This document shows, in pieces, positions 1 to 64,000 of a stretch of 64,000 nucleotides of DNA. The position numbers were made by a program, and so were the translations under genes. The stretch spans positions 1 to 64,000 of the forward strand of contig NZ_JACJJP010000007.1 of assembly GCF_016900095.1 (NCBI RefSeq), given 5' to 3'. Within the stretch, counting starts at the first letter, position 1. Each line of letters starts with the position of its first letter. Source of the DNA: Gemmiger formicilis (lineage in GTDB: Bacteria > Bacillota > Clostridia > Oscillospirales > Ruminococcaceae). The notes beneath the pieces were generated by a model, which saw only the letters and a list, made by a program, of their open reading frames with translations, did not search any database and was not told where the DNA came from.

Positions 1-2
1 GG

Positions 3-95
3 GCTTTCCGCGGCGGCGGTGCCGGTCGTTCGGGGGGCGGGTCCTTCCGGGCAGGCGGCGGGTCTTTCCGCGGCGGCGGCGCCGGTCGGCGCTGA
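3..95 (+). CDS. C-terminal tail of an Arg/Gly-rich protein (partial, possibly a DEAD-box RNA helicase)
   Basis: The third forward frame is open from the window edge to a TGA at 93-95 and encodes 30 residues made almost only of Gly, Arg, Ser, Phe and Ala. It contains repeats of the type S-F-R-G-G-G-A-G-R. Phe/Arg/Gly-rich tails of this kind are typical of the RNA-binding ends of bacterial cold-shock DEAD-box helicases (CsdA/DeaD type). The repeat is also visible in the DNA: the stretch starting at base 1 recurs almost exactly from base 60. The catalytic part lies outside the window, so the helicase assignment is inference; another RGG-rich RNA-binding protein is possible. Confidence 0.55.
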   Translation, partial: AFRGGGAGRSGGGSFRAGGGSFRGGGAGRR

Positions 96-133
96 TACAT
101 TGGGTTCAATAAACAACAAAGGAGATGTGTTGT

Positions 134-451
134 ATGGAACATATGGCATGGAAAGGTCGGGTCAAGCCCGGCTGCAAGGAAGAGTACAAGCGGCGCCACG
201 CCGAGATCTGGCCCGAGATGGTGGAGGTGCTGAAAAAGGCAGGTATCTGCAATTACAGCATTTTCTACGTCAACGACGAGCTCTTCGGCTACTATGAGTG
301 CGAGAAGGGCGTTGCCTACGCCGAGAAGGTCCAGGCCGAAAGCCCGGTGGTGGACCGCTGGAACGAGTACATGAAGGATGTGCTGGAACTGGAAATGGAC
401 CCTGAAACCGGCGCCCAGCCCAAGCTGGAACAGGTGTTCCGCCTGGATTGA
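134..451 (+). CDS. rhaM: L-rhamnose mutarotase
   Basis: This 105-residue protein has the size and sequence of L-rhamnose mutarotase, which interconverts alpha and beta anomers of L-rhamnose for the rhamnose catabolic pathway. The N-terminal segment W-K-G-R-V-K-P-G followed by Y-K-R-R-H-A-E-I-W-P-E is the family hallmark, with the catalytic His in the H-A-E-I-W segment, and an N-Y-S-I-F motif follows. ATGs lie at 125, 134 and 143. The GGAG at 121-124 touches the first and sits nine bases ahead of the second, so 134 is chosen. No other rhamnose genes are adjacent. A strong hairpin terminator follows, so it is the last gene of its transcript. Confidence 0.9.
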   Translation: MEHMAWKGRVKPGCKEEYKRRHAEIWPEMVEVLKKAGICNYSIFYVNDELFGYYECEKGVAYAEKVQAESPVVDRWNEYMKDVLELEMDPETGAQPKLEQVFRLD

Positions 452-462
452 TTCCCAAAGGC

Positions 463-500
463 AAAAAATCCCCCGCCTGTGCTGCAGACGGGGGATTTTT
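463..500. terminator. Bidirectional Rho-independent terminator after rhaM
   Basis: Stem TCCCCCG (469-475) pairs with CGGGGGA (489-495). It is flanked by six A on the left and five T on the right, so it can end transcription from either side. Confidence 0.85.
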
Positions 501-524
501 CCACAAAGAAGCTGAAAATCGTTG

Positions 525-559
525 AAAAAAGGCGGGTGCCCGTTGTGGGTACCCGCCTT
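525..559 (-). terminator. Terminator of pyrG
   Basis: A perfect nine-base-pair stem, AAGGCGGGT (529-537) with ACCCGCCTT (551-559), lies just beyond the pyrG stop. Read on the minus strand it is followed by a run of T (plus-strand A at 525-530). Confidence 0.85.
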
Positions 560-564
560 GCGGT

Positions 565-2211
565 TTAGTTGTGCACCATCTGGCTGTGTTCCCGCTGGTT
601 GCGCTCCTGCTGGTTCTTCAGCGAAGCGGCAATGAAGCTCTTGAACAGGGGATGGGCGCGGTTGGGACGGCTCTTGAACTCGGGGTGGAACTGCACACCG
701 ATGTGGAAGTCCCGATCCGGCAGCTCCACGGCCTCCACCAGGCGGCCGTCGGGGCTGGTACCGGCGATGACCAGGCCCTTTTCCTGCATGGCTTCGCGGT
801 AATCGTTGTTGAACTCGTAGCGATGACGGTGGCGCTCGTCGATCTCATGCTTGCCGTAAGCGGCATACATGTGGGTGCCTTCGGTCACCACGCAGGGATA
901 CTTGCCCAGACGCATGGTGCCGCCCTTGGGAATGTTGCCCTGCTGGTCCGGCATCAGCGCAATGACGTTGTGGGCGCCGTCGGGGGTGAACTCGCTGGAG
1001 TTGGCGTCGGCGTAGCCCAGCACGTTGCGGGCAAACTCCATGACCATGATCTGCATGCCCAGGCAGATGCCGAAGTAGGGGATATGCTGTTCCCGGGCAA
1101 ACTGGGCGGCCTGAATCATGCCTTCGATGCCGCGGTCGCCGAAGCCGCCGGGCAGGATGATGCCGTCCACGTCGGCCAGTTCCTCGGCGCAGCGCTCCTG
1201 GTCCACCAGCAGTTCGCTGTCCACCCAGCGGATGTCCACCTTGCTTTCGTTCTCAAAGCCCGCATGGTACAGGCTTTCCATCACGCTCAGGTAGGCGTCG
1301 TGCAGCTTGACGTACTTGCCCACCAACGCGATGGTGCAGTTGCGGCTGCGGGTGGCAATGCGGGAGATCAGTTCCTTCCACTCGGTCAGATCAGACGGCG
1401 GGGTGTCCAGATGCAGCTGGCGGGCCACCACGTTGGTCAGACCGGCCGCTTCCAGCATCAGGGGGCACTCGTACAGGCTGGGCATGGTCAGGTTCTCAAT
1501 GACGCAGTCGGGGCGCACGTTGCAGAACATGCTGATCTTGCGCTTGATGTCCGAACCAACGCTGCCGTCGGCGCGCAGCACGATGACGTTGGGGATGATG
1601 CCCATGCCCTGCAGTTCCTTGCAGGAATGCTGGGCGGGCTTGGACTTGTATTCATTGGAACCGGAAATGTAAGGCACCAGCACCACGTGGATGTAGCAGC
1701 AGTTTTCCAGGCCCTGCTCCAGACCCACCTGGCGGATGGCCTCCAGGAACGGCTGGCTCTCGATGTCGCCGGTGGTGCCGCCGATCTCGGTGATGACCAC
1801 ATCCGCCTCGGTGCTCTTGGCCAGATTGTAGATGTAGCTCTTGATCTCGTTGGTGATGTGAGGGATGATCTGCACGGTCTGGCCCAGGTATGCACCCTGG
1901 CGTTCCTTGTGCAGCACGTTCCAGTACACCTTGCCGGTGGTCAGGTTGGAATATTTGTTCAGGTTTTCGTCGGTAAACCGCTCATAGTGGCCCAGGTCCA
2001 GGTCGGTCTCGGTGCCGTCGTCGGTCACAAAGACCTCGCCGTGCTGCAGCGGGCTCATAGTGCCGGGGTCCACATTGATATACGGGTCCAGCTTCTGGGA
2101 AGCTACCTTCAGACCGCGGGTCTTGAGCAGACGCCCGAGGCTGGCCGCCGTGATGCCCTTGCCCAGGCCGGAGACCACGCCGCCGGTGACGAATACGTAT
2201 TTCGTAGCCAT
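565..2211 (-). CDS. pyrG: CTP synthase
   Basis: This 548-residue enzyme amidates UTP to CTP with ATP and glutamine, the last step of pyrimidine nucleotide synthesis. The N-terminal synthetase domain (about 1-270) opens with the P-loop [10 protein letters not shown] at residues 10-19. The C-terminal class I glutamine amidotransferase domain carries the nucleophile Cys383 in G-I-C-L-G-M and the His/Glu pair in F-H-P-E-F. Length is normal for the family. It has its own promoter upstream and a terminator downstream, so it is transcribed alone, separate from the nitrogen genes behind it. No reiterative-initiation G run of the Bacillus pyrG type is visible at the start site. Confidence 0.98.
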
Positions 2212-2250
2212 TGTACATCCTCCACATCAAGTAAAAACACACATACGGAT

Positions 2251-2280
2251 ATTATACACGGTCTTGACCCGGTTTGGCAA
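2251..2280 (-). promoter_or_regulatory. pyrG promoter
   Basis: On the minus strand a TTGCCA -35 (2275-2280) is followed after 18 bases by a perfect TATAAT -10 (2251-2256), about 40 bases ahead of the pyrG start codon. Confidence 0.7.
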
Positions 2281-2306
2281 GGTATAGACCCTAAAATGCG
2301 CAGAAA

Positions 2307-2897
2307 TCACAAAATTTGGCCCTCGGTTCCAGGTTCGTTTTCCTCCAGAATCTCCCGGGCCACATCGCCGCGGCTGCGGCGGGTGTCCATGGCTCGCTTT
2401 TCAATCAGCCGGTGGGCGTCGGCCTCGGTGTATCCCTTGTGTTCGATCAGGAAACACTTGGCCCGGTCCACCAGCCGCAGCTGGGCGATTTTGTCTGCCA
2501 GACGGTCGTTTTCCGCCCGCAGAATGTCCAGGCGGCGGTAACAGCTGGCGGCCATCTGCATGGCCTGGCGGAACTGGGCCGCCGAGAAGGGCTTGCCCAG
2601 CGCCAGCACGCCCCGCTCCTGCAGCTTGGCGCCGATCTGTTCGGCGTTGCCGCTTTTGACCAGGAACAACACGCCCGCGTGGCTCTTTTCCACGGCGTGC
2701 AGGGCCAGTTCGTGGCCGAACTCGTCCGGCAGCGGCGCGTTGATGATGACCACCTCAAAATCTTTATCGGTCAGGCGGCGGCGGGCCTCACCGCCGCTGG
2801 CCACAATGACCGGCCTCGTGTACCCCAGTTCGGCGGCATGCCGGGCCAGGTATTCATTGGCGTTAGTACCGGCCGATGCGATCAATGCCAGACCCAA
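2307..2897 (-). CDS. ANTAR-domain response regulator (degenerate receiver)
   Basis: This 196-residue protein has an N-terminal receiver-like domain (about 1-115) and a C-terminal ANTAR domain (about 135-187, with A-H-R-L-I-E-K-R-A-M-D and A-R-E-I-L). ANTAR proteins bind paired RNA hairpins and prevent early transcription termination. In the receiver, the phospho-accepting Asp position reads Asn53 (V-I-I-N-A-P-L-P), while the later Lys102 is kept, so classical phosphorylation is unlikely. The likely start is TTG, since the codon at the 5' end is TTG with a GGAGG eight bases ahead. It is the last gene of the glnN-glnA unit, 40 bases after glnA, so its targets are probably glutamine synthetase leaders; that link is inference. 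Confidence 0.88.
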   Translation of the reverse strand: MGLALIASAGTNANEYLARHAAELGYTRPVIVASGGEARRRLTDKDFEVVIINAPLPDEFGHELALHAVEKSHAGVLFLVKSGNAEQIGAKLQERGVLALGKPFSAAQFRQAMQMAASCYRRLDILRAENDRLADKIAQLRLVDRAKCFLIEHKGYTEADAHRLIEKRAMDTRRSRGDVAREILEENEPGTEGQIL

Positions 2898-2937
2898 TGC
2901 CTTTCCCTCCTTTCCTGCGATTGCGTGCGGCGCCGCG

Positions 2938-4248
2938 TCACAGGATCAGGAAGCAGTGTTCCCGTTCCCAGGCGGCGGGGTCGTGGGCGGTCTCGCTGGC
3001 AATGCAAAGCTGGGTCTGGTATTCAAAGTACTTGTTCATCACGGCTAAGGGCAGTTCCTTGGCGATAAACTCGCTCTGGGCTGCCACCGTGATGGCTTCC
3101 CGCAGGGTATGGGGCAGGCTTTCCAGCCCGGAAGCCGCCTCCTTGTGGAACAGGTTGCGGTTCACCGGGGCGGGCAGGGGCAGTTTGCGCTCGATGCCGT
3201 CCAGGCCGGCGGCCAGGATCAGCCCGATGACCAGATAGGGGTTGCAGGCGGGGTCGGGGCTGCGCAGCTCCAGGCGGCAGAATTCCCCGCTGGCCGAAGG
3301 CAGACGCACCAGCTGGCTGCGGTTCTGGCGGCTCCAGCTGATGTACTGGGGTGCTTCGCAGGAGCCGAACCGCTTGTAGCTGTTGGGCACCGGGTTGCAG
3401 AAGGCGGTCAGCTCCCGGGCATGGGCCAGCAGCCCGGCAATGAAATGCCCGGCTTCGCTGTCCGGGGCAATGTCCCCGGCAAACAGGTTCTTGCCGTCCC
3501 GGATCAGGGAAAGATTCACATGCATGCCGCTGCCGGCCTGGTCGGCCAGGGGCTTGGGCATGAAGGAGGCAAACAGGCCGTTGCTGCCTGCAATGGCCTT
3601 GATGGTGCTTTTCAGGGTGTTCACGTTGTCGGCGGTGCGCAGGGGCGCGCTGTACAGAAAGTCGATCTCATTCTGGCCGTGGCCGCTTTCGTGGTGGCTG
3701 TGCTGGGGCTGCAGGCCCATATCCTCCATGGCAAAGCAGATTTCCCGGCGGATGTTCTCCCCTTTGTCCAGGGGCGCCATGTCAAAGTAGCCGCCGTGGT
3801 CCATGGGGATGCGGGTGGGATTGCCGTGCTCGTCGGTCTCAAAGAGATAGAACTCGCACTCGCAGCCCACGGTGCAGGAAAGTCCCCTTGCCTGGAACCG
3901 GTCCACCACCGACTGCAGATACCCCCGGCAGTTGCCCTCAAAGGGTTTGCCGTCGGGCAGGGTGATGTCGCAGTACATGCGCATGACCCTGCCTTCGGCG
4001 GGGCGCCAGGGCAGGATGGTCATGGTGTCCGGGTCGGGCCACAGGATCAGGTCGCTCTCCTCGGTGTTCATGAACCCGGCGATGGAACTGCCGTCAAAGC
4101 AGATGCCGTATTCAAACACCCGGGGCAGCTCACTGGAATAGACCGAGATGTTTTTCTGATTGCCGAATATATCGCAGAATGCCAGGCGGACAAACTTGAC
4201 GTCGTTGTCCTCCACATAGTTCAGGATGTCCTGCGCGGTGTGTTTCAT
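2938..4248 (-). CDS. glnA: Glutamine synthetase, type I
   Basis: This 436-residue protein makes glutamine from glutamate, ammonia and ATP. It has the N-terminal beta-grasp domain (with F-C-D-I-F-G) and the catalytic domain with metal-binding segments E-C-E-F-Y-L-F, S-H-H-E-S-G-H-G-Q and the M-H-V-N-L-S glutamate-binding region. It is at the short end for type I enzymes, as is usual in Clostridia. It lacks the adenylylation-loop Tyr of the long enterobacterial forms as far as I can judge. A GGAGG Shine-Dalgarno precedes the ATG. It lies between glnN and the ANTAR regulator in one direction; no separate promoter was seen, so it probably depends on read-through from glnN. Confidence 0.95.
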   Translation of the reverse strand: MKHTAQDILNYVEDNDVKFVRLAFCDIFGNQKNISVYSSELPRVFEYGICFDGSSIAGFMNTEESDLILWPDPDTMTILPWRPAEGRVMRMYCDITLPDGKPFEGNCRGYLQSVVDRFQARGLSCTVGCECEFYLFETDEHGNPTRIPMDHGGYFDMAPLDKGENIRREICFAMEDMGLQPQHSHHESGHGQNEIDFLYSAPLRTADNVNTLKSTIKAIAGSNGLFASFMPKPLADQAGSGMHVNLSLIRDGKNLFAGDIAPDSEAGHFIAGLLAHARELTAFCNPVPNSYKRFGSCEAPQYISWSRQNRSQLVRLPSASGEFCRLELRSPDPACNPYLVIGLILAAGLDGIERKLPLPAPVNRNLFHKEAASGLESLPHTLREAITVAAQSEFIAKELPLAVMNKYFEYQTQLCIASETAHDPAAWEREHCFLIL

Positions 4249-4281
4249 ACAAAATACCTCCGGGTGGGGCTTGCCCCTAAA

Positions 4282-4316
4282 CTCGAAAGGCCCGCCGAGG
4301 GGGCGGGCCTTTCGAG
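4282..4316 (-). terminator. Hairpin between glnN and glnA
   Basis: A perfect 15-base-pair stem (4282-4296 with 4302-4316) with a five-base loop follows the glnN stop. The T run behind it on the minus strand is short (TTT), so it may be a partial terminator that lowers glnA expression relative to glnN or stabilises the upstream message. Confidence 0.7.
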
Positions 4317-4370
4317 CTGGTGTAAGAAATTAGGAAAGGGAAACGCAAAAATAATTCAGCGGTGGCCCGA

Positions 4371-6461
4371 TTATTCGGTGTAGAACAGCAGGCGGCTGTA
4401 GCAAGGCAGCGGCCAGTACTCTTCGTCGCACAGCTCTTCCGCCACATCGGCGGCGGCACGCAGGCGCGCCATGGCAGGCAGAACCTTGTCGTGGAACGCA
4501 TGGGCCTTGGCAGCTTCGTCGTCCATGGCGCTGACCTCATCGGTCACAGCCTTCAGGGCGTCAGCCGCATCGGACATTTCGTCGGTATACTTGGACAGCT
4601 CGGTCAGCAGCTTGGTCTCGGCATGGACGGAGATCGCATCAGACACAGAGGTCTTGGCGGCAGCGGTGCCGGCCACATCGCCCATATAGCTGGTGGCGGC
4701 GGGAATCAGCTGCTTGTTGGCAATCTTCAGCATGGTGCGGGCTTCGATGTTGATGACCTTGCTGTAATGCTCCATCTCCACTTCGTAGCGGGAGAGCATT
4801 TCGGTCTTGGTCAGAACGCCGAACTCTTCCATCAGTTCGATGTTCTTGGGATCCTTCAGGGCGACCATGGCGTCGGGGGTGCACTTGCGGTTGGGCAGGC
4901 CACGGCGCTCGGCCTCTTCTTCCCAGGCGGCGGAATAACCGTTGCCGTTGAAGATGACCCGGCGATGATCGTTCAGCGTCTGCTTGACCCAGGCAGCGGC
5001 GGCGCACTCAAAGTCGCCGGCGCCCTCGGTGGCAGCGCAGAAATCCTTCAGAGCCTTGGCCACGGCGGTGTTCAGAATGAAGTTGGCGTCGGACAGGTTC
5101 TCGGCGGAACCGGGCATACGGAACTCAAACTTGTTGCCGGTGAAGGCGAAGGGAGAGGTACGGTTGCGGTCGGTGGTGTCCTTGCTGAACTTGGGCAGGA
5201 CATCCACGCCCAGGTCCATCTTCATCTTGACGGGGCCGGCGTAGGGAGAATCGGAGCAGATGGCGTCGATGACGGCTTCCAGCTCTTCGCCCACGAAGAT
5301 GGAGATGATGGCCGGCGGGGCCTCGTTGGCGCCCAGACGATGATCGTTGCCGGGGGTCGCCACAGCGGTGCGCAGCAGGTCGGCGTATTCGTCAACCGCC
5401 TTGACCACGGCCGCCAGGAAGACCATGAACTGCAGGTTTTCCATGGGGGTGTCGCCGGGATCCAGCAGGTTTTCGTCCTTGGTGCCCAGAGACCAGTTGT
5501 TGTGCTTGCCGCTGCCGTTCACGCCTTCGAAGGGCTTTTCGTGCAGCAGGCAGACCAGACCGTGCTTGGAGGCGATCTTCTTCATCATCTCCATGGTCAG
5601 CAGGTTGTGGTCGATGGCCACGTTGGTGGTATCGTAGATGGGGGCCAGCTCATGCTGAGCGGGGGCCACCTCGTTGTGCTTGGTCTTGGCGGGAATGCCC
5701 AGCTTCCACAGTTCTTCGTCCAGTTCCTTCATGAACTCGGACACCACCGGGCGGATCACGCCGAAGTAATGCTCTTCCAGTTCTTGGCCCTTGGAGGGAG
5801 CGGAACCGAACAGGGTGCGGCCGGTCAGCACCAGGTCAAGGCGCTTGTCATAGTCTTCCTTGCGGATCAGGAAGTATTCCTGTTCCGGGCCGACGGTGGT
5901 GGCCACGCGGTCCACATCCTTGCCGAACAGCTTCAGCACGCGGCAGGCCTGGTCGGAGATGGCCTGCATGGAGCGCAGCAGCGGGGTCTTCTTGTCCAGA
6001 GCCTCGCCGGTGTAAGAGCAGAACGCGGTGGGAATGCACAGCACGTCATCCTTCACGAAAGCGTAGCTGGTGGGATCCCAGGCGGTGTAGCCGCGGGCTT
6101 CGGCGGTGGCGCGCAGGCCGCCGGAAGGGAAGGAGGAAGCGTCCGGCTCGCCCTTGATGAGCTCCTTGCCGGAAAATTCCATGATGGCGGTGCCGTCCGG
6201 CTGGGGGCTGACAAAGCCGTCGTGCTTCTCACTGGTGATGCCGGTCAGGGGCTGGAACCAGTGGGTGTAATGGGTGGCGCCCTGTTCAATGGCCCAGCGC
6301 TTCATCACGCTGGCCACAACATTGGCCACATCCAGGTCCAGCGGCTGGCCCTTTTCAATGGTGGCCTTCAGGCTCTTATAAGTCGAGCTGGGCAGACGCT
6401 CACGCATCTCATGTTCGTTGAAGACTTTGCTGCCGTAAATTTCCATAACGGTTGCTGCCAT
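4371..6461 (-). CDS. glnN: Glutamine synthetase, type III
   Basis: At 696 residues this is a member of the large GSIII family, unrelated in overall length to the type I enzyme encoded next to it. Visible family features include the N-terminal G-S-K-V-F-N segment, G-P-E-Q-E-Y-F-L-I (metal-binding Glu residues), the catalytic [13 protein letters not shown] block, and [15 protein letters not shown] enzymes are hexameric dodecamers common in Bacteroides and gut Clostridia. It is the first gene of the nitrogen unit, with a near-consensus promoter and a terminator-like leader hairpin ahead of it. An internal ATG 15 bases downstream is an alternative start. Confidence 0.95.
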
Positions 6462-6517
6462 ACTTCTCTAACTCCTTTACCATGCAGATTGTTGCCCCAC
6501 CCCGGGACAAAAGCATG

Positions 6518-6549
6518 AAAAAAAGCGCTGCGAATGTCCTTCGCAGCGC
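6518..6549 (-). terminator. Leader terminator / candidate ANTAR attenuator ahead of glnN
   Basis: Stem GCGCTGCGAA / TTCGCAGCGC (6525-6534 with 6540-6549, perfect ten base pairs) is followed on the minus strand by seven T (6524-6518). It lies within the first 45 bases of the predicted glnN transcript and before the gene, so it must be overcome for glnN to be made. A second hairpin (CATGC...GCATG outer arms at 6513-6517 and 6481-6485, with an inner TTGTCCC/GGGGCAA stem) follows immediately. Its use as the target of the neighbouring ANTAR protein is inference; I could not fit the A1/G4 hexaloop consensus cleanly. Confidence 0.65.
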
Positions 6550-6566
6550 CCTTGCTGTATGCAATT

Positions 6567-6595
6567 ATTATACGAGTCCACCGGGCAAAATGCAA
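6567..6595 (-). promoter_or_regulatory. glnN promoter
   Basis: TTGCAT (6590-6595), 17 bases, TATAAT (6567-6572) on the minus strand. The predicted start site near 6560 gives a leader of about 100 bases. Confidence 0.75.
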
Positions 6596-6715
6596 CTGGC
6601 GGTTTGAACAAATCGGAAACCGCCCGCACGGTGGAAAACGCACGTTTTGGTCAGAACCTTTGTGAAACAGCACAAAACAAGAAAAATTTTCTTGTATGAA
6701 ACGCCCGGCAACGTG

Positions 6716-9052
6716 TCACCTTGCGGCAAGCTGACGGCGGTGGCGGCGCCACAGCACTACGGTGGCCGCAACGCCGGCCAGGCTGACCAGATCAAACACA
6801 TGCCAGAACCAGAACCCGGTAAAGCGCAGGGTAATGGTGCCGCTGTATCCGGCGGGCAGCAGCACGATCAGGTAGCCGTCCTGACGGCTGAGCCGGGCGG
6901 TGCCGGCGGTGTCGGTGAGCTCATAGCCCGGATAGGCGAACAGAGGCACCACCACGGTGGACTGGGCATCGTTGGTGTTGGTGGCGGTGAAGGTCACGCT
7001 CAGCTGCCCGCGGGCGTAGGATTCCGCTTCCACCCCCTCCTCAAAATAGAAGTTGGTGTCGTTGAACTGGGCGGAAGACAGTTTGTCCGACAGGTCATAG
7101 GGCAGATATTCGCCCCCGGCCAGCTGGGATTCCTTCAGAGGACTGCTCACCCCCATGGAGCCCAGGCTGATGTAATGGACCACGGCGCTCTTGTCGCAGG
7201 TGTCGTACATCAGGTATCCGGCGGGAATCAGGGTCAGCAGCACCAGCACCAGGGCGGTCTGTCGGGCCAGATCCCGGCGTTTATGCCACAGCAGGGCCAG
7301 GGCGCCGGCGGTGCAGACGGTGAGCAGGAAGCTGGCCGGGCTCAGGAACCGCCAGGAGAACTGCAGCTTGCCCAGCAGGGAGGAGAAGGCCTTGACCAGC
7401 GGGTTGTCGCTCAGATACACACCATACCAGGGGAAGAGGTCGCTGGCCATCCAGACGCACAGGGCGCCGAAGCCCAGGGCCCACAGGCTGATGCGGGTGG
7501 CCTTGCGGTCGGATTTCCGCACGGCGGGATCCAGCATGGCAGCTATCAGAGCCAGCGCGCCCAGCCCCAGGGTGGTGCCCAGGGCCAGGGGCATTTCGTC
7601 CTCCATGCCCAGTTTGATGGATTGGGCGGTGCCGGTACCCTTGCCGAAGAGCATGAACATCTGCCCCAGCATGACGGTGGAGTCCTGCAGGTTGGCGGCG
7701 TCGTACCGGCCGGAAATGTGGCAGACGCCCTGGATCATATACTGGGCCAGGGGTACCAGGAACCAGAGGTTCCACACCACCGCCACCAGTGCCGCCTTGC
7801 ACAGGCTGAGCAGAACGGGCCGGCGGAAGGTGCGCCGGGCATAGACCAGACAGAACACGGCGGTGAGGAACCCGGTCATCACGCTGGTAAGCAGATGGGT
7901 CTGAAGCAGCCCGGTAAAGCCCAGGGCCAGGGGCAGCCAGCACCAGGGACGGGGCTTTTCGCCGGGGTCCTGGCGATAGATGAGCCAGAGCCCGTACACC
8001 ACCAGCGGCAGAAACAACATGGCGGAATATTCCCCCACCGAGGCGCGGACGTACACATTGGTCAGCCGGTAGGGAGCCAGCAGATACAGGGCCGTGCCGG
8101 CCAGCGCCACCATCTCATTGTTGAAGATGCGGCGCAGCACATACCGGGTGATCAGGGCGGTGGCCAGGGTGATGCCGGCCAGGTACAGCTTGTACACCGT
8201 CTGCAGGCTGAACCCCAGGATGCGCAGAATTGCGGCGGGATAGAGCAGCAGGTCGGCGTACATCAGGCTGAAGGGATACCCCTTGCCGCTGACAATGTCG
8301 GGATTCATCCGCACCGGGAACTGTCCGGCCAGCAGACCGGCTTTCAGCCCTTCAATGCGGGTCAGGTGCACCGTCAGATCGTGGCCGTAGATGATGTAAT
8401 CCAGCCCCAGGGGCAGGCAGGCCACCGCCACCAGCACCACGACGGCCAGGGCGCTGTACCGGGCCTTCACGGTGCGCCAGGGCAGCGCCACCCGGCGGGT
8501 CAGCACCAGAATCAACCAGTCGATGGCCGCAAACAGCGCCAATACGGTGAGAAAATGCACATAGGCAAAGGAGTGGGTGGGAATGATCTGGACATCGGTG
8601 ATGAAGGTGACCTGGTCTTCCCCGCAGTCTGAATAGAATTGCAGCTGCACCACATCACAGGGATGTTCCATCCACAGGGTAAAGGTGGAACTGCTGCGTC
8701 CCGGAGGCAGGCTGGCCACGTCATACTGGGCGGTGGGCATGACCTCATCCAGAAAACGCACCGTGCCGGTGTTGCCGTTGTTGGCGTAGGTTACTACCAC
8801 CTGGTAGCTGCCTGCTTCCAGGTTCAGCCAGCGGGTGGTGGCAAACTGACCCACGTAATTCTCCACCTGGGTGCCGCGGTCGTCGTTGACCGCCTGGTCG
8901 GTGTAGGGAATGATCAGGTCGGGGGTCACATCCAACCTTGTCCCGGCGCCGTAATCCGAGGCGAACCGGGCCAGCAGAAAGATCACTTCTGCGGCCACCA
9001 ACACAAGGAACCACAGATTCTTTCTGGTACAGAAGTGTTTGAGATGCTGCAT
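6716..9052 (-). CDS. Large polytopic membrane protein, GT-C-like (PTPS-related / YfhO-like family)
   Basis: This 778-residue protein begins with one membrane segment (about 13-30). An extracytoplasmic beta-rich region (about 35-165) follows, then many transmembrane helices and a C-terminal outside domain closed by a last helix near 750. The segment G-H-D-L-T-V-H-L-T-R-I-E-G followed by Q-F-P-V-R and G-K-G-Y-P is characteristic of the membrane family annotated as PTPS-related. That family shares its layout with GT-C glycosyltransferases, and its acidic residue after the first long helix pair is a likely catalytic site. Such proteins are thought to decorate wall or surface polymers; the substrate cannot be read here. 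It is transcribed alone from a promoter overlapping that of the CYTH gene. Confidence 0.7.
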   Translation of the reverse strand: MQHLKHFCTRKNLWFLVLVAAEVIFLLARFASDYGAGTRLDVTPDLIIPYTDQAVNDDRGTQVENYVGQFATTRWLNLEAGSYQVVVTYANNGNTGTVRFLDEVMPTAQYDVASLPPGRSSSTFTLWMEHPCDVVQLQFYSDCGEDQVTFITDVQIIPTHSFAYVHFLTVLALFAAIDWLILVLTRRVALPWRTVKARYSALAVVVLVAVACLPLGLDYIIYGHDLTVHLTRIEGLKAGLLAGQFPVRMNPDIVSGKGYPFSLMYADLLLYPAAILRILGFSLQTVYKLYLAGITLATALITRYVLRRIFNNEMVALAGTALYLLAPYRLTNVYVRASVGEYSAMLFLPLVVYGLWLIYRQDPGEKPRPWCWLPLALGFTGLLQTHLLTSVMTGFLTAVFCLVYARRTFRRPVLLSLCKAALVAVVWNLWFLVPLAQYMIQGVCHISGRYDAANLQDSTVMLGQMFMLFGKGTGTAQSIKLGMEDEMPLALGTTLGLGALALIAAMLDPAVRKSDRKATRISLWALGFGALCVWMASDLFPWYGVYLSDNPLVKAFSSLLGKLQFSWRFLSPASFLLTVCTAGALALLWHKRRDLARQTALVLVLLTLIPAGYLMYDTCDKSAVVHYISLGSMGVSSPLKESQLAGGEYLPYDLSDKLSSAQFNDTNFYFEEGVEAESYARGQLSVTFTATNTNDAQSTVVVPLFAYPGYELTDTAGTARLSRQDGYLIVLLPAGYSGTITLRFTGFWFWHVFDLVSLAGVAATVVLWRRHRRQLAAR

Positions 9053-9105
9053 GAAAAACTCTCTTTTCTTGAATTCGTTTTTGCGGCATGCCGCAGCTTT
9101 CTATC

Positions 9106-9134
9106 ATTATACCCGCTTGCCGGGACCGGCGCAA
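9106..9134 (-). promoter_or_regulatory. Promoter of the large membrane protein gene
   Basis: TTGCGC (9129-9134), 17 bases, TATAAT (9106-9111) on the minus strand. The leader contains the perfect palindrome TGCGGCATGCCGCA at 9082-9095. The -35 lies inside the spacer of the opposing promoter. Confidence 0.65.
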
Positions 9135-9146
9135 GCGTGGTATACT
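9117..9146 (+). promoter_or_regulatory. Promoter of the CYTH gene
   Basis: TTGCCG (9117-9122), 18 bases, TATACT (9141-9146). It interlocks with the minus-strand promoter at 9106-9134, so polymerase can use only one of the two at a time. Confidence 0.6.
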
Positions 9147-9195
9147 GTTCCCGGCGGCCGTGCCGCGGAATTTCACAAAAAGGGGAAGGGCACCT

Positions 9196-9690
9196 ATGGA
9201 AATTGAACGCAAATGGATGGTAACGGATTGGCCCCGCAGCCTGGAACCGGTGCAGGTGCACCGCATGGACCAGGGCTATATCAGCGTGCGGCCCACCGTG
9301 CGCATCCGGCGGGAAGCGCTGCAGGGCGGCCCCACGGCGCTGGTGCTCTGCTTCAAGGGAGCCCCCGACCCCACCGGCATGAGCCGCCAGGAGATCGAAA
9401 CCGAGATCACCCCCGACCTGTTTGCACAGTTGGAGGCCCTTATCGGCAAGCCCCTCATCGCCAAGGAGCGGCGCACCTACGCCCTGCCCGGCGGGCTGCA
9501 CCTGGAAGTGAACGATGTGGACCCGGGACAGCCGGGGCACTTCATGTACGCCGAGGTGGAATACCCCGACGAAGCCACCGCCCGCACCTGGACCCCGGCG
9601 GATGCCGGGCTGGAAACCTACCTCACCGACGAAGTCACCGGCCAAAAGGGGGCCAGCATGGGGGAATACTGGGAGCAGACCCGGGGCTGA
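9196..9690 (+). CDS. CYTH-domain triphosphate tunnel metalloenzyme
   Basis: The 164-residue protein starts with M-E-I-E-R-K-W, the E-x-E-R-K signature of the CYTH superfamily (CyaB adenylyl cyclase and thiamine triphosphatase). The beta-tunnel basic and acidic residues follow: V-R-I-R-R, C-F-K-G, E-I-E-T-E-I, L-E-V-N-D-V and A-E-V-E-Y. Members hydrolyse inorganic triphosphate or nucleoside triphosphates with a divalent metal; the exact substrate is not visible. The start is set by an AGGGGAAGG Shine-Dalgarno seven bases ahead. A single-gene transcript is implied by its own promoter and the following terminator. Confidence 0.88.
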   Translation: MEIERKWMVTDWPRSLEPVQVHRMDQGYISVRPTVRIRREALQGGPTALVLCFKGAPDPTGMSRQEIETEITPDLFAQLEALIGKPLIAKERRTYALPGGLHLEVNDVDPGQPGHFMYAEVEYPDEATARTWTPADAGLETYLTDEVTGQKGASMGEYWEQTRG

Positions 9691-9704
9691 CAGCTGAATA
9701 CAAA

Positions 9705-9746
9705 AACCGGCGCGGAGAAAGCGGCTTTGCCTTCTCCGCGCCGGTT
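9705..9746. terminator. Bidirectional terminator between the CYTH gene and the murE-like gene
   Basis: A perfect 15-base-pair stem (9705-9719 with 9732-9746) has A-rich left and T-rich right flanks. It serves both the plus-strand CYTH gene and the minus-strand murE-like gene that converge here. Confidence 0.9.
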
Positions 9747-9762
9747 TATTTTGTGTACAGGG

Positions 9763-11259
9763 TTACTCGATGCCTTTTTCGGCGGCATATTCCTCAATCA
9801 GTTCCCGCTCCAGGAAGGGGGTCTTGACGCCCTCCCGATCCCGGTAGGCCTCGTGGCCCTTGCCGATGACCGCGATCAGGTCGCCTTCCTGGGCGTGGTC
9901 GATGGCGTAGTGCAGGGCGTCCAGCCGGTCGGGAATCTCCACATAGGGGGTGTCGGGGTTGCCCTTGGCAATGCCCTCCTTGATGTCGGCGATGATGTCC
10001 TCCACCTTCTCAAACCGGTTGTTGTCCTCGGTGAGGATCATGAAGTCGGCCATTTTGGAGCAGACTTCCCCCATGCCGTACCGCCGCAGCTTGCTGCGGT
10101 TGCCGCCGCAGCCGAACACCACCACCATCCGGTGGGGCTGGTAGGCTTTCAGGGTCTCCATCAGGCTTTCGGTGGCGGCCTCGTTGTGGGCGTAGTCGAT
10201 GAGGATGGTGAAATGGTGGCTGATGGGCACCAGCTCCACCCGGCCTTTCACCACCGTGTCCCGCAGCCCCTGGTGGATGGGCTCGTCGGGCAGGCCCAGG
10301 GCCTTGCCCACCCCGATGGTGGCCAGGGCGTTGTAGATGCTGAACCGGCCCGGCATGCCCACCTGCACATCCAGGGTGTGGCCGTCCGGCTCGGTGAGGG
10401 TGAACTCCACCCCCAGCATGGTCTTGCTGCGCAGCAGGCGGTAGTCCTTGTCCGCGCGGTAATCCGCCGGCTTGTCGATGCCGTAGGTGATCAGCTCGCA
10501 GGTGTGGCCTTCCAGCAGGGCTTCGGTGTTCTCGTCGTCGGCGTTCACCACCCCGATGTCGCACCGCTTAAACAGCTGACCCTTCCAGCTGCGGTATTCC
10601 TCAAAGCTGGAATGCTCCCCGGGGCCGATGTGGTCGGGGTACAGGTTGGTGAACACCCCCACCCGGTAGTGGATGCCCGCCACCCGGTCCATCATCAGGC
10701 CCTGGCTGGACACCTCCATCACACAGGCGTCGCAGCCGGCGTCGGCCAGCTGGCGCAGGATCTTCTGCAGCTCGTAGCTTTCGGGGGTGGTGTTGTTCAG
10801 GTCGTAGTGGTGCCCGGGATAGTACACCCCGTTGGTGCCCACCATGCCGGTCTTGTGCCCGGCGGCGGTCAGCACCGCCCGGATCATGTGGGTGGTGGTG
10901 GTCTTGCCCTTGGTGCCGGTCACCCCCACCATGGTCATCTCGTCGGCGGGATGGCCGAAGTAGGCGGCGGACAGCATGGCCATGGCGTAGCGGGTGTTTT
11001 CAAACTTCAGCACGGTCACGTCGGGCATGCTTTCCAGCACGCCTTCGGCCAGATCATGCTGGATCACCAGCACCGCGGCGCCCTTGGCCGCCACATCGGC
11101 GGCATAGTCGTGGCTGTCCCGCTGGGTGCCCACAATGCACACAAACAGGCCGCCGGGCGTCACCTTGCGCGAATCATAAAAGATGTCGGCTACCTCGACA
11201 TTGAGGGTGCCCTGCACCTGGGTGTAGCGCAGTCCTTTCAGCAGTTGTTTCAGCAGCAT
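9763..11259 (-). CDS. murE: MurE-like UDP-MurNAc-tripeptide synthetase
   Basis: A 498-residue Mur ligase that adds the third residue, a diamino acid, to UDP-MurNAc-L-Ala-D-Glu. The three Mur domains are present: an N-terminal UDP-binding domain, the ATPase domain with P-loop G-T-K-G-K-T-T-T near residues 115-122, and a C-terminal ligase domain. The amino-acid selectivity motif reads D-N-N-R at 412-415, where diaminopimelate enzymes normally have D-N-P-R and lysine enzymes usually D-N-P-A or similar, so the substrate cannot be called with confidence. It is seven bases after asnB on the same strand. It could be a second, specialised MurE paralogue rather than the main one. Confidence 0.85.
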   Translation of the reverse strand: MLLKQLLKGLRYTQVQGTLNVEVADIFYDSRKVTPGGLFVCIVGTQRDSHDYAADVAAKGAAVLVIQHDLAEGVLESMPDVTVLKFENTRYAMAMLSAAYFGHPADEMTMVGVTGTKGKTTTTHMIRAVLTAAGHKTGMVGTNGVYYPGHHYDLNNTTPESYELQKILRQLADAGCDACVMEVSSQGLMMDRVAGIHYRVGVFTNLYPDHIGPGEHSSFEEYRSWKGQLFKRCDIGVVNADDENTEALLEGHTCELITYGIDKPADYRADKDYRLLRSKTMLGVEFTLTEPDGHTLDVQVGMPGRFSIYNALATIGVGKALGLPDEPIHQGLRDTVVKGRVELVPISHHFTILIDYAHNEAATESLMETLKAYQPHRMVVVFGCGGNRSKLRRYGMGEVCSKMADFMILTEDNNRFEKVEDIIADIKEGIAKGNPDTPYVEIPDRLDALHYAIDHAQEGDLIAVIGKGHEAYRDREGVKTPFLERELIEEYAAEKGIE

Positions 11260-11266
11260 CGGTCTT

Positions 11267-13096
11267 TCACCTCTTCACAAAATATTCGTCGTACCATACC
11301 AGGAAGATAAACACACACCACAGCTGGCGCCAGTTGTCCCGCTTGCCGCTGACATGCTGGTCCAGCATGCGGTTCAATTCCTTGGTGTTGAAGAACTTTT
11401 CCGCCGCGGGGGTGGCAAAGGCATCCCGCAGAATGGCGGCGTATTTTTCCTCCCGCAGCCAGGCCCGCACCGGCACCGGGAAGCCCAGCTTCTTCTTGTC
11501 CGCCGTCTTGGCCGGAATGGTCATCTCGGCGGCGCCCCGCATGGCAATCTTGGTCTGCTGGGCGTTGACCTTGCACTTGGTGGGAATGCGGCAGGCCAGT
11601 TCAAAGACCTTCCGGTCCAGGAAAGGCACCCGCAGTTCCAGGGAGTTGGCCATGCTCATCTTGTCGGCCTTGAGCAGAATATCCCCCACCATCCACAGGT
11701 TCAGGTCACAGTATTCCATCCGGGTCACCGGGTCCTGGCCCTTGGTCATCTCAAAGAAGGGCCGGGAAATGTCGGTGGGCTTGCAGTTGCCGGTGTAGTG
11801 CTTCATCAGTTTGCGCTTGCGGCGCTCGCCCATCAGGTTGGTGTTGCCGATATACCGCTCCTCCAGCGGGCGGCCCCGGCGCACCAGGAAGTTGATGCCC
11901 GGCACCGGGGGCAGCAGGTTGGCCACCGCGCCCACGCTGCGGCGCAGCCACAGGGGCAGATGGTCGTACCAGCTCACGGTGAAGGGCTCTTTATAAATGT
12001 TGTACCCGCCGAAGAATTCGTCCGCGCCCTCGCCGGACAGGCAGACCTTGACCTGCTTGGCGGCTTCCCGGTTGACAAAGTAGAGGGCCACGCTGGCGGC
12101 GTCGGCCAGAGGCTCATCCATGTGGTACTGGATGCGGCCCAGATTGGCCCAGTACTCCTCAGGGGTGATGCGGTAGGCGTAGTTCTTGACCCCGATATGC
12201 TTGGAAAACTCGGTGGCATAGTCGGTCTCGTCGTACTGTTTGTTGGCAAACCCCACGGTGAAGGTCTTATCCACCTTGGCCAGAGCGGCCATATAGCTGG
12301 AATCCACGCCGGAGGAAAGGAAGCTGCCCACCTCCACATCGGCAATCTTGTGGGCGGTCACGCTCTCCTGCATGGTATCGCTGATGGCCTTCTCCCACTC
12401 CTGCAGGCTGGGGGCGTCGTCGGGCTTGAATTCGGGGCGCCAGTACCGCTGTACCGTCGCCTGGCCATCCTTCCATTCCAGCCAGTGGGCGGGCATCAGC
12501 TTCTTGACCCCCTTGAAGAAGGTGTTTTCCCCGGGGGAAAACTGGTAGGACAGGTACAGGGAGAGCTGGTCCTCGTTGAGCTCCTTGTGGAAGCCCGGAT
12601 GCCCCAGAAAGCTCTTGATCTCGCTGCCGAAGAGCAGTTCGCCCTCCTCATTCTGATAGTAATACAGCGGCTTGATGCCGAAATGGTCCCGGGCCAGCAG
12701 CAGGGTGTTTTCCCGCCGGTCCCAGATGGCGAAGGTGAACATGCCCCGCAGCCGGTCCAGCATACCCTTGCCCCACTGCTCGTAGCCGTGGAGCAGCACC
12801 TCGGTGTCCGACCGGGTGGCAAAGGTGTGGCCGGCGGCGCGCAGCTCCTCGGCCAGGGACTGGAAGTTGTAGATCTCGCCGTTGAAGACCACCACCAGGT
12901 TTTCGTCCTCATTGTACATGGGCTGGCGTCCGCCCTCCAGGTCGATGATGGAAAGCCGCCGCTGACCCAGGGCCACCGGTCCTTCCAGAAACTGGCCCTG
13001 GCCGTCCGGGCCGCGATGGGCGATCAGGTCCATCATGGCCTGCAAAACTTCGCGCGCGTCATCCCGCGCGCCCACAAATCCAACGATTCCGCACAT
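11267..13096 (-). CDS. asnB: AsnB-type glutamine-dependent amidotransferase (first copy)
   Basis: A 609-residue class B asparagine synthetase. Residues 2-5 are the catalytic C-G-I-V of the glutaminase domain, R-G-P-D-G and the G-E-I-Y-N-F segment follow, and the synthetase domain has the pyrophosphate loop S-S-G-V-D-S-S and the G-E-G-A-D-E-F-F-G-G motif. Members either make asparagine or amidate cell-wall precursors (AsnB1/LtsA act on diaminopimelate, AsnH on D-Asp). Being the first gene of a two-gene unit with a Mur ligase, and facing a second asnB beside an ATP-grasp ligase, favours a wall role here; that is inference. C-rich family features give no substrate. Confidence 0.92.
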   Translation of the reverse strand: MCGIVGFVGARDDAREVLQAMMDLIAHRGPDGQGQFLEGPVALGQRRLSIIDLEGGRQPMYNEDENLVVVFNGEIYNFQSLAEELRAAGHTFATRSDTEVLLHGYEQWGKGMLDRLRGMFTFAIWDRRENTLLLARDHFGIKPLYYYQNEEGELLFGSEIKSFLGHPGFHKELNEDQLSLYLSYQFSPGENTFFKGVKKLMPAHWLEWKDGQATVQRYWRPEFKPDDAPSLQEWEKAISDTMQESVTAHKIADVEVGSFLSSGVDSSYMAALAKVDKTFTVGFANKQYDETDYATEFSKHIGVKNYAYRITPEEYWANLGRIQYHMDEPLADAASVALYFVNREAAKQVKVCLSGEGADEFFGGYNIYKEPFTVSWYDHLPLWLRRSVGAVANLLPPVPGINFLVRRGRPLEERYIGNTNLMGERRKRKLMKHYTGNCKPTDISRPFFEMTKGQDPVTRMEYCDLNLWMVGDILLKADKMSMANSLELRVPFLDRKVFELACRIPTKCKVNAQQTKIAMRGAAEMTIPAKTADKKKLGFPVPVRAWLREEKYAAILRDAFATPAAEKFFNTKELNRMLDQHVSGKRDNWRQLWCVFIFLVWYDEYFVKR

Positions 13097-13142
13097 ATAC
13101 TTTCCCTTTCCTTAGGGTGCCGGTTGATTTTCGATATCCTAT

Positions 13143-13171
13143 ATTATACACACATGCCCCCAAAAAGAAAA
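13143..13171 (-). promoter_or_regulatory. Probable promoter of asnB-murE
   Basis: A perfect TATAAT (13143-13148, minus strand) lies about 50 bases ahead of the asnB start. The -35 hexamer at the right distance is poor (TTTTCT, 13166-13171). Confidence 0.4.
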
Positions 13172-13301
13172 GCCTGAACACCCCAAAAGAATGTAAAAGT
13201 AGTGGGGAAACCAGGGGGGACGGTGATACCTTTGATCGATGCAGCGCATACTGTGAGGGGGACGGCCGGTGTGTTCCGGGCGTGCCGAGCGGTGCAGACG
13301 A

Positions 13302-13331
13302 TTGACAAGGGCACCGCTTTGGACGTACAAT
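13302..13331 (+). promoter_or_regulatory. Promoter of the ATP-grasp / asnB unit
   Basis: A consensus TTGACA (13302-13307) is followed after 18 bases by TACAAT (13326-13331), 42 bases ahead of the ATP-grasp start. Confidence 0.75.
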
Positions 13332-13372
13332 GATCAGGAATATACCATCTGTATGAACAAAGAGGCTTTTGT

Positions 13373-14608
13373 ATGCTGAAATTTCAACCTGTGCTGTTGG
13401 GCAGCGACGCCAACGTCTACGGCATGGCCCGCAGCTTTTATACCCAATACGGGGTCGTCAGCGATGCCGTCTGCAAGGGGGTCCTGGTGGCCTGCCGCAA
13501 CACCCGGCTGGTGCGCATTGCGGTGGTGGAGCCGGACCTGGAAAACGATGAAGTTTTCGTGCGAACCCTGGTGGACTACGCCAAGGCCCACGACTATAAA
13601 AACTGCCCGCTGCTGCTGGTCTCCTGTGCCGACGGCTACACCATCCTCATGGCCCGCCACCGCCAGGAACTGGAACCCTACTTCCATTTTGCCTGCCCGG
13701 AACTGCAAACCGTGTTGGATCTGGACATAAAAGACAATTTTTATAAAGCCTGTGCCGCACATGGGCTTTCTTACCCGAAAACCGCCACCTGCACGGCCCG
13801 GAACTACAAAAATGCCGAATTTCCCTTCGACTTTCCGGTGATCATCAAGGCCAGCAACTCCCCGGCCTACTGGAACTGCTCCTTCCCCCACAAGAAGAAG
13901 GTGTTCCTGGCCCATGACCGGGCGGAGTACGACGCCATCACCACCGCCATCTACGGCAGTTCCTACCAGGACGACCTGATTTTGCAGGAGTACATCCCCG
14001 GGGACGACAACTGCATGCGGGTGCTCAACGCCTACTGCGGCCTGGACGGCAAGGTGCACCTGATGGCCCTGGGCCGCCCTCTGCTGGAGGAGCAGACCCC
14101 CGAGGGCATCGGCAACTATGCGGCTATCCTGTCTGCGCCGGAAATCAACGACCCCGCCCTGCTGGAGCGGATGCGGGCCTTCCTGGAAGATGTGGGCTGG
14201 GTGGGCTACGCCAACTTTGATATGAAGTTCGACGCCCGCACCGGGGAGTATAAGCTCTTTGAGATGAACCCCCGCCAGGGCCGGTCCAGCTATTTTGTCA
14301 CCGCCGCAGGCTACAACCTGGCCCGCTGGCTGGTGGAGGACGTGCTGGAAGGCAAGGACACCGGCTTCACCATCGCCGACAGCGAAAGCCTGTGGATGAT
14401 CGCTCCTTACGGCGTCATCCGCAAATACCTGAAAGACCAGACCTTGCTGGCCACCGCCGCCCGGCTGAAAAAGCAGGGCCGCTGTGCCCATCAGCTCTAC
14501 TGCAAGGAGGACCGCAGCCTGAAACGGGGGCTGTGGTACCTGCGCAGCCAGCTGAACTACTACCGCAAGACCGCCCGCTATTACGGCAACAAGGGTCTGA
14601 CCGACTGA
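13373..14608 (+). CDS. ATP-grasp ligase, D-aspartate-ligase-like
   Basis: This 411-residue protein is an ATP-grasp carboxylate-amine ligase. Key features are V-I-I-K-A-S-N-S (ATP-binding Lys), L-Q-E-Y-I-P-G-D-D, the metal-binding N-F-D-M-K-F-D, and F-E-M-N-P-R-Q-G-R-S at the end of the grasp fold. Length and layout resemble the Enterococcus faecium D-aspartate ligase, which adds D-Asp to the side chain of the third stem residue of peptidoglycan precursors. It is followed after 20 bases by an asnB gene that could amidate the added D-Asp to D-Asn, and a MurE-like gene sits nearby. The substrate is inferred; other amino-acid ligases of this family are possible. Confidence 0.65.
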   Translation: MLKFQPVLLGSDANVYGMARSFYTQYGVVSDAVCKGVLVACRNTRLVRIAVVEPDLENDEVFVRTLVDYAKAHDYKNCPLLLVSCADGYTILMARHRQELEPYFHFACPELQTVLDLDIKDNFYKACAAHGLSYPKTATCTARNYKNAEFPFDFPVIIKASNSPAYWNCSFPHKKKVFLAHDRAEYDAITTAIYGSSYQDDLILQEYIPGDDNCMRVLNAYCGLDGKVHLMALGRPLLEEQTPEGIGNYAAILSAPEINDPALLERMRAFLEDVGWVGYANFDMKFDARTGEYKLFEMNPRQGRSSYFVTAAGYNLARWLVEDVLEGKDTGFTIADSESLWMIAPYGVIRKYLKDQTLLATAARLKKQGRCAHQLYCKEDRSLKRGLWYLRSQLNYYRKTARYYGNKGLTD

Positions 14609-14628
14609 CACAGAGGGGGACAACATCC

Positions 14629-16515
14629 ATGTGTGGTATCACCGGCTTTGCCGAACGCAAACATGATATCGAGACCGCCCGGACCACCGTGAAGGCCATG
14701 GCGGACCTGATCACCTACCGCGGCCCCGACGGGGAAGGGTACTATGTGGACGACCAGGTGGCGCTGGGCCACCGCCGCCTGTCCATCATCGACCTGGAGG
14801 GCGGCCGCCAGCCCATGTACAATGAGGATGAAAGCCTGGTGGTCATCTTCAACGGCGAAATCTACAACTTCCAGGCCCTGCGCGCCGACCTGGAAGCCGC
14901 AGGCCATACCTTCCGCACCCATTCGGACACCGAGGTGCTGCTCCACGGCTATGAGCAGTGGGGCAAGGACCTGCCCGCTAGACTGCGGGGCATGTTCACC
15001 TTCGTGATCTGGGACCGCAACCACAAGACCATGTTCGGCGCCCGGGACATCTTCGGCATCAAGCCCTTCTACTACTACAACGTGGATGGGCTGTTCCTCT
15101 TCGGCAGCGAGATCAAGAGCTTTTTGGCCCATCCGGGCTTTAAGAAGCAGCTCAACGAAAAGCGTCTGCCCGAGTACCTGAGCATCGAATACATCCCCAA
15201 CGAGGAAACCATGTTTGTGGATGTGTTCAAGCTGCCCGGGGCCCACATGTTCACCTGGCAGGACGGCAACCTGACCATCGAGCGGTACTACGACATCCGC
15301 TACCACATCGACGAATCCAAGAGCCTGGACGACTGGGAAAAGAAGATCACCGACACCTTTGCCGAGAGCGTGGCCGCCCACCAGATCGCCGACGTGGAGG
15401 TGGGCTGCTTCCTCTCCTCCGGCGTGGATTCCAGCTTTGTGGTCAACGAGGTGGCCAAAGGCACCCCCCATGTGAAGAGCTTCTCGGTGGGCTATGCGGA
15501 GGAAAAATACTCCGAGCTGCCCTACGCCCAGGCCTTCAGCAAGGAAATCGGGGTGCCCAGCATCGCCAACAAGGTGGACGCCGACCAGTTCTTTGAGGCC
15601 AACCGGGTGATCCAGTGGTATCTGGACGAGCCCATGCCCAACCCGGCGGAGGTGCCGCTGTACTTCCTGGCCCGGAACGCCCGCAAGTACGTCAAGGTGG
15701 TGCTTTCCGGCGAAGGCGCCGACGAGCTCTTCGGCGGCTATCCCATGTACTGCCAGGCCGTCCATTTTGAGGATTACGGCCGCAAGGTGCCGAAGGCGGT
15801 GCGCCGCTTCCTCTCCCACACGGCGGAAAAGATGCCCCAGTTCAAGGGCCGGCATTTCCTGGTCCGGGGCGGCCGGGAACCCTGGGAGCGGTATATGCGG
15901 GCCAACTATGTGTTTGAATCCCCGGCGGAGAGGGACCGCTATCTGAAAAAGAATTACGGCAACCCCGCCCCCGAAACCTTCTTCAAGCCCTATTTCGACA
16001 AGGTGCAGGGCCTGGATGAGCCCACCCAGCTGCAGTGGGTGGATATGCACACCTGGATGCTCTACGATATCCTGCTCAAGGCCGACCGCATGAGCATGGC
16101 CAACTCCCTGGAACTGCGGGTGCCCTTCCTGGATCGGGAGATGCTGGAGGTGGCCCTGAGCATTCCCCGCCGGTACCGCTGCGACAAGGAACACACCAAG
16201 ATTGCCCTGCGGGGCGCGGCGCTCAAGCAGCTGCCCGAAAGCGTGGCCCAGCGTAAGAAGCTGGGCTTCCCGGTGCCGCTGAACGACTGGCTGAAGCAGG
16301 ACAAATATTACAACATGGTGCACGAAAAGTTCACCGGCCCGGTGGCGGAGCAGTTCTTCAACGTGCAGGAGATCTGCCGTCTTCTGGACGACCACAAGGC
16401 CGGCCGCGCCAAGAATATGACCAAAATCTGGAGCATTTACTCCTTTATTCTGTGGTATGAGCTGTATTTTGTGAACAGCCAGCCGCCGGTGGGGGTATAT
16501 TCCGCAAAAGTTTGA
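14629..16515 (+). CDS. asnB: AsnB-type glutamine-dependent amidotransferase (second copy)
   Basis: This 628-residue paralogue of the asnB product encoded on the opposite strand keeps the same sites: the N-terminal catalytic C-G-I-T, R-G-P-D-G-E-G, G-E-I-Y-N-F, F-L-S-S-G-V-D-S-S and G-E-G-A-D-E-L-F-G-G. ATG at 14629 is chosen because the mature N-terminal Cys must follow it directly, and GAGGGGG lies upstream. It is co-transcribed with the ATP-grasp gene (20-base gap). The two copies are similar over the whole length, so they look like a duplication with diverged roles, for example amidation of D-Asp against amidation of the diamino acid or general asparagine synthesis. Confidence 0.92.
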   Translation: MCGITGFAERKHDIETARTTVKAMADLITYRGPDGEGYYVDDQVALGHRRLSIIDLEGGRQPMYNEDESLVVIFNGEIYNFQALRADLEAAGHTFRTHSDTEVLLHGYEQWGKDLPARLRGMFTFVIWDRNHKTMFGARDIFGIKPFYYYNVDGLFLFGSEIKSFLAHPGFKKQLNEKRLPEYLSIEYIPNEETMFVDVFKLPGAHMFTWQDGNLTIERYYDIRYHIDESKSLDDWEKKITDTFAESVAAHQIADVEVGCFLSSGVDSSFVVNEVAKGTPHVKSFSVGYAEEKYSELPYAQAFSKEIGVPSIANKVDADQFFEANRVIQWYLDEPMPNPAEVPLYFLARNARKYVKVVLSGEGADELFGGYPMYCQAVHFEDYGRKVPKAVRRFLSHTAEKMPQFKGRHFLVRGGREPWERYMRANYVFESPAERDRYLKKNYGNPAPETFFKPYFDKVQGLDEPTQLQWVDMHTWMLYDILLKADRMSMANSLELRVPFLDREMLEVALSIPRRYRCDKEHTKIALRGAALKQLPESVAQRKKLGFPVPLNDWLKQDKYYNMVHEKFTGPVAEQFFNVQEICRLLDDHKAGRAKNMTKIWSIYSFILWYELYFVNSQPPVGVYSAKV

Positions 16516-16534
16516 TGTTTTTTACAGCAGGGTC

Positions 16535-16563
16535 TTGACTTTTGGGGTTGCGTATGGTATATT
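16535..16563 (+). promoter_or_regulatory. tRNA operon promoter
   Basis: TTGACT (16535-16540), 17 bases, TATATT (16558-16563), about 45 bases before the first tRNA. Confidence 0.75.
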
Positions 16564-16607
16564 AACAAACGCAGCTTGTTCCCGTACAAGGGGGTCAAGA
16601 ACCATGC

Positions 16608-16681
<74 letters not shown>

Positions 16682-16688
16682 TATGTAT

Positions 16689-16766
16689 GGTGCCTATGGC
16701 GCAGTTGGTTAGCGCGCCAGATTGTGGCTCTGGAGGCCGAGGGTTCGAATCCCTCTAGGCACCCCA
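16689..16766 (+). tRNA. tRNA-His (GUG)
   Basis: Acceptor GTGCCTA/TAGGCAC is extended by the G-1 and C73 pair special to tRNA-His. The anticodon stem CCAGA/TCTGG encloses TTGTGGC, anticodon GTG. CCA is encoded (16764-16766). Confidence 0.95.
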
Positions 16767-16768
16767 CC

Positions 16769-16808
16769 AAAGACCGCACAGTCCTTAAAAAGCTGCGCGG
16801 TCTTTTTT
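16769..16808 (+). terminator. Terminator after tRNA-His
   Basis: Stem AAAGACCGC (16769-16777) pairs with GCGGTCTTT (16797-16805) and runs into six T. tRNA-Gln lies beyond, so it is either read through or transcribed separately. Confidence 0.8.
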
Positions 16809-16841
16809 CTTAGGATTTTGGCGGCTCCGGCCGCCTGTTGC

Positions 16842-16916
16842 TGGGCCGTAGCCAAGTGGTAAGGCAGCGGACTTTGACTCCGCCATTCGTGAGTTCGAAC
16901 CTCGCCGGCCCAACCA
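16842..16916 (+). tRNA. tRNA-Gln (UUG)
   Basis: Acceptor TGGGCCG/CGGCCCA, D arm with GCCAAGTGGTAAGGC, anticodon stem GCGGA/TCCGC around CTTTGAC (anticodon TTG), T loop TTCGAAC, and an encoded CCA (16914-16916). A start with U and a weak first pair is typical of tRNA-Gln. Confidence 0.95.
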
Positions 16917-16955
16917 AATCAGCCCCCGCCAGACGGCGGGGGCTGATTTTCTTTT
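16916..16955 (+). terminator. Terminator after tRNA-Gln
   Basis: A perfect 15-base-pair stem (16916-16930 with 16935-16949) with loop AGAC is followed by TTTTCTTTT. Its left arm begins on the last base of the encoded CCA. Confidence 0.88.
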
Positions 16956-17041
16956 GGGAGGATGTTTATTTGGCAGACAGCGGGGCATACTTACCTTGCA
17001 GGGCAGCGCCAAGCCGCCCGCCGAAAGGGAGGTGAATCCGA

Positions 17042-17197
17042 ATGGAAAACCGCGGTGTTTTCTGCGATGTGGACGCCTGCGCCCACAACATCGACTGCCA
17101 GAAATGTGATCTGAGCCAGATCAAGATCACCCACCACAGCGACAGCGCATCCGGGGTGGATACCCCGCACTTCTGCCAGAGCTACGAACAGAAGTAA
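17042..17197 (+). CDS. DUF1540 cysteine-rich mini-protein
   Basis: This 51-residue protein has five Cys at about positions 8, 13, 19, 22 and 45 in the pattern C-x4-C-x5-C-x2-C ... H-F-C, with the A-H-N-I motif between the second and third. It matches the DUF1540 family of clostridial small proteins, whose function is unknown and which probably bind metal. GGGAGGTG lies eight bases before the ATG and a strong terminator follows the stop. It is monocistronic or at the end of the tRNA transcript. Confidence 0.85.
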   Translation: MENRGVFCDVDACAHNIDCQKCDLSQIKITHHSDSASGVDTPHFCQSYEQK

Positions 17198-17217
17198 CAC
17201 AGCCCACAGGGCGGTGC

Positions 17218-17263
17218 AAAACGGCCCCTTTGCGAGGAGAATCTTCGCAGAGGGGCCGTTTTT
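17218..17263 (+). terminator. Terminator after the DUF1540 gene
   Basis: AAAACGGCCCC (17218-17228) pairs with GGGGCCGTTTT, with a further GCGA/TTCGC inner stem, ending in T. It is also usable by the converging minus-strand gene. Confidence 0.85.
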
Positions 17264-17276
17264 GTGTGCCCGGCAA

Positions 17277-18575
17277 TCAGCCGGTGTGTACAAACTTGGG
17301 ATAAATCCGCTCCATCCGGGCGTCGTCAAAGTGTTCGTCCAGATACACCGCCAGTTTGGTGTCGGCGGGTTTGCCCTCGATGCGGGCGGTGTAGCGGGAC
17401 AGCGCCGCCGAGCTCACCGCCATGTTGGTGCACATGAACACCACCAGGCACCAGGTCAGCACGGTGCCCAACCGGCGGGGAAGCTTCTCGATGCCGGCGG
17501 ACAGCGGGGGATAGAAGACCTTGAACCAGGCCACCGCCGCAAAGCCCCAGAAAAAGCAGTACAGCAGGTTGATGCGTCCGCCCAGGTTGAAGGGAATCTT
17601 GCTGTAATCCCAGAACACGGCACCGAAGACGATCTCAGTAAAGACGCTGCACAGATACTCATAGGCGCCGCCCAGCAGGGTGCCGGCCACAAACAGCCAG
17701 CTGGCGCTCTTGTCCTTGTAGCGGTAGAGCAGCAGGGTCACCATGGCGATGGCCAGCCCCCACACGATGGAGAAGGGCCCCCACACCAGGCTGGACCGGC
17801 TCATCCATTCCCCGGCGGTGATGCGGCAGAAGATGGTCTCGGCCACATCCCCCAGAAAAGCCCCGATGACAAAGAGCAGGAACAGCTTGTAGAAGCTGCA
17901 CCCTTCGGCAAAGACGGTGCTTTTTTCCCGCTTGGGGCGCACAAAGTTGGCCTGGGGATAGGCCTTGGTCATGCGGCGCTCGGTGCGGCCCAGCACCCAC
18001 ATGCCCAGCTTCAGGGTCAGACCGGCCAGACGGTTGTGGACTTCCCGGGCCTGGTCGAACCGGTGGCGGATACCCGCCAGGGTCAGAACTGTGCCGACGC
18101 CGTCCAGCGCCAGCAGAACCAGCAGCACCCAGATCAGGATCTGGCCTGCCAGAGCGGGGAGCAGGGCAAACAGGTTCAGCAGCAGCGGTGCCACCCACTT
18201 GACGGCCACCACGCCCAGAATGCCCCAGAATACCGAGGCGGTCAGGCAGATATAGCCGTCCAGGTTGAATTTGCGGTTGGAATAGTCCCACCAGCGGGCG
18301 TCGCTGAACCGTTCCAGAATGTGCCCGCCGACCCATTCCACCGCGGTGGCAATGACCGCGCTGAACAGGAAGAGGAAGAACCAGCTGTCCATAGCCAGTT
18401 CCCGCAGACCGACGGTGATGATGCAGCCCGCCACACCGTAGATCAGGCACAACGGCCCGCCCAGCACGCCGCGGTCCTGGTAGCGGCGCTGCCGGATGGC
18501 GGTGAAGAGCACTTCGGCCAGCCAGCCGAGGAAGGAATAACAGAAAAAGAGCCAGAGAAGGCCAAAAATTGTCAT
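17277..18575 (-). CDS. CmpB-family membrane protein (putative ABC transporter permease), tandem duplication
   Basis: This 432-residue polytopic membrane protein contains two copies of the CmpB-type module. In the first, F-L-G-W-L-A-E-V is followed by G-P-L-C-L-I-Y-G and W-W-D-Y-S with F-N-L-D-G. In the second, F-L-G-D-V-A-E-T is followed by G-P-F-S-I-V-W-G and F-W-D-Y-S with F-N-L-G-G. The spacing is about 215 residues. The family is common in Clostridia, usually annotated as a putative permease, and has no proven substrate. It lies 43 bases after the D-2-hydroxyacid dehydrogenase gene on the same strand and is probably the last gene of that operon. Confidence 0.82.
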   Translation of the reverse strand: MTIFGLLWLFFCYSFLGWLAEVLFTAIRQRRYQDRGVLGGPLCLIYGVAGCIITVGLRELAMDSWFFLFLFSAVIATAVEWVGGHILERFSDARWWDYSNRKFNLDGYICLTASVFWGILGVVAVKWVAPLLLNLFALLPALAGQILIWVLLVLLALDGVGTVLTLAGIRHRFDQAREVHNRLAGLTLKLGMWVLGRTERRMTKAYPQANFVRPKREKSTVFAEGCSFYKLFLLFVIGAFLGDVAETIFCRITAGEWMSRSSLVWGPFSIVWGLAIAMVTLLLYRYKDKSASWLFVAGTLLGGAYEYLCSVFTEIVFGAVFWDYSKIPFNLGGRINLLYCFFWGFAAVAWFKVFYPPLSAGIEKLPRRLGTVLTWCLVVFMCTNMAVSSAALSRYTARIEGKPADTKLAVYLDEHFDDARMERIYPKFVHTG

Positions 18576-18618
18576 GAAAAGTACCTCTCGGTTTCAAAAG
18601 GGAGGGGCGGAAAGAAGC

Positions 18619-19617
18619 TCAGGTGTCGGGTTCGCAGCGCAGCCGCTGCCCGGCGGTGTCCTCGCTCACATAGTGGGTCAGGCGGGACATCTGGTTGTCC
18701 AGGGGCTCGCCCCGCAGATACCGGCCCAGGTTGTGGGCAAAGATGTCCACGATCAGATCCAGGGTGCGGGGCAGGCTGAACCGCCCGGAAATGTGGGGGG
18801 TGATCAGCACATTGGGCAGCTTCCACAGGGGATGGTCGGCGGGCAGGGGTTCCGGGTCGGTCACATCCAGGGCCGCACCGAACAGATGCCCGCTGCGCAG
18901 GGCTTCGGTCAGGGCGTCGGTGTCCACCGCCGTGCCCCGGCCCACGTTGATCAGGATGGACCCGGGCTTCATCCGGGCAATGCGGGCGGCGTCAAACAGA
19001 TGGGCCGTCTCGTCGGTGCCGGGCAGGCTCAGGGCCACCAGGTCGGCTTCGGGCAGTTCGGCGTCCAGATCGGCCTGGCCCACCACCCGTTCGCAGTAGG
19101 CGGGCCAGCTGTCCGGAGCGTGGCGGCGTACCCCCACCACCCGGGCCCCCATGGCGTGGGCCCGGCGGGCAAAGCTGGAACCGATGTCCCCCAGCCCCAC
19201 GCACAGCACCCGGCACCCGTCCACACTGCGCACCGGCCGTTCGATGGCATCCCACTCACAGCGGTTCTGCCGGTCCCGGTACAAGAACAGGTCCTTGCAC
19301 AGCCCCAGCCACATGCCCAGCATCCACTCGCTGATGGCCAGGCCGTAGGCGCCGGTGGCATTGGTCACAAAACAGCCTTCGGGCAGCACCCCCGGTGCCA
19401 GATAGGGGTCCGGCCCCGCAAAGTTGCTCTGGAACCATTCCAGGTGGTCGCTTTTCCGGATGATCTCCACCGGCACATTGCCCATGATCACATCCGCCCA
19501 CAGGATGTCCTCCTCGGTGGGGTGGGCGGTGATATGCATCTCGGTGCCCGGGGCGGCCCGGTGCAGCCGGTCACATTGTTCCTCGTTCAGGGGCAAAGCC
19601 ACCAGAATCCGTTTCAT
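18619..19617 (-). CDS. D-isomer-specific 2-hydroxyacid dehydrogenase
   Basis: A 332-residue NAD(P)-dependent dehydrogenase. The central dinucleotide-binding domain shows G-L-G-D-I-G-S-S (about 139-146) followed by an R in the V-R-R segment that suggests NADPH. The catalytic set is Arg in N-V-G-R-G-T-A-V-D, Glu in D-P-E-P-L-P and His in T-P-H-I-S-G. It resembles the GhrA/phosphoglycerate-dehydrogenase-like group; the substrate is not determined. Its ATG overlaps the queH stop by four bases (ATGA), so the two are translationally coupled. Confidence 0.9.
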   Translation of the reverse strand: MKRILVALPLNEEQCDRLHRAAPGTEMHITAHPTEEDILWADVIMGNVPVEIIRKSDHLEWFQSNFAGPDPYLAPGVLPEGCFVTNATGAYGLAISEWMLGMWLGLCKDLFLYRDRQNRCEWDAIERPVRSVDGCRVLCVGLGDIGSSFARRAHAMGARVVGVRRHAPDSWPAYCERVVGQADLDAELPEADLVALSLPGTDETAHLFDAARIARMKPGSILINVGRGTAVDTDALTEALRSGHLFGAALDVTDPEPLPADHPLWKLPNVLITPHISGRFSLPRTLDLIVDIFAHNLGRYLRGEPLDNQMSRLTHYVSEDTAGQRLRCEPDT

Positions 19618-20273
19618 TGTTCTGCCTCCTTCCGGCGGGCCGCCGCCTGGCGTTCCCGCTCCTCTTTGCTGAAGATGCACCCGCAGTAATCCTGCCGGTA
19701 CAATCCATATTCGTCGCTCAGGGTCAGGCTGCGCTTGTAGCCGTCCTTTTTGCGGAACTCGCTTTGCAGGTACCGCACCCCGTATTGCTGCCCCAGCTCG
19801 GTGCCGATGGTGTTCAGCCGCACCGGGTCCTTCATGGGGGAGATGGACAGGGTGGTGGTGAACCACTCAAAGTCGTGGGCGGCGGCGTAGCGGGCGGCCT
19901 GTTCCAGCCGCAGCCGATAACACACGGTGCATCGCTCGCCCTTTTCCGGCTCGTTCTCCAGCCCGCGCACGGCGGTGTAGAACTCCTGGGGGTCATAAGG
20001 CAGGCGCACCACCGTGATGCCTCGCCCGGCGTACCCGGCGTCCTGCACAAAGCGGTCCAGCTCATCCGCCCGGCGGTGATATTCCGCCGGCGGGGCAATG
20101 TTGGGGTTGTAATACAGGATGGTCACCTGAAAATCATCGGCCAGGCGCTCCAGAGTGGCGCTGGAACAGGGCGCGCAGCAGGCGTGGAGCAGCAGCCGGG
20201 GGCGGCGGCCTTCGGCCTTCAGGGCGCGGATGGTCTTTTCCATTTCCAGCTCATAGTTGATGCGGTTGGGCAT
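19614..20273 (-). CDS. queH: Epoxyqueuosine reductase QueH
   Basis: A 219-residue protein that reduces epoxyqueuosine to queuosine in tRNA wobble positions, the non-cobalamin alternative to QueG. Diagnostic Cys pairs are visible: C-C-A-P-C near residue 33, C-T-V-C in the middle and D-Y-C-G-C-I-F near the C-terminus; these hold an iron-sulfur cluster and a second metal. It is upstream of and overlaps the D-2-hydroxyacid dehydrogenase gene. Other queuosine genes are not in this window. Confidence 0.93.
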   Translation of the reverse strand: MPNRINYELEMEKTIRALKAEGRRPRLLLHACCAPCSSATLERLADDFQVTILYYNPNIAPPAEYHRRADELDRFVQDAGYAGRGITVVRLPYDPQEFYTAVRGLENEPEKGERCTVCYRLRLEQAARYAAAHDFEWFTTTLSISPMKDPVRLNTIGTELGQQYGVRYLQSEFRKKDGYKRSLTLSDEYGLYRQDYCGCIFSKEERERQAAARRKEAEQ

Positions 20274-20377
20274 AGGCGTTCTCTTTTCTGTATTTGTTCA
20301 TAGAGTTTTTGAAGTTCTTTCGTAATTTCTTGAAAGAACCATCACTTTTTTGTCACATATTCCGGGTATTCTGTAAG

Positions 20378-20520
20378 TGTTCCCAAAAGGAACATCCGGG
20401 AACAGGGACCCGGATTCACAGTCCGCTGGGAAGCAGACAAACTTTTTCATCCACTCCTCTTTCTCTTTTCTTCTTTTCGGGAACGGCGTGTCGGAACAGG
20501 GACCGACACGCCGTTTTTGT
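20378..20520 (+). ncRNA. Candidate small RNA with twin AACAGGGA loops
   Basis: Between queH and the Nudix gene, which both read on the minus strand, three hairpins lie in plus orientation. The first is TGTTCC-caaaa-GGAACA (20378-20394). The second is TCCGGG with CCCGGA (20395-20414). The third is a 12-base-pair stem (20483-20494 with 20503-20514) followed by five T, a plus-strand terminator. Hairpins two and three expose the identical eight-base loop AACAGGGA closed by G-G and C-C. No plus-strand gene explains the terminator and no good reading frame or Shine-Dalgarno is seen. No clear promoter was found upstream, so the 5' end is uncertain. Confidence 0.5.
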
Positions 20521-20541
20521 TTGTCCCGAAATCAGAACCCT

Positions 20542-20994
20542 TTATTTCAGGAGGGATCGCCAGTCGTCCTCCCTGTCCAGAAACTGCTCGGACAGGGTTT
20601 CCTCACAAAAGACCCGCAGGGTGTTCTGCATCCCTTCTGCCAGAGACAGGCGGGGCAGATCGGCCAGGGGCACCCAGAAGACATCCCCCTCCGGGGAGGA
20701 AACCAACTCCCCGCGGAAGGTATGGGTCTTGTACAGCAGCACCAGATAGCGGGAGCCGTCCTCCTGCATCCAGTCCTTGACGCCGCACAGCCGCAGCTGA
20801 GAGACGGTGAGGCCCGTCTCCTCCCGCACTTCCCGGATGACCGCATCGGTGAAGGATTCGCCCCGCTCCACATGGCCGCCGGGAAAGGTGATTCCCGGCC
20901 AGTCCGGGTCCAGACGGTTCTGCACCAGCACGTTGCCGGCTCCGTCGCAGATCATGCACATGTTGGTAAACACGGCGGGTTCCTGTCGGTTCAT
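20542..20994 (-). CDS. Nudix hydrolase
   Basis: The 150-residue protein carries a complete Nudix box, G-G-H-V-E-R-G-E-S-F followed by R-E-V-R-E-E-T-G-L, at about residues 35-57. It therefore hydrolyses a nucleoside diphosphate linked to another moiety; it resembles the 8-oxo-dGTP diphosphatase group, but the substrate is not readable. ATG at 20994 is chosen for the AAGGAG six bases ahead; longer frames run into tRNA-Leu. The gene stands alone between the candidate small RNA and tRNA-Leu. Confidence 0.88.
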   Translation of the reverse strand: MNRQEPAVFTNMCMICDGAGNVLVQNRLDPDWPGITFPGGHVERGESFTDAVIREVREETGLTVSQLRLCGVKDWMQEDGSRYLVLLYKTHTFRGELVSSPEGDVFWVPLADLPRLSLAEGMQNTLRVFCEETLSEQFLDREDDWRSLLK

Positions 20995-21035
20995 GATTTC
21001 TCCTTCCGTGTTTGATGAAAAAGCGGGCCCATACG

Positions 21036-21070
21036 ACAAATGCCACCGGCAAAACGCCGATGGCATTTGT
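21036..21070 (-). terminator. Terminator after tRNA-Leu
   Basis: ACAAATGCCA (21036-21045) pairs with TGGCATTTGT (21061-21070), with a further GGC/GCC core. It directly follows tRNA-Leu on the minus strand; the T run is interrupted. Confidence 0.6.
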
Positions 21071-21081
21071 TGTTTGGATTC

Positions 21082-21168
21082 TGGTGCCGGTGGTGGGGGT
21101 CGAACCCACACGGTATTGCTACCAACGGATTTTGAGTCCGTCTCGTCTGCCAATTCCAACACACCGGC
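21082..21168 (-). tRNA. tRNA-Leu (CAA)
   Basis: An 87-base class II tRNA. Acceptor GCCGGTG/CACCGGC, anticodon stem ACGGA/TCCGT with loop CTCAAAA (anticodon CAA), a long variable arm, T loop TTCGACC, and an encoded CCA (plus-strand TGG at 21082-21084). Confidence 0.95.
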
Positions 21169-21179
21169 ATGACTCCATC

Positions 21180-21208
21180 ATTATAATATATGCCGCCGGG
21201 AAAAGCAA
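21180..21208 (-). promoter_or_regulatory. tRNA-Leu promoter
   Basis: TTGCTT (21203-21208), 17 bases, TATAAT (21180-21185), 12 bases ahead of the tRNA on the minus strand. Confidence 0.7.
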
Positions 21209-21232
21209 GCAAATTTTTGCCTGGCCCCGTAC

Positions 21233-21272
21233 AAAAAAGGCCGCCGCCGGGCAAAAAGCCCGGTACGGCGGC
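21233..21272 (-). terminator. Terminator of nrdG
   Basis: CCGGGC-aaaaa-GCCCGG inside a longer GCCGCC/GGCGGC stem. On the minus strand it ends in six T (plus-strand A at 21233-21238). It separates nrdG from the tRNA-Leu promoter. Confidence 0.8.
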
Positions 21273-21295
21273 AAACCGATAGCCAGGCGCGCCGG

Positions 21296-21844
21296 TCACA
21301 TCTTGTGGTCGGCAAAGATGGGATCATCTTCCCAAAGCACCACATGCCCGGCCTGGCGGGTGCGGTTCATGTCGATGATGCGCTGGTTTTTGGAACCGCG
21401 GAACCGCAGGGTGATGTCCTTCTCGTCAATGAGGAACTCTCCGTCCACCAGCACGTCGATCAGGCCCAGCATCTCGTCGGTGACTTCGCACCGGGCGGCG
21501 CTGGGAGCAAGCAGTTCCTTCTCATAGCTGTTGCCGGTGTAGCACCAGATGGTCTTGTGGGGGTACAGCACCCGCACGTCGTGCAAAAAGGGGACCAGGG
21601 CCCGCTGGTTTTCCGGCTCAAAGGGTTCGCCGCCCAGCAGGGACAGTCCGTCGATGTATTCCGGCGCCAGGCTGGCCAGGATTTCGTTGCGCACGGCCTT
21701 GTCAAAGGGCTTGCCGTAGCAGAAATCCCAGGCCACGGCATTGAAGCATTCCTTGCAGTGGCGGCGGCAGCCGGACACGAACAGGCTGGTGCGCACCCCT
21801 TCGCCGTTGGCAATGTCGCAGTATTTGATGTTGGCGTAATTCAT
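21296..21844 (-). CDS. nrdG: Anaerobic ribonucleotide reductase activating protein
   Basis: A 182-residue radical SAM activase that installs the glycyl radical in NrdD. The cluster-binding motif C-R-R-H-C-K-E-C lies near residues 26-33, and the SAM-binding G-G-E-P segment follows. The N-terminal N-Y-A-N-I-K-Y-C-D with G-E-G-V-R is characteristic of NrdG. ATG at 21844 fits the family N-terminus better than the upstream alternative. Unusually it is not in an operon behind nrdD but divergent from it across a 457-base intergenic region. Confidence 0.95.
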   Translation of the reverse strand: MNYANIKYCDIANGEGVRTSLFVSGCRRHCKECFNAVAWDFCYGKPFDKAVRNEILASLAPEYIDGLSLLGGEPFEPENQRALVPFLHDVRVLYPHKTIWCYTGNSYEKELLAPSAARCEVTDEMLGLIDVLVDGEFLIDEKDITLRFRGSKNQRIIDMNRTRQAGHVVLWEDDPIFADHKM

Positions 21845-21877
21845 GGATGAGCCTCTTTCTCTCAGGGGAAAATGGTG

Positions 21878-21893
21878 ATACAATATCTTGTAG
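21878..21893. promoter_or_regulatory. NrdR-type box, nrdG side
   Basis: ATACAATATCTTGTAG matches the palindromic NrdR consensus (ACA-C-WATAT-N-TTGT type). The core ACAATATCTTGT is identical to that in the box beside nrdD at 22138-22149. It lies in the nrdG leader, 40-55 bases after the predicted start site. Confidence 0.65.
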
Positions 21894-21939
21894 CCGGAAT
21901 GGATAACCGGCCCCGTATCTGGATAAAATCAGCTTATAC

Positions 21940-21968
21940 AGTATACCAGCCGCCCAACCAAAGCGCAA
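21940..21968 (-). promoter_or_regulatory. nrdG promoter
   Basis: TTGCGC (21963-21968), 17 bases, TATACT (21940-21945) on the minus strand, giving a leader of about 90 bases that contains the NrdR-type box. The stretch from 21969 to 22135, between the two divergent promoters, shows no gene or further motif that I can name. Confidence 0.6.
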
Positions 21969-22135
21969 GGGGAAAATTCCATGACGTGCCAAAAAATAAC
22001 GATGACAAGTCAAAATGAAAAACTAGCCCATTTTTGCCAAAAATCCGGGCCGAAATTCAGCGTTTTTGCAGGCGGGGCGCTTTTTTGCGTCGGAACGTCA
22101 AAACCTTGTTATTTTGGGGCTGTCTGTTGCTGTGG

Positions 22136-22151
22136 ACACAATATCTTGTGG
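22136..22151. promoter_or_regulatory. NrdR-type box, nrdD side
   Basis: ACACAATATCTTGTGG lies nine bases upstream of the nrdD -35 and shares the 12-base core with the box on the nrdG side. NrdR boxes usually come as closely spaced pairs; here I see one on each side of the divergent region. Confidence 0.7.
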
Positions 22152-22160
22152 TATTTTCCC

Positions 22161-22189
22161 TTGACTTTCCCTGTAGGATAGGGTAAGAT
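22161..22189 (+). promoter_or_regulatory. nrdD promoter
   Basis: TTGACT (22161-22166), 17 bases, TAAGAT (22184-22189). Confidence 0.7.
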
Positions 22190-22210
22190 AAACTTGCTCG
22201 CACGAGGCGG

Positions 22211-22230
22211 AATATACAAATTGTAATATT
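22211..22230. promoter_or_regulatory. AT-rich inverted repeat in the nrdD leader
   Basis: AATATACAAATTGTAATATT is a near-perfect palindrome at about +15 to +34 of the predicted nrdD transcript. Its first 15 bases recur in the same orientation ahead of the orphan gene at 37178-37411, where the palindrome is perfect. A shared operator is possible. Confidence 0.45.
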
Positions 22231-22301
22231 TCGGCTATATATTCACTTACTGCGCCCCCGGCGAGAGGGGTTTGCCATAGAATTATTGAGGGAGAATCAC
22301 C

Positions 22302-24527
22302 ATGAAGATCATCAAGCGCAACGGCAGCGAGGTCGTGTTCGATATTTCCAAGATCATCGCGGCGGTGACCAAGGCGAACAATGTGGTGCCGGCCAACCAG
22401 CGTCTGACCAAGGAGCAGATCATCGCCATTGCGGACGAGGTGCAGGATGTCTGCAGCAAGCGCAACCACGCCATGAACGTGGAGGAAATCCAGGACCTGG
22501 TGGAGAACGCCATCATGGAAGCCGGCGCCTATGAGGTGGCCCGCAAGTATATCACCTACCGGTATGTGCAGAGCCTCAAGCGCACCCACAACACCACCGA
22601 CGACCGCATCCTGGCCCTGATCGAGTGCAACAACGAGGAAGTCAAGCAGGAAAACTCCAACAAGAACCCCACGGTGAACTCGGTCCAGCGTGACTACATG
22701 GCCGGCGAGGTTTCCAAGGACCTGACCATGCGTATGCTGCTGCCTCCCGAGGTGGTCAAGGCCCATGACGAGGGCATCATCCACTTCCATGACGCCGACT
22801 ACTTTGCCCAGCACATGCACAACTGTGATCTGGTCAATCTGGACGACATGCTGCAGAACGGCACCGTCATTTCCGGTACCCTCATCGAAAAGCCCCATTC
22901 CTTCTCCACCGCCTGCAACATTGCCACCCAGATCATCGCCCAGGTGGCTTCCAACCAGTATGGCGGCCAGAGCATCAGCCTGACCCACCTGGCTCCCTTC
23001 GTGGACATCAGCCGCAAGAAGATCCGCCGGGATGTGGAAGCCGAGATGAAGGAGCTGGGCATCAACCCCGGCGAGGAGAAGCTGTCCGAGATCGTGGAAG
23101 CCCGCCTGCGTGAGGAGATCAAGCGCGGCGTGCAGACCATCCAGTATCAGGTGGTCACCCTCATGACCACCAACGGTCAGGCGCCCTTCATCACCGTCTT
23201 CATGTATCTGAACGAGGCCGGGGACAACCAGCGCCTGAAGTCCGACCTGGCCATCATCATCGAGGAGATGCTCCGCCAGCGCTACCAGGGCGTCAAGAAC
23301 GAAGCCGGCGTCTGGATCACCCCCGCCTTCCCCAAGCTGATCTACGTGCTGGAGGAGGACAACATCCGCGAAGGCACCCCCTACTTCTACCTGACCAAGC
23401 TGGCCGCCAAGTGCACCGCCAAGCGGATGGTTCCCGACTACATCAGCGAAAAGAAGATGCGGGAATACAAGCTGTCCAAGGGTGAAACCGAAGGCCACGG
23501 CGACGTGTACACCTGCATGGGCTGCCGCAGCTTCCTCACCCCGGACCGCTCCGGCAACGGCTGGGACAACGTGGCCAACGCCAAGAACTACGAACCCGGC
23601 AAGCCCAAGTACTACGGCCGCTTCAACCAGGGCGTGGTCACCATCAACCTGGTGGACGTGGCCCTGTCCTCCGGCGGCGACTTCGACAAGTTCTGGAAGA
23701 TCTTTGACGAGCGTCTGGATCTGTGCCACGAAGCCCTCATGTGCCGCCACAACCGCCTGAAGGGCACCCTGTCCGACGCCGCCCCCATCCTGTGGCAGTA
23801 CGGCGCCCTGGCCCGCCTGGAAAAGGGCGAGCCCATCGACAAGCTGCTGTACGGCGGTTACTCCACCATCAGCCTGGGCTACGCGGGCCTGTATGAGTGC
23901 TGCAAGTATATGACCGGCAAGAGCCACACCGACCCGGCTGCCAAGCCCTTTGCCCTGCAGGTCATGCAGCATATGAACGATGCCTGCTCCAAGTGGAAGG
24001 CGGAATCCAACATCGACTTCAGCCTGTACGGCACCCCGCTGGAATCCACCACCTACAAGTTTGCCAAGTGCCTGCAGAAGCGCTTCGGCATCGTGCCCGG
24101 CATCACCGACCGCAACTATATCACCAATTCCTACCACGTCCATGTGGCCGAGGAGATCGACGCCTTCACCAAGCTGAAGTTTGAAAGCGATTTCCAGCGT
24201 CTGTCCCCGGGCGGCGCCATCAGCTATGTGGAAGTGCCCAACATGCAGGACAACCTGGCCGCTGTCATCCGTGTCATGCAGTTCATCTATGAGAACATCA
24301 TGTACGCCGAGCTGAACACCAAGAGCGACTACTGCCAGGTCTGCGGTTACGACGGCGAAATCAAGATCGTGGAGGACGACGGCAAACTGGTGTGGGAGTG
24401 CCCCCACTGCCATAACCGTGACCAGAACAAGCTGAACGTGGCCCGCCGTACCTGCGGCTACATCGGCACCCAGTTCTGGAACCAGGGCCGCACCGCCGAA
24501 ATCAAGGACCGCGTGCTGCACCTGTGA
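22302..24527 (+). CDS. nrdD: Anaerobic (class III) ribonucleoside-triphosphate reductase
   Basis: A 741-residue enzyme making deoxyribonucleotides without oxygen. An N-terminal ATP-cone allosteric domain (about 1-90, K-I-I-K-R-N-G-S-E) precedes the ten-stranded barrel. Near the C-terminus are the zinc site C-Q-V-C-G with C-P-H-C and the glycyl-radical loop R-R-T-C-G-Y-I-G (about 715-722). Length is normal. It is preceded by a promoter and an NrdR-type box and followed by a strong terminator. The presence of this oxygen-sensitive enzyme supports an anaerobic host. Confidence 0.97.
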   Translation: MKIIKRNGSEVVFDISKIIAAVTKANNVVPANQRLTKEQIIAIADEVQDVCSKRNHAMNVEEIQDLVENAIMEAGAYEVARKYITYRYVQSLKRTHNTTDDRILALIECNNEEVKQENSNKNPTVNSVQRDYMAGEVSKDLTMRMLLPPEVVKAHDEGIIHFHDADYFAQHMHNCDLVNLDDMLQNGTVISGTLIEKPHSFSTACNIATQIIAQVASNQYGGQSISLTHLAPFVDISRKKIRRDVEAEMKELGINPGEEKLSEIVEARLREEIKRGVQTIQYQVVTLMTTNGQAPFITVFMYLNEAGDNQRLKSDLAIIIEEMLRQRYQGVKNEAGVWITPAFPKLIYVLEEDNIREGTPYFYLTKLAAKCTAKRMVPDYISEKKMREYKLSKGETEGHGDVYTCMGCRSFLTPDRSGNGWDNVANAKNYEPGKPKYYGRFNQGVVTINLVDVALSSGGDFDKFWKIFDERLDLCHEALMCRHNRLKGTLSDAAPILWQYGALARLEKGEPIDKLLYGGYSTISLGYAGLYECCKYMTGKSHTDPAAKPFALQVMQHMNDACSKWKAESNIDFSLYGTPLESTTYKFAKCLQKRFGIVPGITDRNYITNSYHVHVAEEIDAFTKLKFESDFQRLSPGGAISYVEVPNMQDNLAAVIRVMQFIYENIMYAELNTKSDYCQVCGYDGEIKIVEDDGKLVWECPHCHNRDQNKLNVARRTCGYIGTQFWNQGRTAEIKDRVLHL

Positions 24528-24547
24528 TTCTTCCCTGAAACAAAATG

Positions 24548-24593
24548 AAAGCCCCACCTTTTGCGCTGTGCGTGCAGAAGGCGGGGCTTTTTT
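24548..24593 (+). terminator. Terminator of nrdD
   Basis: AAAGCCCC-a-CCTT (24548-24560) pairs with AAGG-c-GGGGCTTT (ending 24590), followed by more T. Confidence 0.85.
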
Positions 24594-24660
24594 GTGGGCG
24601 GTATTTGTGCTATACTTACCGGTAACAGGATGTGCAACACCAAGACAGGGGGAGTTTTTC

Positions 24661-25227
24661 ATGCAGAAGGTTATCATTGACGTGATTGTGGATATGCAGA
24701 ACGACTTTGTCACCGGGGCCCTGGGCACCGCCGAAGCCCGGGCCATGGCCGGACGGCTGGCGGCGGAAGCCCGGCGGGCAGCGGGGGAGGGGCATGCCCT
24801 CTTCTTCACCCTGGATACCCACGAAGCGGACTATCTGTCCACCCGGTAAGGCAAGAAGCTGCCGGTGGAACACTGCCTGCGGGGCACCCAAGGCTGGCAG
24901 CTGGTGCCGGAAGTGGACGCCGTGGCCAGGGAGCACGACCCGGCCTGCCCGGCCAAGGTCCTGGTGGAAAAGCCCACCTTCGGCGCCAGTGACCTGCCCG
25001 CCGCCATCCAAAAGTTTTTAACAGAAAAGGGCACCACGGTGGAAAAGTTCCGGGTGTACGGCGTCTGCACCGACATCTGCGTTATCTCCAACGCCATGCT
25101 GCTGCGGGCTTTCTTCCCCGAAACCCCCATCGAGATCCTTGCCGGCCTGTGCGCCGGGGTTTCGCCCCAGGCCCACGAAACGGCGCTGAAAGCCATGGGC
25201 GCCTGCCAGTTTGACCTGCTGGACTGA
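24661..25227 (+). pseudogene. Isochorismatase-family hydrolase (nicotinamidase-like) interrupted by an in-frame TAA
   Basis: Two pieces in the same frame, 24661-24849 and 24850-25227, together make a normal 188-codon cysteine hydrolase. The first piece holds the catalytic Asp in V-D-M-Q-N-D-F. The second holds the catalytic Lys in V-E-K-P-T-F-G-A and Cys in V-C-T-D-I-C. At 24847-24849 a TAA stands where relatives have a Glu-type codon between S-T-R and G-K-K-L-P-V-E-H-C; one base change from GAA would explain it. The downstream half keeps good coding character, so the mutation is recent, a sequencing error, or a read-through site. There is no frameshift. Confidence 0.8.
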
Positions 25228-25255
25228 GCCTTTCTTACAAAGACAAAAGACAAAA

Positions 25256-25294
25256 CAGCCCCGCCGCAAAGGGATATACCTTGCGGCGGGGCTG
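25256..25294 (-). terminator. Terminator of the his operon
   Basis: CAGCCCCGCCGCAA (25256-25269) pairs with TTGCGGCGGGGCTG (25281-25294). On the minus strand TTTTGTCTTTTG follows. It can also act on the plus-strand pseudogene transcript. Confidence 0.8.
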
Positions 25295-25315
25295 CTGTAT
25301 TGCCTATGAATGATT

Positions 25316-26143
25316 TTACAGGGCGCAGGGGACAAAGCCGTCCTTGCCCAGCACCTGCACATGGTCGTAGCCCAGGGCCTTCAGCTGGGCGGCGGCCTCC
25401 TCGTAGCCGAAGGTCAGGGCCTTGGCCTCGTGGGCGTCGGCGGTGATGATCACCTCGCCGCCCATCTCCTTCCAGGCGCGCAGGATTTCTTCCCCGGGGA
25501 AGAAATCGTCCCGGTATCCGCGGTACACCGAGGAAGTGTTCACTTCCAGCACGCAGCCGTTGGCGGCCGCCGCCTCCAGGGCTTTGCGGGCCGCGGCCAT
25601 GTAGCGGGGGCTGGTCTCATCAAAGAACTTGTTGCCCTTGTTGATCTTCTTGATCAGGTCGATGTGGCCCAGAATGGGGGGCTTGTGCTCGGCCACCTGG
25701 CGCACGTTGTCGAAGTAGGCTTCCACAACGGCCAGGCCGTCGCCGTCGAAATCGTCCTGAATGCAGGCGGCCAGGTCGGCCTCCCGGAAATCGATCTCAT
25801 AATAACGCCCGGTCTTGGGACCGCGCACGTAGTGGGCGCTGCCGATGAAGTAATCGTAGGCGGTGGGGTCGTCGTCGCTGAACAAATCCCATTCCAGCCC
25901 GCACAGGATATCGAGCTTGCCCGCATAGCGCTCCTTGAGCTTGGCCACCTGCGCTTTGTACAGGGCGGTGCGGCTCTGGGTCATGCAGTATTCGATATCA
26001 CAGGGGGTGTGGCTGTGGCCGGAAAAACCCAGGGTCTTCAGCCCGGCATGCCAGGCGGTGACCGCCAGTTCATCCAGGGTGTTTTTGCCGTCGCACAGTT
26101 TGGAATGGACATGTACCGAACTCAGTTTGTATTCGTCAGCCAT
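25316..26143 (-). CDS. hisK: Histidinol-phosphatase, PHP family
   Basis: A 275-residue PHP-domain phosphatase that turns histidinol phosphate into histidinol. Metal ligands are seen in H-V-H-S-K-L-C-D-G (about 11-19), G-H-S-H-T (about 42-46), C-G-L-E-W-D, G-S-A-H-Y, G-H-I-D-L and the final A-D-A-H. It is the last gene of the histidine operon, one base after hisIE, and ends at the operon terminator. This PHP type replaces the HAD-type phosphatase found in enteric bacteria. Confidence 0.92.
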   Translation of the reverse strand: MADEYKLSSVHVHSKLCDGKNTLDELAVTAWHAGLKTLGFSGHSHTPCDIEYCMTQSRTALYKAQVAKLKERYAGKLDILCGLEWDLFSDDDPTAYDYFIGSAHYVRGPKTGRYYEIDFREADLAACIQDDFDGDGLAVVEAYFDNVRQVAEHKPPILGHIDLIKKINKGNKFFDETSPRYMAAARKALEAAAANGCVLEVNTSSVYRGYRDDFFPGEEILRAWKEMGGEVIITADAHEAKALTFGYEEAAAQLKALGYDHVQVLGKDGFVPCAL

Positions 26144-26144
26144 C

Positions 26145-26801
26145 TCACTGCATCCTCTCCTGTTTTACTTTATGATCGACCACGTGGCGTTTTTCCAGCT
26201 CACGGGTGATGTCTTCCACCGAGATACCCAGCTCGATCATCAGCACCAGCACATGATAGGCCAGGTCGCTGATCTCGAACACGGTCTCTTCCTTGTCGCG
26301 CTTGGAGCCCGCAATGATCACTTCGGTGCTCTCCTCGCCGACCTTTTTCAGGATCTTTTCCAGGCCCTTGTCAAACAGATAGCTGGTGTAGCTGCCTTCC
26401 TTGGGGTCGGTCTTGCGGCCCTCGATCAGGTGATACAGCCCCTCCCAGGTGAACTGCTTGAGCTCCTCCGAAACGTAGACCGGGTTGAAGAAGCAGCTTT
26501 CGGCGCCGGTATGGCAGGCGGGACCGCTCTTCACCACCTCCACCACCAGGGCATCCTTGTCGCAGTCGGCGGTGATGGACACCACCTTCTGCACATTGCC
26601 GGAAGTTTCGCCCTTGCGCCAGATTTCCTGGCGGCTGCGGGACCAGAAGACGGTGCGGCCCTCCGCGATGGTCAGGGCCAGGGTCTCGGCGTTCATGTAC
26701 GCCAGGGTCAGCACTTCTTTGGTGTAGTGATCCTGCACGATGGCGGGGATCAGCCCATGTTTGTCAAATTTCAGTGTACGGGAAGTTTCGGTATATTCCA
26801 T
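26145..26801 (-). CDS. hisIE: Bifunctional phosphoribosyl-AMP cyclohydrolase / phosphoribosyl-ATP pyrophosphatase
   Basis: This 218-residue fusion carries steps 2 and 3 of histidine synthesis. The N-terminal cyclohydrolase (about 1-115) shows the [16 protein letters not shown] region, D-C-D-K-D metal site and the zinc Cys in C-H-T-G. The C-terminal pyrophosphatase (about 120-205) shows [16 protein letters not shown] and E-I-S-D-L-A-Y-H. It has its own putative promoter in the 91-base gap after hisF and is followed directly by hisK. Confidence 0.95.
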
Positions 26802-26841
26802 GAGAAAAAACTCCTGCTCATTATAGATATGAGATACTTAT

Positions 26842-26870
26842 AGTGTACAGCGGCGGCGAACATTTTGCAA
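26842..26870 (-). promoter_or_regulatory. Possible internal promoter for hisIE-hisK
   Basis: TTGCAA (26865-26870), 17 bases, TACACT (26842-26847) on the minus strand within the only sizeable gap of the operon. Confidence 0.4.
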
Positions 26871-26892
26871 GAGGGGACAGAGGGGAAAGCTG

Positions 26893-27651
26893 TCAAAGAC
26901 GCATTTCGATCCCGTTTTCGCGCAGATATTGTTTCAGCTCCCGGATATCCACCTGCTTGGTGTGGAAGATGGAGGCGGCCAACCCGGCGTCCACCGCCGG
27001 ATGGTTGCGGAAAAGTTCCAGAAAATCTTCCCGGCAGCCTGCCCCGCCGGAAGCGATGATGGGCACGGCGCACCGCTTGGAAACCTCGTCCAGCAGTTCC
27101 AGGTCAAAGCCGCTCTTGACCCCGTCGGTGTCAATGGAGTTGACCACCAGTTCCCCGGCGCCGTTTTTCACCCCCTGTTCCAGCCAGTCCAGGGCGTCGA
27201 TGCCGGTGTTTTCCCGGCCGCCCTTGGCGAACAGACGGAAATGCCCGTCCACCCGCTTGATGTCCGCCGAAAGCACCACGCACTGGTCGCCGTAGCGCTG
27301 GGCGGCCGCCGAGATGATGGCGGGATTTTTGATGGCGCCGGAGTTGACGCTGACCTTGTCGGCGCCGCATTTCAGCACCCGGTCAAAGTCTTCCAGGGTG
27401 GCAATGCCGCCGCCCACCGTCAGGGGAATGAAGATTTCGGAAGCCACCTTGCGCAGAATGTCGGTGAAGAGGGTGCGGCCCTCCACGCTGGCGGTGATGT
27501 CGTAAAACACCAGCTCATCCGCCCCGGCGGCGTTGTAGTACCGGGCCATCTCCACCGGGTCGGCCATGTCCCGCAGCCCTTCGAAGTTGACCCCCTTGAC
27601 CACCCGGCCGTTCTTGACGTCCAGGCAGGGGATGATGCGTTTTGTAACCAT
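26893..27651 (-). CDS. hisF: Imidazole glycerol phosphate synthase, cyclase subunit
   Basis: A 252-residue TIM barrel that closes the imidazole ring, producing imidazole glycerol phosphate and AICAR with ammonia supplied by HisH. The catalytic Asp residues are in P-C-L-D-V-K-N-G (about 8-15) and N-S-I-D-T-D-G, and phosphate-binding loops V-G-G-G-I and A-S-G-G-A-G are present. It follows hisA after 14 bases. Partner hisH lies two genes upstream in the same operon. Confidence 0.96.
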   Translation of the reverse strand: MVTKRIIPCLDVKNGRVVKGVNFEGLRDMADPVEMARYYNAAGADELVFYDITASVEGRTLFTDILRKVASEIFIPLTVGGGIATLEDFDRVLKCGADKVSVNSGAIKNPAIISAAAQRYGDQCVVLSADIKRVDGHFRLFAKGGRENTGIDALDWLEQGVKNGAGELVVNSIDTDGVKSGFDLELLDEVSKRCAVPIIASGGAGCREDFLELFRNHPAVDAGLAASIFHTKQVDIRELKQYLRENGIEMRL

Positions 27652-27665
27652 AGTTTCCGCCCCTT

Positions 27666-28382
27666 TCAGCCTTCAAAGCGGCGCACGGCCTCGGCCAGGT
27701 CGATGGCGCCGGTGTAGATGGATTTGCCCAGGATGGCCGCATGGCAGCCCATGTCCTGCAGCCGGGCCAGCTCCTCCATGCGGGCAATGCCGCCGGAAGC
27801 GGTGATCTCCACCCCGGGAATGGTTAAAAGATCCCGGTACAGCTGCATGTTGGTGCCCTGCATGGTGCCGTCGCGGGAAATGTCGGTGACGATGAGGGCT
27901 TTGACCCCGGCATCGGCACAGCGGCGGCAGAAATCCAGCCCCGGCTCGGGGGTGACTTCCTTCCAGCCGCTCACCGCCACATAGCCGTCTTTCATGTCCA
28001 CGCCCACAACAATCCGGTCGCCGTAGGTGCGGGCCATGCGGGCGGTGAAGTCAAAGTCCCGCACTGCGATGGTGCCCAGGATGCAGCGGCCCACTCCCAG
28101 GGCCAGATAGTCCTCGATGCGCTGCTGGTCCCGGATGCCGCCGCCCACCTCCACAAACAGGTCGCCCGCGGCGGTGATGCTTTGGATGGTGGCAAAGTTC
28201 ACCGCCTGACCGTCCTTGGCGCCGTCCAGGTCCACCACATGCAGGTACTTGGCCCCGGCGGCCGCAAAGTCCTTGGCCTGGGCCACCGGGTCGGGGTTGT
28301 AAACGGTCATCTGGTCGTAGTCGCCCTGGTACAGCCGCACGGCCTGGCCGCCCCGCAGGTCAATGGCAGGATACAGTTTCAT
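27666..28382 (-). CDS. hisA: ProFAR isomerase
   Basis: A 238-residue TIM-barrel isomerase, step 4 of histidine synthesis. It has the N-terminal A-I-D-L-R-G-G with the catalytic Asp, V-G-G-G-I-R-D phosphate loop, and the second catalytic Asp in V-T-D-I-S-R-D-G-T. It is a homologue of HisF with the same half-barrel repeats. It lies 12 bases after hisH and 14 bases before hisF. Confidence 0.96.
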   Translation of the reverse strand: MKLYPAIDLRGGQAVRLYQGDYDQMTVYNPDPVAQAKDFAAAGAKYLHVVDLDGAKDGQAVNFATIQSITAAGDLFVEVGGGIRDQQRIEDYLALGVGRCILGTIAVRDFDFTARMARTYGDRIVVGVDMKDGYVAVSGWKEVTPEPGLDFCRRCADAGVKALIVTDISRDGTMQGTNMQLYRDLLTIPGVEITASGGIARMEELARLQDMGCHAAILGKSIYTGAIDLAEAVRRFEG

Positions 28383-28394
28383 ACAGCGCCCTCC

Positions 28395-29012
28395 TCACAG
28401 TTCGGCAAAGGCCCGCAGAATCCGCAGGCCGGTATCGCCGGATTTTTCGGGGTGGAACTGGGTACCGTACACCAGCCCTGCCCGCACGGTGCCGGTTACC
28501 GGAATGCTGTATTCGCTGGTGGCCAGGGTGTTGTCGGCGCAATTCTTGGCGTAGTAGCTGTGCACATAGTAGACATATTCGCCGTTCCTGACGTACCTGA
28601 ACAGCGGGTCCTTGGCTCCCGCCGGGGTCAGGTCCAGGGCGTTCCAGCCGATGTGGGGCACTTTCAGGGACGGGTCTTTCAGATCATCGGCCAGCGGACA
28701 CACCTGCCCGGGCACCAGGCCCAGACCTTCGTGCTCGCCGTACTCATAACTTTTCTCAAACAGCAGCTGCATGCCCAGGCAGATGCCCAGCAGCGGGGTG
28801 TGCTTGGTTTCCTCCCGCAATACCGGTATAAGACCGGTGGCCTGCAGCTTGGCGGCGGCGTCCGCAAAGGCGCCCACCCCGGGCAGCAGGATATGGGTGG
28901 CGCTGCGCAGGTCCTCGGCTTCGTGGGTCACCCGCACTTCGGCGCCCAGGCTCTTGACGCTGGAAGCCAGGCTGAACAGGTTGCCTACCCCGTAATCCAC
29001 AATGGCAATCAT
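28395..29012 (-). CDS. hisH: Imidazole glycerol phosphate synthase, glutaminase subunit
   Basis: A 205-residue class I glutamine amidotransferase that feeds ammonia to HisF. The nucleophile is in G-I-C-L-G-M-Q-L-L-F (about Cys77), the oxyanion region P-G-V-G-A-F lies near residue 48, and the catalytic His/Glu pair is in Q-F-H-P-E-K-S. It is 26 bases after hisC on the minus strand, in the position where many clostridial operons would have hisB before it. Confidence 0.96.
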   Translation of the reverse strand: MIAIVDYGVGNLFSLASSVKSLGAEVRVTHEAEDLRSATHILLPGVGAFADAAAKLQATGLIPVLREETKHTPLLGICLGMQLLFEKSYEYGEHEGLGLVPGQVCPLADDLKDPSLKVPHIGWNALDLTPAGAKDPLFRYVRNGEYVYYVHSYYAKNCADNTLATSEYSIPVTGTVRAGLVYGTQFHPEKSGDTGLRILRAFAEL

Positions 29013-29038
29013 CTGAAATCCCCCTCTTTATGTACATT

Positions 29039-30100
29039 TCAGCGCAGAATATCGTCCAGCTCGGTGAAAAACCGCGCCATCTGTTCCGGCGTGCCGATGG
29101 TGATGCGCAGCCAGCTGTCGATGCGCGGGGCCGAGAAGTACCGGATCAGCACCCCCCGTTCCCGCAGCGCTTCAAAGATTTCCTTCGCCGGTTTTCCGGC
29201 GGGCTTGACAAACAGAAAATTGGTGGCCGAATCCAGCACTGTGAAGCCTCGCCGGCGCAGTTCTTCGGCGGTATTTTGCCGGGTGCGGCAGATCTTTTCC
29301 ACCGTGGCCCGGAAATAGGCGTCATCCCGCATGGCGGCGGCCCCGGCGGCCTGGTTCAGCGAACTGATGTTGTAGGGGCTGTAACTGAACTTGATGCGGT
29401 TCATGTCCGCGATCAGGGCGGGCTGTGCGGCACAGAAGCCCAGCCGGGCCCCCGCCAGGCTGCGGGACTTGGAGAAGGTGCGCACCACAACCAGGTTATC
29501 GTACTTGGGCACCAGCGGCAGGCAGGAAGCGCCCTCCCCCGCAAAATCCACGTAGGCCTCGTCCACGATCACAATGTGGTCGGGATTGCGGCGGATGACC
29601 TCCTCGATGGCCGCCACCGGGGCCAGCAGGCTGGTGGGGGCGTTGGGGTTGGCAATGACGATGGTCTGCCCCAACCCGTAATAGGCGGTCAGGTCCAGGG
29701 TAAAGTCCTCCCGCACCGGCAGGATGTGGGCCGGCACTCCCATCAGCTGGCACAGCACCGGGTAAAAGCTGTAGGTAATGTCCGCAAAGGCCAGGGGGGT
29801 GTTCTCATCACAGAAAGCCCGGATGGCCAGCAGCAGGTTCTCGTCGCTGCCGTTGCCGCACAGGATGTGATCGGCGGGCAGGCCCACCTGCTGGGCGATG
29901 GCCGCACACAGGTCAGCTTCGGTCAGGTCGCAGTACAGGCGCAGCCCGGCCACCGCCCCCGCCACCGCGTCGGCCACGGCAGGGGAGGGGGGATAAGGGT
30001 TCTCGTTGGCGTTGAGCTTGACAAGATCGGGCATTTTGCGCTGTTCGCCGGGTGTATAGGGTTCCAGCGCCGCCAGCGTGGGGGTGAAATAACGGCTCAT
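29039..30100 (-). CDS. hisC: Histidinol-phosphate aminotransferase
   Basis: A 353-residue PLP-dependent class II aminotransferase. It has L-N-A-N-E-N-P-Y (substrate region), G-N-G-S-D-E-N (cofactor phosphate), N-P-N-A-P-T, V-D-E-A-Y-V-D-F (cofactor Asp) and the Schiff-base Lys in T-F-S-K-S-R-S-L-A-G-A-R-L-G. ATG at 30100 overlaps the stop of the acetyltransferase gene by four bases, so translation is coupled. Confidence 0.95.
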   Translation of the reverse strand: MSRYFTPTLAALEPYTPGEQRKMPDLVKLNANENPYPPSPAVADAVAGAVAGLRLYCDLTEADLCAAIAQQVGLPADHILCGNGSDENLLLAIRAFCDENTPLAFADITYSFYPVLCQLMGVPAHILPVREDFTLDLTAYYGLGQTIVIANPNAPTSLLAPVAAIEEVIRRNPDHIVIVDEAYVDFAGEGASCLPLVPKYDNLVVVRTFSKSRSLAGARLGFCAAQPALIADMNRIKFSYSPYNISSLNQAAGAAAMRDDAYFRATVEKICRTRQNTAEELRRRGFTVLDSATNFLFVKPAGKPAKEIFEALRERGVLIRYFSAPRIDSWLRITIGTPEQMARFFTELDDILR

Positions 30101-30648
30101 ATTTGGCCTCCGTCCTTGTGCGGCGCCGGACGGCGGGCACAGTAGATCAGGTGCGGCATATCCACACCGTAGTAATGTTTGGTAAACTGCCCCACTACCT
30201 GCATGCCGTTGCGCTCCGCCACCGCCCGGGAAGGGGCATTGTTGTCCCGGATGATGGAATAGACGGCGTCGGCATCCAGCGCCCAGTATCCGTAGTGCAT
30301 GCAGGCCCGGGCGCACTGGGTGGCATAGCCTTGGTGCCAGCAATCCCGGCGGAAGAGGTATCCCACCTCCATCACATCCCCCAAGGGGGTGGGCTGCATG
30401 CTCAGCCCGCACTGGCCGATCATCTCCCCGGTATCGGGGCGGACGGCGGCCCACAGGCCGAATCCGTCCTTTTGATAGCGGTTCAGCTGCCGGTCCAGCC
30501 AGTCCTGGACCTCGGCGTCGGAGAAGGCGTGTTCGTAGGCGTACATGACTTCCGGGTCCTGCAGGATGGCACACAGGGCGCGGTAGTCGGACTGCACCAT
30601 GGGGCGCAGATGCAACCGGCCCGCACTCAGGGCAAAGGGGGCGGTCAT
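30097..30648 (-). CDS. GNAT-family N-acetyltransferase inserted in the his operon
   Basis: A 183-residue acetyltransferase of the RimJ/RimL type. It has L-H-L-R-P-M near the start, G-Q-C-G-L in the central strand, V-G-Y-L-F-R-R and the acetyl-CoA-binding region W-H-Q-G-Y-A-T (a variant of Q-x-x-G-x-A), then N-A-P-S-R-A-V-A-E-R-N-G-M. It overlaps hisD and hisC by four bases at both ends, so it is fully embedded in the operon. No histidine-pathway step needs it; it may acetylate an intermediate, a protein N-terminus or something unrelated. Confidence 0.85.
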   Translation of the reverse strand: MTAPFALSAGRLHLRPMVQSDYRALCAILQDPEVMYAYEHAFSDAEVQDWLDRQLNRYQKDGFGLWAAVRPDTGEMIGQCGLSMQPTPLGDVMEVGYLFRRDCWHQGYATQCARACMHYGYWALDADAVYSIIRDNNAPSRAVAERNGMQVVGQFTKHYYGVDMPHLIYCARRPAPHKDGGQI

Positions 30649-31928
30649 TGACCGTCCTCGTAGCGGATGGTCACGCTCTTGGCGTGGGCGTGCAGGCCTT
30701 CCCGCTCCGCAAAGTCGGCGATGCGGTCCTTCACATCGGCCAGGGCGTCCCGGGTGTAGTAGAGGAAGCTGGACTTCTTGACAAAATCGTCCACGCTCAG
30801 CGGGCTGGAGAACCGGGCGGTGCCGGAGGTGGGCAGGGTGTGGTTGGGCCCGGCAAAGTAGTCGCCCAGGGCCTCGGGCACGTTGCGGCCCATAAAGATG
30901 CTGCCCGCGTTGCGGATCTGGCCCAGCAGGGCAAAGGGGTCCTCCACGCACAGTTCCAGGTGTTCGGGGGCGATGAGGTTGGCGGCCTCCACCGCCTTGG
31001 TCAGGTCGTCGGTGACGATGATCTTGCCGTTGGTGTCGATGCTCTCCCGGGCAATGGCCGCGCGGGGCAGCTGGGAAATCTGCACTTCCAGTTCCGACTG
31101 CACCGCCTTGGCCAGGTCCATGCTGTCGGTGACCAGCACCGCGGTGGCCAGCTTGTCGTGCTCGGCCTGGCTCAGCAGGTCCGCCGCCACCCAGGTGGGA
31201 TTGCAGCCGCCGTCGGCCAGCACCAGAATTTCCGAAGGTCCGGCGATCATGTCAATGCCCACCTTGCCGAAGACCTTGCGCTTGGCGGTGGCCACATAGA
31301 TGTTGCCGGGGCCCACGATCTTGTCCACGGCGGGCACGGTCTCGGTGCCGTAGGCCAGGGCGGCCACCGCCTGGGCGCCGCCGGACTTGACGATCTTGTC
31401 AATGCCCGCCACCGCCGCCGCGGCCAGAATGTTGGGGTTCACCTTGCCGTCCTTGCCGGCGGGGGTGGTCATGACGATCTCCTTGACCCCGGCCACCTTG
31501 GCGGGAATCACGTCCATCAATACGGTGGACGGGTAGGCTGCCGTGCCCCCCGGCACGTAGACACCGGCTTTTTCGATGGGGGTGTATTTCTGCCCCAGCA
31601 CCACGCCGGGGGTGTCGTTGATCACAAAATCCTTGTGCACCTGGTGTTCGTGGAAGGCCCGGATGTTGGCGGCGGCCATGCGCAGGGTGGTCAGGAAATC
31701 CTCCCCCACGGCGGCAAAGGCTTCGTCGATCTCCTCCTTGGTCACCAGCAGGCTGTCCAGATCGGCGCCGTCAAACTTTTTGGCGTAATCCCGCAGGGCT
31801 TCGTCCCCCCGGGCACGCACGTCGGCAATGATGCCGTCCACCACGGCTTCCACATCGGCTTCGGCCCGGATATCCCGGTTCAGAATCTCCTCCGGCCGCA
31901 CGGTGTCAAAAGAAAGAATACGGATCAT
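30645..31928 (-). CDS. hisD: Histidinol dehydrogenase
   Basis: This 427-residue enzyme makes the last two oxidations from histidinol to histidine with NAD. It shows [31 protein letters not shown] and the zinc and catalytic His region A-E-H-D-K, plus A-P-E-H-L-E-L. Both ends overlap neighbours by four bases (hisZG upstream, the GNAT gene downstream). Confidence 0.96.
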
Positions 31929-33493
31929 ACTTTCAGTGCCTCCTTCATTTTGGCCAGCAGCTCGGTCAGCTGGCGATACTTGAACTGGTAGCTGGCGCGG
32001 TTGGCGATGAACCGCGCACTGATGGGCATGAACTCTTCCAGCACGGCCAGGTTGTTTTCCCGCAGGGTGGTGCCGGTTTCCACAATGTCCACGATCACAT
32101 CGGACAGCCCCAGGATGGGGGCCAGTTCGATGGAACCGTTGAGCTTGATGATGTCGATGTCCCGGCCCAGGGCTTCGTAGTGCTCCCGGGCGATGGAAAC
32201 AAACTTGGTGGCCACCCGCAGGGCCCGGCTCTCGTCGTCCACAAAATCCTTGGGCCCGGCCACACACATCCGACACTTGCCCATGCCGGTGTCCATGAGC
32301 TCATATACGTCGGCGCCGGATTCGGCCAGGATGTCCTTGCCCACAATGCCGATGTCCGCGGCCCCGTGCTCCACATAGATGGCCACATCGCTGGGTTTGA
32401 CCAGGAAGTACCGCACCCTGGCTTCGGGGTTCTCCACCACCAGCTTGCGGGTCTCGTTGTAGTCCTCGTCGCAGCCGTACCCGGCCTTGGCCAGCAGGCC
32501 GTAGGCCTTGTCGCCCAGACGTCCCTTGGGCAGGGCGATGTTCAGCCAGGTGTCCGGCTCCGCTTCGGCGCTGGGGGCCAGCCGTTCCAGCTCGTCCAGG
32601 TAAAGGGCAAAGCCCAGGGCACAGGCGTCAGGGGTGAACCGGCGGGCCAGCAGATCGTACCGGCCGCCCTTCAGCACCGCCCGGGGTGCCCCGGCGGCGT
32701 ACCCGGTGAACACCAGGCCGTTGTAATATTCCATGTCCCCGGCCAGGCTCAGGTCCAGCCGCACGGTGGCGGCGTCTTTGCCCAGGCCCGCGTACAGGGC
32801 TTGCAGTTCATCCAGGGCTTCGGTCTGGGCCTGGCAGCGGCAGCGGGCGCGGGCTTCGGCCAGGGCGGCCTCAAAGGGGCCGTGCAGGCTCAGCAGGGCG
32901 CACAGGGCGTCGGAGCCATCCGCGTCCAGCCCGGCGGAAAGGGCTGCCTGGCGCAGTTCGTGGGCGTTTTTGTCCCGCAGCAGTTCCAGCAGCCGGGGCC
33001 GGGCAGCGGCGTCCACCTGCAGGGTGTCCAGCAGGCCGGTGAGATACCCCATGTGGCTCACTTCCAAAAAGGTCCGGGTGCCCAGGGTGGCCAGGCTGTC
33101 CACGGCCAGCCGGACCACCTCGGCCTGGCGGGCGGCGTCCACCGCGCCGATGCACTCCAGCCCCATCTGGCTGATCTCCGCAAAGGTGTGGCTTTCCCGG
33201 CTGGGACGGCAGACCTGTTCGGTGTAATAGTAGCGCTTGCACTCGCCGGGGGCGGGCTGGGCGTTCTTGGCAATGGAGAGGGTCACATCCGGGCGGATGG
33301 CCCGCAGCTTGCCGTCCAGGTCGGTGAAGGTGATGACCTGGGCGTCGGGCAGAAATTTCTGGTTCTGCTGGTACAGGGAATACTCCTCAAACCGGGCACA
33401 GCGGAATTTGCGGTACCCGGCCTGTTCGTACAGGGCCCGCAGCTGCAGGGTGCAGCGCTCGGCGGGGGAAAAACGAGTCAAATCCAGTTCCAT
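31925..33493 (-). CDS. hisZG: HisZ-HisG fusion: ATP phosphoribosyltransferase regulatory and catalytic parts
   Basis: This single 522-residue frame joins two proteins normally made separately. Residues 1 to about 310 are HisZ, a histidyl-tRNA-synthetase-like regulatory subunit (R-P-D-V-T-L-S-I-A, E-I-S-Q-M-G-L-E, Y-Y-N-G-L-V-F-T-G-Y, G-G-R-Y-D-L-L). After a short linker rich in Ala, Glu and Pro, residues about 320-522 are short-form HisG (L-N-I-A-L-P-K-G-R-L-G, G-I-V-G-K-D, and the PRPP-binding D-I-V-E-T-G-T-T-L). The product commits ATP and PRPP to histidine synthesis. ATG at 33493 is preferred over an upstream TTG because of the GAGG spacing. First gene of the operon. Confidence 0.92.
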   Translation of the reverse strand: MELDLTRFSPAERCTLQLRALYEQAGYRKFRCARFEEYSLYQQNQKFLPDAQVITFTDLDGKLRAIRPDVTLSIAKNAQPAPGECKRYYYTEQVCRPSRESHTFAEISQMGLECIGAVDAARQAEVVRLAVDSLATLGTRTFLEVSHMGYLTGLLDTLQVDAAARPRLLELLRDKNAHELRQAALSAGLDADGSDALCALLSLHGPFEAALAEARARCRCQAQTEALDELQALYAGLGKDAATVRLDLSLAGDMEYYNGLVFTGYAAGAPRAVLKGGRYDLLARRFTPDACALGFALYLDELERLAPSAEAEPDTWLNIALPKGRLGDKAYGLLAKAGYGCDEDYNETRKLVVENPEARVRYFLVKPSDVAIYVEHGAADIGIVGKDILAESGADVYELMDTGMGKCRMCVAGPKDFVDDESRALRVATKFVSIAREHYEALGRDIDIIKLNGSIELAPILGLSDVIVDIVETGTTLRENNLAVLEEFMPISARFIANRASYQFKYRQLTELLAKMKEALKV

Positions 33494-33531
33494 ACAACGA
33501 TACCTCACACATCCATGCAAAACATGGTCTT

Positions 33532-33560
33532 ATTATACTTTAGCGGACTAAAGATGTAAA
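33532..33560 (-). promoter_or_regulatory. his operon promoter with a palindromic operator in its spacer
   Basis: TTTACA (33555-33560), 17 bases, TATAAT (33532-33537). The spacer contains the perfect inverted repeat CTTTAG-N4-CTAAAG (33538-33553), placed so that a bound repressor would block polymerase. There is no room for a T-box in the short leader. A TrpR-like HisR (YerC) repressor is the natural candidate, by inference. Confidence 0.75.
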
Positions 33561-33580
33561 GAGCGGCAACCGGCCGCCGG

Positions 33581-33643
33581 AAAAACAAAAACAGCAGGCG
33601 CAGCTTTCCCGTCTTTCGGATAAACGGAAAAATGCGCCTGCTG
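33581..33643 (-). terminator. Terminator after the small anchored-protein gene
   Basis: CAGCAGGCGCA (33592-33602) pairs with TGCGCCTGCTG (33633-33643). On the minus strand TTTTTGTTTTT follows. It insulates the his promoter. Confidence 0.85.
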
Positions 33644-33663
33644 GAAGGTTTGCAGCTGTTGAT

Positions 33664-34017
33664 TCAGCCCTGGCAGCCCATCTCGTCCCAGTCGGCAAAA
33701 TCCTCGGCCTTGGCAATGGCGGTGGGGTCGAGTTTGCCGTCCACGGTGGGAACGGGGTCGGTGTGGTCCTGCACGGGGTTGGGGTTGGGCGAGCTGTTGT
33801 CCGGCACCGGGATATACACCTCGGCGCTTGCGCTGGCCGGGGATTCCGCGGTTTCAGGCGCGTCGGTCTCGGGCTCGGCGGCATCCTCATCAAATGCCTC
33901 CGGGCCCAAAATATGCTCGTGCTCGCTGTTTTCGGAATAACGCTGGGCCAGCAGGGTAGCGGCGCAGCCCAGGGCCGCACCGGCCAGAACCGGCAGCAGA
34001 TGACGGAATAATGCCAT
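33664..34017 (-). CDS. Small membrane-anchored, acidic/proline-rich protein of unknown function
   Basis: The 117-residue product starts with one hydrophobic segment (about 5-24, L-L-P-V-L-A-G-A-A-L-G). A low-complexity region rich in Glu, Ala, Pro, Ser and Thr follows, ending in D-W-D-E-M-G-C-Q-G. It looks like a signal-anchored surface protein with no recognisable domain. The start at 34017 is set by the GAGGG upstream. It has its own promoter and a terminator, so it is monocistronic. Confidence 0.65.
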   Translation of the reverse strand: MALFRHLLPVLAGAALGCAATLLAQRYSENSEHEHILGPEAFDEDAAEPETDAPETAESPASASAEVYIPVPDNSSPNPNPVQDHTDPVPTVDGKLDPTAIAKAEDFADWDEMGCQG

Positions 34018-34072
34018 AGGATGTCCCTCTCTTCCCTGCACCGGCTCCCGCGGAACCGGCGAATTTGTGGAT

Positions 34073-34101
34073 AGTATACCACCATTTTAACCGGAATACA
34101 A
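34073..34101 (-). promoter_or_regulatory. Promoter of the small anchored-protein gene
   Basis: TTGTAT (34096-34101), 17 bases, TATACT (34073-34078) on the minus strand. A GC-rich hairpin (around 34036-34062) lies in the leader. Confidence 0.65.
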
Positions 34102-34127
34102 GCTTTTTTATGCTGCAAAAAGCCTGT

Positions 34128-35531
34128 TTATCCCTGCCGGGGCGGCAAAAGCAGACTCCTCGGCAGCCGGATTTCGGCGCAGCCCCCGCCCTGGGGCAGG
34201 TTGTACAGCGCCAGGGTGCCGCCGTGGGAGGCGGCCACCTGCCGGGCCATGTACAGCCCCAGGCCCTGGTGGGCGTCGTGGCGGGCGGTGTCCCCGGTGT
34301 ACAGCAGTCGTCCGGCCTTGCGCAGGGCTTCGGGGGAAAAACCGCGCCCTGTATCCTGCACCGCCAGCATCAGGGTCCCACCGGTCAGGCGGACTTCCAG
34401 GGTGACGGTGCCTCCCGGCGGTGCGAATCGAACGGCATTGTCCAGCAGGTTGTCCACCGCCCGGGCCATCCGATGGGGCTGGATATCCAGGGCGGACCCG
34501 TCGGGCAGGGCGTTCAGCAGCCGGAAAGTCCGGCCCGCCGCCGTGCACAACGCCCGGCCGGTCTCCTTCCGCCGGGCCAGAAAATCCGCCGCCGCCACCC
34601 GTTGCCGGGCTTCGTCTGTGCCGGTCCCGGGGGCAGCCACCGCCCGCAGATCCGCCAGATACCGGGCGGCGGTCTCGCAGCTCCGGCGCACCGCCGCCAC
34701 ACTTCCGGCGGCCTGGGGCGGCAGGGCCTCCTCGGCCAGCAGGTCGGCGTGGCCGGCAATGACGGTCAACGGCGTTTTCAGGTCGTGGCTGAGGGCGGCA
34801 ATCTGCTCCGCGCGCTGCTGTTCCGCCTCCCACTGTTCCCGCAGACTTTGGGCCAGGTGTTCCCGCAAGGTCTGCATGGTGTCCAGGGCTTCGTCCAGTT
34901 CCCGGATGCGGGTTCGGCCGAAGGTGTCTCCCGAAAGATCCCCCGCCGTGATGCGGGTGCAGGCATCCTGCAGCCGGACTGCCGCCGCCGAGAGGCGCCG
35001 GGCGGTGCGGCGGGTGTTGCACCAGATGAGCAGTCCCATCAGTACGGCCAGCAACCCCAGATAGGTCAGCTGAAAATCCGGCAGCCGCTGCCGCAGATGT
35101 TCGTTGGCGTAAGGCACCGAGTAATCGTATTGCAGAAAGCACACCGACCCGTCCGCCAACGTCACCGGCAGGTGATACTGGGTGTAGCCCAGATTGCCCG
35201 ACCCGCCGAACCAGGCATTCAGCGCCGTGTCCAGCTGGCGGTCGGTCATGTTGGTGGCCAGCACGGCGGGGGAGCCGGGGGCGGGGAAGAGGGCGTACCG
35301 GCATAAGGGGTCCAGGCGGGAAGCATCAAAGGTGTCGGCGGTCATGGCGGGCAGCACCTCGGCGGCCCGGTTACAGGCTTCGGCGGCAGCGGAGGCGGGC
35401 AGGATGAATCCCATATTGAACAGAATCCCAAAGACCAGCCACCACACCAGCACCAGAGCGGCGCCCAGGGCGGCGGTGGACAGCAGATAGCGCAGCAGCA
35501 GTCCCCGCAGGCTGACGGCCGGGTGTTTCAT
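34128..35531 (-). CDS. Two-component sensor histidine kinase
   Basis: A 467-residue membrane kinase. Two transmembrane helices (about 13-40 and 155-172) flank an extracytoplasmic sensor of roughly 110 residues. A HAMP-like segment follows, then the dimerisation domain with phospho-accepting His249 in S-H-D-L-K-T-P-L, and an ATPase domain with N-L-L-D-N-A-V-R-F, D-T-G-R-G-F and G-L-G-L-Y. Its ATG overlaps the response-regulator stop by four bases. The signal is unknown; the layout is like kinases that sense wall stress or antimicrobial peptides. Confidence 0.92.
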   Translation of the reverse strand: MKHPAVSLRGLLLRYLLSTAALGAALVLVWWLVFGILFNMGFILPASAAAEACNRAAEVLPAMTADTFDASRLDPLCRYALFPAPGSPAVLATNMTDRQLDTALNAWFGGSGNLGYTQYHLPVTLADGSVCFLQYDYSVPYANEHLRQRLPDFQLTYLGLLAVLMGLLIWCNTRRTARRLSAAAVRLQDACTRITAGDLSGDTFGRTRIRELDEALDTMQTLREHLAQSLREQWEAEQQRAEQIAALSHDLKTPLTVIAGHADLLAEEALPPQAAGSVAAVRRSCETAARYLADLRAVAAPGTGTDEARQRVAAADFLARRKETGRALCTAAGRTFRLLNALPDGSALDIQPHRMARAVDNLLDNAVRFAPPGGTVTLEVRLTGGTLMLAVQDTGRGFSPEALRKAGRLLYTGDTARHDAHQGLGLYMARQVAASHGGTLALYNLPQGGGCAEIRLPRSLLLPPRQG

Positions 35532-36211
35532 GGCGTGGCTCCTTTCCACCGGTAGCCGATGCCCCACACCGTCTCGATGGGGTCCGCCCCGGGCAGGGCG
35601 GCACGCATCTTGGCCCGGATATTCTTGATGTGTTCGGTGACGGCCCGCTCGTCGGCGCTACCGTCGTAGCCGAACACCGCCTCGTACAGCTGTTCCTTGG
35701 AGAAGGTCCGCCCCGGGTGCAGGGCCAGATATTCGCACAGGGCGTACTCCGCCCGGGTCAGGTGCAGGGGCGTCTGCCCCGCATACAGCACCTTGGCGGC
35801 CATGTCCAGGGCAAACTCCCCCCGCAGCAGCCGGTCGGTGGGCTGTACGCCCCGCTGCTGCCGCCGCAGATGGGCGTTCACCCGGGCCCGCAGCTCGGCA
35901 ACCCGGAAGGGCTTGCGCAGATAATCGTCCCCGCCGGCGGCCAGCCCCTGCAGGATATCCGCCTCCCCGTCCTTGGCGGTGAGAAACAGAATGGGTGCCC
36001 CGGTCAGGTCCCGGATGCGGCGGCAGAGGGCCACGCCATCCTCCCCGGGCATCATCACATCCAGCAGGATGCAGTCCGCCCAGCGGCAGAGTTCCCCGGT
36101 CACCTGGGCGCCCGCCGTACAGACCCGCACCCGGTGCCCGTCCCGCTCCAGGGCGGTCTGCAGCAGGGAACCAATCTCCCGGTCGTCGTCCACAGCCAGT
36201 ATGTTTGCCAT
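35528..36211 (-). CDS. OmpR-family response regulator
   Basis: A 227-residue regulator with a receiver domain (acidic pair Asp8/Asp9, phospho-acceptor Asp51 in L-L-D-V-M-M-P, Thr in F-L-T-A-K and Lys in L-R-K-P-F) and a C-terminal winged helix that binds DNA (F-S-K-E-Q-L-Y-E-A-V, V-W-G-I-G-Y-R-W). It is partner of the kinase encoded just downstream. Its start codon shares one base with the stop of the TraX-like gene, so the three are translated together. Confidence 0.95.
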   Translation of the reverse strand: MANILAVDDDREIGSLLQTALERDGHRVRVCTAGAQVTGELCRWADCILLDVMMPGEDGVALCRRIRDLTGAPILFLTAKDGEADILQGLAAGGDDYLRKPFRVAELRARVNAHLRRQQRGVQPTDRLLRGEFALDMAAKVLYAGQTPLHLTRAEYALCEYLALHPGRTFSKEQLYEAVFGYDGSADERAVTEHIKNIRAKMRAALPGADPIETVWGIGYRWKGATP

Positions 36212-37059
36212 TATGCCGCCCCCGTCAATACGCACACCGCCCAGGACGCCGCATACAGCAGGTACACATGGGTGGGATAGAACCAGTAAAACAGCGCCTT
36301 GTGCCCGGCACCCCGGCGGCCGTTGTACAGCGCCATAGGGATGACCGCTGCCACGCCGTACCATTCATAGTAGGCGGTGAACATCTGGGAGAAGGCAAAC
36401 CCGTCCTGCCCCCGCACCGCCAGCCAGACCGCAAAGAAGTCCATGCCGATGGTCCACACCGCCCAGGCGGTGAGCTGCAGGGGGCGCTTGTCCCGGAACA
36501 GGTACAGGATCACCCCGCCGATGAGGTACATCGGCCCGCCGTCGGTGATGCACACCCAGGCGGGCAGCACCGTGCTGCCCAGCAGCACCACCGTCGTGGC
36601 CATCCCCGGCAGGGCGGCCAGCAGCACCACCGCAAAGCCCCAGACCACCGGTCCCAGGGCGGCCAGCAGGCCCCGGACAATCCGCCCCTGCCGCAGCCAG
36701 TCGATGCCCTGCCATACCACACACAGGATCACAAAGTTCAGAAAGATGCCGTTGAGGGGATAGAACCCGTCGGGACGGCGGAACAGCCCCACATACATCA
36801 TCAGGAAGGTGAGGGCCCCCATCCCGGCACCAATGCCCCACATGCGCAGAAAATAGCGCTTGCGGTCATGGGTGTGGGCAAAGCCCTCCACGGCGCAGAA
36901 GAGGAACAGCGGGGCGGAAAGCCGTCCCAGCATGGAGAACCATTCCGGTACAAGGCCGGTGAACTCGAAAAAGTAGTGGATGTGGTCCATGACCATCAGC
37001 ACCAGGGCAATGGTCTTGAGGACGGTGCCGTCCAGACCCCGTTTTTGCGTTGTCAGCAT
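36211..37059 (-). CDS. TraX-like membrane protein
   Basis: This 282-residue protein has about eight transmembrane helices and the TraX family pattern: L-K-T-I-A-L-V-L-M-V-M-D-H-I-H near the start, G-R-L-S-A-P-L-F-L-F, and the C-terminal F-Y-W-F-Y-P-T-H. TraX acetylates F pilin in enteric plasmids, and chromosomal relatives are presumed membrane acyltransferases acting on surface molecules. It heads the operon with the two-component system (stop and start share a base), so it may be a target or partner of that system. No conjugation gene is nearby. Confidence 0.85.
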   Translation of the reverse strand: MLTTQKRGLDGTVLKTIALVLMVMDHIHYFFEFTGLVPEWFSMLGRLSAPLFLFCAVEGFAHTHDRKRYFLRMWGIGAGMGALTFLMMYVGLFRRPDGFYPLNGIFLNFVILCVVWQGIDWLRQGRIVRGLLAALGPVVWGFAVVLLAALPGMATTVVLLGSTVLPAWVCITDGGPMYLIGGVILYLFRDKRPLQLTAWAVWTIGMDFFAVWLAVRGQDGFAFSQMFTAYYEWYGVAAVIPMALYNGRRGAGHKALFYWFYPTHVYLLYAASWAVCVLTGAA

Positions 37060-37137
37060 GGGAAAGAAACCTCTCTTTTCTTTAAGATACCAATATGCTA
37101 ACAGCCGATTGTGTAGAAAGTATCAGGAAAATGCTAT

Positions 37138-37165
37138 AAAAACAGCCCCCGGGGGTTCCGGGGGC
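37138..37165 (-). terminator. Terminator after the 77-residue orphan
   Basis: GCCCCCGG (37145-37152) pairs with CCGGGGGC (37158-37165). On the minus strand TGTTTTTA follows. Confidence 0.7.
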
Positions 37166-37177
37166 CGGGGAAAAGGC

Positions 37178-37411
37178 TCAGCGCACCTGCTGCACGGTGT
37201 AGGTGAAGCCGTACGCTTCCTGCAGGGCCTTGACGGCGGGTTCGCAGTCCTCAATGAAGGTGGGGGCGTACACGCTCTGGCCGTTGTGGGCCTTCTTGTA
37301 GTCTTCCACGATCTGGGTCAGCTTGGCCCAGCCCTCATCGGCCTTGGCCTGGTCCATATCCTTCGGGAAGTCGATGATGAATTCGCGATGGGTGGGAATA
37401 CGAGCTTTCAT
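37178..37411 (-). CDS. Small conserved-looking protein of unknown function
   Basis: A 77-residue soluble protein with many Asp, Lys and Ala and the segments F-I-I-D-F-P-K-D-M-D near the start and Y-G-F-T-Y-T-V near the end. It gives no domain hit that I recognise. Coding is supported by a CAGGAG Shine-Dalgarno ahead of the ATG, a clean stop and a following terminator. A perfect 19-base palindrome lies 31 bases upstream. It follows tatD on the same strand by 59 bases and may be co-transcribed with it or driven on its own. Confidence 0.7.
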   Translation of the reverse strand: MKARIPTHREFIIDFPKDMDQAKADEGWAKLTQIVEDYKKAHNGQSVYAPTFIEDCEPAVKALQEAYGFTYTVQQVR

Positions 37412-37441
37412 AGTGATACACTCCTGTTGATATTTTATGAT

Positions 37442-37460
37442 AATATACAATTTGTATATT
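37442..37460. promoter_or_regulatory. Perfect 19-base palindrome ahead of the orphan gene
   Basis: AATATACAA-T-TTGTATATT is a perfect inverted repeat in the 59-base gap between tatD and the orphan. On the minus strand its first 15 bases equal those of the repeat at 22211-22225 in the nrdD leader. The TACA...TGTA core is reminiscent of BlaI/CopY-type operators, but the regulator is unknown. It may instead cover an AT-rich -10 region. Confidence 0.55.
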
Positions 37461-37470
37461 ACGGACGGGG

Positions 37471-38268
37471 TCATTCCACGCCGAAAATCCGGCGTGCGTT
37501 GGCGGCGCAGGTATCCAGCACCGCCTGGGGTTCTGTCTCCCACAGGCCGGCAATATACCCGGCCACATGCAGGATGTTGCGGCTGTCGTTGCGGCGGCCG
37601 CGCACCGGTTCCGGCGCCATGTAGGGGCAGTCGGTCTCCAGCACGGCATGGTCGTGGGGGATAGCGGCCAGCACCTTGGCGGCCCGCTTGGCGCCCTTGT
37701 AGGTCACCGCGCCCCCAAAGCCCAGGCAAAGGCCCTGGGCGGTGAGCCAGGCGGCGTCCTCGGCGCTGCCGCTGTAGCAGTGCAGCACCCCACGGGGCTT
37801 GTACCGGCGCAGCAGTTCGTACATCTCGCCGTGGGCCTCCCGGTCATGGATGGACACCGGCAGGTCCAGCTCGGCGGCCAGCTGCAGCTGGGCTTCAAAG
37901 AGGTCGTACTGTTCCCGGGCGGGCAAAGGCCAGTGATGGTCCAGGCCGATCTCGCCCACCGCCACCACCGCCTTGTCCTCAAACAGGGGGCGCAGGGCCT
38001 TCAGCTCCGCTCGCCAGTCCCCGCCGTAGACGGCCACGGTGGGGGCGTCCTCCTCTCCCAGACTTTCGGGGTGGATGCCCAGCGCCGCGTGGATGTAGGG
38101 GTAGGTGTGGGCCAGTTCCAGCACCCGGGGAGCATCCCCGGAATGGGTGGCACATTCCAGCACCCCTACCACCCCACCTTCCGGCAGGGCCTTGCCCAGC
38201 AGTTCCGCCCGGTCGGCGTCGAACTGCCGGGAGGAATAGTGGGCGTGGGTGTCAAAGATGTTGGTCAT
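37471..38268 (-). CDS. tatD: TatD-family metal-dependent DNase
   Basis: A 265-residue TIM-barrel hydrolase. Metal ligands are in F-D-T-H-A-H-Y (about 5-11), V-G-E-I-G-L-D-H, V-S-I-H-D-R, L-H-C-Y-S-G and L-E-T-D-C-P-Y. TatD proteins are 3'-5' exonucleases linked to DNA repair and D-aminoacyl-tRNA handling. Its start overlaps the stop of the EamA gene by four bases. It lies in the same direction as and downstream of metG, a common association in Firmicutes. Confidence 0.93.
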   Translation of the reverse strand: MTNIFDTHAHYSSRQFDADRAELLGKALPEGGVVGVLECATHSGDAPRVLELAHTYPYIHAALGIHPESLGEEDAPTVAVYGGDWRAELKALRPLFEDKAVVAVGEIGLDHHWPLPAREQYDLFEAQLQLAAELDLPVSIHDREAHGEMYELLRRYKPRGVLHCYSGSAEDAAWLTAQGLCLGFGGAVTYKGAKRAAKVLAAIPHDHAVLETDCPYMAPEPVRGRRNDSRNILHVAGYIAGLWETEPQAVLDTCAANARRIFGVE

Positions 38269-39233
38269 GGGGTCACCTCAACCTTTTGGGGCGTTTTGCG
38301 GGGCTTGTTGACCAGGAAAATGCCCACACATACCAGCACCAACGCCCCAATGTATTGCCACTCAAACAGGGGCTCGCCGTTGAGCACCGCCGAAAGCAGG
38401 GTGGTGACCACCGGAATCAGCAATCCGGAAACGGCAATGCGGCTGACGGGGTTGTTTTTCATGAGCAGGGCCCACAGCACATACCCGGCGCCGGACACAA
38501 AGGCCAGATACAGCAGCACCGGCACGGCGGCGGGGCTCTGGGGCGAAAGCCGTCCGCCCATGGCGAAGCCGATGACAGCCAGGGCCAGACCGCCCACGCC
38601 CAGGTTCAGGCAGCAGACGCTGAAGCTGTCGGCCTTGCGGGTCACGGATTTGTTCCAGGGCCCCGACATGGAGAACACCGCCGAGGCGATGAGCATGGCG
38701 GCGATGCCCCAGGCACTGCCGCCGCCGTGGTTGCCCAGGGTGGCCACCAGCACGCCGCCGAATCCCAGCACACAGCCCAGGGCCTTGCGCGGGGTCATAC
38801 GGTCGGCGGCACCGTACAGAAAGTGGGCCAGAATTACACCCATAAAGCTTTGGGTGCTGTTGAGGATGCTGCCGAAAGAGCCGGTGAGCTGGGCCACTGC
38901 CGAGTAGTAAAAGAAATACTGGGTGGCCGTTTGCCACAGACCCATGGCACAGCATTCAGCCAGCACCTTGCCCCGGGGCATGGGCAGGGGACGGCGTTCC
39001 AGGGCGGACCCCACCAGCCAGACCAACAGGCTGCCCAGCATGAACCGGATGCCGGCAAAACAGAGGATGGTGGGGGTGTCGGAGGAATCGATCACAAACA
39101 GGCGATAGCCCAGCTTGATGAAGGGGAAAGCCGACCCCCACAGGATGTTGCAGACCACGGCCAGGACCACCGCCGCGGCGGGGATGGAAAAAATCGTGTC
39201 CAGGCGCGATTTTTGAACGGACTTGGTTTCCAA
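38265..39233 (-). CDS. EamA/DMT-family transporter
   Basis: About ten transmembrane helices arranged as two EamA repeats (roughly 30-160 and 175-310) mark this as a drug/metabolite exporter; the substrate is unknown. No ATG fits the N-terminus. TTG at 39233 follows AGGTAGG by seven bases and gives 322 residues starting L-E-T-K-S-V-Q-K, so it is the probable start; a longer frame would run into the metG terminator. The stop overlaps the tatD start. Confidence 0.85.
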   Translation of the reverse strand: METKSVQKSRLDTIFSIPAAAVVLAVVCNILWGSAFPFIKLGYRLFVIDSSDTPTILCFAGIRFMLGSLLVWLVGSALERRPLPMPRGKVLAECCAMGLWQTATQYFFYYSAVAQLTGSFGSILNSTQSFMGVILAHFLYGAADRMTPRKALGCVLGFGGVLVATLGNHGGGSAWGIAAMLIASAVFSMSGPWNKSVTRKADSFSVCCLNLGVGGLALAVIGFAMGGRLSPQSPAAVPVLLYLAFVSGAGYVLWALLMKNNPVSRIAVSGLLIPVVTTLLSAVLNGEPLFEWQYIGALVLVCVGIFLVNKPRKTPQKVEVTP

Positions 39234-39278
39234 GAAAATGCCTACCTTTTCTGAAAAATTCGGCCGCAGGGCCGCATA

Positions 39279-39317
39279 CAAAACCGGCGGCGCCAAACCG
39301 CAGGGCAGCGCCGCCGG
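39279..39317 (-). terminator. Terminator of metG
   Basis: CCGGCGGCGC (39284-39293) pairs with GCGCCGCCGG (39308-39317). On the minus strand TTTTG follows. Confidence 0.75.
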
Positions 39318-39328
39318 CTCAATCAAAA

Positions 39329-41314
39329 TCAGTGGATACGGGTACCGACGGGCACATCGTCGCCGTAGAAGGCGATGGAGCAGCCGCCGTCGGCGGTGTC
39401 AGCGGCCATGATCATGCCTTCGCTGACATACTTGCCCTTCATCATGGGGCGGGGGGCCAGGTTGGCCACGATGGGCACACGCTTGCCCACCAGGTCTTCC
39501 GGCTTGTACCACTTGGCAATGCCGGACAGGATGCAGCGCTCCCGCTCGCCGTCGAACACGGTCAGGTGCAGCAGCTTCTTGCTCTCCTTCATGGCCTCGC
39601 AGGCGCGGACTTCACCCACCCGCATTTCCACCTTGCAGAAGGTGTCGAAGTCGATCTCTTCTTCGTGGTCGGTGATCTCGGCCACCGCTTCCGCCTTGGG
39701 GGCTTCGGCCTTGGCGGCCTCGGCGGCTGCCTTGGCTTCGGCTGCGGCCTTGCGCTTGGCGTCCTCCGCTTCCAGATAGGCAATCTCCGCCTTCACGTCG
39801 ATGCGGGGGAACAGGGCCTCGCCCTTGTGCACGGTGTAGGCGCTGCGCAGGGTGCCCATGGTCTCGTCCCGCAGCAGAGCGTTCAGCTCGTCGGCACTCA
39901 CGCCCAGCTGTTCGGCCATCTTGGGGGCGGTGTTGGGCAGGTAGGGCTGCAGCAGGGCGGCAATCAGTTCCAGGGCGCTGCACAGGTTGAACAGCACCAC
40001 GTTCAGGCGGGGCTTGTCCTCCTCGTTCTTGGCCAGCACCCAGGGCGCGGTCTCGTCGATGTACTTGTTGGCCCGCTGCACCAGCTCAAAGATGTGCATC
40101 AGGGAGGTGGGCACGTCCAGGGCTTCCATGGAAGCATCCACCTTGCCGGGCAGTTCCCGCATGATGGAAGCCAGGGCCTCGTCCAGCGGCGCGTTGGTCA
40201 CGGTGCCGCCGAAGTACTTCTCACACATGGCCACGGTGCGGGACAGCAGGTTGCCCAGGTCGTTGGCCAGGTCAGTGTTGATGCGGTTGATCAGGGCTTC
40301 GTTGGTGAAGGAGCCGTCATTGCCGAAGGGCACTTCCCGCAGCAGGAAGTAGCGCACGGCGTCCACGCCGTAGCGGTCGCAGAGCTTCACCGGGTCAACG
40401 ACATTGCCCTTGCTCTTGCTCATCTTGCCGCCGCCCAGCAGCAGCCAGCCGTGGCCGAAGACCTTCTTGGGCAGGGGCAGATCCAGAGCCATGAGCATGG
40501 CCGGCCAGATGATGGTGTGGAAACGCAGGATTTCCTTGCCCACCATGTGCACGTCCGCGGGCCAGTACTTGTCGTAGTCGTGGTAGGTGTCGTTGCCGTA
40601 GCCCAGGGCGGTGATATAGTTGGAGAGGGCGTCGATCCAGACGTAGATGGTGTGCTTGGGGTCAAAGGGAACGGGGATGCCCCAGGACACGCTGGTGCGG
40701 GATACGCAGGTATCCTGCAGGCCCTGCTTGATGAAGGCGATCATCTCGTTGCGGCGGGTGGCGGGCTGGATGAAGTCGGGGTGATCCTCATACCACTGCA
40801 GGATGCGGTCGGCATACTTGCTAGTCTTGAAGAAGTAAGCTTCCTCTTCGGCCTCATACACGGGGCCGCCGCAGTCGGGGCAGCAGCCGTCCTTCAGTTG
40901 GGCTTCGGTCCAGAAGCTCTCGCAGGGCTTGCAGTACATGCCCTTGTAGGTGCTCTTGTAGATGTCGCCCTTGTCATGCAGGGCGGTGAAAATCTTCTGC
41001 ACGCTCTTGACATGGTAGTCGTCGGTGGTGCGGATGAACCGGTCGTAGCTTACGTCCATGGTCTTCCACAGGTCCTTGACGGTGGCCACGATCTCGTCCA
41101 CATATTCCTTGGGAGTCACGCCCTTGGCGGCGGCCTTGTCCTGAATCTTCTGGCCGTGCTCGTCGGTGCCGGTCAGGAACATGACATCATAGCCCTTGGC
41201 GCGCTTGTAGCGGGCCAGGGCGTCGCAGGCCACGGTGGTGTAGCTGTGACCGATGTGCAGCTTATCGCTGGGATAATAGATGGGGGTGGTGATATAAAAC
41301 TTTTTGTTTTCCAT
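39329..41314 (-). CDS. metG: Methionyl-tRNA synthetase
   Basis: A 661-residue class I synthetase. It has the HIGH-type motif L-H-I-G-H (about 17-21), a zinc knuckle C-K-P-C with C-C-P-D-C-G-G, and K-M-S-K-S (about 296-300). A helical anticodon-binding domain follows, then an Ala/Lys-rich linker (about 515-545), and a C-terminal EMAPII-like tRNA-binding domain (F-C-K-V-E-M-R-V-G-E-V). It charges initiator and elongator tRNA-Met. No T-box leader is visible in the short upstream region. Confidence 0.97.
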   Translation of the reverse strand: MENKKFYITTPIYYPSDKLHIGHSYTTVACDALARYKRAKGYDVMFLTGTDEHGQKIQDKAAAKGVTPKEYVDEIVATVKDLWKTMDVSYDRFIRTTDDYHVKSVQKIFTALHDKGDIYKSTYKGMYCKPCESFWTEAQLKDGCCPDCGGPVYEAEEEAYFFKTSKYADRILQWYEDHPDFIQPATRRNEMIAFIKQGLQDTCVSRTSVSWGIPVPFDPKHTIYVWIDALSNYITALGYGNDTYHDYDKYWPADVHMVGKEILRFHTIIWPAMLMALDLPLPKKVFGHGWLLLGGGKMSKSKGNVVDPVKLCDRYGVDAVRYFLLREVPFGNDGSFTNEALINRINTDLANDLGNLLSRTVAMCEKYFGGTVTNAPLDEALASIMRELPGKVDASMEALDVPTSLMHIFELVQRANKYIDETAPWVLAKNEEDKPRLNVVLFNLCSALELIAALLQPYLPNTAPKMAEQLGVSADELNALLRDETMGTLRSAYTVHKGEALFPRIDVKAEIAYLEAEDAKRKAAAEAKAAAEAAKAEAPKAEAVAEITDHEEEIDFDTFCKVEMRVGEVRACEAMKESKKLLHLTVFDGERERCILSGIAKWYKPEDLVGKRVPIVANLAPRPMMKGKYVSEGMIMAADTADGGCSIAFYGDDVPVGTRIH

Positions 41315-41427
41315 GGGGGAAAAACATCCCTTTCCTTCAAAAATTCATTGTATAGCGATGATTTATAAACAGCTGCGACCCGGCGGTCACATTCGGAACC
41401 CGGGTTGGCGGCATCTGGGGCCTGTTT

Positions 41428-42168
41428 TCATGGCTGGCCTCCCGTCTTGTCAAACCCGATGGGCTGCACGCCGCAGGCAAGCAATGCGTGACGGCACAGC
41501 ACCTCGGTGCTGTCGATGAAAAACTCTCCCAGGCCTTCGTCCCGCTTGACCAGGCTCAGCTCGGTGCAGCCCAGCACGGCGCGGTCGCACCCCTGGGCTT
41601 TCAGGTCCTCCACCGCGGCGTTGAACACCGCCATGTCGGCCCGGTGGCCCTTCTTGATCTGGTCATAGATCACCGACATCACCCCGGCCTGGTGGGCGGG
41701 GGAGGGCGCTGCCCAGGGCAGACCCGCTTCCCGGCACATGATCTGGTAGGTTTCGGCCTGCAGGGTACCGTCGGTGGCCAGGATGCCCAGCTTTTGGCAG
41801 CCGTCGGCTTTTGCTTCGGCCACGGTCAGCCGGGGCATGTTCAGCACCGGCACCGGCAGAGCGGCGGCCAGACGGTCGTAGAAGTAGTGTGCGGTGTTGC
41901 AGGGAATGGCCAGCACGGTGGCGCCGTAGGCCACCAGGCTTTCCCCGTCCTGCTCCATCACGGTGAAGGGGTCCTCGTCGCTTTTGCCCAGGATGAAGGC
42001 AGTGCGGTCCGGGGTGGATGCCCGGGAGGACAGCACCAGATCGATGTGGTCCTGGTCCCGCACGGCGGGGGTGTGGTCGATGAGCATCTGGTACAGGTAG
42101 CAGCTGGCAGCGGGACCAAGCCCGCCCAGAATGCCCAGCACCGGACGCTTGGGTTTGTTTTGTTCCAT
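41428..42168 (-). CDS. Aspartate/glutamate racemase family protein, probable aspartate racemase
   Basis: The 246-residue product has the two catalytic Cys of the PLP-independent Asp/Glu racemase fold, in A-I-P-C-N-T-A-H (about 80-87) and L-G-C-T-E-L (about 190-195), and the N-terminal G-I-L-G-G-L-G-P. The two-Cys arrangement with N-T-A-H matches aspartate racemases, which supply D-Asp. ATG at 42168 is preferred because GGAGG lies seven bases ahead. D-Asp would be the substrate of the ATP-grasp ligase encoded near 13.4 kb. Own promoter upstream. Confidence 0.85.
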   Translation of the reverse strand: MEQNKPKRPVLGILGGLGPAASCYLYQMLIDHTPAVRDQDHIDLVLSSRASTPDRTAFILGKSDEDPFTVMEQDGESLVAYGATVLAIPCNTAHYFYDRLAAALPVPVLNMPRLTVAEAKADGCQKLGILATDGTLQAETYQIMCREAGLPWAAPSPAHQAGVMSVIYDQIKKGHRADMAVFNAAVEDLKAQGCDRAVLGCTELSLVKRDEGLGEFFIDSTEVLCRHALLACGVQPIGFDKTGGQP

Positions 42169-42201
42169 ACACACCCCTCCCATTTTAAGCAGTACATTTC
42201 T

Positions 42202-42230
42202 ATTATATCGTCCGGCACGCCATTATGCAA
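42202..42230 (-). promoter_or_regulatory. Aspartate racemase promoter
   Basis: TTGCAT (42225-42230), 17 bases, TATAAT (42202-42207) on the minus strand. The spacer and -35 are covered by an inverted repeat CCGGCACG (42212-42219) / CGTGCCGG (42232-42239), a possible operator. Between 42240 and 42330 I see only GC-rich hairpins and no gene. Confidence 0.7.
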
Positions 42231-42330
42231 CCGTGCCGGGGAAAAAGCCAAGAAAAAAGCTCGTCTGATGGGCGAAGGGGCCCTTATCCCGGACGCCCGA
42301 CGGGCGGGACCGGGGAGAAGGCACAGACAC

Positions 42331-43657
42331 AAACAAAAAGCCCCGGCGCACCTTGGTGCGCCGGGGCGGTACTACTTGATTGGAGTCATAGCCTCATACC
42401 CTGTATTCGTTGTATGCGGATCATGGTTTTCAGAACTTTTTGGATTTGATCCGCTCCGTTGCGAAGGTGATTTCAGTGATCCGATCGATCGGATTTTTCA
42501 GGGTCTGCCATTGGATCTTGGGATTTGCGCTTAAAAGAGGTTGGAGTGTTATCCCGGGATCTGCGTAAGCAGGTTCATCAATCTTGCCTTCCGTATCTCA
42601 GGTTGGCCGGCCATTCAAGTTTGTTTCGGTTTCCATCTGACGATGTTATCTCCGGATTCCCTCGGAAAGGAACCTTCTACAACATCTTATGGGTTACGAT
42701 TCAATTTTGTCTGGTTTGATTTTCTGCGGTCTGTACGCAAAACCTTTTGCGAGGGGATTTCCTTTTCGAAGCGTTTGTTACCAAAGAACGATTTGAACAG
42801 ATTTTGCTGATCACTGAGTTTGCGGGTAAGGGTTTACTGCCAGAGGATGCATCCCTCTTTATCAACTGTACATTGGCGTTATCTCCCACTGGTTAGATGA
42901 ACGTAGATCGAACTTTTAAGGCTGAACCTTTCGGTTCAAACCATTCGCATCTAAGATACTTCCGGCCGTTATCTTGTTCCCATCTTATTCCTGAACTTAC
43001 TTTCTTAGTGCTTCTCTTTCTTTTTAAGGAAAGATTTATTCGGAAAGTTTTTGTCGGAATTTTTTTACTTGCTCAAAACCTTTAAGCTTACGGGCCTAAC
43101 GATTTATTTTGCCGTTTCGGTTTCCTTTCGGAATCCTTTTACCTTCGGGAATCACCGGCCATGAGGTCAGACTTTACGTTCCTTTCATCTAATCTATTCG
43201 AAACGCTGGGGTCCTAACTTTGACGGGCCCTGGGACTGCTGATCTCTATTATACGAACCGATCATCGGTTGATTACTTCTTTTACAGGTAATGACCTGCG
43301 GCTGTCAATGTGGTTCGTTTTTCTTCAGCAGGCCCAGGCCCGCCGGTGATGAATGGGATCTTTGAAGTTTGCCATCGGGCTGAGCCTCCTTCCTTACGAA
43401 TCCTGCCGGCCTAGCCTTTGCACGTCTTTCAAGTTCTCCGATGGCTCTTCGGCTTCCTCTTTACGGAGTCCCTACAGTGTTCTCTTTGAAGCTGCTTTCC
43501 CATTTTCGGAACCATCTGGTTCTGAACCGGGTGTTCATACTTTAGAGAAATCGTCTGTAAGCTGTCGAAAGAGTATCCGCGCCTTTTTCGGTTCCTTTTG
43601 AAAGTGGCTGTCTTGGAACTTTCTGTGGTTCCTTATCTCCGGCTGTTTTCTTTCTGT
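42331..43657 (-). ncRNA. Candidate large structured non-coding RNA (about 1.3 kb)
   Basis: This stretch has no credible gene on either strand in a window that is otherwise almost fully coding, and it is clearly richer in A and T. On the minus strand it starts at an extended -10 promoter and ends at a strong terminator. The minus-strand RNA is purine-rich with many local hairpins: UGAACC-GAAA-GGUUCA (42923-42938), CAGGU/ACCUG (43285-43298), GAACC/GGUUC (43509-43522), CGCAAA/UUUGCG (42736-42751) and AUCCG/CGGAU (42479-42494). Short modules recur: AACCGAAA four times and GAUAAC four times, with CCGGAGAUAA twice. Size and style recall ornate RNAs such as GOLLD, ROOL or OLE, but I cannot match it to one. 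Confidence 0.65.
42335..42367 (-). terminator. Terminator of the candidate large RNA
   Basis: GCCCCGGCGCACC (42340-42352) pairs perfectly with GGTGCGCCGGGGC (42355-42367). On the minus strand TTTTTGTTTG follows. No protein gene ends before it on this strand. Confidence 0.88.
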
Positions 43658-43663
43658 GATTAT

Positions 43664-43692
43664 ACTATAGCACGGGGGTCCGGTCCCGTCCA
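43664..43692 (-). promoter_or_regulatory. Promoter of the candidate large RNA
   Basis: TGGACG (43687-43692), 17 bases, TATAGT (43664-43669) with the extended -10 TG two bases before it on the minus strand. A second overlapping TATAAT (43659-43664) adds to the signal. Confidence 0.55.
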
Positions 43693-43790
43693 TTCGCAGA
43701 AACGCCAAAGCTGAAATGAAATATTTGTTCATGTTATGGATGGATAATGCATTGACGGATGTGGTATAATAAATATGTCCGGTGTACCTA

Positions 43791-43841
43791 AAAACGGGAT
43801 GCAGCCCTTGAACCAAGGGTCTGCATCCCGTTTTTTTGATT
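43791..43841. terminator. Bidirectional terminator upstream of the large RNA
   Basis: AAAACGGGATGCAG (43791-43804) pairs with CTGCATCCCGTTTT (43821-43834), and an inner CCCTTG/CAAGGG stem extends it. It has A on the left and seven T on the right. It ends the DUF2752 transcript and isolates the RNA locus. Confidence 0.88.
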
Positions 43842-44211
43842 ATAGACCGCAGAAATTGCGGGCAACACCCCAGATCAGCAGTGCGGCAATGTACACGACC
43901 GCCGTGATCTGCCAGGTTTTGCCGGGGCGGGTGTCTTCCCACCAAAAACGCCACAGGATCGCCGCCAGCAGCGGTGATGTGGCCAGCAGAAAGGGATTGG
44001 CGGCAAAAGCGCCTGCCCAGTCGCCCCGCAGAAGGTGCAGCAGCAGGGTTGTCACTCCGCACCCCGGACATTTCAGCCCGGTCACCAGCCGGATGGGGCA
44101 GGGAATCCCGCCGAAGCGGGCGGCAAACGCCGCGTATACGGCCCCGATACCGCATACCAGCGCCAGGGTGCGCAGTTTGCGGCGCTTAGCCGGCGTAATG
44201 GTTGACAGCAT
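43840..44211 (-). CDS. DUF2752 membrane protein
   Basis: The 123-residue product has three or four membrane helices and the DUF2752 signature C-P-I-R-L-V-T-G-L-K-C-P-G-C-G-V-T-T, whose conserved Cys residues suggest a redox or metal role. The function of the family is unknown. ATG at 44211 overlaps the end of the DUF4234 gene by 26 bases, so the two are coupled. The pair of a zinc-ribbon DUF4234 protein with a DUF2752 protein is common in Clostridia. Confidence 0.85.
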   Translation of the reverse strand: MLSTITPAKRRKLRTLALVCGIGAVYAAFAARFGGIPCPIRLVTGLKCPGCGVTTLLLHLLRGDWAGAFAANPFLLATSPLLAAILWRFWWEDTRPGKTWQITAVVYIAALLIWGVARNFCGL

Positions 44212-44677
44212 CCTGGAACAGGGCCAGGTTGATGATCTGGAACCCGAACAGGGCAATGATCAGGTTGATGATGCCGCTGTCCGCCGTGCGGTTGAGGTAA
44301 GCCACCTTGCGGCCCATCACATAGGCCCAGTAGATACCGTAAATACCGCAGGTGACCAAACTCAGCAGGAACACCACAATGCCGCTGGGGGCGCTGGCGT
44401 CGCCGGTCAGAGCGTTGATCTCATCGTTGAGCACCACAAACCAGTAGATGCCGTAGATGCCGCAGGTGATGATGCTCAGCACGATGGCCAGGGCCACGCT
44501 GCGGGTGGGGCGCTGGTAGCCGGGCTGGTAGGCGTTGTACGGCGGGGGCGGGGCCTGTTCATAGCGGGGACCCTGGTCGTTGTTGGGGGCCGTGTCTTCG
44601 GGGATGGGCTGGCCGCAGGTGGGGCAGAAACGGTCATTGTCGGCACAGGAAGTGCCGCAGCGGGGACAGGTTTTCAT
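44186..44677 (-). CDS. Zinc-ribbon DUF4234 membrane protein
   Basis: A 163-residue protein with an N-terminal zinc ribbon (C-P-R-C-G with C-P-T-C-G, residues 4-21), a Pro/Tyr-rich linker, and a DUF4234 membrane domain. That domain has a repeated helix motif: I-I-T-C-G-I-Y-G-I-Y-W-F and L-V-T-C-G-I-Y-G-I-Y-W-A. The function is unknown. It precedes and overlaps the DUF2752 gene and follows argS by 58 bases on the same strand. Confidence 0.88.
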   Translation of the reverse strand: MKTCPRCGTSCADNDRFCPTCGQPIPEDTAPNNDQGPRYEQAPPPPYNAYQPGYQRPTRSVALAIVLSIITCGIYGIYWFVVLNDEINALTGDASAPSGIVVFLLSLVTCGIYGIYWAYVMGRKVAYLNRTADSGIINLIIALFGFQIINLALFQDAVNHYAG

Positions 44678-44735
44678 AGGGAATCCTCCTTCGCTTTTTT
44701 ATACATCCACCGGCGGCAGGGCCCGCCGGAAAGAT

Positions 44736-46493
44736 TCACATGCTCTCGGGGGCGCTGATCTTGAACATGGTCAGCACGTTGCGGATCACCCCGCGCACGG
44801 CCAGGCACAGGGCAATGCGGCCCTGAAGGACGGCGTCCTCGGCGCCCAGGATGCGGCAGGAGTTGTAAAACCGGTGGAAGGCGCTGGCCAGGTCGATGAC
44901 AAAGCGGGTGATGCGGGCCGGGTCATACTTTTCGGCCGCGGCGGCAATCTCGGCGGGGAAGGCGGCCAGCAGCCGGATCAGGGCCAGCTCGCTGGGGTCG
45001 GTGAGGACGGCGGCGTCCACGGCCTCCATGCCCCGGAAGGTGATGCCCTCGCTCTCCAGCTTCTTCAGGATGGAGCAGATGCGGGCGTGGGCGTACTGCA
45101 CATAGTACACCGGGTTTTCGCTGTCGTTGCGCACGGCCAGGTCCAGGTCAAAGTCCAGGGTGGAGGTGCTTTCCCGCTGGTTGAAGAAGAAGCGGGCGGA
45201 ATCGATGGGCACCTCATCCAGCAGGTCGGTCAGGGTGATGGCCTTGCCGGTCCGCTTGGACATCCGCACCGGTTTGCCGTCCCGCATCAGGTTGACCATC
45301 TGCATGAGCACCACGTCCAGACGGCTGCCGTCCAGTCCCACGGCGTCCATGGCGCCCTTCATGCGGGCCACGTGGCCGTGGTGGTCGGCGCCCCACACGT
45401 CGATGGCCTTGTCAAAGCCGCGCACGGCCAGCTTGTTGTAGTGGTAGGCGATGTCGGCGGCAAAGTAGGTGGGAATGCCGTTGGCGCGCACCAGCACTTC
45501 ATCCTTGGCTTCCTCCTCGGTGCCGTCGGTGGTCTTGCGCTTGTTGGCCACGCCGTACTTGGCGGCAAACTGGGCGCTCTTGTACATGATGGCGCCGTCC
45601 TCGGCCTTGTAGCAGGCACCGGACTCCAGCAGCTTGTCCACCACGGCCTTCACCGCGCCGGATTCATGCAGGGTGCTCTCATGGAACCACACGTCGTAGG
45701 TGATGCGGTACTTGCCCAGGTCACGCTGCAGCCCTTCGATGTTCTTGGGCAGGGCGTAGTCGGTGATGGCCTTCTTCAGCTCCTCGAAGTCGGCGTTCAC
45801 ATAGGCGTCGCCGTGCTCGGCGGCAAAGTTCTTGGCATGCTCGATGATGTCGTGGCCCTGGTAGCATTCCTGGGGCAGGGGGCAGGCCTCCTCGCCCTTG
45901 AACAGCTGCAGGTACCGGATGGCCAGGCTCTTGCCGAACTTCTGGATCTGGTTGCCCGCGTCGTTGATGTAGAATTCCCGGGTCACGTCGTACCCGGCCC
46001 AGTCCAGGCAGGCGGCCAGGCAGTCGCCCAGGGCGCCGCCCCGGGCGTTGCCCATGTGCATGGGGCCGGTGGGGTTGGCGGAAACAAACTCCACGTTGTA
46101 CTTCTTGCCGGCGCCCGCCTCGGTGCGGCCGTATTCCGGCTCGGAGCAGGCGGCGCGGACCACGTCGGTGAACCAGCCGGTGCCCAGATACAGGTTGATG
46201 AAGCCGGGACCGGCAATCTCCGCCCGGTCAAAGGCGCTGCCGGTCAGGTCCAGGCAGCCCACAATGGCCTCGGCGATCTGCCGGGGTGCCTTGCGGAACA
46301 CACGGGCGCCGGCCATGGCCAGGTTGCTGGCCACATCGCCGTTCTTCACGTCCGCCGGAATCTCCACGATAAAGGCGGGCAGCTCGGCGCGGGGCAGCGC
46401 GCCGGACTCCATGGCGGCTTCAGCGGCGCCCTGCAGCAGACCCCGGGCCGCATCCAGGGCGGCCTGGCGGGGGTTGTAGTGTTCGTACTTCAT
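44736..46493 (-). CDS. argS: Arginyl-tRNA synthetase
   Basis: A 585-residue class I synthetase. It has an N-terminal additional domain for the tRNA D loop, the HIGH-type motif in N-P-T-G-P-M-H-M-G-N-A-R (about 126-137), and the C-terminal DALR anticodon-binding domain with helix-rich end. The canonical K-M-S-K-S is replaced by the M-S-K-R-T-G-K region, usual for ArgRS. It follows the DUF1934 gene by 46 bases, the same pairing as ywiB-argS in Bacillus subtilis. Confidence 0.96.
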   Translation of the reverse strand: MKYEHYNPRQAALDAARGLLQGAAEAAMESGALPRAELPAFIVEIPADVKNGDVASNLAMAGARVFRKAPRQIAEAIVGCLDLTGSAFDRAEIAGPGFINLYLGTGWFTDVVRAACSEPEYGRTEAGAGKKYNVEFVSANPTGPMHMGNARGGALGDCLAACLDWAGYDVTREFYINDAGNQIQKFGKSLAIRYLQLFKGEEACPLPQECYQGHDIIEHAKNFAAEHGDAYVNADFEELKKAITDYALPKNIEGLQRDLGKYRITYDVWFHESTLHESGAVKAVVDKLLESGACYKAEDGAIMYKSAQFAAKYGVANKRKTTDGTEEEAKDEVLVRANGIPTYFAADIAYHYNKLAVRGFDKAIDVWGADHHGHVARMKGAMDAVGLDGSRLDVVLMQMVNLMRDGKPVRMSKRTGKAITLTDLLDEVPIDSARFFFNQRESTSTLDFDLDLAVRNDSENPVYYVQYAHARICSILKKLESEGITFRGMEAVDAAVLTDPSELALIRLLAAFPAEIAAAAEKYDPARITRFVIDLASAFHRFYNSCRILGAEDAVLQGRIALCLAVRGVIRNVLTMFKISAPESM

Positions 46494-46539
46494 GTTTGAA
46501 ACCTCCGTTTAACTCAAAAATCCCCAAAAGGGAGGATGC

Positions 46540-46986
46540 TTATTCTTCCACTTCGGTGGGCAGCTGCTCCACCGTGATGTCCACCAGGTTGCGGCTGATG
46601 AAGTTCTCGCCGCCCGAATCCAGGGTGTAGCTGAACTTCAGCCGGCCGCCGTTCTCGCCCAGAAACAGCTCGATCACGTCGGCGGCCACCCCCAGGGAGA
46701 TGGACCCGTACCCGGTCTCGTAATGGCAGATGTGGCGGATGCCCTTTTCGATCACCAGCTGGCTGGGCACCTTGCCGAACCGTGTCATCACCACCTGCTG
46801 GCCGTCCAGAGTGGCCTTGACGGTGGTGGTGCACCCCGCATAACCGGTGGCCTCGGTCTCCTCGTACACAATGTAGTAGGCCGAACCCCGCTGGGTGAAC
46901 TTGCCCCGGGTCATCAGCTCCACACTGTCCTCTTCGCCGTTCTGCTGCATGGTGCCGCGGATGGTGATCAGGTAATTGTCCTGCAT
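46540..46986 (-). CDS. DUF1934 (YwiB-like) beta-barrel protein
   Basis: The 148-residue product matches the DUF1934 family: G-K-F-T-Q-R-G-S-A-Y-Y-I-V-Y-E-E-T-E near residue 28, V-M-T-R-F-G-K, and F-S-Y-T-L-D at the end of the lipocalin-like barrel. The function is unknown. It sits between murI and argS on the same strand, with gaps of 33 and 46 bases, a conserved neighbourhood in Firmicutes. Confidence 0.88.
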   Translation of the reverse strand: MQDNYLITIRGTMQQNGEEDSVELMTRGKFTQRGSAYYIVYEETEATGYAGCTTTVKATLDGQQVVMTRFGKVPSQLVIEKGIRHICHYETGYGSISLGVAADVIELFLGENGGRLKFSYTLDSGGENFISRNLVDITVEQLPTEVEE

Positions 46987-47019
46987 GTTCTTTCTATCCT
47001 TATATAGTATTGTACCTTG

Positions 47020-47835
47020 TCAGTAGGTCTCGATGGCAATCTGCTCCACCGGGCCGCCGGCGTACTCGCCCAGGAACAGGGTCTCCAGTTCCTGGAAGGC
47101 CTCGGGGGTGTCGCTCACGTAGTAGCGCACCCGCCCGCCTTCGGTGCGGCCGTTGGTCAGTTCCAGGTCGGCCAGGGCGGCGGCGGTCTCGATGGCCGTG
47201 ACCTTGCCCGGGTCGATGAGGGCCACGTCCGCCCCCATGAAATCCCCGATCATCTTTTTCAGCAGGGGATAGTGGGTGCAGCCCAAAATCAGGGTGTCCA
47301 CCCCGGCGTCCCGCAGCTCGGTCAGATACTGCTCAATGACCAGGGTGGTCACCGGGTCGCCGTCCTGCACGTGGCCGCTCTCCACCAGGGGCACAAACAG
47401 CGGGCAGGCCTTGGCGGTGATCTGGATGTCCGGCATCAGGTCCTTCAGCAGCGCCGCATAGGACCCGCTGCGGATGGTGGCCGCCGTGCCGATGACCCCC
47501 ACCCGATGGTTGCGGGTCAGGGTGACGGCCTTGCGGGCGGCGGCCCCCACCACCCCGGTGTAGGGCACCGGCAGGCGGGAGGCCTCCTCCGACGGGTAGG
47601 TGGAAGAGACGGTGCCGCAGGCGGCCATGAGGAACTTGACGTTCTGGCTCAGCAAAAACCGGATGTCCTGCCGGGCGTACTGGAGGATGGTCTGCCGGCC
47701 TCGGCTGCCGTAAGGCACCCGGCCGGTATCGCCGAAATAGATGATGTCCTCACCGGGCAGAACCCGGCGCAGCTGGCGCACGGCGGTCAGACCGCCCAGG
47801 CCGCTGTCAAACACTCCGATGGGCCTTGTATCCAT
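47020..47835 (-). CDS. murI: Glutamate racemase
   Basis: This 271-residue racemase provides D-glutamate for peptidoglycan. It shows F-D-S-G-L-G-G-L (about 8-15), F-G-D-T-G-R-V-P-Y-G, the first catalytic Cys in A-C-G-T-V-S-S (family A-C-N-T variant) and the second in L-G-C-T-H-Y-P. The Asn of the A-C-N-T motif reads Gly here. ATG at 47835 shares one base with the ddl stop (TGATG), so murI translation is coupled to ddl. Confidence 0.94.
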   Translation of the reverse strand: MDTRPIGVFDSGLGGLTAVRQLRRVLPGEDIIYFGDTGRVPYGSRGRQTILQYARQDIRFLLSQNVKFLMAACGTVSSTYPSEEASRLPVPYTGVVGAAARKAVTLTRNHRVGVIGTAATIRSGSYAALLKDLMPDIQITAKACPLFVPLVESGHVQDGDPVTTLVIEQYLTELRDAGVDTLILGCTHYPLLKKMIGDFMGADVALIDPGKVTAIETAAALADLELTNGRTEGGRVRYYVSDTPEAFQELETLFLGEYAGGPVEQIAIETY

Positions 47836-48950
47836 CAATAGGCTCCCTTCCGCTTGGTCAGCGCCAGGTGAATCAGACGGTCCGCCAGCGCCGAAAAGCT
47901 CAGCCCCTCCTTTTCCATCAGCTTGGGGTACATGCTGATGGCCGTGAACCCGGGGAAGGTGTTCAACTCATTGCACAAAACCCGGCCGGTGCCCTTCTGC
48001 ACAAAGAAGTCGCAGCGGGACAGCCCGGCGCAGCCCAGGGCCAGATAGGCCCGGCGGGCCAGCGCCTGCACCTCATCCAGCTTGGCCTGGCTCAGCCGGG
48101 CGGGGATCAGCACCTGGGACACCCCGTTTTTGTACTTGTCGTCGTAGGTGTAGAACTCCGCCCCGGCCAGGATCTCGCCGGGATGGGTGGTGAAGACGGT
48201 GTCGGGGGCGTCGGGGTTGCCGATGGCGGCACACTCCACCTCCTGGCCGTCGATGAACTCCTCAAAGACAACCTTGTCGTCCTCGGCCAGGGCCACATCC
48301 ACCGCCTTGCGCAGCTCGGCCCGGTCCCGGGCCTTGGAGATGCCCACGCTGGACCCGGCGTTGGCCGGCTTGACGAAGATGGGGTAGGGCAGCTTGGCTT
48401 CGACCGTGTCCAGCACCTTGTCGGCGTCGGCTTCCAGGTCGGCGCGGACGGCGAAGCACCAGGCGCAGTGGGGTACGCCGGAAGCGTCCATCACGGTGTT
48501 GGCCACCACTTTGTCCATGCACACGGCGCTGGCCAGCACGCCGCAGCCCACATAGGGCAGGCCCGCCAGCTCAAACAGTCCCTGGATGGTGCCGTCCTCG
48601 CCGTTTTTGCCGTGCAGCACCGGCACCGCCACGTCCACCGGCTGTTCCCGCCAGCCGTCGCTTTCCTTCACCAGCAGGGCGCGCAGGGTGCGGTCGGGGC
48701 TCAGGGCGCAGGGGGCGCTGTGGGCGGCGTCGGTTTCCCAGCTGCCATCCTCCACCCGGTCGGCGGGGCCGGTGTAGCGCAGCCAACGGCCTTGCTTGGT
48801 AATGCCCACCGCCGTGACGGCATAGCGCCCGGCACAGGGCGGCTGGCCCAAAGCCCGCAGCCAGGCCGCCGCGGATACGCAGCTGACCTCGTGTTCACTG
48901 GATACACCGCCGAAGAACAATGCCAGGCGGATCTGTTTATCTTCAACCAT
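47835..48950 (-). CDS. ddl: D-alanine--D-alanine ligase
   Basis: This 371-residue ATP-grasp ligase makes the D-Ala-D-Ala end of the wall stem peptide. It has F-F-G-G-V-S-S-E-H-E-V-S near the start, H-G-K-N-G-E-D-G-T, I-F-V-K-P-A-N-A-G-S-S-V-G, the omega loop with F-Y-T-Y-D-D-K-Y (the Tyr of dipeptide ligases, not the VanA form) and N-E-L-N-T-F-P-G-F-T. It is the first gene of the ddl-murI-DUF1934-argS unit. A weak promoter (TTTAAC, 16 bases, TATTAT) lies at 49000-49027 on the minus strand. Confidence 0.95.
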   Translation of the reverse strand: MVEDKQIRLALFFGGVSSEHEVSCVSAAAWLRALGQPPCAGRYAVTAVGITKQGRWLRYTGPADRVEDGSWETDAAHSAPCALSPDRTLRALLVKESDGWREQPVDVAVPVLHGKNGEDGTIQGLFELAGLPYVGCGVLASAVCMDKVVANTVMDASGVPHCAWCFAVRADLEADADKVLDTVEAKLPYPIFVKPANAGSSVGISKARDRAELRKAVDVALAEDDKVVFEEFIDGQEVECAAIGNPDAPDTVFTTHPGEILAGAEFYTYDDKYKNGVSQVLIPARLSQAKLDEVQALARRAYLALGCAGLSRCDFFVQKGTGRVLCNELNTFPGFTAISMYPKLMEKEGLSFSALADRLIHLALTKRKGAY

Positions 48951-49097
48951 ACAGATTACATCCCCTCATGTATTGAAACGCATAACATTTCAGCTTATAA
49001 TAATAGCATATTTGCCCACGGGTTAAAAGATGTTTGCCCAAAAAAGAAAAAATATTGGAAAAAACTTTTCCGGCGGCCGGCGGGGCCGAAAAAGTGC

Positions 49098-49126
49098 TTG
49101 ACAACGCCCTGTTCCCGTGGTAAGAT
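49098..49126 (+). promoter_or_regulatory. infC operon promoter
   Basis: A consensus TTGACA (49098-49103), 17 bases, TAAGAT (49121-49126). Confidence 0.8.
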
Positions 49127-49129
49127 AAC

Positions 49130-49288
49130 GGTTGTAAAAAAAGCAGCGTCCGGCTAGAATGCCGTCGTTCACCTTGCGGGCCGCAAAGGCTCCGGGTCAT
49201 AGATACCGAAGACTGCGGCCCACGGGTCTGCTTCGGCATGGTATGGTCTGTTCGGCGGCTGCTTTTTACGGCAGCCGCTTTTGTTATT
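49130..49288 (+). promoter_or_regulatory. L20-type leader with pseudoknot and attenuator
   Basis: The 190-base leader before infC holds GGGCCGCA (49178-49185) pairing with TGCGGCCC (49214-49221). CCGAAG inside that loop (49206-49211) can pair with CTTCGG outside it (49231-49236), which is an H-type pseudoknot. A terminator hairpin GCGGCTGC/GCAGCCGC (49255-49262 with 49271-49278) followed by TTTTGTTATT closes it. This fits the ribosomal protein L20 autoregulatory leaders of Firmicutes, where L20 binding favours termination. Confidence 0.75.
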
Positions 49289-49320
49289 CACTTTACGTTT
49301 TGTATGGGAGGTGTATTCCA

Positions 49321-49851
49321 ATCGCCAGCACTAACACTACCAAGGAACTGGAGATCAACGAGCGCATTCGCGACAAAGAGATTCGCCTGATCGGGGCCGA
49401 CGGCTCCCAGATGGGCATCATGTCTCCCCGCGACGCACTGCGCATGGCCATGGATCAGGACCTGGATCTGGTCAAGGTCGCCCCGCAGGCCAAGCCCCCG
49501 GTGTGCAAGATCCTTGATTACGGCAAGTACCGCTTTGAAATGCAGAAGCGCGAAAAGGAAGCCAAAAAGAACCAGAAAGTCGTGGAAGTCAAGGAGATCC
49601 GTCTTTCTTTGAACATCGACACCAACGACTTCAACACCAAGGTCAATCAGGCGGCCAAGTTCCTGGCACAGGGCCACAAGCTCAAGGTTTCCATCCGGTT
49701 CCGCGGCCGTGAGATGGCGCACACCAACCTGGGCCTGGACGTGCATCGTCGTTTTGCCGAACAGCTGGAAGGCAAGGGTGTTGTTGACAAACAGCCCAAG
49801 CTGGAAGGCCGCAGCATGATGATGTTCATGTCGCCCGCGCCCACCAAGTAA
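49321..49851 (+). CDS. infC: Translation initiation factor IF-3
   Basis: This 176-residue factor prevents premature subunit joining and proofreads the initiator codon. The family N-terminus (N-E-R-I-R-D-K-E-I-R-L-I-G) and the linker (Y-R-F-E-M-Q-K-R-E-K-E-A-K-K) are followed by the C-terminal domain. No ATG, GTG or TTG fits. GGGAGG at 49306-49311 lies nine bases before an in-frame ATC at 49321, which I take as the start; ATT at 49315 is too close. Non-canonical starts (AUU or AUC) are a known feature of infC and let IF-3 regulate its own synthesis. First gene of infC-rpmI-rplT. Confidence 0.92.
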   Translation: MASTNTTKELEINERIRDKEIRLIGADGSQMGIMSPRDALRMAMDQDLDLVKVAPQAKPPVCKILDYGKYRFEMQKREKEAKKNQKVVEVKEIRLSLNIDTNDFNTKVNQAAKFLAQGHKLKVSIRFRGREMAHTNLGLDVHRRFAEQLEGKGVVDKQPKLEGRSMMMFMSPAPTK

Positions 49852-49875
49852 CCCAATATTAGGAGGAAAAACAAA

Positions 49876-50082
49876 ATGGCAAAGCTCAAACTGAAGACCT
49901 GCTCCGGCGCCAAAAAGCGCTTCAAGATGACCGGCACCGGCAAGATCAAGCGCAATGCGTCCAAGCGCCGTCATATCCTGACCAAGAAGACCACCAAGCT
50001 GACCCGCGGTCTGCGCATGAACCACTATGTGGACAAGACCAACGAGGCCACCGTGCGCCGCATGATGCCCTACGGCGGCTGA
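49876..50082 (+). CDS. rpmI: Ribosomal protein L35
   Basis: The 68-residue, highly basic L35 has the typical start [16 protein letters not shown], and K-R-R-H-I-L. It is 24 bases after infC with an AGGAGG Shine-Dalgarno. Length is normal for the family. Confidence 0.97.
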
Positions 50083-50143
50083 TTGCCCACCCCGCACGAA
50101 ACCACCGGTTTGAATATGACTGTATAAAAGGAGATAGAATACA

Positions 50144-50497
50144 ATGGCTCGTATCAAAGGCGCTACCATGACGCACAAGCGTCGCACCAAGACCCTGAAA
50201 CTGGCGAAGGGCTACTACGGCTCCAAGTCCAAGCATTTCCGCATGGCCAAGCAGGCCGTGATGAAGTCCGGCAACTACGCTTTCGTCGGCCGCAAGCTGA
50301 AGAAGCGCCAGTTCCGCAACCTGTGGATCACCCGCATCAACAACGCGGCCCGTGCCCAGGGCATGAACTACTCCACCTTCATGAACGGTCTGAAGAAGGC
50401 CGGCGTGGAGCTGAACCGCAAGATGCTGTCCGAAATGGCCATCCACGATCCCGCCAGCTTCACCGCTCTGGTGGAGACCGCCAAGAAGGCTCTGTAA
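50144..50497 (+). CDS. rplT: Ribosomal protein L20
   Basis: The 117-residue L20 binds 23S rRNA early in assembly and, in Firmicutes, represses its own operon through the leader. It has [31 protein letters not shown] and the C-terminal repressor domain. It ends the operon ahead of a strong terminator. Confidence 0.97.
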
Positions 50498-50514
50498 TCG
50501 AAAACGAACCACCC

Positions 50515-50549
50515 AAAGACGCCCGCGCACATGCGCGTGCGTCTTTTTT
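50515..50549 (+). terminator. Terminator of infC-rpmI-rplT
   Basis: AAAGACGC (50515-50522) and an inner GCGC/GCGC pair with GCGTCTTT (50539-50546), followed by T. Confidence 0.88.
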
Positions 50550-50567
50550 GGAATTGTGAGCATTTTT

Positions 50568-51353
50568 ATGGACATCTTACCTGTGATCACCAGCCGGGAC
50601 AACGCCCGCATCAAGCGGGTGTGCGCTTTGCGTGACAGCGAAAAACAGCGCGCCGAAGCGGGGCTTTTCTTTGCCGAGGGTCCCAAGCTCTGCCTGGAGC
50701 TGGCCAAGGACTGTACCCTCACCGAGCTGTACGCCACCCAGGCGGCCCTGGACCGCACCCCGGCCCTGGCCGCCTTCCGGGACTGCACCACCGTGATTGC
50801 CCCCCATGTGGCCGAAAAGCTGGCCGGGACCCGCTCTTCCCAGAATGTTTTCGGGCTGTTCCGGGAACCTTCCACCGACCCGGCCCCGCTGCTGGCAGTT
50901 GCCCGCCGCATCCTGGCCCTGGAAGGGGTGCAGGACCCCGGCAACGTGGGCACTTTGCTGCGCAGCGCCGCGGCCTTCGGGTTTGATGCGGTTCTGCTGG
51001 GCCCCGGATGTGCCGCGCCCTTCTCCCCCAAGGTGCTCCGCGCCTCCATGGGGGCGGCGGGGCGGCTGCCTGTGGGCGTCTGTGCCGACCTGCCCGCTGC
51101 TCTGGGCACCCTGCGGGCCCGGGGCGTCACCTGCCTGGCGGCGGCCCTGTACAAGGCCCGGCCTTTGCAGGAGGTGGGCACCGACCTGCCCGGCGGGGTG
51201 TGCGTGGTCATCGGCAGCGAGGGCCAGGGCCTGACCGACGAAGCCGTGGCCGCCTGCGACGCCGCTGTGCGCATCCCCATGACCGACCGGGTGGAAAGCC
51301 TGAACGCCGGGGTGGCTGGCAGCGTTTTGCTGTGGCATTTCAGAGGAGTTTGA
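50568..51353 (+). CDS. TrmH/SpoU-family rRNA methyltransferase
   Basis: The 261-residue protein has an N-terminal substrate-binding domain and the SPOUT methyltransferase domain: D-P-G-N-V-G-T-L-L-R-S-A-A (motif 1, about 119-131), V-I-G-S-E-G-Q-G-L-T (motif 2) and I-P-M-T-D-R-V-E-S-L-N-A-G-V-A (motif 3), forming the knot that binds SAM. It probably 2'-O-methylates 23S rRNA; the exact base is unknown. ATG at 50568 is used; a GTG four codons earlier is an alternative. It lies just after the rplT terminator, so its promoter is unclear. Confidence 0.88.
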   Translation: MDILPVITSRDNARIKRVCALRDSEKQRAEAGLFFAEGPKLCLELAKDCTLTELYATQAALDRTPALAAFRDCTTVIAPHVAEKLAGTRSSQNVFGLFREPSTDPAPLLAVARRILALEGVQDPGNVGTLLRSAAAFGFDAVLLGPGCAAPFSPKVLRASMGAAGRLPVGVCADLPAALGTLRARGVTCLAAALYKARPLQEVGTDLPGGVCVVIGSEGQGLTDEAVAACDAAVRIPMTDRVESLNAGVAGSVLLWHFRGV

Positions 51354-51359
51354 TGTACA

Positions 51360-52463
51360 ATGGATACCGCGTTGTACTGGATGTGGCTGGCAGACGGACT
51401 GGGTTCCGGCTGCCGCAGCGCCCGGGAACTGCTGCGGCAGTGCCCGGACCCTCAGACCCTGTATGAACGGCTGCAGGGCAACGGCCCGCTGCCCACGGCC
51501 CTGCACAAAACCGCCCGGGCCCGGCTGATGACCACCGACCCTGCCGCCCTGCAATCCCGGCTGGAAGCCTGTGCCCGCCTGGGGGTGGAGATCCTCACCC
51601 CCCAGGACATCGATTACCCCGACCGTCTGCGCACCCTGCCGGACATGCCGGTGGTGCTGTATGTCACCGGAAACATCGCCTGCCTCAGCGGCGGGCGGTA
51701 TGTGGCCATGGTGGGCACCCGGCGCCCCAGCCGGTACGGCCAGCAGGCCTGCCATGACCTGGCGCTGAACCTGGCCCGGGCGGGGGCGGTGGTGGTCAGC
51801 GGTCTGGCCGACGGCCTGGACGCCGAGGCCCACCGGGCCGCCGTGGAGGCAGGCACCCCCACCGTGGCCTTTCTGGGCACCGCCATCGACAAGACCTTTC
51901 CCGCCGCCAACGCCCCTCTGCGGTCTGCCATCGAGGCCGGGGGCGGGGCGGTGGTGAGCGAATACCCGCCCGACTACCAGGGCAAGACCACCGGCACCTT
52001 TCTGGCCCGCAACCGGCTGATTGCCGGCCTGTCCGAGGCGGTCTGCGTCACCGAGGCCCGCCGCCGCAGCGGCACCTTGAATACGGTCTCCCATGCGGTG
52101 CGGTACGGCCGCCCGGTGTTCAGCGTGCCGGGCAGCATTTACAGCCCCACCAGCGAAGGCACCAACGATCTGCTGCGGGAGGGCAGGGCCCGCCCGCTGT
52201 GCGAAGCCCGGGACGTGCTGCATGCGCTGGAGATGCAGGCGGAGGACCCGCCGCCGACGGCTGAATCCGGGGCGGAGGAGATTCCTCTCACCGAGGAAGC
52301 CCGCCTGGTGCTGCAGGCCCTGGGCCCGGTGCCCCGCACCCCGGCCCAGGTGGTGACGGACACCGGCCTGCCCATCCAGCAGGTGCAGGCGGCGCTGATG
52401 GAACTGGAATTTGCCGGTGCCGCCGCCTCTCACCCGGGGCAATTGTATACCGCCCAACGGTAA
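51360..52463 (+). CDS. dprA: DNA-processing protein DprA
   Basis: This 367-residue protein loads RecA on incoming single-stranded DNA during transformation. It has an N-terminal SAM-like domain, the Rossmann-like core with V-G-T-R-R-P-S-R-Y-G, V-S-G-L-A-D-G-L-D-A-E-A-H and F-P-A-A-N, S-E-Y-P-P, and the R-N-R-L-I-A-G-L-S segment. A C-terminal winged-helix-like DML1 domain (about 300-367) follows. It precedes topA by 21 bases, the classical order. Confidence 0.95.
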   Translation: MDTALYWMWLADGLGSGCRSARELLRQCPDPQTLYERLQGNGPLPTALHKTARARLMTTDPAALQSRLEACARLGVEILTPQDIDYPDRLRTLPDMPVVLYVTGNIACLSGGRYVAMVGTRRPSRYGQQACHDLALNLARAGAVVVSGLADGLDAEAHRAAVEAGTPTVAFLGTAIDKTFPAANAPLRSAIEAGGGAVVSEYPPDYQGKTTGTFLARNRLIAGLSEAVCVTEARRRSGTLNTVSHAVRYGRPVFSVPGSIYSPTSEGTNDLLREGRARPLCEARDVLHALEMQAEDPPPTAESGAEEIPLTEEARLVLQALGPVPRTPAQVVTDTGLPIQQVQAALMELEFAGAAASHPGQLYTAQR

Positions 52464-52484
52464 AATTTTTTCAGGAGCGAAGCT

Positions 52485-54575
52485 ATGCCAAAATTAGTCA
52501 TTGTGGAATCCCCGGCCAAGGCCAAGACCATTGGCAAGTACCTGGGCCGCGGGTACAAAGTCACAGCCAGCATGGGCCACGTGCGCGACCTGCCGGCCAG
52601 CCAGCTGGGCATTGACATTGAACACGGCTATACCCCCAAATATATCACCATCAAGGGCAAGCAGAAGCTGGTCAAGGAGCTGAAAACCGAAGCCAAGAAG
52701 TGCGACGGCGTGCTGCTGGCCACCGACCCGGACCGGGAAGGGGAAGCCATCAGCTGGCATCTGGCCAACCTGCTGGGCCTGGACCCGGCGGCGCCCAACC
52801 GCGTCACCTTTGACGAGATCACCAAGAAGGGCGTCAAGGAAGGCATGGCCCATCCCCGGGCCATCGATATGGACCTGTTCAACGCCCAGCAGGCCCGGCG
52901 GGAACTGGACCGCCTGGTGGGCTACAAGCTCAGCCCGTTTTTGTGGCGCAAGGTGCGCCGGGGGCTGTCCGCCGGCCGTGTGCAGAGCGTCACTGTGCGC
53001 CTGATCCGGGACCGGGAACTGGAGATCGAGCGCTTTGTGCCCGAGGAATACTGGAACATCGACGCCAACCTGAAACCCGCCGGGGGCGGCGCCTCCTTCA
53101 CCGCCCGGCTGTCCGCTTCCGCCGACGGCAAAAAGGTCACCGTGCGCACCAAGGAGGAGGCGGACAAAATTCTGGCCTCCCTGGAAGGCAAGCCCTACAG
53201 CGTGGCCAAGGTGGACAAGGGCAAGCGCCGCCGCGCTCCCGCCCCGCCTTTCATCACCTCCACCCTGCAGCAGGACGCCAGCCGTGCCTTCGGCTTTTCC
53301 GCCACCCGCACCATGCGGGCGGCCCAGACCCTGTACGAAGGCATGGACATCGAGGGCCACGGCACCGTGGGTCTGATCACCTATATGCGTACCGACTCGC
53401 TGCGTATCTCCGACGAGGCGGTGGCCGCCGCCAAGAGCTTCATCGGCGGCCGCTGGGGCGAAAAGTATGTCTGCCCCACCCAACGCCACTGGAAGTCCCG
53501 TTCCGCCACCGCGGCCCAGGACGCCCACGAAGCCATCCGGCCTTCCATGCCCGAGCTGACCCCCGACGAGGTGGAAAAGAGCATCTCCGGGGACACCGCC
53601 CGGCTGTACCGGCTGATCTGGTCCCGTTTCATGGCCAGCCAGATGGCCGACTGCCTCATGGACACCATGTCGGTGACCGTGGGGGCGGGGGACTGGCTCT
53701 TCCGCGCCTCCGGCTACACCGTCACCTTCGACGGCTTCACCGCCCTGTACGAGGAAGCCACCGACGACACCAAGAAGAAAGAAACCGCCCTGCCCCCGCT
53801 GGAAGCCGGGCAGGCGCTGAATCTGCATAAACTGACGGCGGACCAGAAGTTCACCCAGCCGCCGCCGCTGTACACCGAAGCCGCCCTCATCCACGCCCTG
53901 GAAGAGAACGGCATCGGCCGTCCTTCCACCTACGCCCCCACCATCAGCACCATCATCGACCGGGGCTATGTGGAAAAGGAAAACAAGAAGCTGAAAACCA
54001 CCCCCCTGGGCCAGGCGGTGAACCAGGTTATGCTGGAGGAATTCCCCGACATCGTGGACCCCACCTTCAGCGCCGAGATGGAAAAGAAGCTGGACGTGGT
54101 GGAAAACGGCCAGGCCGACTGGGTGCAGACGGTGGACGAGTTCTACCAGGGCTTTGCCCAGAGCCTGGAAAAAGCCGAAAAGGACATGGAGGGCAAGAAG
54201 GTCAAGGTGGCGGACATCCCCACCGACGAGATCTGCGACAAGTGCGGCCGTCCCATGGTCATCAAGTCGGGGCGGTACGGCAAGTTCGTGGCCTGCTCCG
54301 GCTTCCCGGAATGCCGCAACGCCCACCCGCTGGTCAAGGACACCGGCGGCCTGTGCCCGGTGTGCGGCGGCCACATGCTGCTGCGCAAGAGCGCCAAGGG
54401 CCGTGTGTATTACGGCTGCGGCAACTACCCCACCTGCAACTTCATGACCTGGGACGAGCCGGTCACCGAGCGCTGCCCCCAGTGCAACAGCACCCTGTTC
54501 AAGCGCAAGGGGCAGCTCATCTGCCTGAAAGAGGGCTGCGGCTTTACCAAGGATGCCGCCCCCAAGAAGGAGTAA
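52485..54575 (+). CDS. topA: DNA topoisomerase I
   Basis: A 696-residue type IA enzyme that relaxes negative supercoils. It has the N-terminal Toprim domain (I-V-E-S-P-A-K-A-K-T with the catalytic Glu, D-P-D-R-E-G-E-A-I), the active-site Tyr in I-T-Y-M-R-T-D-S near residue 301, and three C-terminal zinc ribbons (C-D-K-C-G with C-S-G-F-P-E-C, C-P-V-C-G-G with C-G-N-Y-P-T-C, C-P-Q-C-N with C-L-K-E-G-C). Translation into trmFO is near-coupled (one base gap). Confidence 0.97.
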   Translation: MPKLVIVESPAKAKTIGKYLGRGYKVTASMGHVRDLPASQLGIDIEHGYTPKYITIKGKQKLVKELKTEAKKCDGVLLATDPDREGEAISWHLANLLGLDPAAPNRVTFDEITKKGVKEGMAHPRAIDMDLFNAQQARRELDRLVGYKLSPFLWRKVRRGLSAGRVQSVTVRLIRDRELEIERFVPEEYWNIDANLKPAGGGASFTARLSASADGKKVTVRTKEEADKILASLEGKPYSVAKVDKGKRRRAPAPPFITSTLQQDASRAFGFSATRTMRAAQTLYEGMDIEGHGTVGLITYMRTDSLRISDEAVAAAKSFIGGRWGEKYVCPTQRHWKSRSATAAQDAHEAIRPSMPELTPDEVEKSISGDTARLYRLIWSRFMASQMADCLMDTMSVTVGAGDWLFRASGYTVTFDGFTALYEEATDDTKKKETALPPLEAGQALNLHKLTADQKFTQPPPLYTEAALIHALEENGIGRPSTYAPTISTIIDRGYVEKENKKLKTTPLGQAVNQVMLEEFPDIVDPTFSAEMEKKLDVVENGQADWVQTVDEFYQGFAQSLEKAEKDMEGKKVKVADIPTDEICDKCGRPMVIKSGRYGKFVACSGFPECRNAHPLVKDTGGLCPVCGGHMLLRKSAKGRVYYGCGNYPTCNFMTWDEPVTERCPQCNSTLFKRKGQLICLKEGCGFTKDAAPKKE

Positions 54576-54576
54576 C

Positions 54577-55899
54577 ATGCACAAGATTACGATATACGGC
54601 GCCGGCCTGGCCGGGTGCGAAGCCGCCCTCTGGCTGGCGGAACACGGGGTGCAGGTGGACCTGTACGAGCAGAAACCGGTGCATTTTTCCCCCGCCCACA
54701 AAAGCGAGGGCTTTGCGGAGCTCATCTGCTCCAACTCCCTGAAAGCCGAGCGCCCGGACTCTGCTTCCGGCCTGCTCAAGCTGGAGATGCGCGCCATGGG
54801 CAGCCATCTGCTCCGGGCCGCCGAGACGGCCCGGGTGGCCGCCGGCGGCGCCCTGGCCGTGGACCGGGACCGGTTCAGCGCCGAGGTCACCCGCATGGTG
54901 GAAAACTGCCCGGGTATCACGGTGCACCGGCAGGAAGTCACCGAAATCCCGGAGGACGCCCCCATCCTGGTGGCCACCGGCCCCTTGACCGAAGGCGCCC
55001 TGGCCCAGGCCGTGGCGGCTCTCTCCGGCGGGGAAGAACTGAATTTCTACGACGCGGTGGCCCCCATCGTCACCGCCGAAAGTCTCGACTACAACAAGGT
55101 GTTTGCCGCCTCCCGGTACGGCCGGGGAGAGGCGGACTACCTGAACTGTCCCTTCAATAAGGCGGAGTACGAGGCCTTCCACACCGCCCTCATCGGCGCC
55201 GAGCGGGCTCCCCTCCACGACGCCGACAAGGACCTGACCGTGTATGAGGGCTGTATGCCCATCGAGGTCATGGCCGCCCGGGGCGCGGACACCATCCGGT
55301 TCGGTCCTCTGCGCCCGGTGGGCCTCAAGGACCCCAACACCGGGCACCGCCCCTGGGCCAACGTCCAGCTGCGGGCGGAAAACACCGCCCGGACCCTGTA
55401 CAACCTGGTGGGCTTCCAGACCAACCTGAAATGGGGCGAGCAGAAGCGGGTGTTCCGGATGATTCCGGGCCTGGAAAACGCCGAGTTCATGCGCTACGGC
55501 GTCATGCACCGCAACACCTTCCTGAATGCCCCCAAGGTGCTGGCCCCCGACCAGAGCCTGAAACAGCATCCCAACGTCTTCTTTGCCGGGCAGATCACCG
55601 GCTTTGAAGGCTACATGGAAAGCGCCGCCAGCGGCCTGCTGGCCGCGCGGTCGATCTACGCCCGGCTGCAGGGCAAGCACTACACCCCGCCCCCGGCGGC
55701 CACCATGTGCGGCGCGCTGATCGACTATCTCATGACCCCCAACAAGGATTTCCAGCCCATGGGCGCCAACATGGGTATCTTGCCCCGCACCGAGGAGATC
55801 AACGCCATCCGGGACAAGCGGGAACGCTACATGGCGCTTTCCAACGCCGCCCAGACCGACATGGCCGGCTGGGTGGCCCAACAGGAGGACGTGGAATGA
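54577..55899 (+). CDS. trmFO: Methylenetetrahydrofolate--tRNA (uracil-5) methyltransferase
   Basis: The 440-residue flavoprotein methylates U54 of tRNA with methylenetetrahydrofolate. It has the FAD-binding I-Y-G-A-G-L-A-G-C-E-A near the start, C-S-N-S-L-K-A, G-C-M-P-I-E-V-M-A and F-A-G-Q-I-T-G-F-E-G-Y. The Shine-Dalgarno (AAGGAG) overlaps the end of topA. The stop overlaps the plsX start by four bases (ATGA). Confidence 0.96.
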   Translation: MHKITIYGAGLAGCEAALWLAEHGVQVDLYEQKPVHFSPAHKSEGFAELICSNSLKAERPDSASGLLKLEMRAMGSHLLRAAETARVAAGGALAVDRDRFSAEVTRMVENCPGITVHRQEVTEIPEDAPILVATGPLTEGALAQAVAALSGGEELNFYDAVAPIVTAESLDYNKVFAASRYGRGEADYLNCPFNKAEYEAFHTALIGAERAPLHDADKDLTVYEGCMPIEVMAARGADTIRFGPLRPVGLKDPNTGHRPWANVQLRAENTARTLYNLVGFQTNLKWGEQKRVFRMIPGLENAEFMRYGVMHRNTFLNAPKVLAPDQSLKQHPNVFFAGQITGFEGYMESAASGLLAARSIYARLQGKHYTPPPAATMCGALIDYLMTPNKDFQPMGANMGILPRTEEINAIRDKRERYMALSNAAQTDMAGWVAQQEDVE

Positions 55900-56912
55900 A
55901 GATTCTTTTGGATGTGATGGGCGGCGACAACGCCCCCAACGCCGTATTGCAGGGCGCGGCCGATGCCGTGAAGGAGTTCGGCCAGGGCATGACCATCGCC
56001 CTGCTGGGCCAGGAGGAGGTTATCCGCCAGGCGGCCGCCGAACTGAACATCGACCTGACACCTTTTGAGATCGTGAACTGCACCGAAGTGGTCACCATGG
56101 AGGACGACCCGGTCAAGGCTGCCCGCCACAAGCCGGATTCCAGCCTGGTGAAGGGCCTGACCATGCTCAAAAAGGGTGAGGGCGACGCCTTCGTCTCCGC
56201 CGGCTCCACCGGCGCGCTGCATGTGGCCACCAGCCTGATTGTGCGCACCGTCAAGGGGGTCAAGCGCCCGGCCCTGGCCACCCCCATGCCCGGCATCCAG
56301 CAGCACTACCTGCTGCTGGACTGCGGCGCCAACGCCGAGTGCCGCGCCGACATGCTTAACGCCTTCGGCACCATGGGCAGCGTCTATGCCGAGAAGGTCA
56401 TGGGCCGCCCCAATCCCAGCGTGGCCCTGGTCAACAACGGCGCCGAGGACCACAAGGGCACCCCCATGTACCGGGAAGCCCACCAGAAGCTGAAAGCCAA
56501 CCCCTCCATCCGGTTCGTGGGCAACATCGAGCCCCGCTACATCCCGGAAGGCAAGGTGGACGTGGTGGTCTGCGACGGGTTTGTGGGCAACGTGGTGCTC
56601 AAGCTCACCGAGGGCGTGGCCACCAGCCTGCTGGGGATGCTCAAGCCCATTTTCCTCAAGAATCTGTTCACAAAACTGGCCTATCTGACCATCAAGGACG
56701 GCCTGCGGGGCCTGAAAAAGATGATGGACTCGGAGGAAGTGGGCGGTGCGCCTCTGCTGGGCGCCGCCAGGCCGGTCATCAAGGCCCACGGGTCCAGCAA
56801 GGCCCGGGGCATCAAGAATGCCATCCGCCAGGCCAAGACCTGCGTGGAAAACGATCTGTGCGGCACCATGGAGAAGGCTCTGGCCGAGACCATGGCCGCC
56901 GTGCAGGAATGA
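55896..56912 (+). CDS. plsX: Phosphate acyltransferase PlsX
   Basis: A 338-residue enzyme that converts acyl-ACP to acyl-phosphate at the start of phospholipid synthesis. It has the N-terminal D-V-M-G-G-D-N-A-P, S-A-G-S-T-G-A-L, L-D-C-G-A-N and C-D-G-F-V-G-N-V-V-L-K. In most Firmicutes, fab genes and acpP stand between plsX and rnc; here rnc follows after 24 bases, so those genes must lie elsewhere. Confidence 0.95.
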   Translation: MKILLDVMGGDNAPNAVLQGAADAVKEFGQGMTIALLGQEEVIRQAAAELNIDLTPFEIVNCTEVVTMEDDPVKAARHKPDSSLVKGLTMLKKGEGDAFVSAGSTGALHVATSLIVRTVKGVKRPALATPMPGIQQHYLLLDCGANAECRADMLNAFGTMGSVYAEKVMGRPNPSVALVNNGAEDHKGTPMYREAHQKLKANPSIRFVGNIEPRYIPEGKVDVVVCDGFVGNVVLKLTEGVATSLLGMLKPIFLKNLFTKLAYLTIKDGLRGLKKMMDSEEVGGAPLLGAARPVIKAHGSSKARGIKNAIRQAKTCVENDLCGTMEKALAETMAAVQE

Positions 56913-56936
56913 GTCAACCGAAAGGACGAATCCTGT

Positions 56937-57608
56937 ATGCCGAACCGCTCTTTTGAAAAGCTGGAACAGGTGCTGCATTATCAGTTCAAGAACCCGGCCC
57001 TGCTGCGCATTGCCATGACCCACACCAGCTTTGCCAACGAATCCAAGGTGCCCACCCACCACAACGAGCGCCTGGAATTCCTGGGCGACAGTGTGCTGTC
57101 GGTGGTGGTGGCGGACTACCTGTTCCATCACTCCTCCCGCCCCGAAGGTGAGCTGACCCGCATGCGGGCCGCCCTGGTTTCGGAGGAAGCCCTCTTCCGC
57201 TTTGCCGCCGAGATCGACCTGGGCAGCTATCTGCGCCTGGGCCACGGCGAGGAGCTGGGCGGCGGGCGCACCCGCCCCAGCGTGGTGTCCGACGCCTTCG
57301 AGGCTCTCATCGCCGCTTTGTATCTGGACGGCGGCATGGAGGTGGCCCGCAACTTCATCCTGCCCTTCATCACCGAGGGCAAGACCGCGGACCCCGACTA
57401 CAAGACCAAACTGCAGGAACTGGTGCAGGAAAAACCTGGCGCCGAACTGCGGTATGCGGTGGTGGGCCAGTCCGGCCCCGACCACGACAAGACCTTTGAG
57501 GTGCAAGTCACCCTCAACGGCAAGGCCCTGGCCACCGGCAAAGGCCGGAGCAAGAAGGCCGCGGAACAGCAGGCCGCCAAGCAGGCCCTTGCCGAACTGA
57601 ATCCCTGA
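56937..57608 (+). CDS. rnc: Ribonuclease III
   Basis: A 223-residue double-strand-specific endonuclease for rRNA processing. The nuclease domain has the signature E-R-L-E-F-L-G-D-S-V-L (metal-binding Glu and Asp) and the second Asp/Glu cluster in S-D-A-F-E-A-L-I-A-A. A C-terminal double-stranded RNA binding domain (about 152-223) ends in K-K-A-A-E-Q-Q-A-A. It is followed after 18 bases by smc. Confidence 0.97.
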   Translation: MPNRSFEKLEQVLHYQFKNPALLRIAMTHTSFANESKVPTHHNERLEFLGDSVLSVVVADYLFHHSSRPEGELTRMRAALVSEEALFRFAAEIDLGSYLRLGHGEELGGGRTRPSVVSDAFEALIAALYLDGGMEVARNFILPFITEGKTADPDYKTKLQELVQEKPGAELRYAVVGQSGPDHDKTFEVQVTLNGKALATGKGRSKKAAEQQAAKQALAELNP

Positions 57609-57626
57609 TGAAAGGAACCCGCCTGC

Positions 57627-60600
57627 ATGCGCTTAAAAGAACTTGAGATCCAGGGCTTCAAGTCCTTCCCGGACCGCACCAAGGTGGCCATCGGCGCCGG
57701 CATCACCGGCGTGGTGGGCCCCAACGGTTCGGGCAAAAGCAATATCTCCGACGCCATCCGCTGGGTCATGGGCGAAACCAGCTCCAAGCAGCTGCGCGGC
57801 GCGGGCAAGATGGAGGATGTTATTTTCGGCGGCACCCAGACCCGCGGGGCCATGGGCTACGCCGCCGTCAGCCTGACCATCGACAACGCCGACCACGGCC
57901 TGGCCATGGACGCGGAGGAGGTCACCATCGGCCGCCGGTACTACCGCAGCGGCGAAAGTGAATACACCATCAACGGGCAGAACGTCCGTTTGAAAGATAT
58001 CTACGAACTGTTGCTGGATACCGGCCTCGGCCGGGACGGCTATGCCATCATCGGCCAGGGCCGCGTGGCCGAGATCGTGGGCGCCAAGAGCGCCGAGCGC
58101 CGGGAAATCTTTGAGGAAGCCTCCGGCATTGCCCGGTTCCGCTACCGCAAGAATGAGGCCGAGCGCCGTCTGGCCGCCGCCGAAGGCAATCTGGAACGCC
58201 TGCGGGACATCCTGGGCGAACTGGAAAGCCGGGTGGGCCCGCTGAAGCGGGACAGCGAGAAGGCCCAGAAGTTCCTGGAATACTCCGAGACCCGCAAATC
58301 TCTGGAGGTCACCCTGTGGGTGGACTCCATCCGCCGTGCCCAGGACGCCGCCCGGGACCAGCAGCGCCGGTATGAGGCTGCCGAGGCCGATTACGCCCGC
58401 CTGTCCCGCCAGCTGGATGAATTCGACCAGAAGACCGAAGCCCTGCGGGAGGAAGCCCAGCAGCTCATGCTCCAGGTGGAGCAGGCCAACGCCGACATCC
58501 GCACCCTGACCGAAGCCGGGGCGGGCAGCGACAGCCAGATCGCCGTGCTGAACAACGAGAACGAGCACGCCCAGGCCCAGATCCGGGACGCCGAGGCCGA
58601 ACTGGCCCGGGCCGGGGAGGGCGCCAAGGGCATTGAGGCCGAAACCAGGGAGCACCAGGACGCCATCGAGACCCTGCGCGCCCAGCTGGCCCAGGCGGAC
58701 AAGACCATCTCCGACCTGCGGGCGCAGATGAACGCCCTGGAACAGGAGGCCTTGCAGAGCGGCGAGCGCCGGGACGTGGTGGAAGCCGCCATCGCCCGGC
58801 TGCAGGACGCCGCCACCACCATGAAGGTGCGGGCCGCATCCCTGACTTCCGCCGCCGAAGCCGCCCGTGCCCAGCTGGAGGGCCTGCGCAACCAGGCCGC
58901 CGCCGCTTCCGGCGCCGCCGACCGGCTGAACGCCGAGCGGAAACTGGCCGCCCAGGCCCTGAAAGAGGCGGAGGACAACGTCACCCGGTGCGACAACATC
59001 AAGGCCGGGCTCAAACTCAAGCTGGAAAGCCGCCGCCGTCAGCAGGCCGAAGCCGCCGACGCCCTGCAGAAGGCCGACCGGGACCGCTCCAACACCGCCC
59101 AGCGCATCCGCATTCTGGAAGACCTGGAACGCAACCTGGACGGCTACCAGCAGAGCGTCAAGACGGTCATGCGGGCCGCCGCGGCCAACCGGCTGCGGGG
59201 CATCATCGGCCCGGTGGCCGGTATCCTCACGGTGCGCAAAGGCTACGAGACCGCCATCGAGACGGCCCTGGGCTTTGCGCTGCAGAACATCGTGGTGGAG
59301 GACGAGCGCTGCGCCCGGTCCGCCATCGCCTTCCTGAAAGAAGAGCGGGCCGGCCGCGCCACCTTCCTGCCTCTGGACACCGTCCAAGGCAACCGGTTCA
59401 ACGGCCGCCTTACCGGCACCGCCGAGGTGGCCGCCGACCTGGTGGACACCGACGACCGTTACCGCCATATCATCGATAACCTGCTGGGCCGCATCATCGT
59501 GGTGGAGGACCTGGCAGAAGCTTCCGCCGTGGCCAAGAACCTGGGCTACCGCAACCGCATCGTGACTCTGGACGGCCAGGTCATCAACGCCGGCGGTTCC
59601 TTCACCGGTGGTTCCACCGCCCGCAGCGCGGGGGTGTTCAGCCGCAAGCAGGAGCTGGAAGAACTGCGCGTCAAGCTGAAGAAGCTGGAACAGCGCCGGG
59701 CGGACGCCGAGCGGGAAGCCAAAGCCCGCCAGGCAGAAGCCGATACCCTGGCTGCCGAGCTGGCCGGGGCGGAGAGCGAGAGCGTCAACGCCGCCTCCGC
59801 CCGGCTGAAAGCCAGCCTGGACCTGGAACGGCTGGACGCCGCCGTGCAGGAGGGCACCGCTGCGGCCCAGCGCCGGGGCGCCGAGATCCAGCAGCTGGAA
59901 ACCCAGCTGAAGGAGAACGACACCGCCCGGGCCCAGGCCGAAAACGGCGCCGCCGCCGCCCAGACCGAACTGGACAAGTACAACGCCGAGCTGTCCCAGC
60001 TGGGCGAGAGCACCGGCGAGCTCAGCCGCCGCCGGGAAGCCCTGACCGCCTCTCTCTCCGAAGCCCAGATGAACCGCCTCACCGGGGAGAAGGACATCGG
60101 CCTGCATGAGGCCGCCCTGGAGACCCTGCGGGGCCGCACCGGGGAAGCCGAAGCCCGGGCCCGGGAACTGCAGGCTGCCATGGAGGCCGCCCGCCAGAAG
60201 ATCGCGGCCAACGAGCTGCGTGTGGCCGAGATCGAGCGGGCCCGCGCCGAAACCAAGGAGAAGATCGCCGCCGCCGAACAGACCATCCGCACGGCCAACG
60301 CCGCCCGGATGGAGAAGGAAGCCGCCGTCACCCGTCTGGGCCAGGAAAACCGGGCCCTGACCGACGAGCGGGAACGGATGAGCGGCGAGATGGCCCGCCT
60401 GGCCGAGCGCCGCACCGCCGCCGAAACCGAGCTGAACACCACCGCCGCCAAGCTGTGGGACGAGTACCAGCTCACCGAGGCGGAGGCCAAGGGCCTGTGC
60501 GTGGAATTTTCCAACGTCACCGACCTGCGCCGTCAGGTGGCCGAAGTCCGGGGCAAGATCCGGGCTCTGGGCAACGTGAACGTGGGCGCCATCGACGAAT

Positions 60601-61184
60601 ATAAAGAGGTCAAGGAACGGTACGATTTCCTCAAAGCCCAGGTGAGCGACGTGGAGCGCTCCAAGTCCGAGCTGACCCGGATGATCGGGGAACTGCGGGG
60701 CGAGATGGAGGAGATGTTCTCCAAGAGCTTCAAGGAGATCAACCGCAACTTCGGCCATATCTTCCGGGAACTGTTCGGCGGCGGTTCCGCCCGGCTGTAT
60801 CTGTCGGACGAATCCAACGTCCTGGAATCCGGCATCGAGATCGAAGTGTCCCCCCCGGGCAAGGTCATCCGCAACCTGTCCGCCCTTTCGGGCGGCGAGC
60901 AGGCGCTGGTGGCCATCTCCATCTACTTTGCCATCCTGGAAGTCAACCCCTCGCCCTTCTGCATTCTGGACGAGATCGAAGCCGCCCTGGACGATGTCAA
61001 TGTCACCCGGTATGCCAACTATCTGCGCCGCATGACCGACAAGACCCAGTTCATCGTCATCACCCACCGCCGCGGCACCATGGAAGCCGCCGATGTCCTG
61101 TACGGTGTGACCATGCAGGAGGACGGCGTCTCCAAGCTGCTGCGCCTGGACCTGAACAACGTCAGTGCCGACCTGGTCAACTGA
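57627..61184 (+). CDS. smc: Chromosome segregation protein SMC
   Basis: The 1185-residue SMC has an N-terminal Walker A (G-P-N-G-S-G-K-S-N, residues 31-39), a first long coiled coil, a hinge at about 505-675 (L-R-G-I-I-G-P-V ... G-G-S-F-T-G-G-S), a second coiled coil rich in Ala, Glu and Arg, and the C-terminal ABC signature L-S-G-G-E-Q-A-L with Walker B I-L-D-E-I-E-A-A-L-D-D. It forms the condensin core with ScpAB. It is followed by ftsY after 43 bases. Confidence 0.97.
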   Translation: MRLKELEIQGFKSFPDRTKVAIGAGITGVVGPNGSGKSNISDAIRWVMGETSSKQLRGAGKMEDVIFGGTQTRGAMGYAAVSLTIDNADHGLAMDAEEVTIGRRYYRSGESEYTINGQNVRLKDIYELLLDTGLGRDGYAIIGQGRVAEIVGAKSAERREIFEEASGIARFRYRKNEAERRLAAAEGNLERLRDILGELESRVGPLKRDSEKAQKFLEYSETRKSLEVTLWVDSIRRAQDAARDQQRRYEAAEADYARLSRQLDEFDQKTEALREEAQQLMLQVEQANADIRTLTEAGAGSDSQIAVLNNENEHAQAQIRDAEAELARAGEGAKGIEAETREHQDAIETLRAQLAQADKTISDLRAQMNALEQEALQSGERRDVVEAAIARLQDAATTMKVRAASLTSAAEAARAQLEGLRNQAAAASGAADRLNAERKLAAQALKEAEDNVTRCDNIKAGLKLKLESRRRQQAEAADALQKADRDRSNTAQRIRILEDLERNLDGYQQSVKTVMRAAAANRLRGIIGPVAGILTVRKGYETAIETALGFALQNIVVEDERCARSAIAFLKEERAGRATFLPLDTVQGNRFNGRLTGTAEVAADLVDTDDRYRHIIDNLLGRIIVVEDLAEASAVAKNLGYRNRIVTLDGQVINAGGSFTGGSTARSAGVFSRKQELEELRVKLKKLEQRRADAEREAKARQAEADTLAAELAGAESESVNAASARLKASLDLERLDAAVQEGTAAAQRRGAEIQQLETQLKENDTARAQAENGAAAAQTELDKYNAELSQLGESTGELSRRREALTASLSEAQMNRLTGEKDIGLHEAALETLRGRTGEAEARARELQAAMEAARQKIAANELRVAEIERARAETKEKIAAAEQTIRTANAARMEKEAAVTRLGQENRALTDERERMSGEMARLAERRTAAETELNTTAAKLWDEYQLTEAEAKGLCVEFSNVTDLRRQVAEVRGKIRALGNVNVGAIDEYKEVKERYDFLKAQVSDVERSKSELTRMIGELRGEMEEMFSKSFKEINRNFGHIFRELFGGGSARLYLSDESNVLESGIEIEVSPPGKVIRNLSALSGGEQALVAISIYFAILEVNPSPFCILDEIEAALDDVNVTRYANYLRRMTDKTQFIVITHRRGTMEAADVLYGVTMQEDGVSKLLRLDLNNVSADLVN

Positions 61185-61227
61185 CCGCGCCGGATTTTCC
61201 TATACATATCCCACGGAGGTGTGCCCT

Positions 61228-62175
61228 ATGGGCCTGTTTGACAGTTTTAGAAAAAAGAAGCTGCAGGACGGCCTGGAAAAGACCCGCACCGGCTTTTTCC
61301 AGTCCATCGTCAACACCCTGACCAATTCCCAGATCGACGATGATCTGTACAACGACCTGGAAGAACAGCTGATTCTGGCCGATGTGGGCCCGTCCACCGC
61401 CGTGCGGCTGGTGGATGAGCTGCGGGACGTGGTGGAACGCGACCACCTCAAGACCGGCGAGCAGGCCCTCAAGGCGCTGCGGGAGATCATCCGGCTGGAA
61501 ATCTCCCCCCACGACGAGATGGACCTGACCGGTCACCCGGCGGTGGTCCTGGTCATCGGGGTCAACGGGGTGGGCAAAACCACCACCATTGCCAAGCTGG
61601 CCTACCTGTACAAGGACCTGGGCAAGCGGGTCATGCTGGCGGCGGGGGATACCTTCCGTGCCGCGGCCAGCGAACAGCTGGAAACCTGGGCCGACCGGGC
61701 CGGAGTGCCCCTGGTCAAGGCCGGGGAGGGCGCCGATCCCGCCGCCGTCATCTTCGACGCGGTGCAGAGCGCCAACGCCCGGGGCTATGACATGGTCATC
61801 GCCGATACCGCTGGCCGTCTGCACAACAAGAAGGGCCTGATGGACGAGCTGTCCAAGATCGCCCGCAGCGTCAAAAAGGCCAGCCCCGAAGCCAGTCTGG
61901 AAGTGCTGCTGGTTCTGGATGCCATCACCGGCCAGAACGCCATCAGCCAGGCTCAGGAATTCTGCCGGGCGGCGGGGGCCACCGGCGTGGTGCTCACCAA
62001 GCTGGACGGCACCCCCAAGGGCGGCTGCATCCTGGGCGTGCACGAAAAGCTGGGCCTGCCCATCCGTTTTGTGGGGGTGGGGGAAAAGATCGACGATTTG
62101 ATTTTCTTCTCCGCCACCGACTTTTCCGAGGCCCTGCTGCCCGAACTGCCCAAGAAAGAGGAGGAACAGGCATGA
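61228..62175 (+). CDS. ftsY: Signal recognition particle receptor FtsY
   Basis: The 315-residue SRP GTPase delivers ribosomes to the membrane. It has a helical N domain and the G domain with G-V-N-G-V-G-K-T-T (111-119), D-T-F-R-A-A-A, D-T-A-G-R and T-K-L-D-G. The long acidic A domain of the E. coli protein is absent, as is usual in Firmicutes. GGAGG eight bases ahead sets ATG at 61228. The stop overlaps the next start by four bases. Confidence 0.96.
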
Positions 62176-62804
62176 TCTTCTGCGCTGCCACCAACAACCA
62201 GGGCAAGCTCAAGGAGCTGCGCCGCATTCTGGAGCGGGCCGGCCATGAGGTGAAGAGCCTGCGGGAACTGGGCGTGACCCTGGACCCGGAGGAAACCGGC
62301 ACCACCTTTGCCGAAAACGCCCGCATCAAGGCGGAAGCTTTCTGCAAAGCCACCGGCCTTGCCACCGTGGCCGACGACTCCGGCCTGTGCGTGGACGCCC
62401 TGAACGGCGCCCCCGGCGTGTACAGCGCCCGCTATGCGGGGGTACACGGGGACGACGACGCCAACAACCGGAAGCTGCTGGACGCCATGAAGGATGTCCC
62501 CGCCGGCAAGCGGGCCGCCCGGTTTGTCTCCGCCGTCTGCCTCATGCTGCCCGACGGCCGGGAACTGACGGTGGAAGGGGAGTGCCCCGGCACCGTGGCC
62601 TTCGGCCTGACCGGGGAAAACGGCTTCGGGTATGACCCGCTCTTTGTGCCCGACTGTGTGGGCCTGCCCGACGGCACCACAACCCCCAACACCGCCCGAC
62701 GGTCCTACGCCGAGCTGGCGGACGGGGAAAAGGACGCCATCAGCCACCGCGGCCGGGCCATGGAACGCCTGGAACAGGCCCTGCCCGCATTTCTCGGCGA
62801 ATAA
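62172..62804 (+). CDS. rdgB: XTP/dITP diphosphatase (RdgB/HAM1 family)
   Basis: The 210-residue house-cleaning pyrophosphatase removes non-canonical purine triphosphates. It has A-A-T-N-N-Q-G-K (5-12), [16 protein letters not shown] and the C-terminal S-H-R-G-R-A, all family hallmarks. It is translationally coupled to ftsY by an ATGA overlap. Confidence 0.95.
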
Positions 62805-62832
62805 AACAACATCACCGAAAGGATTTAGATTT

Positions 62833-63144
62833 ATGAAGACTCTGACCAGCAAACAGCGCGCGGCCCTGCGCGGCGCCGCCAACACCCTGGACCCCGTGTT
62901 CCAGGTGGGCAAAGGGGAAATCGGCCCCGCCATGATCGAAGCGGTGTCCAAGTGCCTGGCTGCCCGGGAACTCATCAAGATCAAGGTGCTGGAAAACAGC
63001 GAGTATTCCGCCAAGGAAGCCGCCCAGATCCTGGCCGAAGCCACCGGCGCCCAGTGTGTGCAGGTCATCGGCCGCAAGTTTGTCCTGTTCCTGCAGAAGG
63101 ACAAGGACTCCGACTTTACCGCGCTGCTGGCCGCGGCCCGCTGA
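62833..63144 (+). CDS. yhbY: CRM-domain RNA-binding protein YhbY
   Basis: The 103-residue protein is a single CRM domain: [11 protein letters not shown] near the start, V-G-K-G-E-I in the middle and [10 protein letters not shown] at the end. YhbY (YqeI) associates with pre-50S particles. It precedes nadD as in Bacillus (yqeI-nadD-yqeK). Confidence 0.92.
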
Positions 63145-63148
63145 ACCC

Positions 63149-63769
63149 ATGGCGGCGGTGGGCAAGCTGCTTGTGTACGGCGGAACCTTTGACCCGCCGC
63201 ACATGGGGCACATGAACAATCTGCGTGCGGTCATGGCGGCGGTGCACCCGGACAAGGTCCTGGTCATGCCCGCCGGCATCCCGCCTCACAAGGCGGCCAG
63301 CGCCACCCCTGCCGAACTGCGCCTGGCCATGTGCGGCTGTTTCACCGCCGTGGATCCCTGTGTGGAGGTCAGCCGGTGGGAGATCGACCAGCAGGGCCGC
63401 AGCTACACGGTGCACACCCTGCAGATGCTGCGGGATGCCTACCCCGGCACCGCCCTGTATCTGGCCCTGGGCAGTGACATGCTGCTCAGCTTTACAAACT
63501 GGCACCGGTGGAAGGCCATCCTGGCCCTGGCCACCCTGGTGGTCCAGAGCCGCGCAGGGGGTGACAGTGCCGACCTGCATGCCGCCGCCGATGCCCTGAA
63601 ACCCTACGGCGGCCGGGTGCTCTTTGCCCATGCGGTGCCGGTGCCCTGCGCCTCCAGCCAGATTCGTTCCGGTTCGCTGGACGCCGACACCCTGCGCCGT
63701 GTTCTGCCCGAATCCGTGCGTGCCGTCATCCGGCAAAACGGACTGTACGGTCTGGTCGACAAGGTGTAA
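63149..63769 (+). CDS. nadD: Nicotinate-nucleotide adenylyltransferase
   Basis: The 206-residue enzyme makes deamido-NAD from nicotinate mononucleotide. It has [12 protein letters not shown] (11-22, the nucleotide-binding H-x-G-H), P-H-K near residue 49, and the C-terminal S-S-Q-I-R-S (a variant of S-S-T-x-I-R). It starts four bases after the yhbY stop. The start lacks an obvious strong Shine-Dalgarno, and coupling to yhbY is likely. Confidence 0.94.
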
Positions 63770-63827
63770 AGGGGTGGAACCTGCCTGCCGCCCATCGATT
63801 TTTTCTGACAAAGTAGGGGGAAAAAGC

Positions 63828-64000
63828 ATGACCTGTGAACAAGCCCAGGAATTGGTAAAAGGCCGTTTGTCCCACAAGCGGTACAAACACACCGTAAATG
63901 TAAAAAATATGGCTGTGGAACTGGCCCGGCGCTACGGCGCGGACGAAGAAAAAGCCGCTCTGGCGGCACTTTTGCATGACGCTGCGAAAGAACTGCCCCC
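63828..64000 (+). CDS. yqeK: YqeK-like HD-domain hydrolase (N-terminal part)
   Basis: The first 57 residues are present and the rest lies beyond the window. The segment S-H-K-R-Y-K-H-T-V-N-V followed by A-A-L-L-H-D-A-A-K-E matches YqeK, an HD-domain hydrolase (diadenosine tetraphosphatase) that follows nadD in Firmicutes. A TAGGGGG Shine-Dalgarno lies ahead of the ATG. Confidence 0.9.
   Translation, partial: MTCEQAQELVKGRLSHKRYKHTVNVKNMAVELARRYGADEEKAALAALLHDAAKELP

Follow-up and report, generated by a model that had tools for sequence, protein, structure and literature searches.

The window that we analysed, a stretch of 64,000 nucleotides from Gemmiger formicilis, very probably carries a real, conserved and apparently undescribed RNA gene. 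Its predicted ends lie on the minus strand at 42332..43658, as judged from a conserved 5′ block (CACAGAAAGAAAA..GCCGGAGATAAGG) and a 3′ block found in homologues, with the first base near CACAG; the predicted length of the window copy is approximately 1.33 kb. Comparison of the homologous sequences indicates that the structure rests on compensated long-range helices, and that the RNA contains Shine–Dalgarno-led minigenes spanning 2 to 16 codons. The surprise lies in the compensated structure and the constrained minigenes occurring together, and not in the size of the RNA or its repeated modules. Tentatively, we prefer to read it as a free-standing structured RNA in which ribosomes on the built-in minigenes would set the fold.

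A predicted minus-strand transcription unit

A preliminary description of the locus had pointed to an AT-richer block with a minus-strand RNA unit that has its own promoter and terminator. The composition is borne out, with a GC fraction of 0.42–0.50 inside the block and 0.57–0.70 in the flanking windows (500-base windows). The predicted unit consists of a promoter at 43664–43698, an RNA running from approximately 43658 to 42332 and a terminator stem at 42367–42340, and both of the elements proposed to delimit it are conserved in homologues.

Promoters were extracted from 34 homologues, the 35th row being ended by a contig edge. All 34 contain the upstream box TGCGAATRGAC (43688..43698, minus strand), and 33 have TTG seven bases further up, giving the layout TTG-N7-TGCGAATRGAC-N17-TATAGTATAGTCACAG. 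The sequence TGGACG at 43687–43692 is at the −35 distance. The −10 hexamer TATAGT, with its TG extension, is found 17 bases from the −35 (43664..43669, minus strand) and reads TATAGT or TATATT in 34/34; the extended −10 element, TG-C-TATAGT at 43664–43672, is present and conserved. The box followed by a TATA box 15–20 bases on has one occurrence in the genome of origin. A regulon sharing the promoter box was rejected, the sole other genomic box being situated in a 173-codon ORF.

The intrinsic terminator (42331..42367, minus strand; stem 42340–42367 plus U run) is a GC-rich hairpin, 95% paired with 72 compensatory cells. Beyond the other end of the RNA, a second strong hairpin (43790–43838), with T runs on either side by eye, separates the promoter of the RNA from the 3′ end of the DUF2752 gene (43840–44256, minus strand). 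It resembles a terminator and would insulate the RNA from read-through.

Distribution within the genus Gemmiger

A blastn search of 61 genomes with the block identified homologues in 33 of 35 Gemmiger genomes and in 0 of 26 genomes from outside the genus. Conservation in 33/35 genus genomes exceeds chance, and the two without a match are 68% (G014) and 82% (G030) complete. Among the matched genomes, all except two have the RNA as a single copy. A peptide-level pattern of ORF1, the 16-codon minigene described below, was run over 84,980 species, a collection from which the genome of origin is possibly absent, and found 33 stretches. Three of these stretches are from G. formicilis ATCC 27749 and two from strain DFI.6.10; besides Gemmiger, the record names among the 33 are Subdoligranulum (2), Oscillospiraceae (1), Faecalibacterium sp. 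UBA1360 (1) and Acutalibacter (L058). In the last of these, a contig assigned to Candidatus Acutalibacter stercorigallinarum, the genes next to the RNA are argS, racemase and metG, just as they are in Gemmiger, and the assembly is perhaps mislabelled.

Of 396 genomes of the family, 388 lie outside the genus, and none of these matched the peptide-level pattern; a 5′-end pattern with 3 mismatches likewise had no match in 379 non-genus genomes among 386. With strict filters, a core covariance model searched against 295 genomes of the order (294 of them others) had the genome of origin as the sole one among the matches listed. As far as these searches reach, the RNA would be a genus-level gene; a very diverged relative could escape them.

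The total length of the homologues runs from approximately 0.5 kb (L034) to 1.5 kb (L017), and a size of about 1.3 kb is not the defining trait that it had been taken to be. Three blocks are shared, namely the 5′ end, a middle of approximately 220 bases and the 3′ end, and the intervening stretches are variable. Compact extra copies of approximately 0.5–0.6 kb occur in two G. formicilis genomes (L032 and L033 in G006, L034 in G027); they retain the promoter, ORF1, ORF3, ORF5 and the terminator, and much of the 5′ domain is absent from them. A diverged subtype (L035–L037) comes from three MAGs whose isolate names contain ‘Lapin’ (French for rabbit), and has the ORF1 MRYKDPIH(H/Y)R(R/Q)(V/A)WA(R/C) and the 5′ end CACAACAAAGAAA.

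Every 35-row count reported here excludes L031, which ends at a contig edge, and uses longer sequences of the same places (L039 and L038) in place of L021 and L027. The near-identical L011 was dropped for the 34-row analyses and the tree tests. ORF1 and ORF3 were located by regular expressions built from the same data.

Known RNA families and repeated modules

GOLLD, ROOL, OLE and HEARO have Rfam models. No Rfam family matched the block or 12 homologous loci at gathering score, and relaxed thresholds gave no plausible match, the best being chance-like (STnc320, E 0.16; FourU, E 0.15). Searches of 50,697 phage records and of plasmids found nothing, two pattern scans of viral contigs were likewise negative, and the suggested kinship with GOLLD, ROOL and OLE was not upheld by any of these searches. 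The tRNA matches of the window are >20 kb from the RNA locus. tmRNA has tRNA-like ends and a resume codon without a Shine–Dalgarno sequence; this identity was rejected on the lack of an Rfam match here and in the 12 homologous loci, and on ORFs that begin with AUG behind a Shine–Dalgarno sequence. A missing 6S RNA was rejected as an explanation because a 6S match lies elsewhere in the genome. Among open-licence PubMed Central texts, we found neither ORF1 peptide fragments nor a 21-base piece of ORF1 DNA, no text containing both Gemmiger formicilis and an RNA motif, and no report of minigenes in a free-standing structured RNA.

The preliminary description drew attention to short repeated modules and to a hairpin with a GAAA tetraloop. 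The hairpin, GAACC-GAAA-GGUUC, is present, and so are all copies of the modules in the window, with AACCGAAA four times, GATAAC four times and CCGGAGATAA twice in the block. The modules are, however, not conserved across homologues (AACCGAAA is missing from 27/35) and so are not a hallmark of the RNA; for the same reason we rejected them as functional modules. Four copies of AACCGAAA were reached in 0/500 shuffles when that word was taken alone, and some 8-mer reached four copies in 11.8% of shuffles. As an above-chance signal, the repeats are much weaker than the conservation within the genus.

Minigenes behind Shine–Dalgarno sequences

The statement that the block holds no plausible protein stands for proteins of normal size, but it overlooked short conserved ORFs with Shine–Dalgarno sequences. 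Six larger ORFs of 50–90 codons (five on the plus strand, one on the minus strand) were tested, and all are frameshifted or stopped in 2 or 3 of 3 close homologues; the ORF at 43353–43601 is intact in 1/3. With reading frames broken in close homologues, a decayed ordinary gene was rejected as the source of these larger ORFs.

ORF1 (43325..43375, minus strand; MANFKDPIHHRRAWAC) has 16 codons, lies within the best conserved block of the RNA and is open in 35/35 homologues. Nine bases separate its ATG from the Shine–Dalgarno sequence AAGGAGG (43385..43391, minus strand), which is found in 34/35 homologues and reads AAGGGGG in L033. In the three most diverged homologues (L035–L037), ORF1 starts exactly one codon later, with the frame kept. 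Across the 31 rows with the common start, to which the ten-codon test was confined and which leave out L035–L037, the tree gave 31 changes in codons 1–10, of which 20 were synonymous against 10.9 expected (P=0.0002). For codons 5–10 in 34 rows, 9/14 changes were synonymous (P=0.008), compared with P=0.70 and 0.999 in the shifted frames.

ORF5 (42372..42389, minus strand; MTPIK) ends four bases before the terminator stem, and its Shine–Dalgarno spacing is short. It has the form ATG ACT CCN NNN NNN stop, encoding MTPIK, MTPKK, MTPKM, MTPIM or MTPII, and MSPKQ in L029; the stop, as TAA, TAG or TGA, is kept in 34/35 homologues. Synonymous changes made up 13 of 28 against 5.9 expected (P=0.0004; shifted frames P=0.92 and 0.996). 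From these substitution patterns, both ORF1 and ORF5 appear to evolve as coding sequence.

ORF3 (42862..42873, minus strand) reads ATG TAC AGT TGA (M-Y-S) in the window, behind the Shine–Dalgarno sequence GGGAG (42883..42887, minus strand); GGAG is found in 31/35 homologues and a weaker AGGAA or AGGTA in four (L029, L035–L037). ATGTAC followed by an in-frame stop after 0–2 further codons is found in 35/35, in nine forms, and the chance of a stop so near is 0.13 per independent form. In 22/35 the minigene is only two codons long (M-Y). Because the Tyr codon is invariant even at its third base, an RNA-level constraint is possible. In L030, the ORF3 unit (AAGGAG..CTCCAATGTAC-stop) occurs twice, at 507 and 650 in the numbering of the extracted RNA, and in L010–L014 and L020 an additional ATGTAC unit, encoding MYYG or MYD, stands behind AGAGGG; minigene units seem to have been duplicated.

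Two further frames are candidates only. ORF2 (TPPN) was seen in 20/35 homologues, one of them (L017) doubtful, and ORF4, searched for with a final-Lys filter, in 25/35, with lengths of 30, 27 or 24 nt and three kinds of stop. Their synonymous tests were negative (P=0.74 and P=0.59, respectively), and neither was found in the window copy.

Compensated helices

A consensus fold was derived from 34 homologues, and its helices were counted against slid partners and shuffles (all coordinates are on the minus strand). The 5′ domain is closed by P0, in which CCGG at 43639..43642 pairs with CCGG at 43406..43409, directly before the ORF1 Shine–Dalgarno sequence. P0 is 100% paired over 34 rows, with compensatory changes to CCAG/CUGG in L009 and to CCGA/UCGG in L029 and L032. 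The P1 hairpin near the 5′ end (43615..43632) is 92% paired with 17 compensatory cells, compared with ≤51% pairing in slid versions. Four helices follow within the domain (43599–43604×43426–43431, 43566–43570×43461–43465, 43555–43561×43471–43477 and 43545–43549×43480–43484; span 43426..43604), with 80–91% pairing and 20–36 compensatory cells each, although the innermost stands out poorly, its slid versions reaching up to 74%.

The helix PL involves ORF1 itself. Its 5′ strand (43326..43344) takes in the final six ORF1 codons along with most of the stop, and its partner (43222..43241) lies approximately 85 bases on. The 18 pairs are 92.2% paired, slid versions reaching ≤56%, and five pairs have changed on both sides, for example GC:23/AU:9 and CG:23/UA:7. 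The first of these coincides with an Arg→Gln position of ORF1, where the base pair is kept and the amino acid is not. Inside PL (span 43255..43316), a helix (43307–43316×43255–43266) and a hairpin (43284–43299) are 90–97% paired. For the PL domain as a whole, slid versions are ≤44.6% paired and 0/500 shuffles reached the observed double changes; on alignment A3 the number of pair types was not above shuffles, 79/500 reaching it. These shuffles do not preserve the relatedness of the sequences. A local hairpin on the same ORF1 codons rivals PL: it was the choice of RNAalifold on the shorter alignment A3, and PL was the choice on the longer alignment and with other settings. Conserved codons and conserved base pairs, which had been set out as alternatives, were thus both seen, partly on the same nucleotides.

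Just 3′ of the ORF3 stop, a hairpin (42842..42858) shows 95% pairing, against ≤67% in slid versions, and has 37 compensatory cells. Adjacent to it, the 5′ strand of PR (42830..42841) has a partner at 42390–42401, directly before the ORF5 start, which PR would mask; PR is 86% paired (slid versions ≤49%), a weak signal in that 50/500 shuffles reached the observed pairing.

A covariation test over 822 columns, our own simplified version of R-scape’s tree-based null, found the terminator significant and every other helix at E>1. As the terminator alone was significant in the tree-based test, the evidence for the other helices rests on the local counts. Minimum free energy gave z −4.2 for the sense strand (30 shuffles) and z −3.7 for the antisense strand (15 shuffles); since the antisense is nearly as low, folding energy alone cannot single out the minus strand. 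The original idea of a structured RNA is retained in respect of its compensated helices and its lack of a normal-size protein, but not as a purely non-coding RNA, as ORF1 and ORF5 evolve as coding sequence and the frame of ORF3 is kept.

Genomic neighbourhood

Pfam identified the flanking genes as those for arginyl-tRNA synthetase (argS), an Asp/Glu racemase, methionyl-tRNA synthetase (metG) and a DUF2752 protein. argS is upstream and in the same direction in 21/33 loci found by the ORF1 pattern. The remaining 12 are extra copies or have too little upstream DNA, and argS is present in all non-extra-copy loci that reach approximately 800 bases upstream. The RNA keeps a single chromosomal position, on the downstream side of argS, and two genomes have extra copies besides.

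Downstream in the window, the racemase gene and metG run in the same direction as the RNA. The racemase gene is co-directional in 15 of the 18 loci that have it in reach, and metG is co-directional in 13 of 18 and opposed in five. The opposed genes (metG in five loci, racemase in three of these) are several kb off (L046, L049, L063, L067 and L070). The extra copies L032, L033 and L034 have no argS, racemase gene or metG nearby. Given the divided orientation of metG and the extra copies elsewhere, no one downstream gene is always served; together with the conserved promoter and terminator, the variable downstream genes favour an independent gene over a leader or 3′ untranslated region.

Discussion

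Our data are consistent with a model in which ribosomes load on the minigenes and terminate within a few codons, thereby opening or closing helices. As the last six codons and stop of ORF1 constitute one strand of PL, a ribosome finishing ORF1 must melt this helix and, from the usual ribosome footprint, would cover its entire 5′ strand. The local hairpin uses the same codons as PL, and whether ORF1 is translated should therefore decide which of the two folds forms. The RNA might then exist in two states that depend on the initiation or speed of ORF1 translation, as in leader-peptide attenuators. ORF3 has its own hairpin behind it and ORF5 has the terminator, and the output of the RNA would be exerted in trans or via the stability of the RNA itself. 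A bolder form of this model is possible, if doubtful: a ‘ribosome-operated’ stand-alone RNA with minigenes (down to Met-Tyr-stop) as its moving parts would be a translation gauge reporting in trans, the number and speed of the ribosomes on it setting the fold.

Other explanations account for parts of these observations. It is unlikely, in our judgement, that the RNA is a sink for ribosomes or peptidyl-tRNA, in which minigene ribosomes would leave, by termination or drop-off, within two to five codons and so, under some condition, lower translation capacity or sequester particular tRNAs, with the fold serving mainly to present and protect the start sites. Ribosome drop-off in early elongation reportedly occurs (PMC10192219), and the M-Y-only ORF3 of 22 homologues, its invariant AUG-UAC pair and its doubling in L030 would all suit a sink. 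So would the two-codon minigenes of axe-txe and B. subtilis ycbK, which passages of PMC8708949 describe as affecting expression in cis, upstream of a protein gene. A sink nevertheless leaves the 16 constrained codons of ORF1 and the compensated long-range helices unexplained, and an RNA that is single copy in all but two of the matched genomes would require very high expression. RNAIII and SgrS are dual-function RNAs, structured and regulatory with a short ORF, and the Gemmiger RNA could be another, with an ORF1 micropeptide and a remainder that pairs with target mRNAs. The position of ORF1 in the best conserved block and its purifying selection at the protein level fit such a function. We consider it decidedly unlikely, since ORF1 has 16 residues without a hydrophobic stretch, its second half is constrained by pairing and ORFs of two and five codons are hard to see as functional peptides. 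The Gemmiger RNA differs from RNAIII and SgrS in having several minigenes, one of two codons in many species, and an ORF end built into a long-range helix, and has no known target.

The orientation of the neighbouring genes bears on whether the RNA is instead a 5′ leader, or attenuator, of a downstream racemase–metG unit with ORF5 as its leader peptide. The co-directional racemase gene and metG of the window and of most loci agree with a leader, and a ribosome at the ORF5 stop, four bases ahead of the terminator stem, could block that stem; the opposed genes (metG in five loci, racemase in three) and the extra copies L032–L034, which have neither, appear to weaken the case, and we regard it as quite improbable. 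We hold it highly improbable that the RNA is purely non-coding, its ORFs being by-products of conserved structure. Helices are indeed compensated and the tail of ORF1 lies inside one, but the ten ORF1 codons outside that helix show the synonymous excess reported above (20/31 changes), the true frame of codons 5–10 and of ORF5 stands apart from the shifted frames, and the ORF3 stop is retained through nine forms. The coding tests contradict a non-coding RNA with chance frames.

The ribosome-set RNA that we favour has partial counterparts among known systems. Passages of PMC12286853 assign ROOL and GOLLD to phages and prophages, often close to tRNA islands, and the Gemmiger RNA resembles them and OLE, as presented there, in being large, structured, stand-alone, bacterial, obscure in function and without a normal protein. 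It differs from all three in having no Rfam match and in carrying conserved minigenes, and from ROOL and GOLLD in being chromosomal, next to argS and without a match in phage records. The trp and erm leader-peptide attenuators, as treated in parts of PMC8708949, have a short ORF with its own ribosome-binding site that overlaps one strand of alternative helices, and ORF1, whose codons are used by both PL and the local hairpin, may be a comparable case; the Gemmiger RNA, in contrast, is a stand-alone unit with a promoter and terminator to itself, and the gene that follows it is not constant. With the axe-txe and ycbK minigenes described in the same source, it shares an AUG, one codon and a stop behind a Shine–Dalgarno sequence, whereas the Gemmiger minigenes sit in an RNA gene without a protein gene.

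Overall, an RNA that matches no Rfam family is present in 33 of the 35 species genomes from Gemmiger, a genus common in the gut. The coexistence of helix compensation with protein-level selection on mini-ORFs, partly on shared nucleotides, challenges the habit of classing large bacterial RNAs as either coding or non-coding. The RNA represents a natural system for asking whether ribosomes on frames of two to sixteen codons operate a free-standing RNA, and the compact G. formicilis copies make it tractable.
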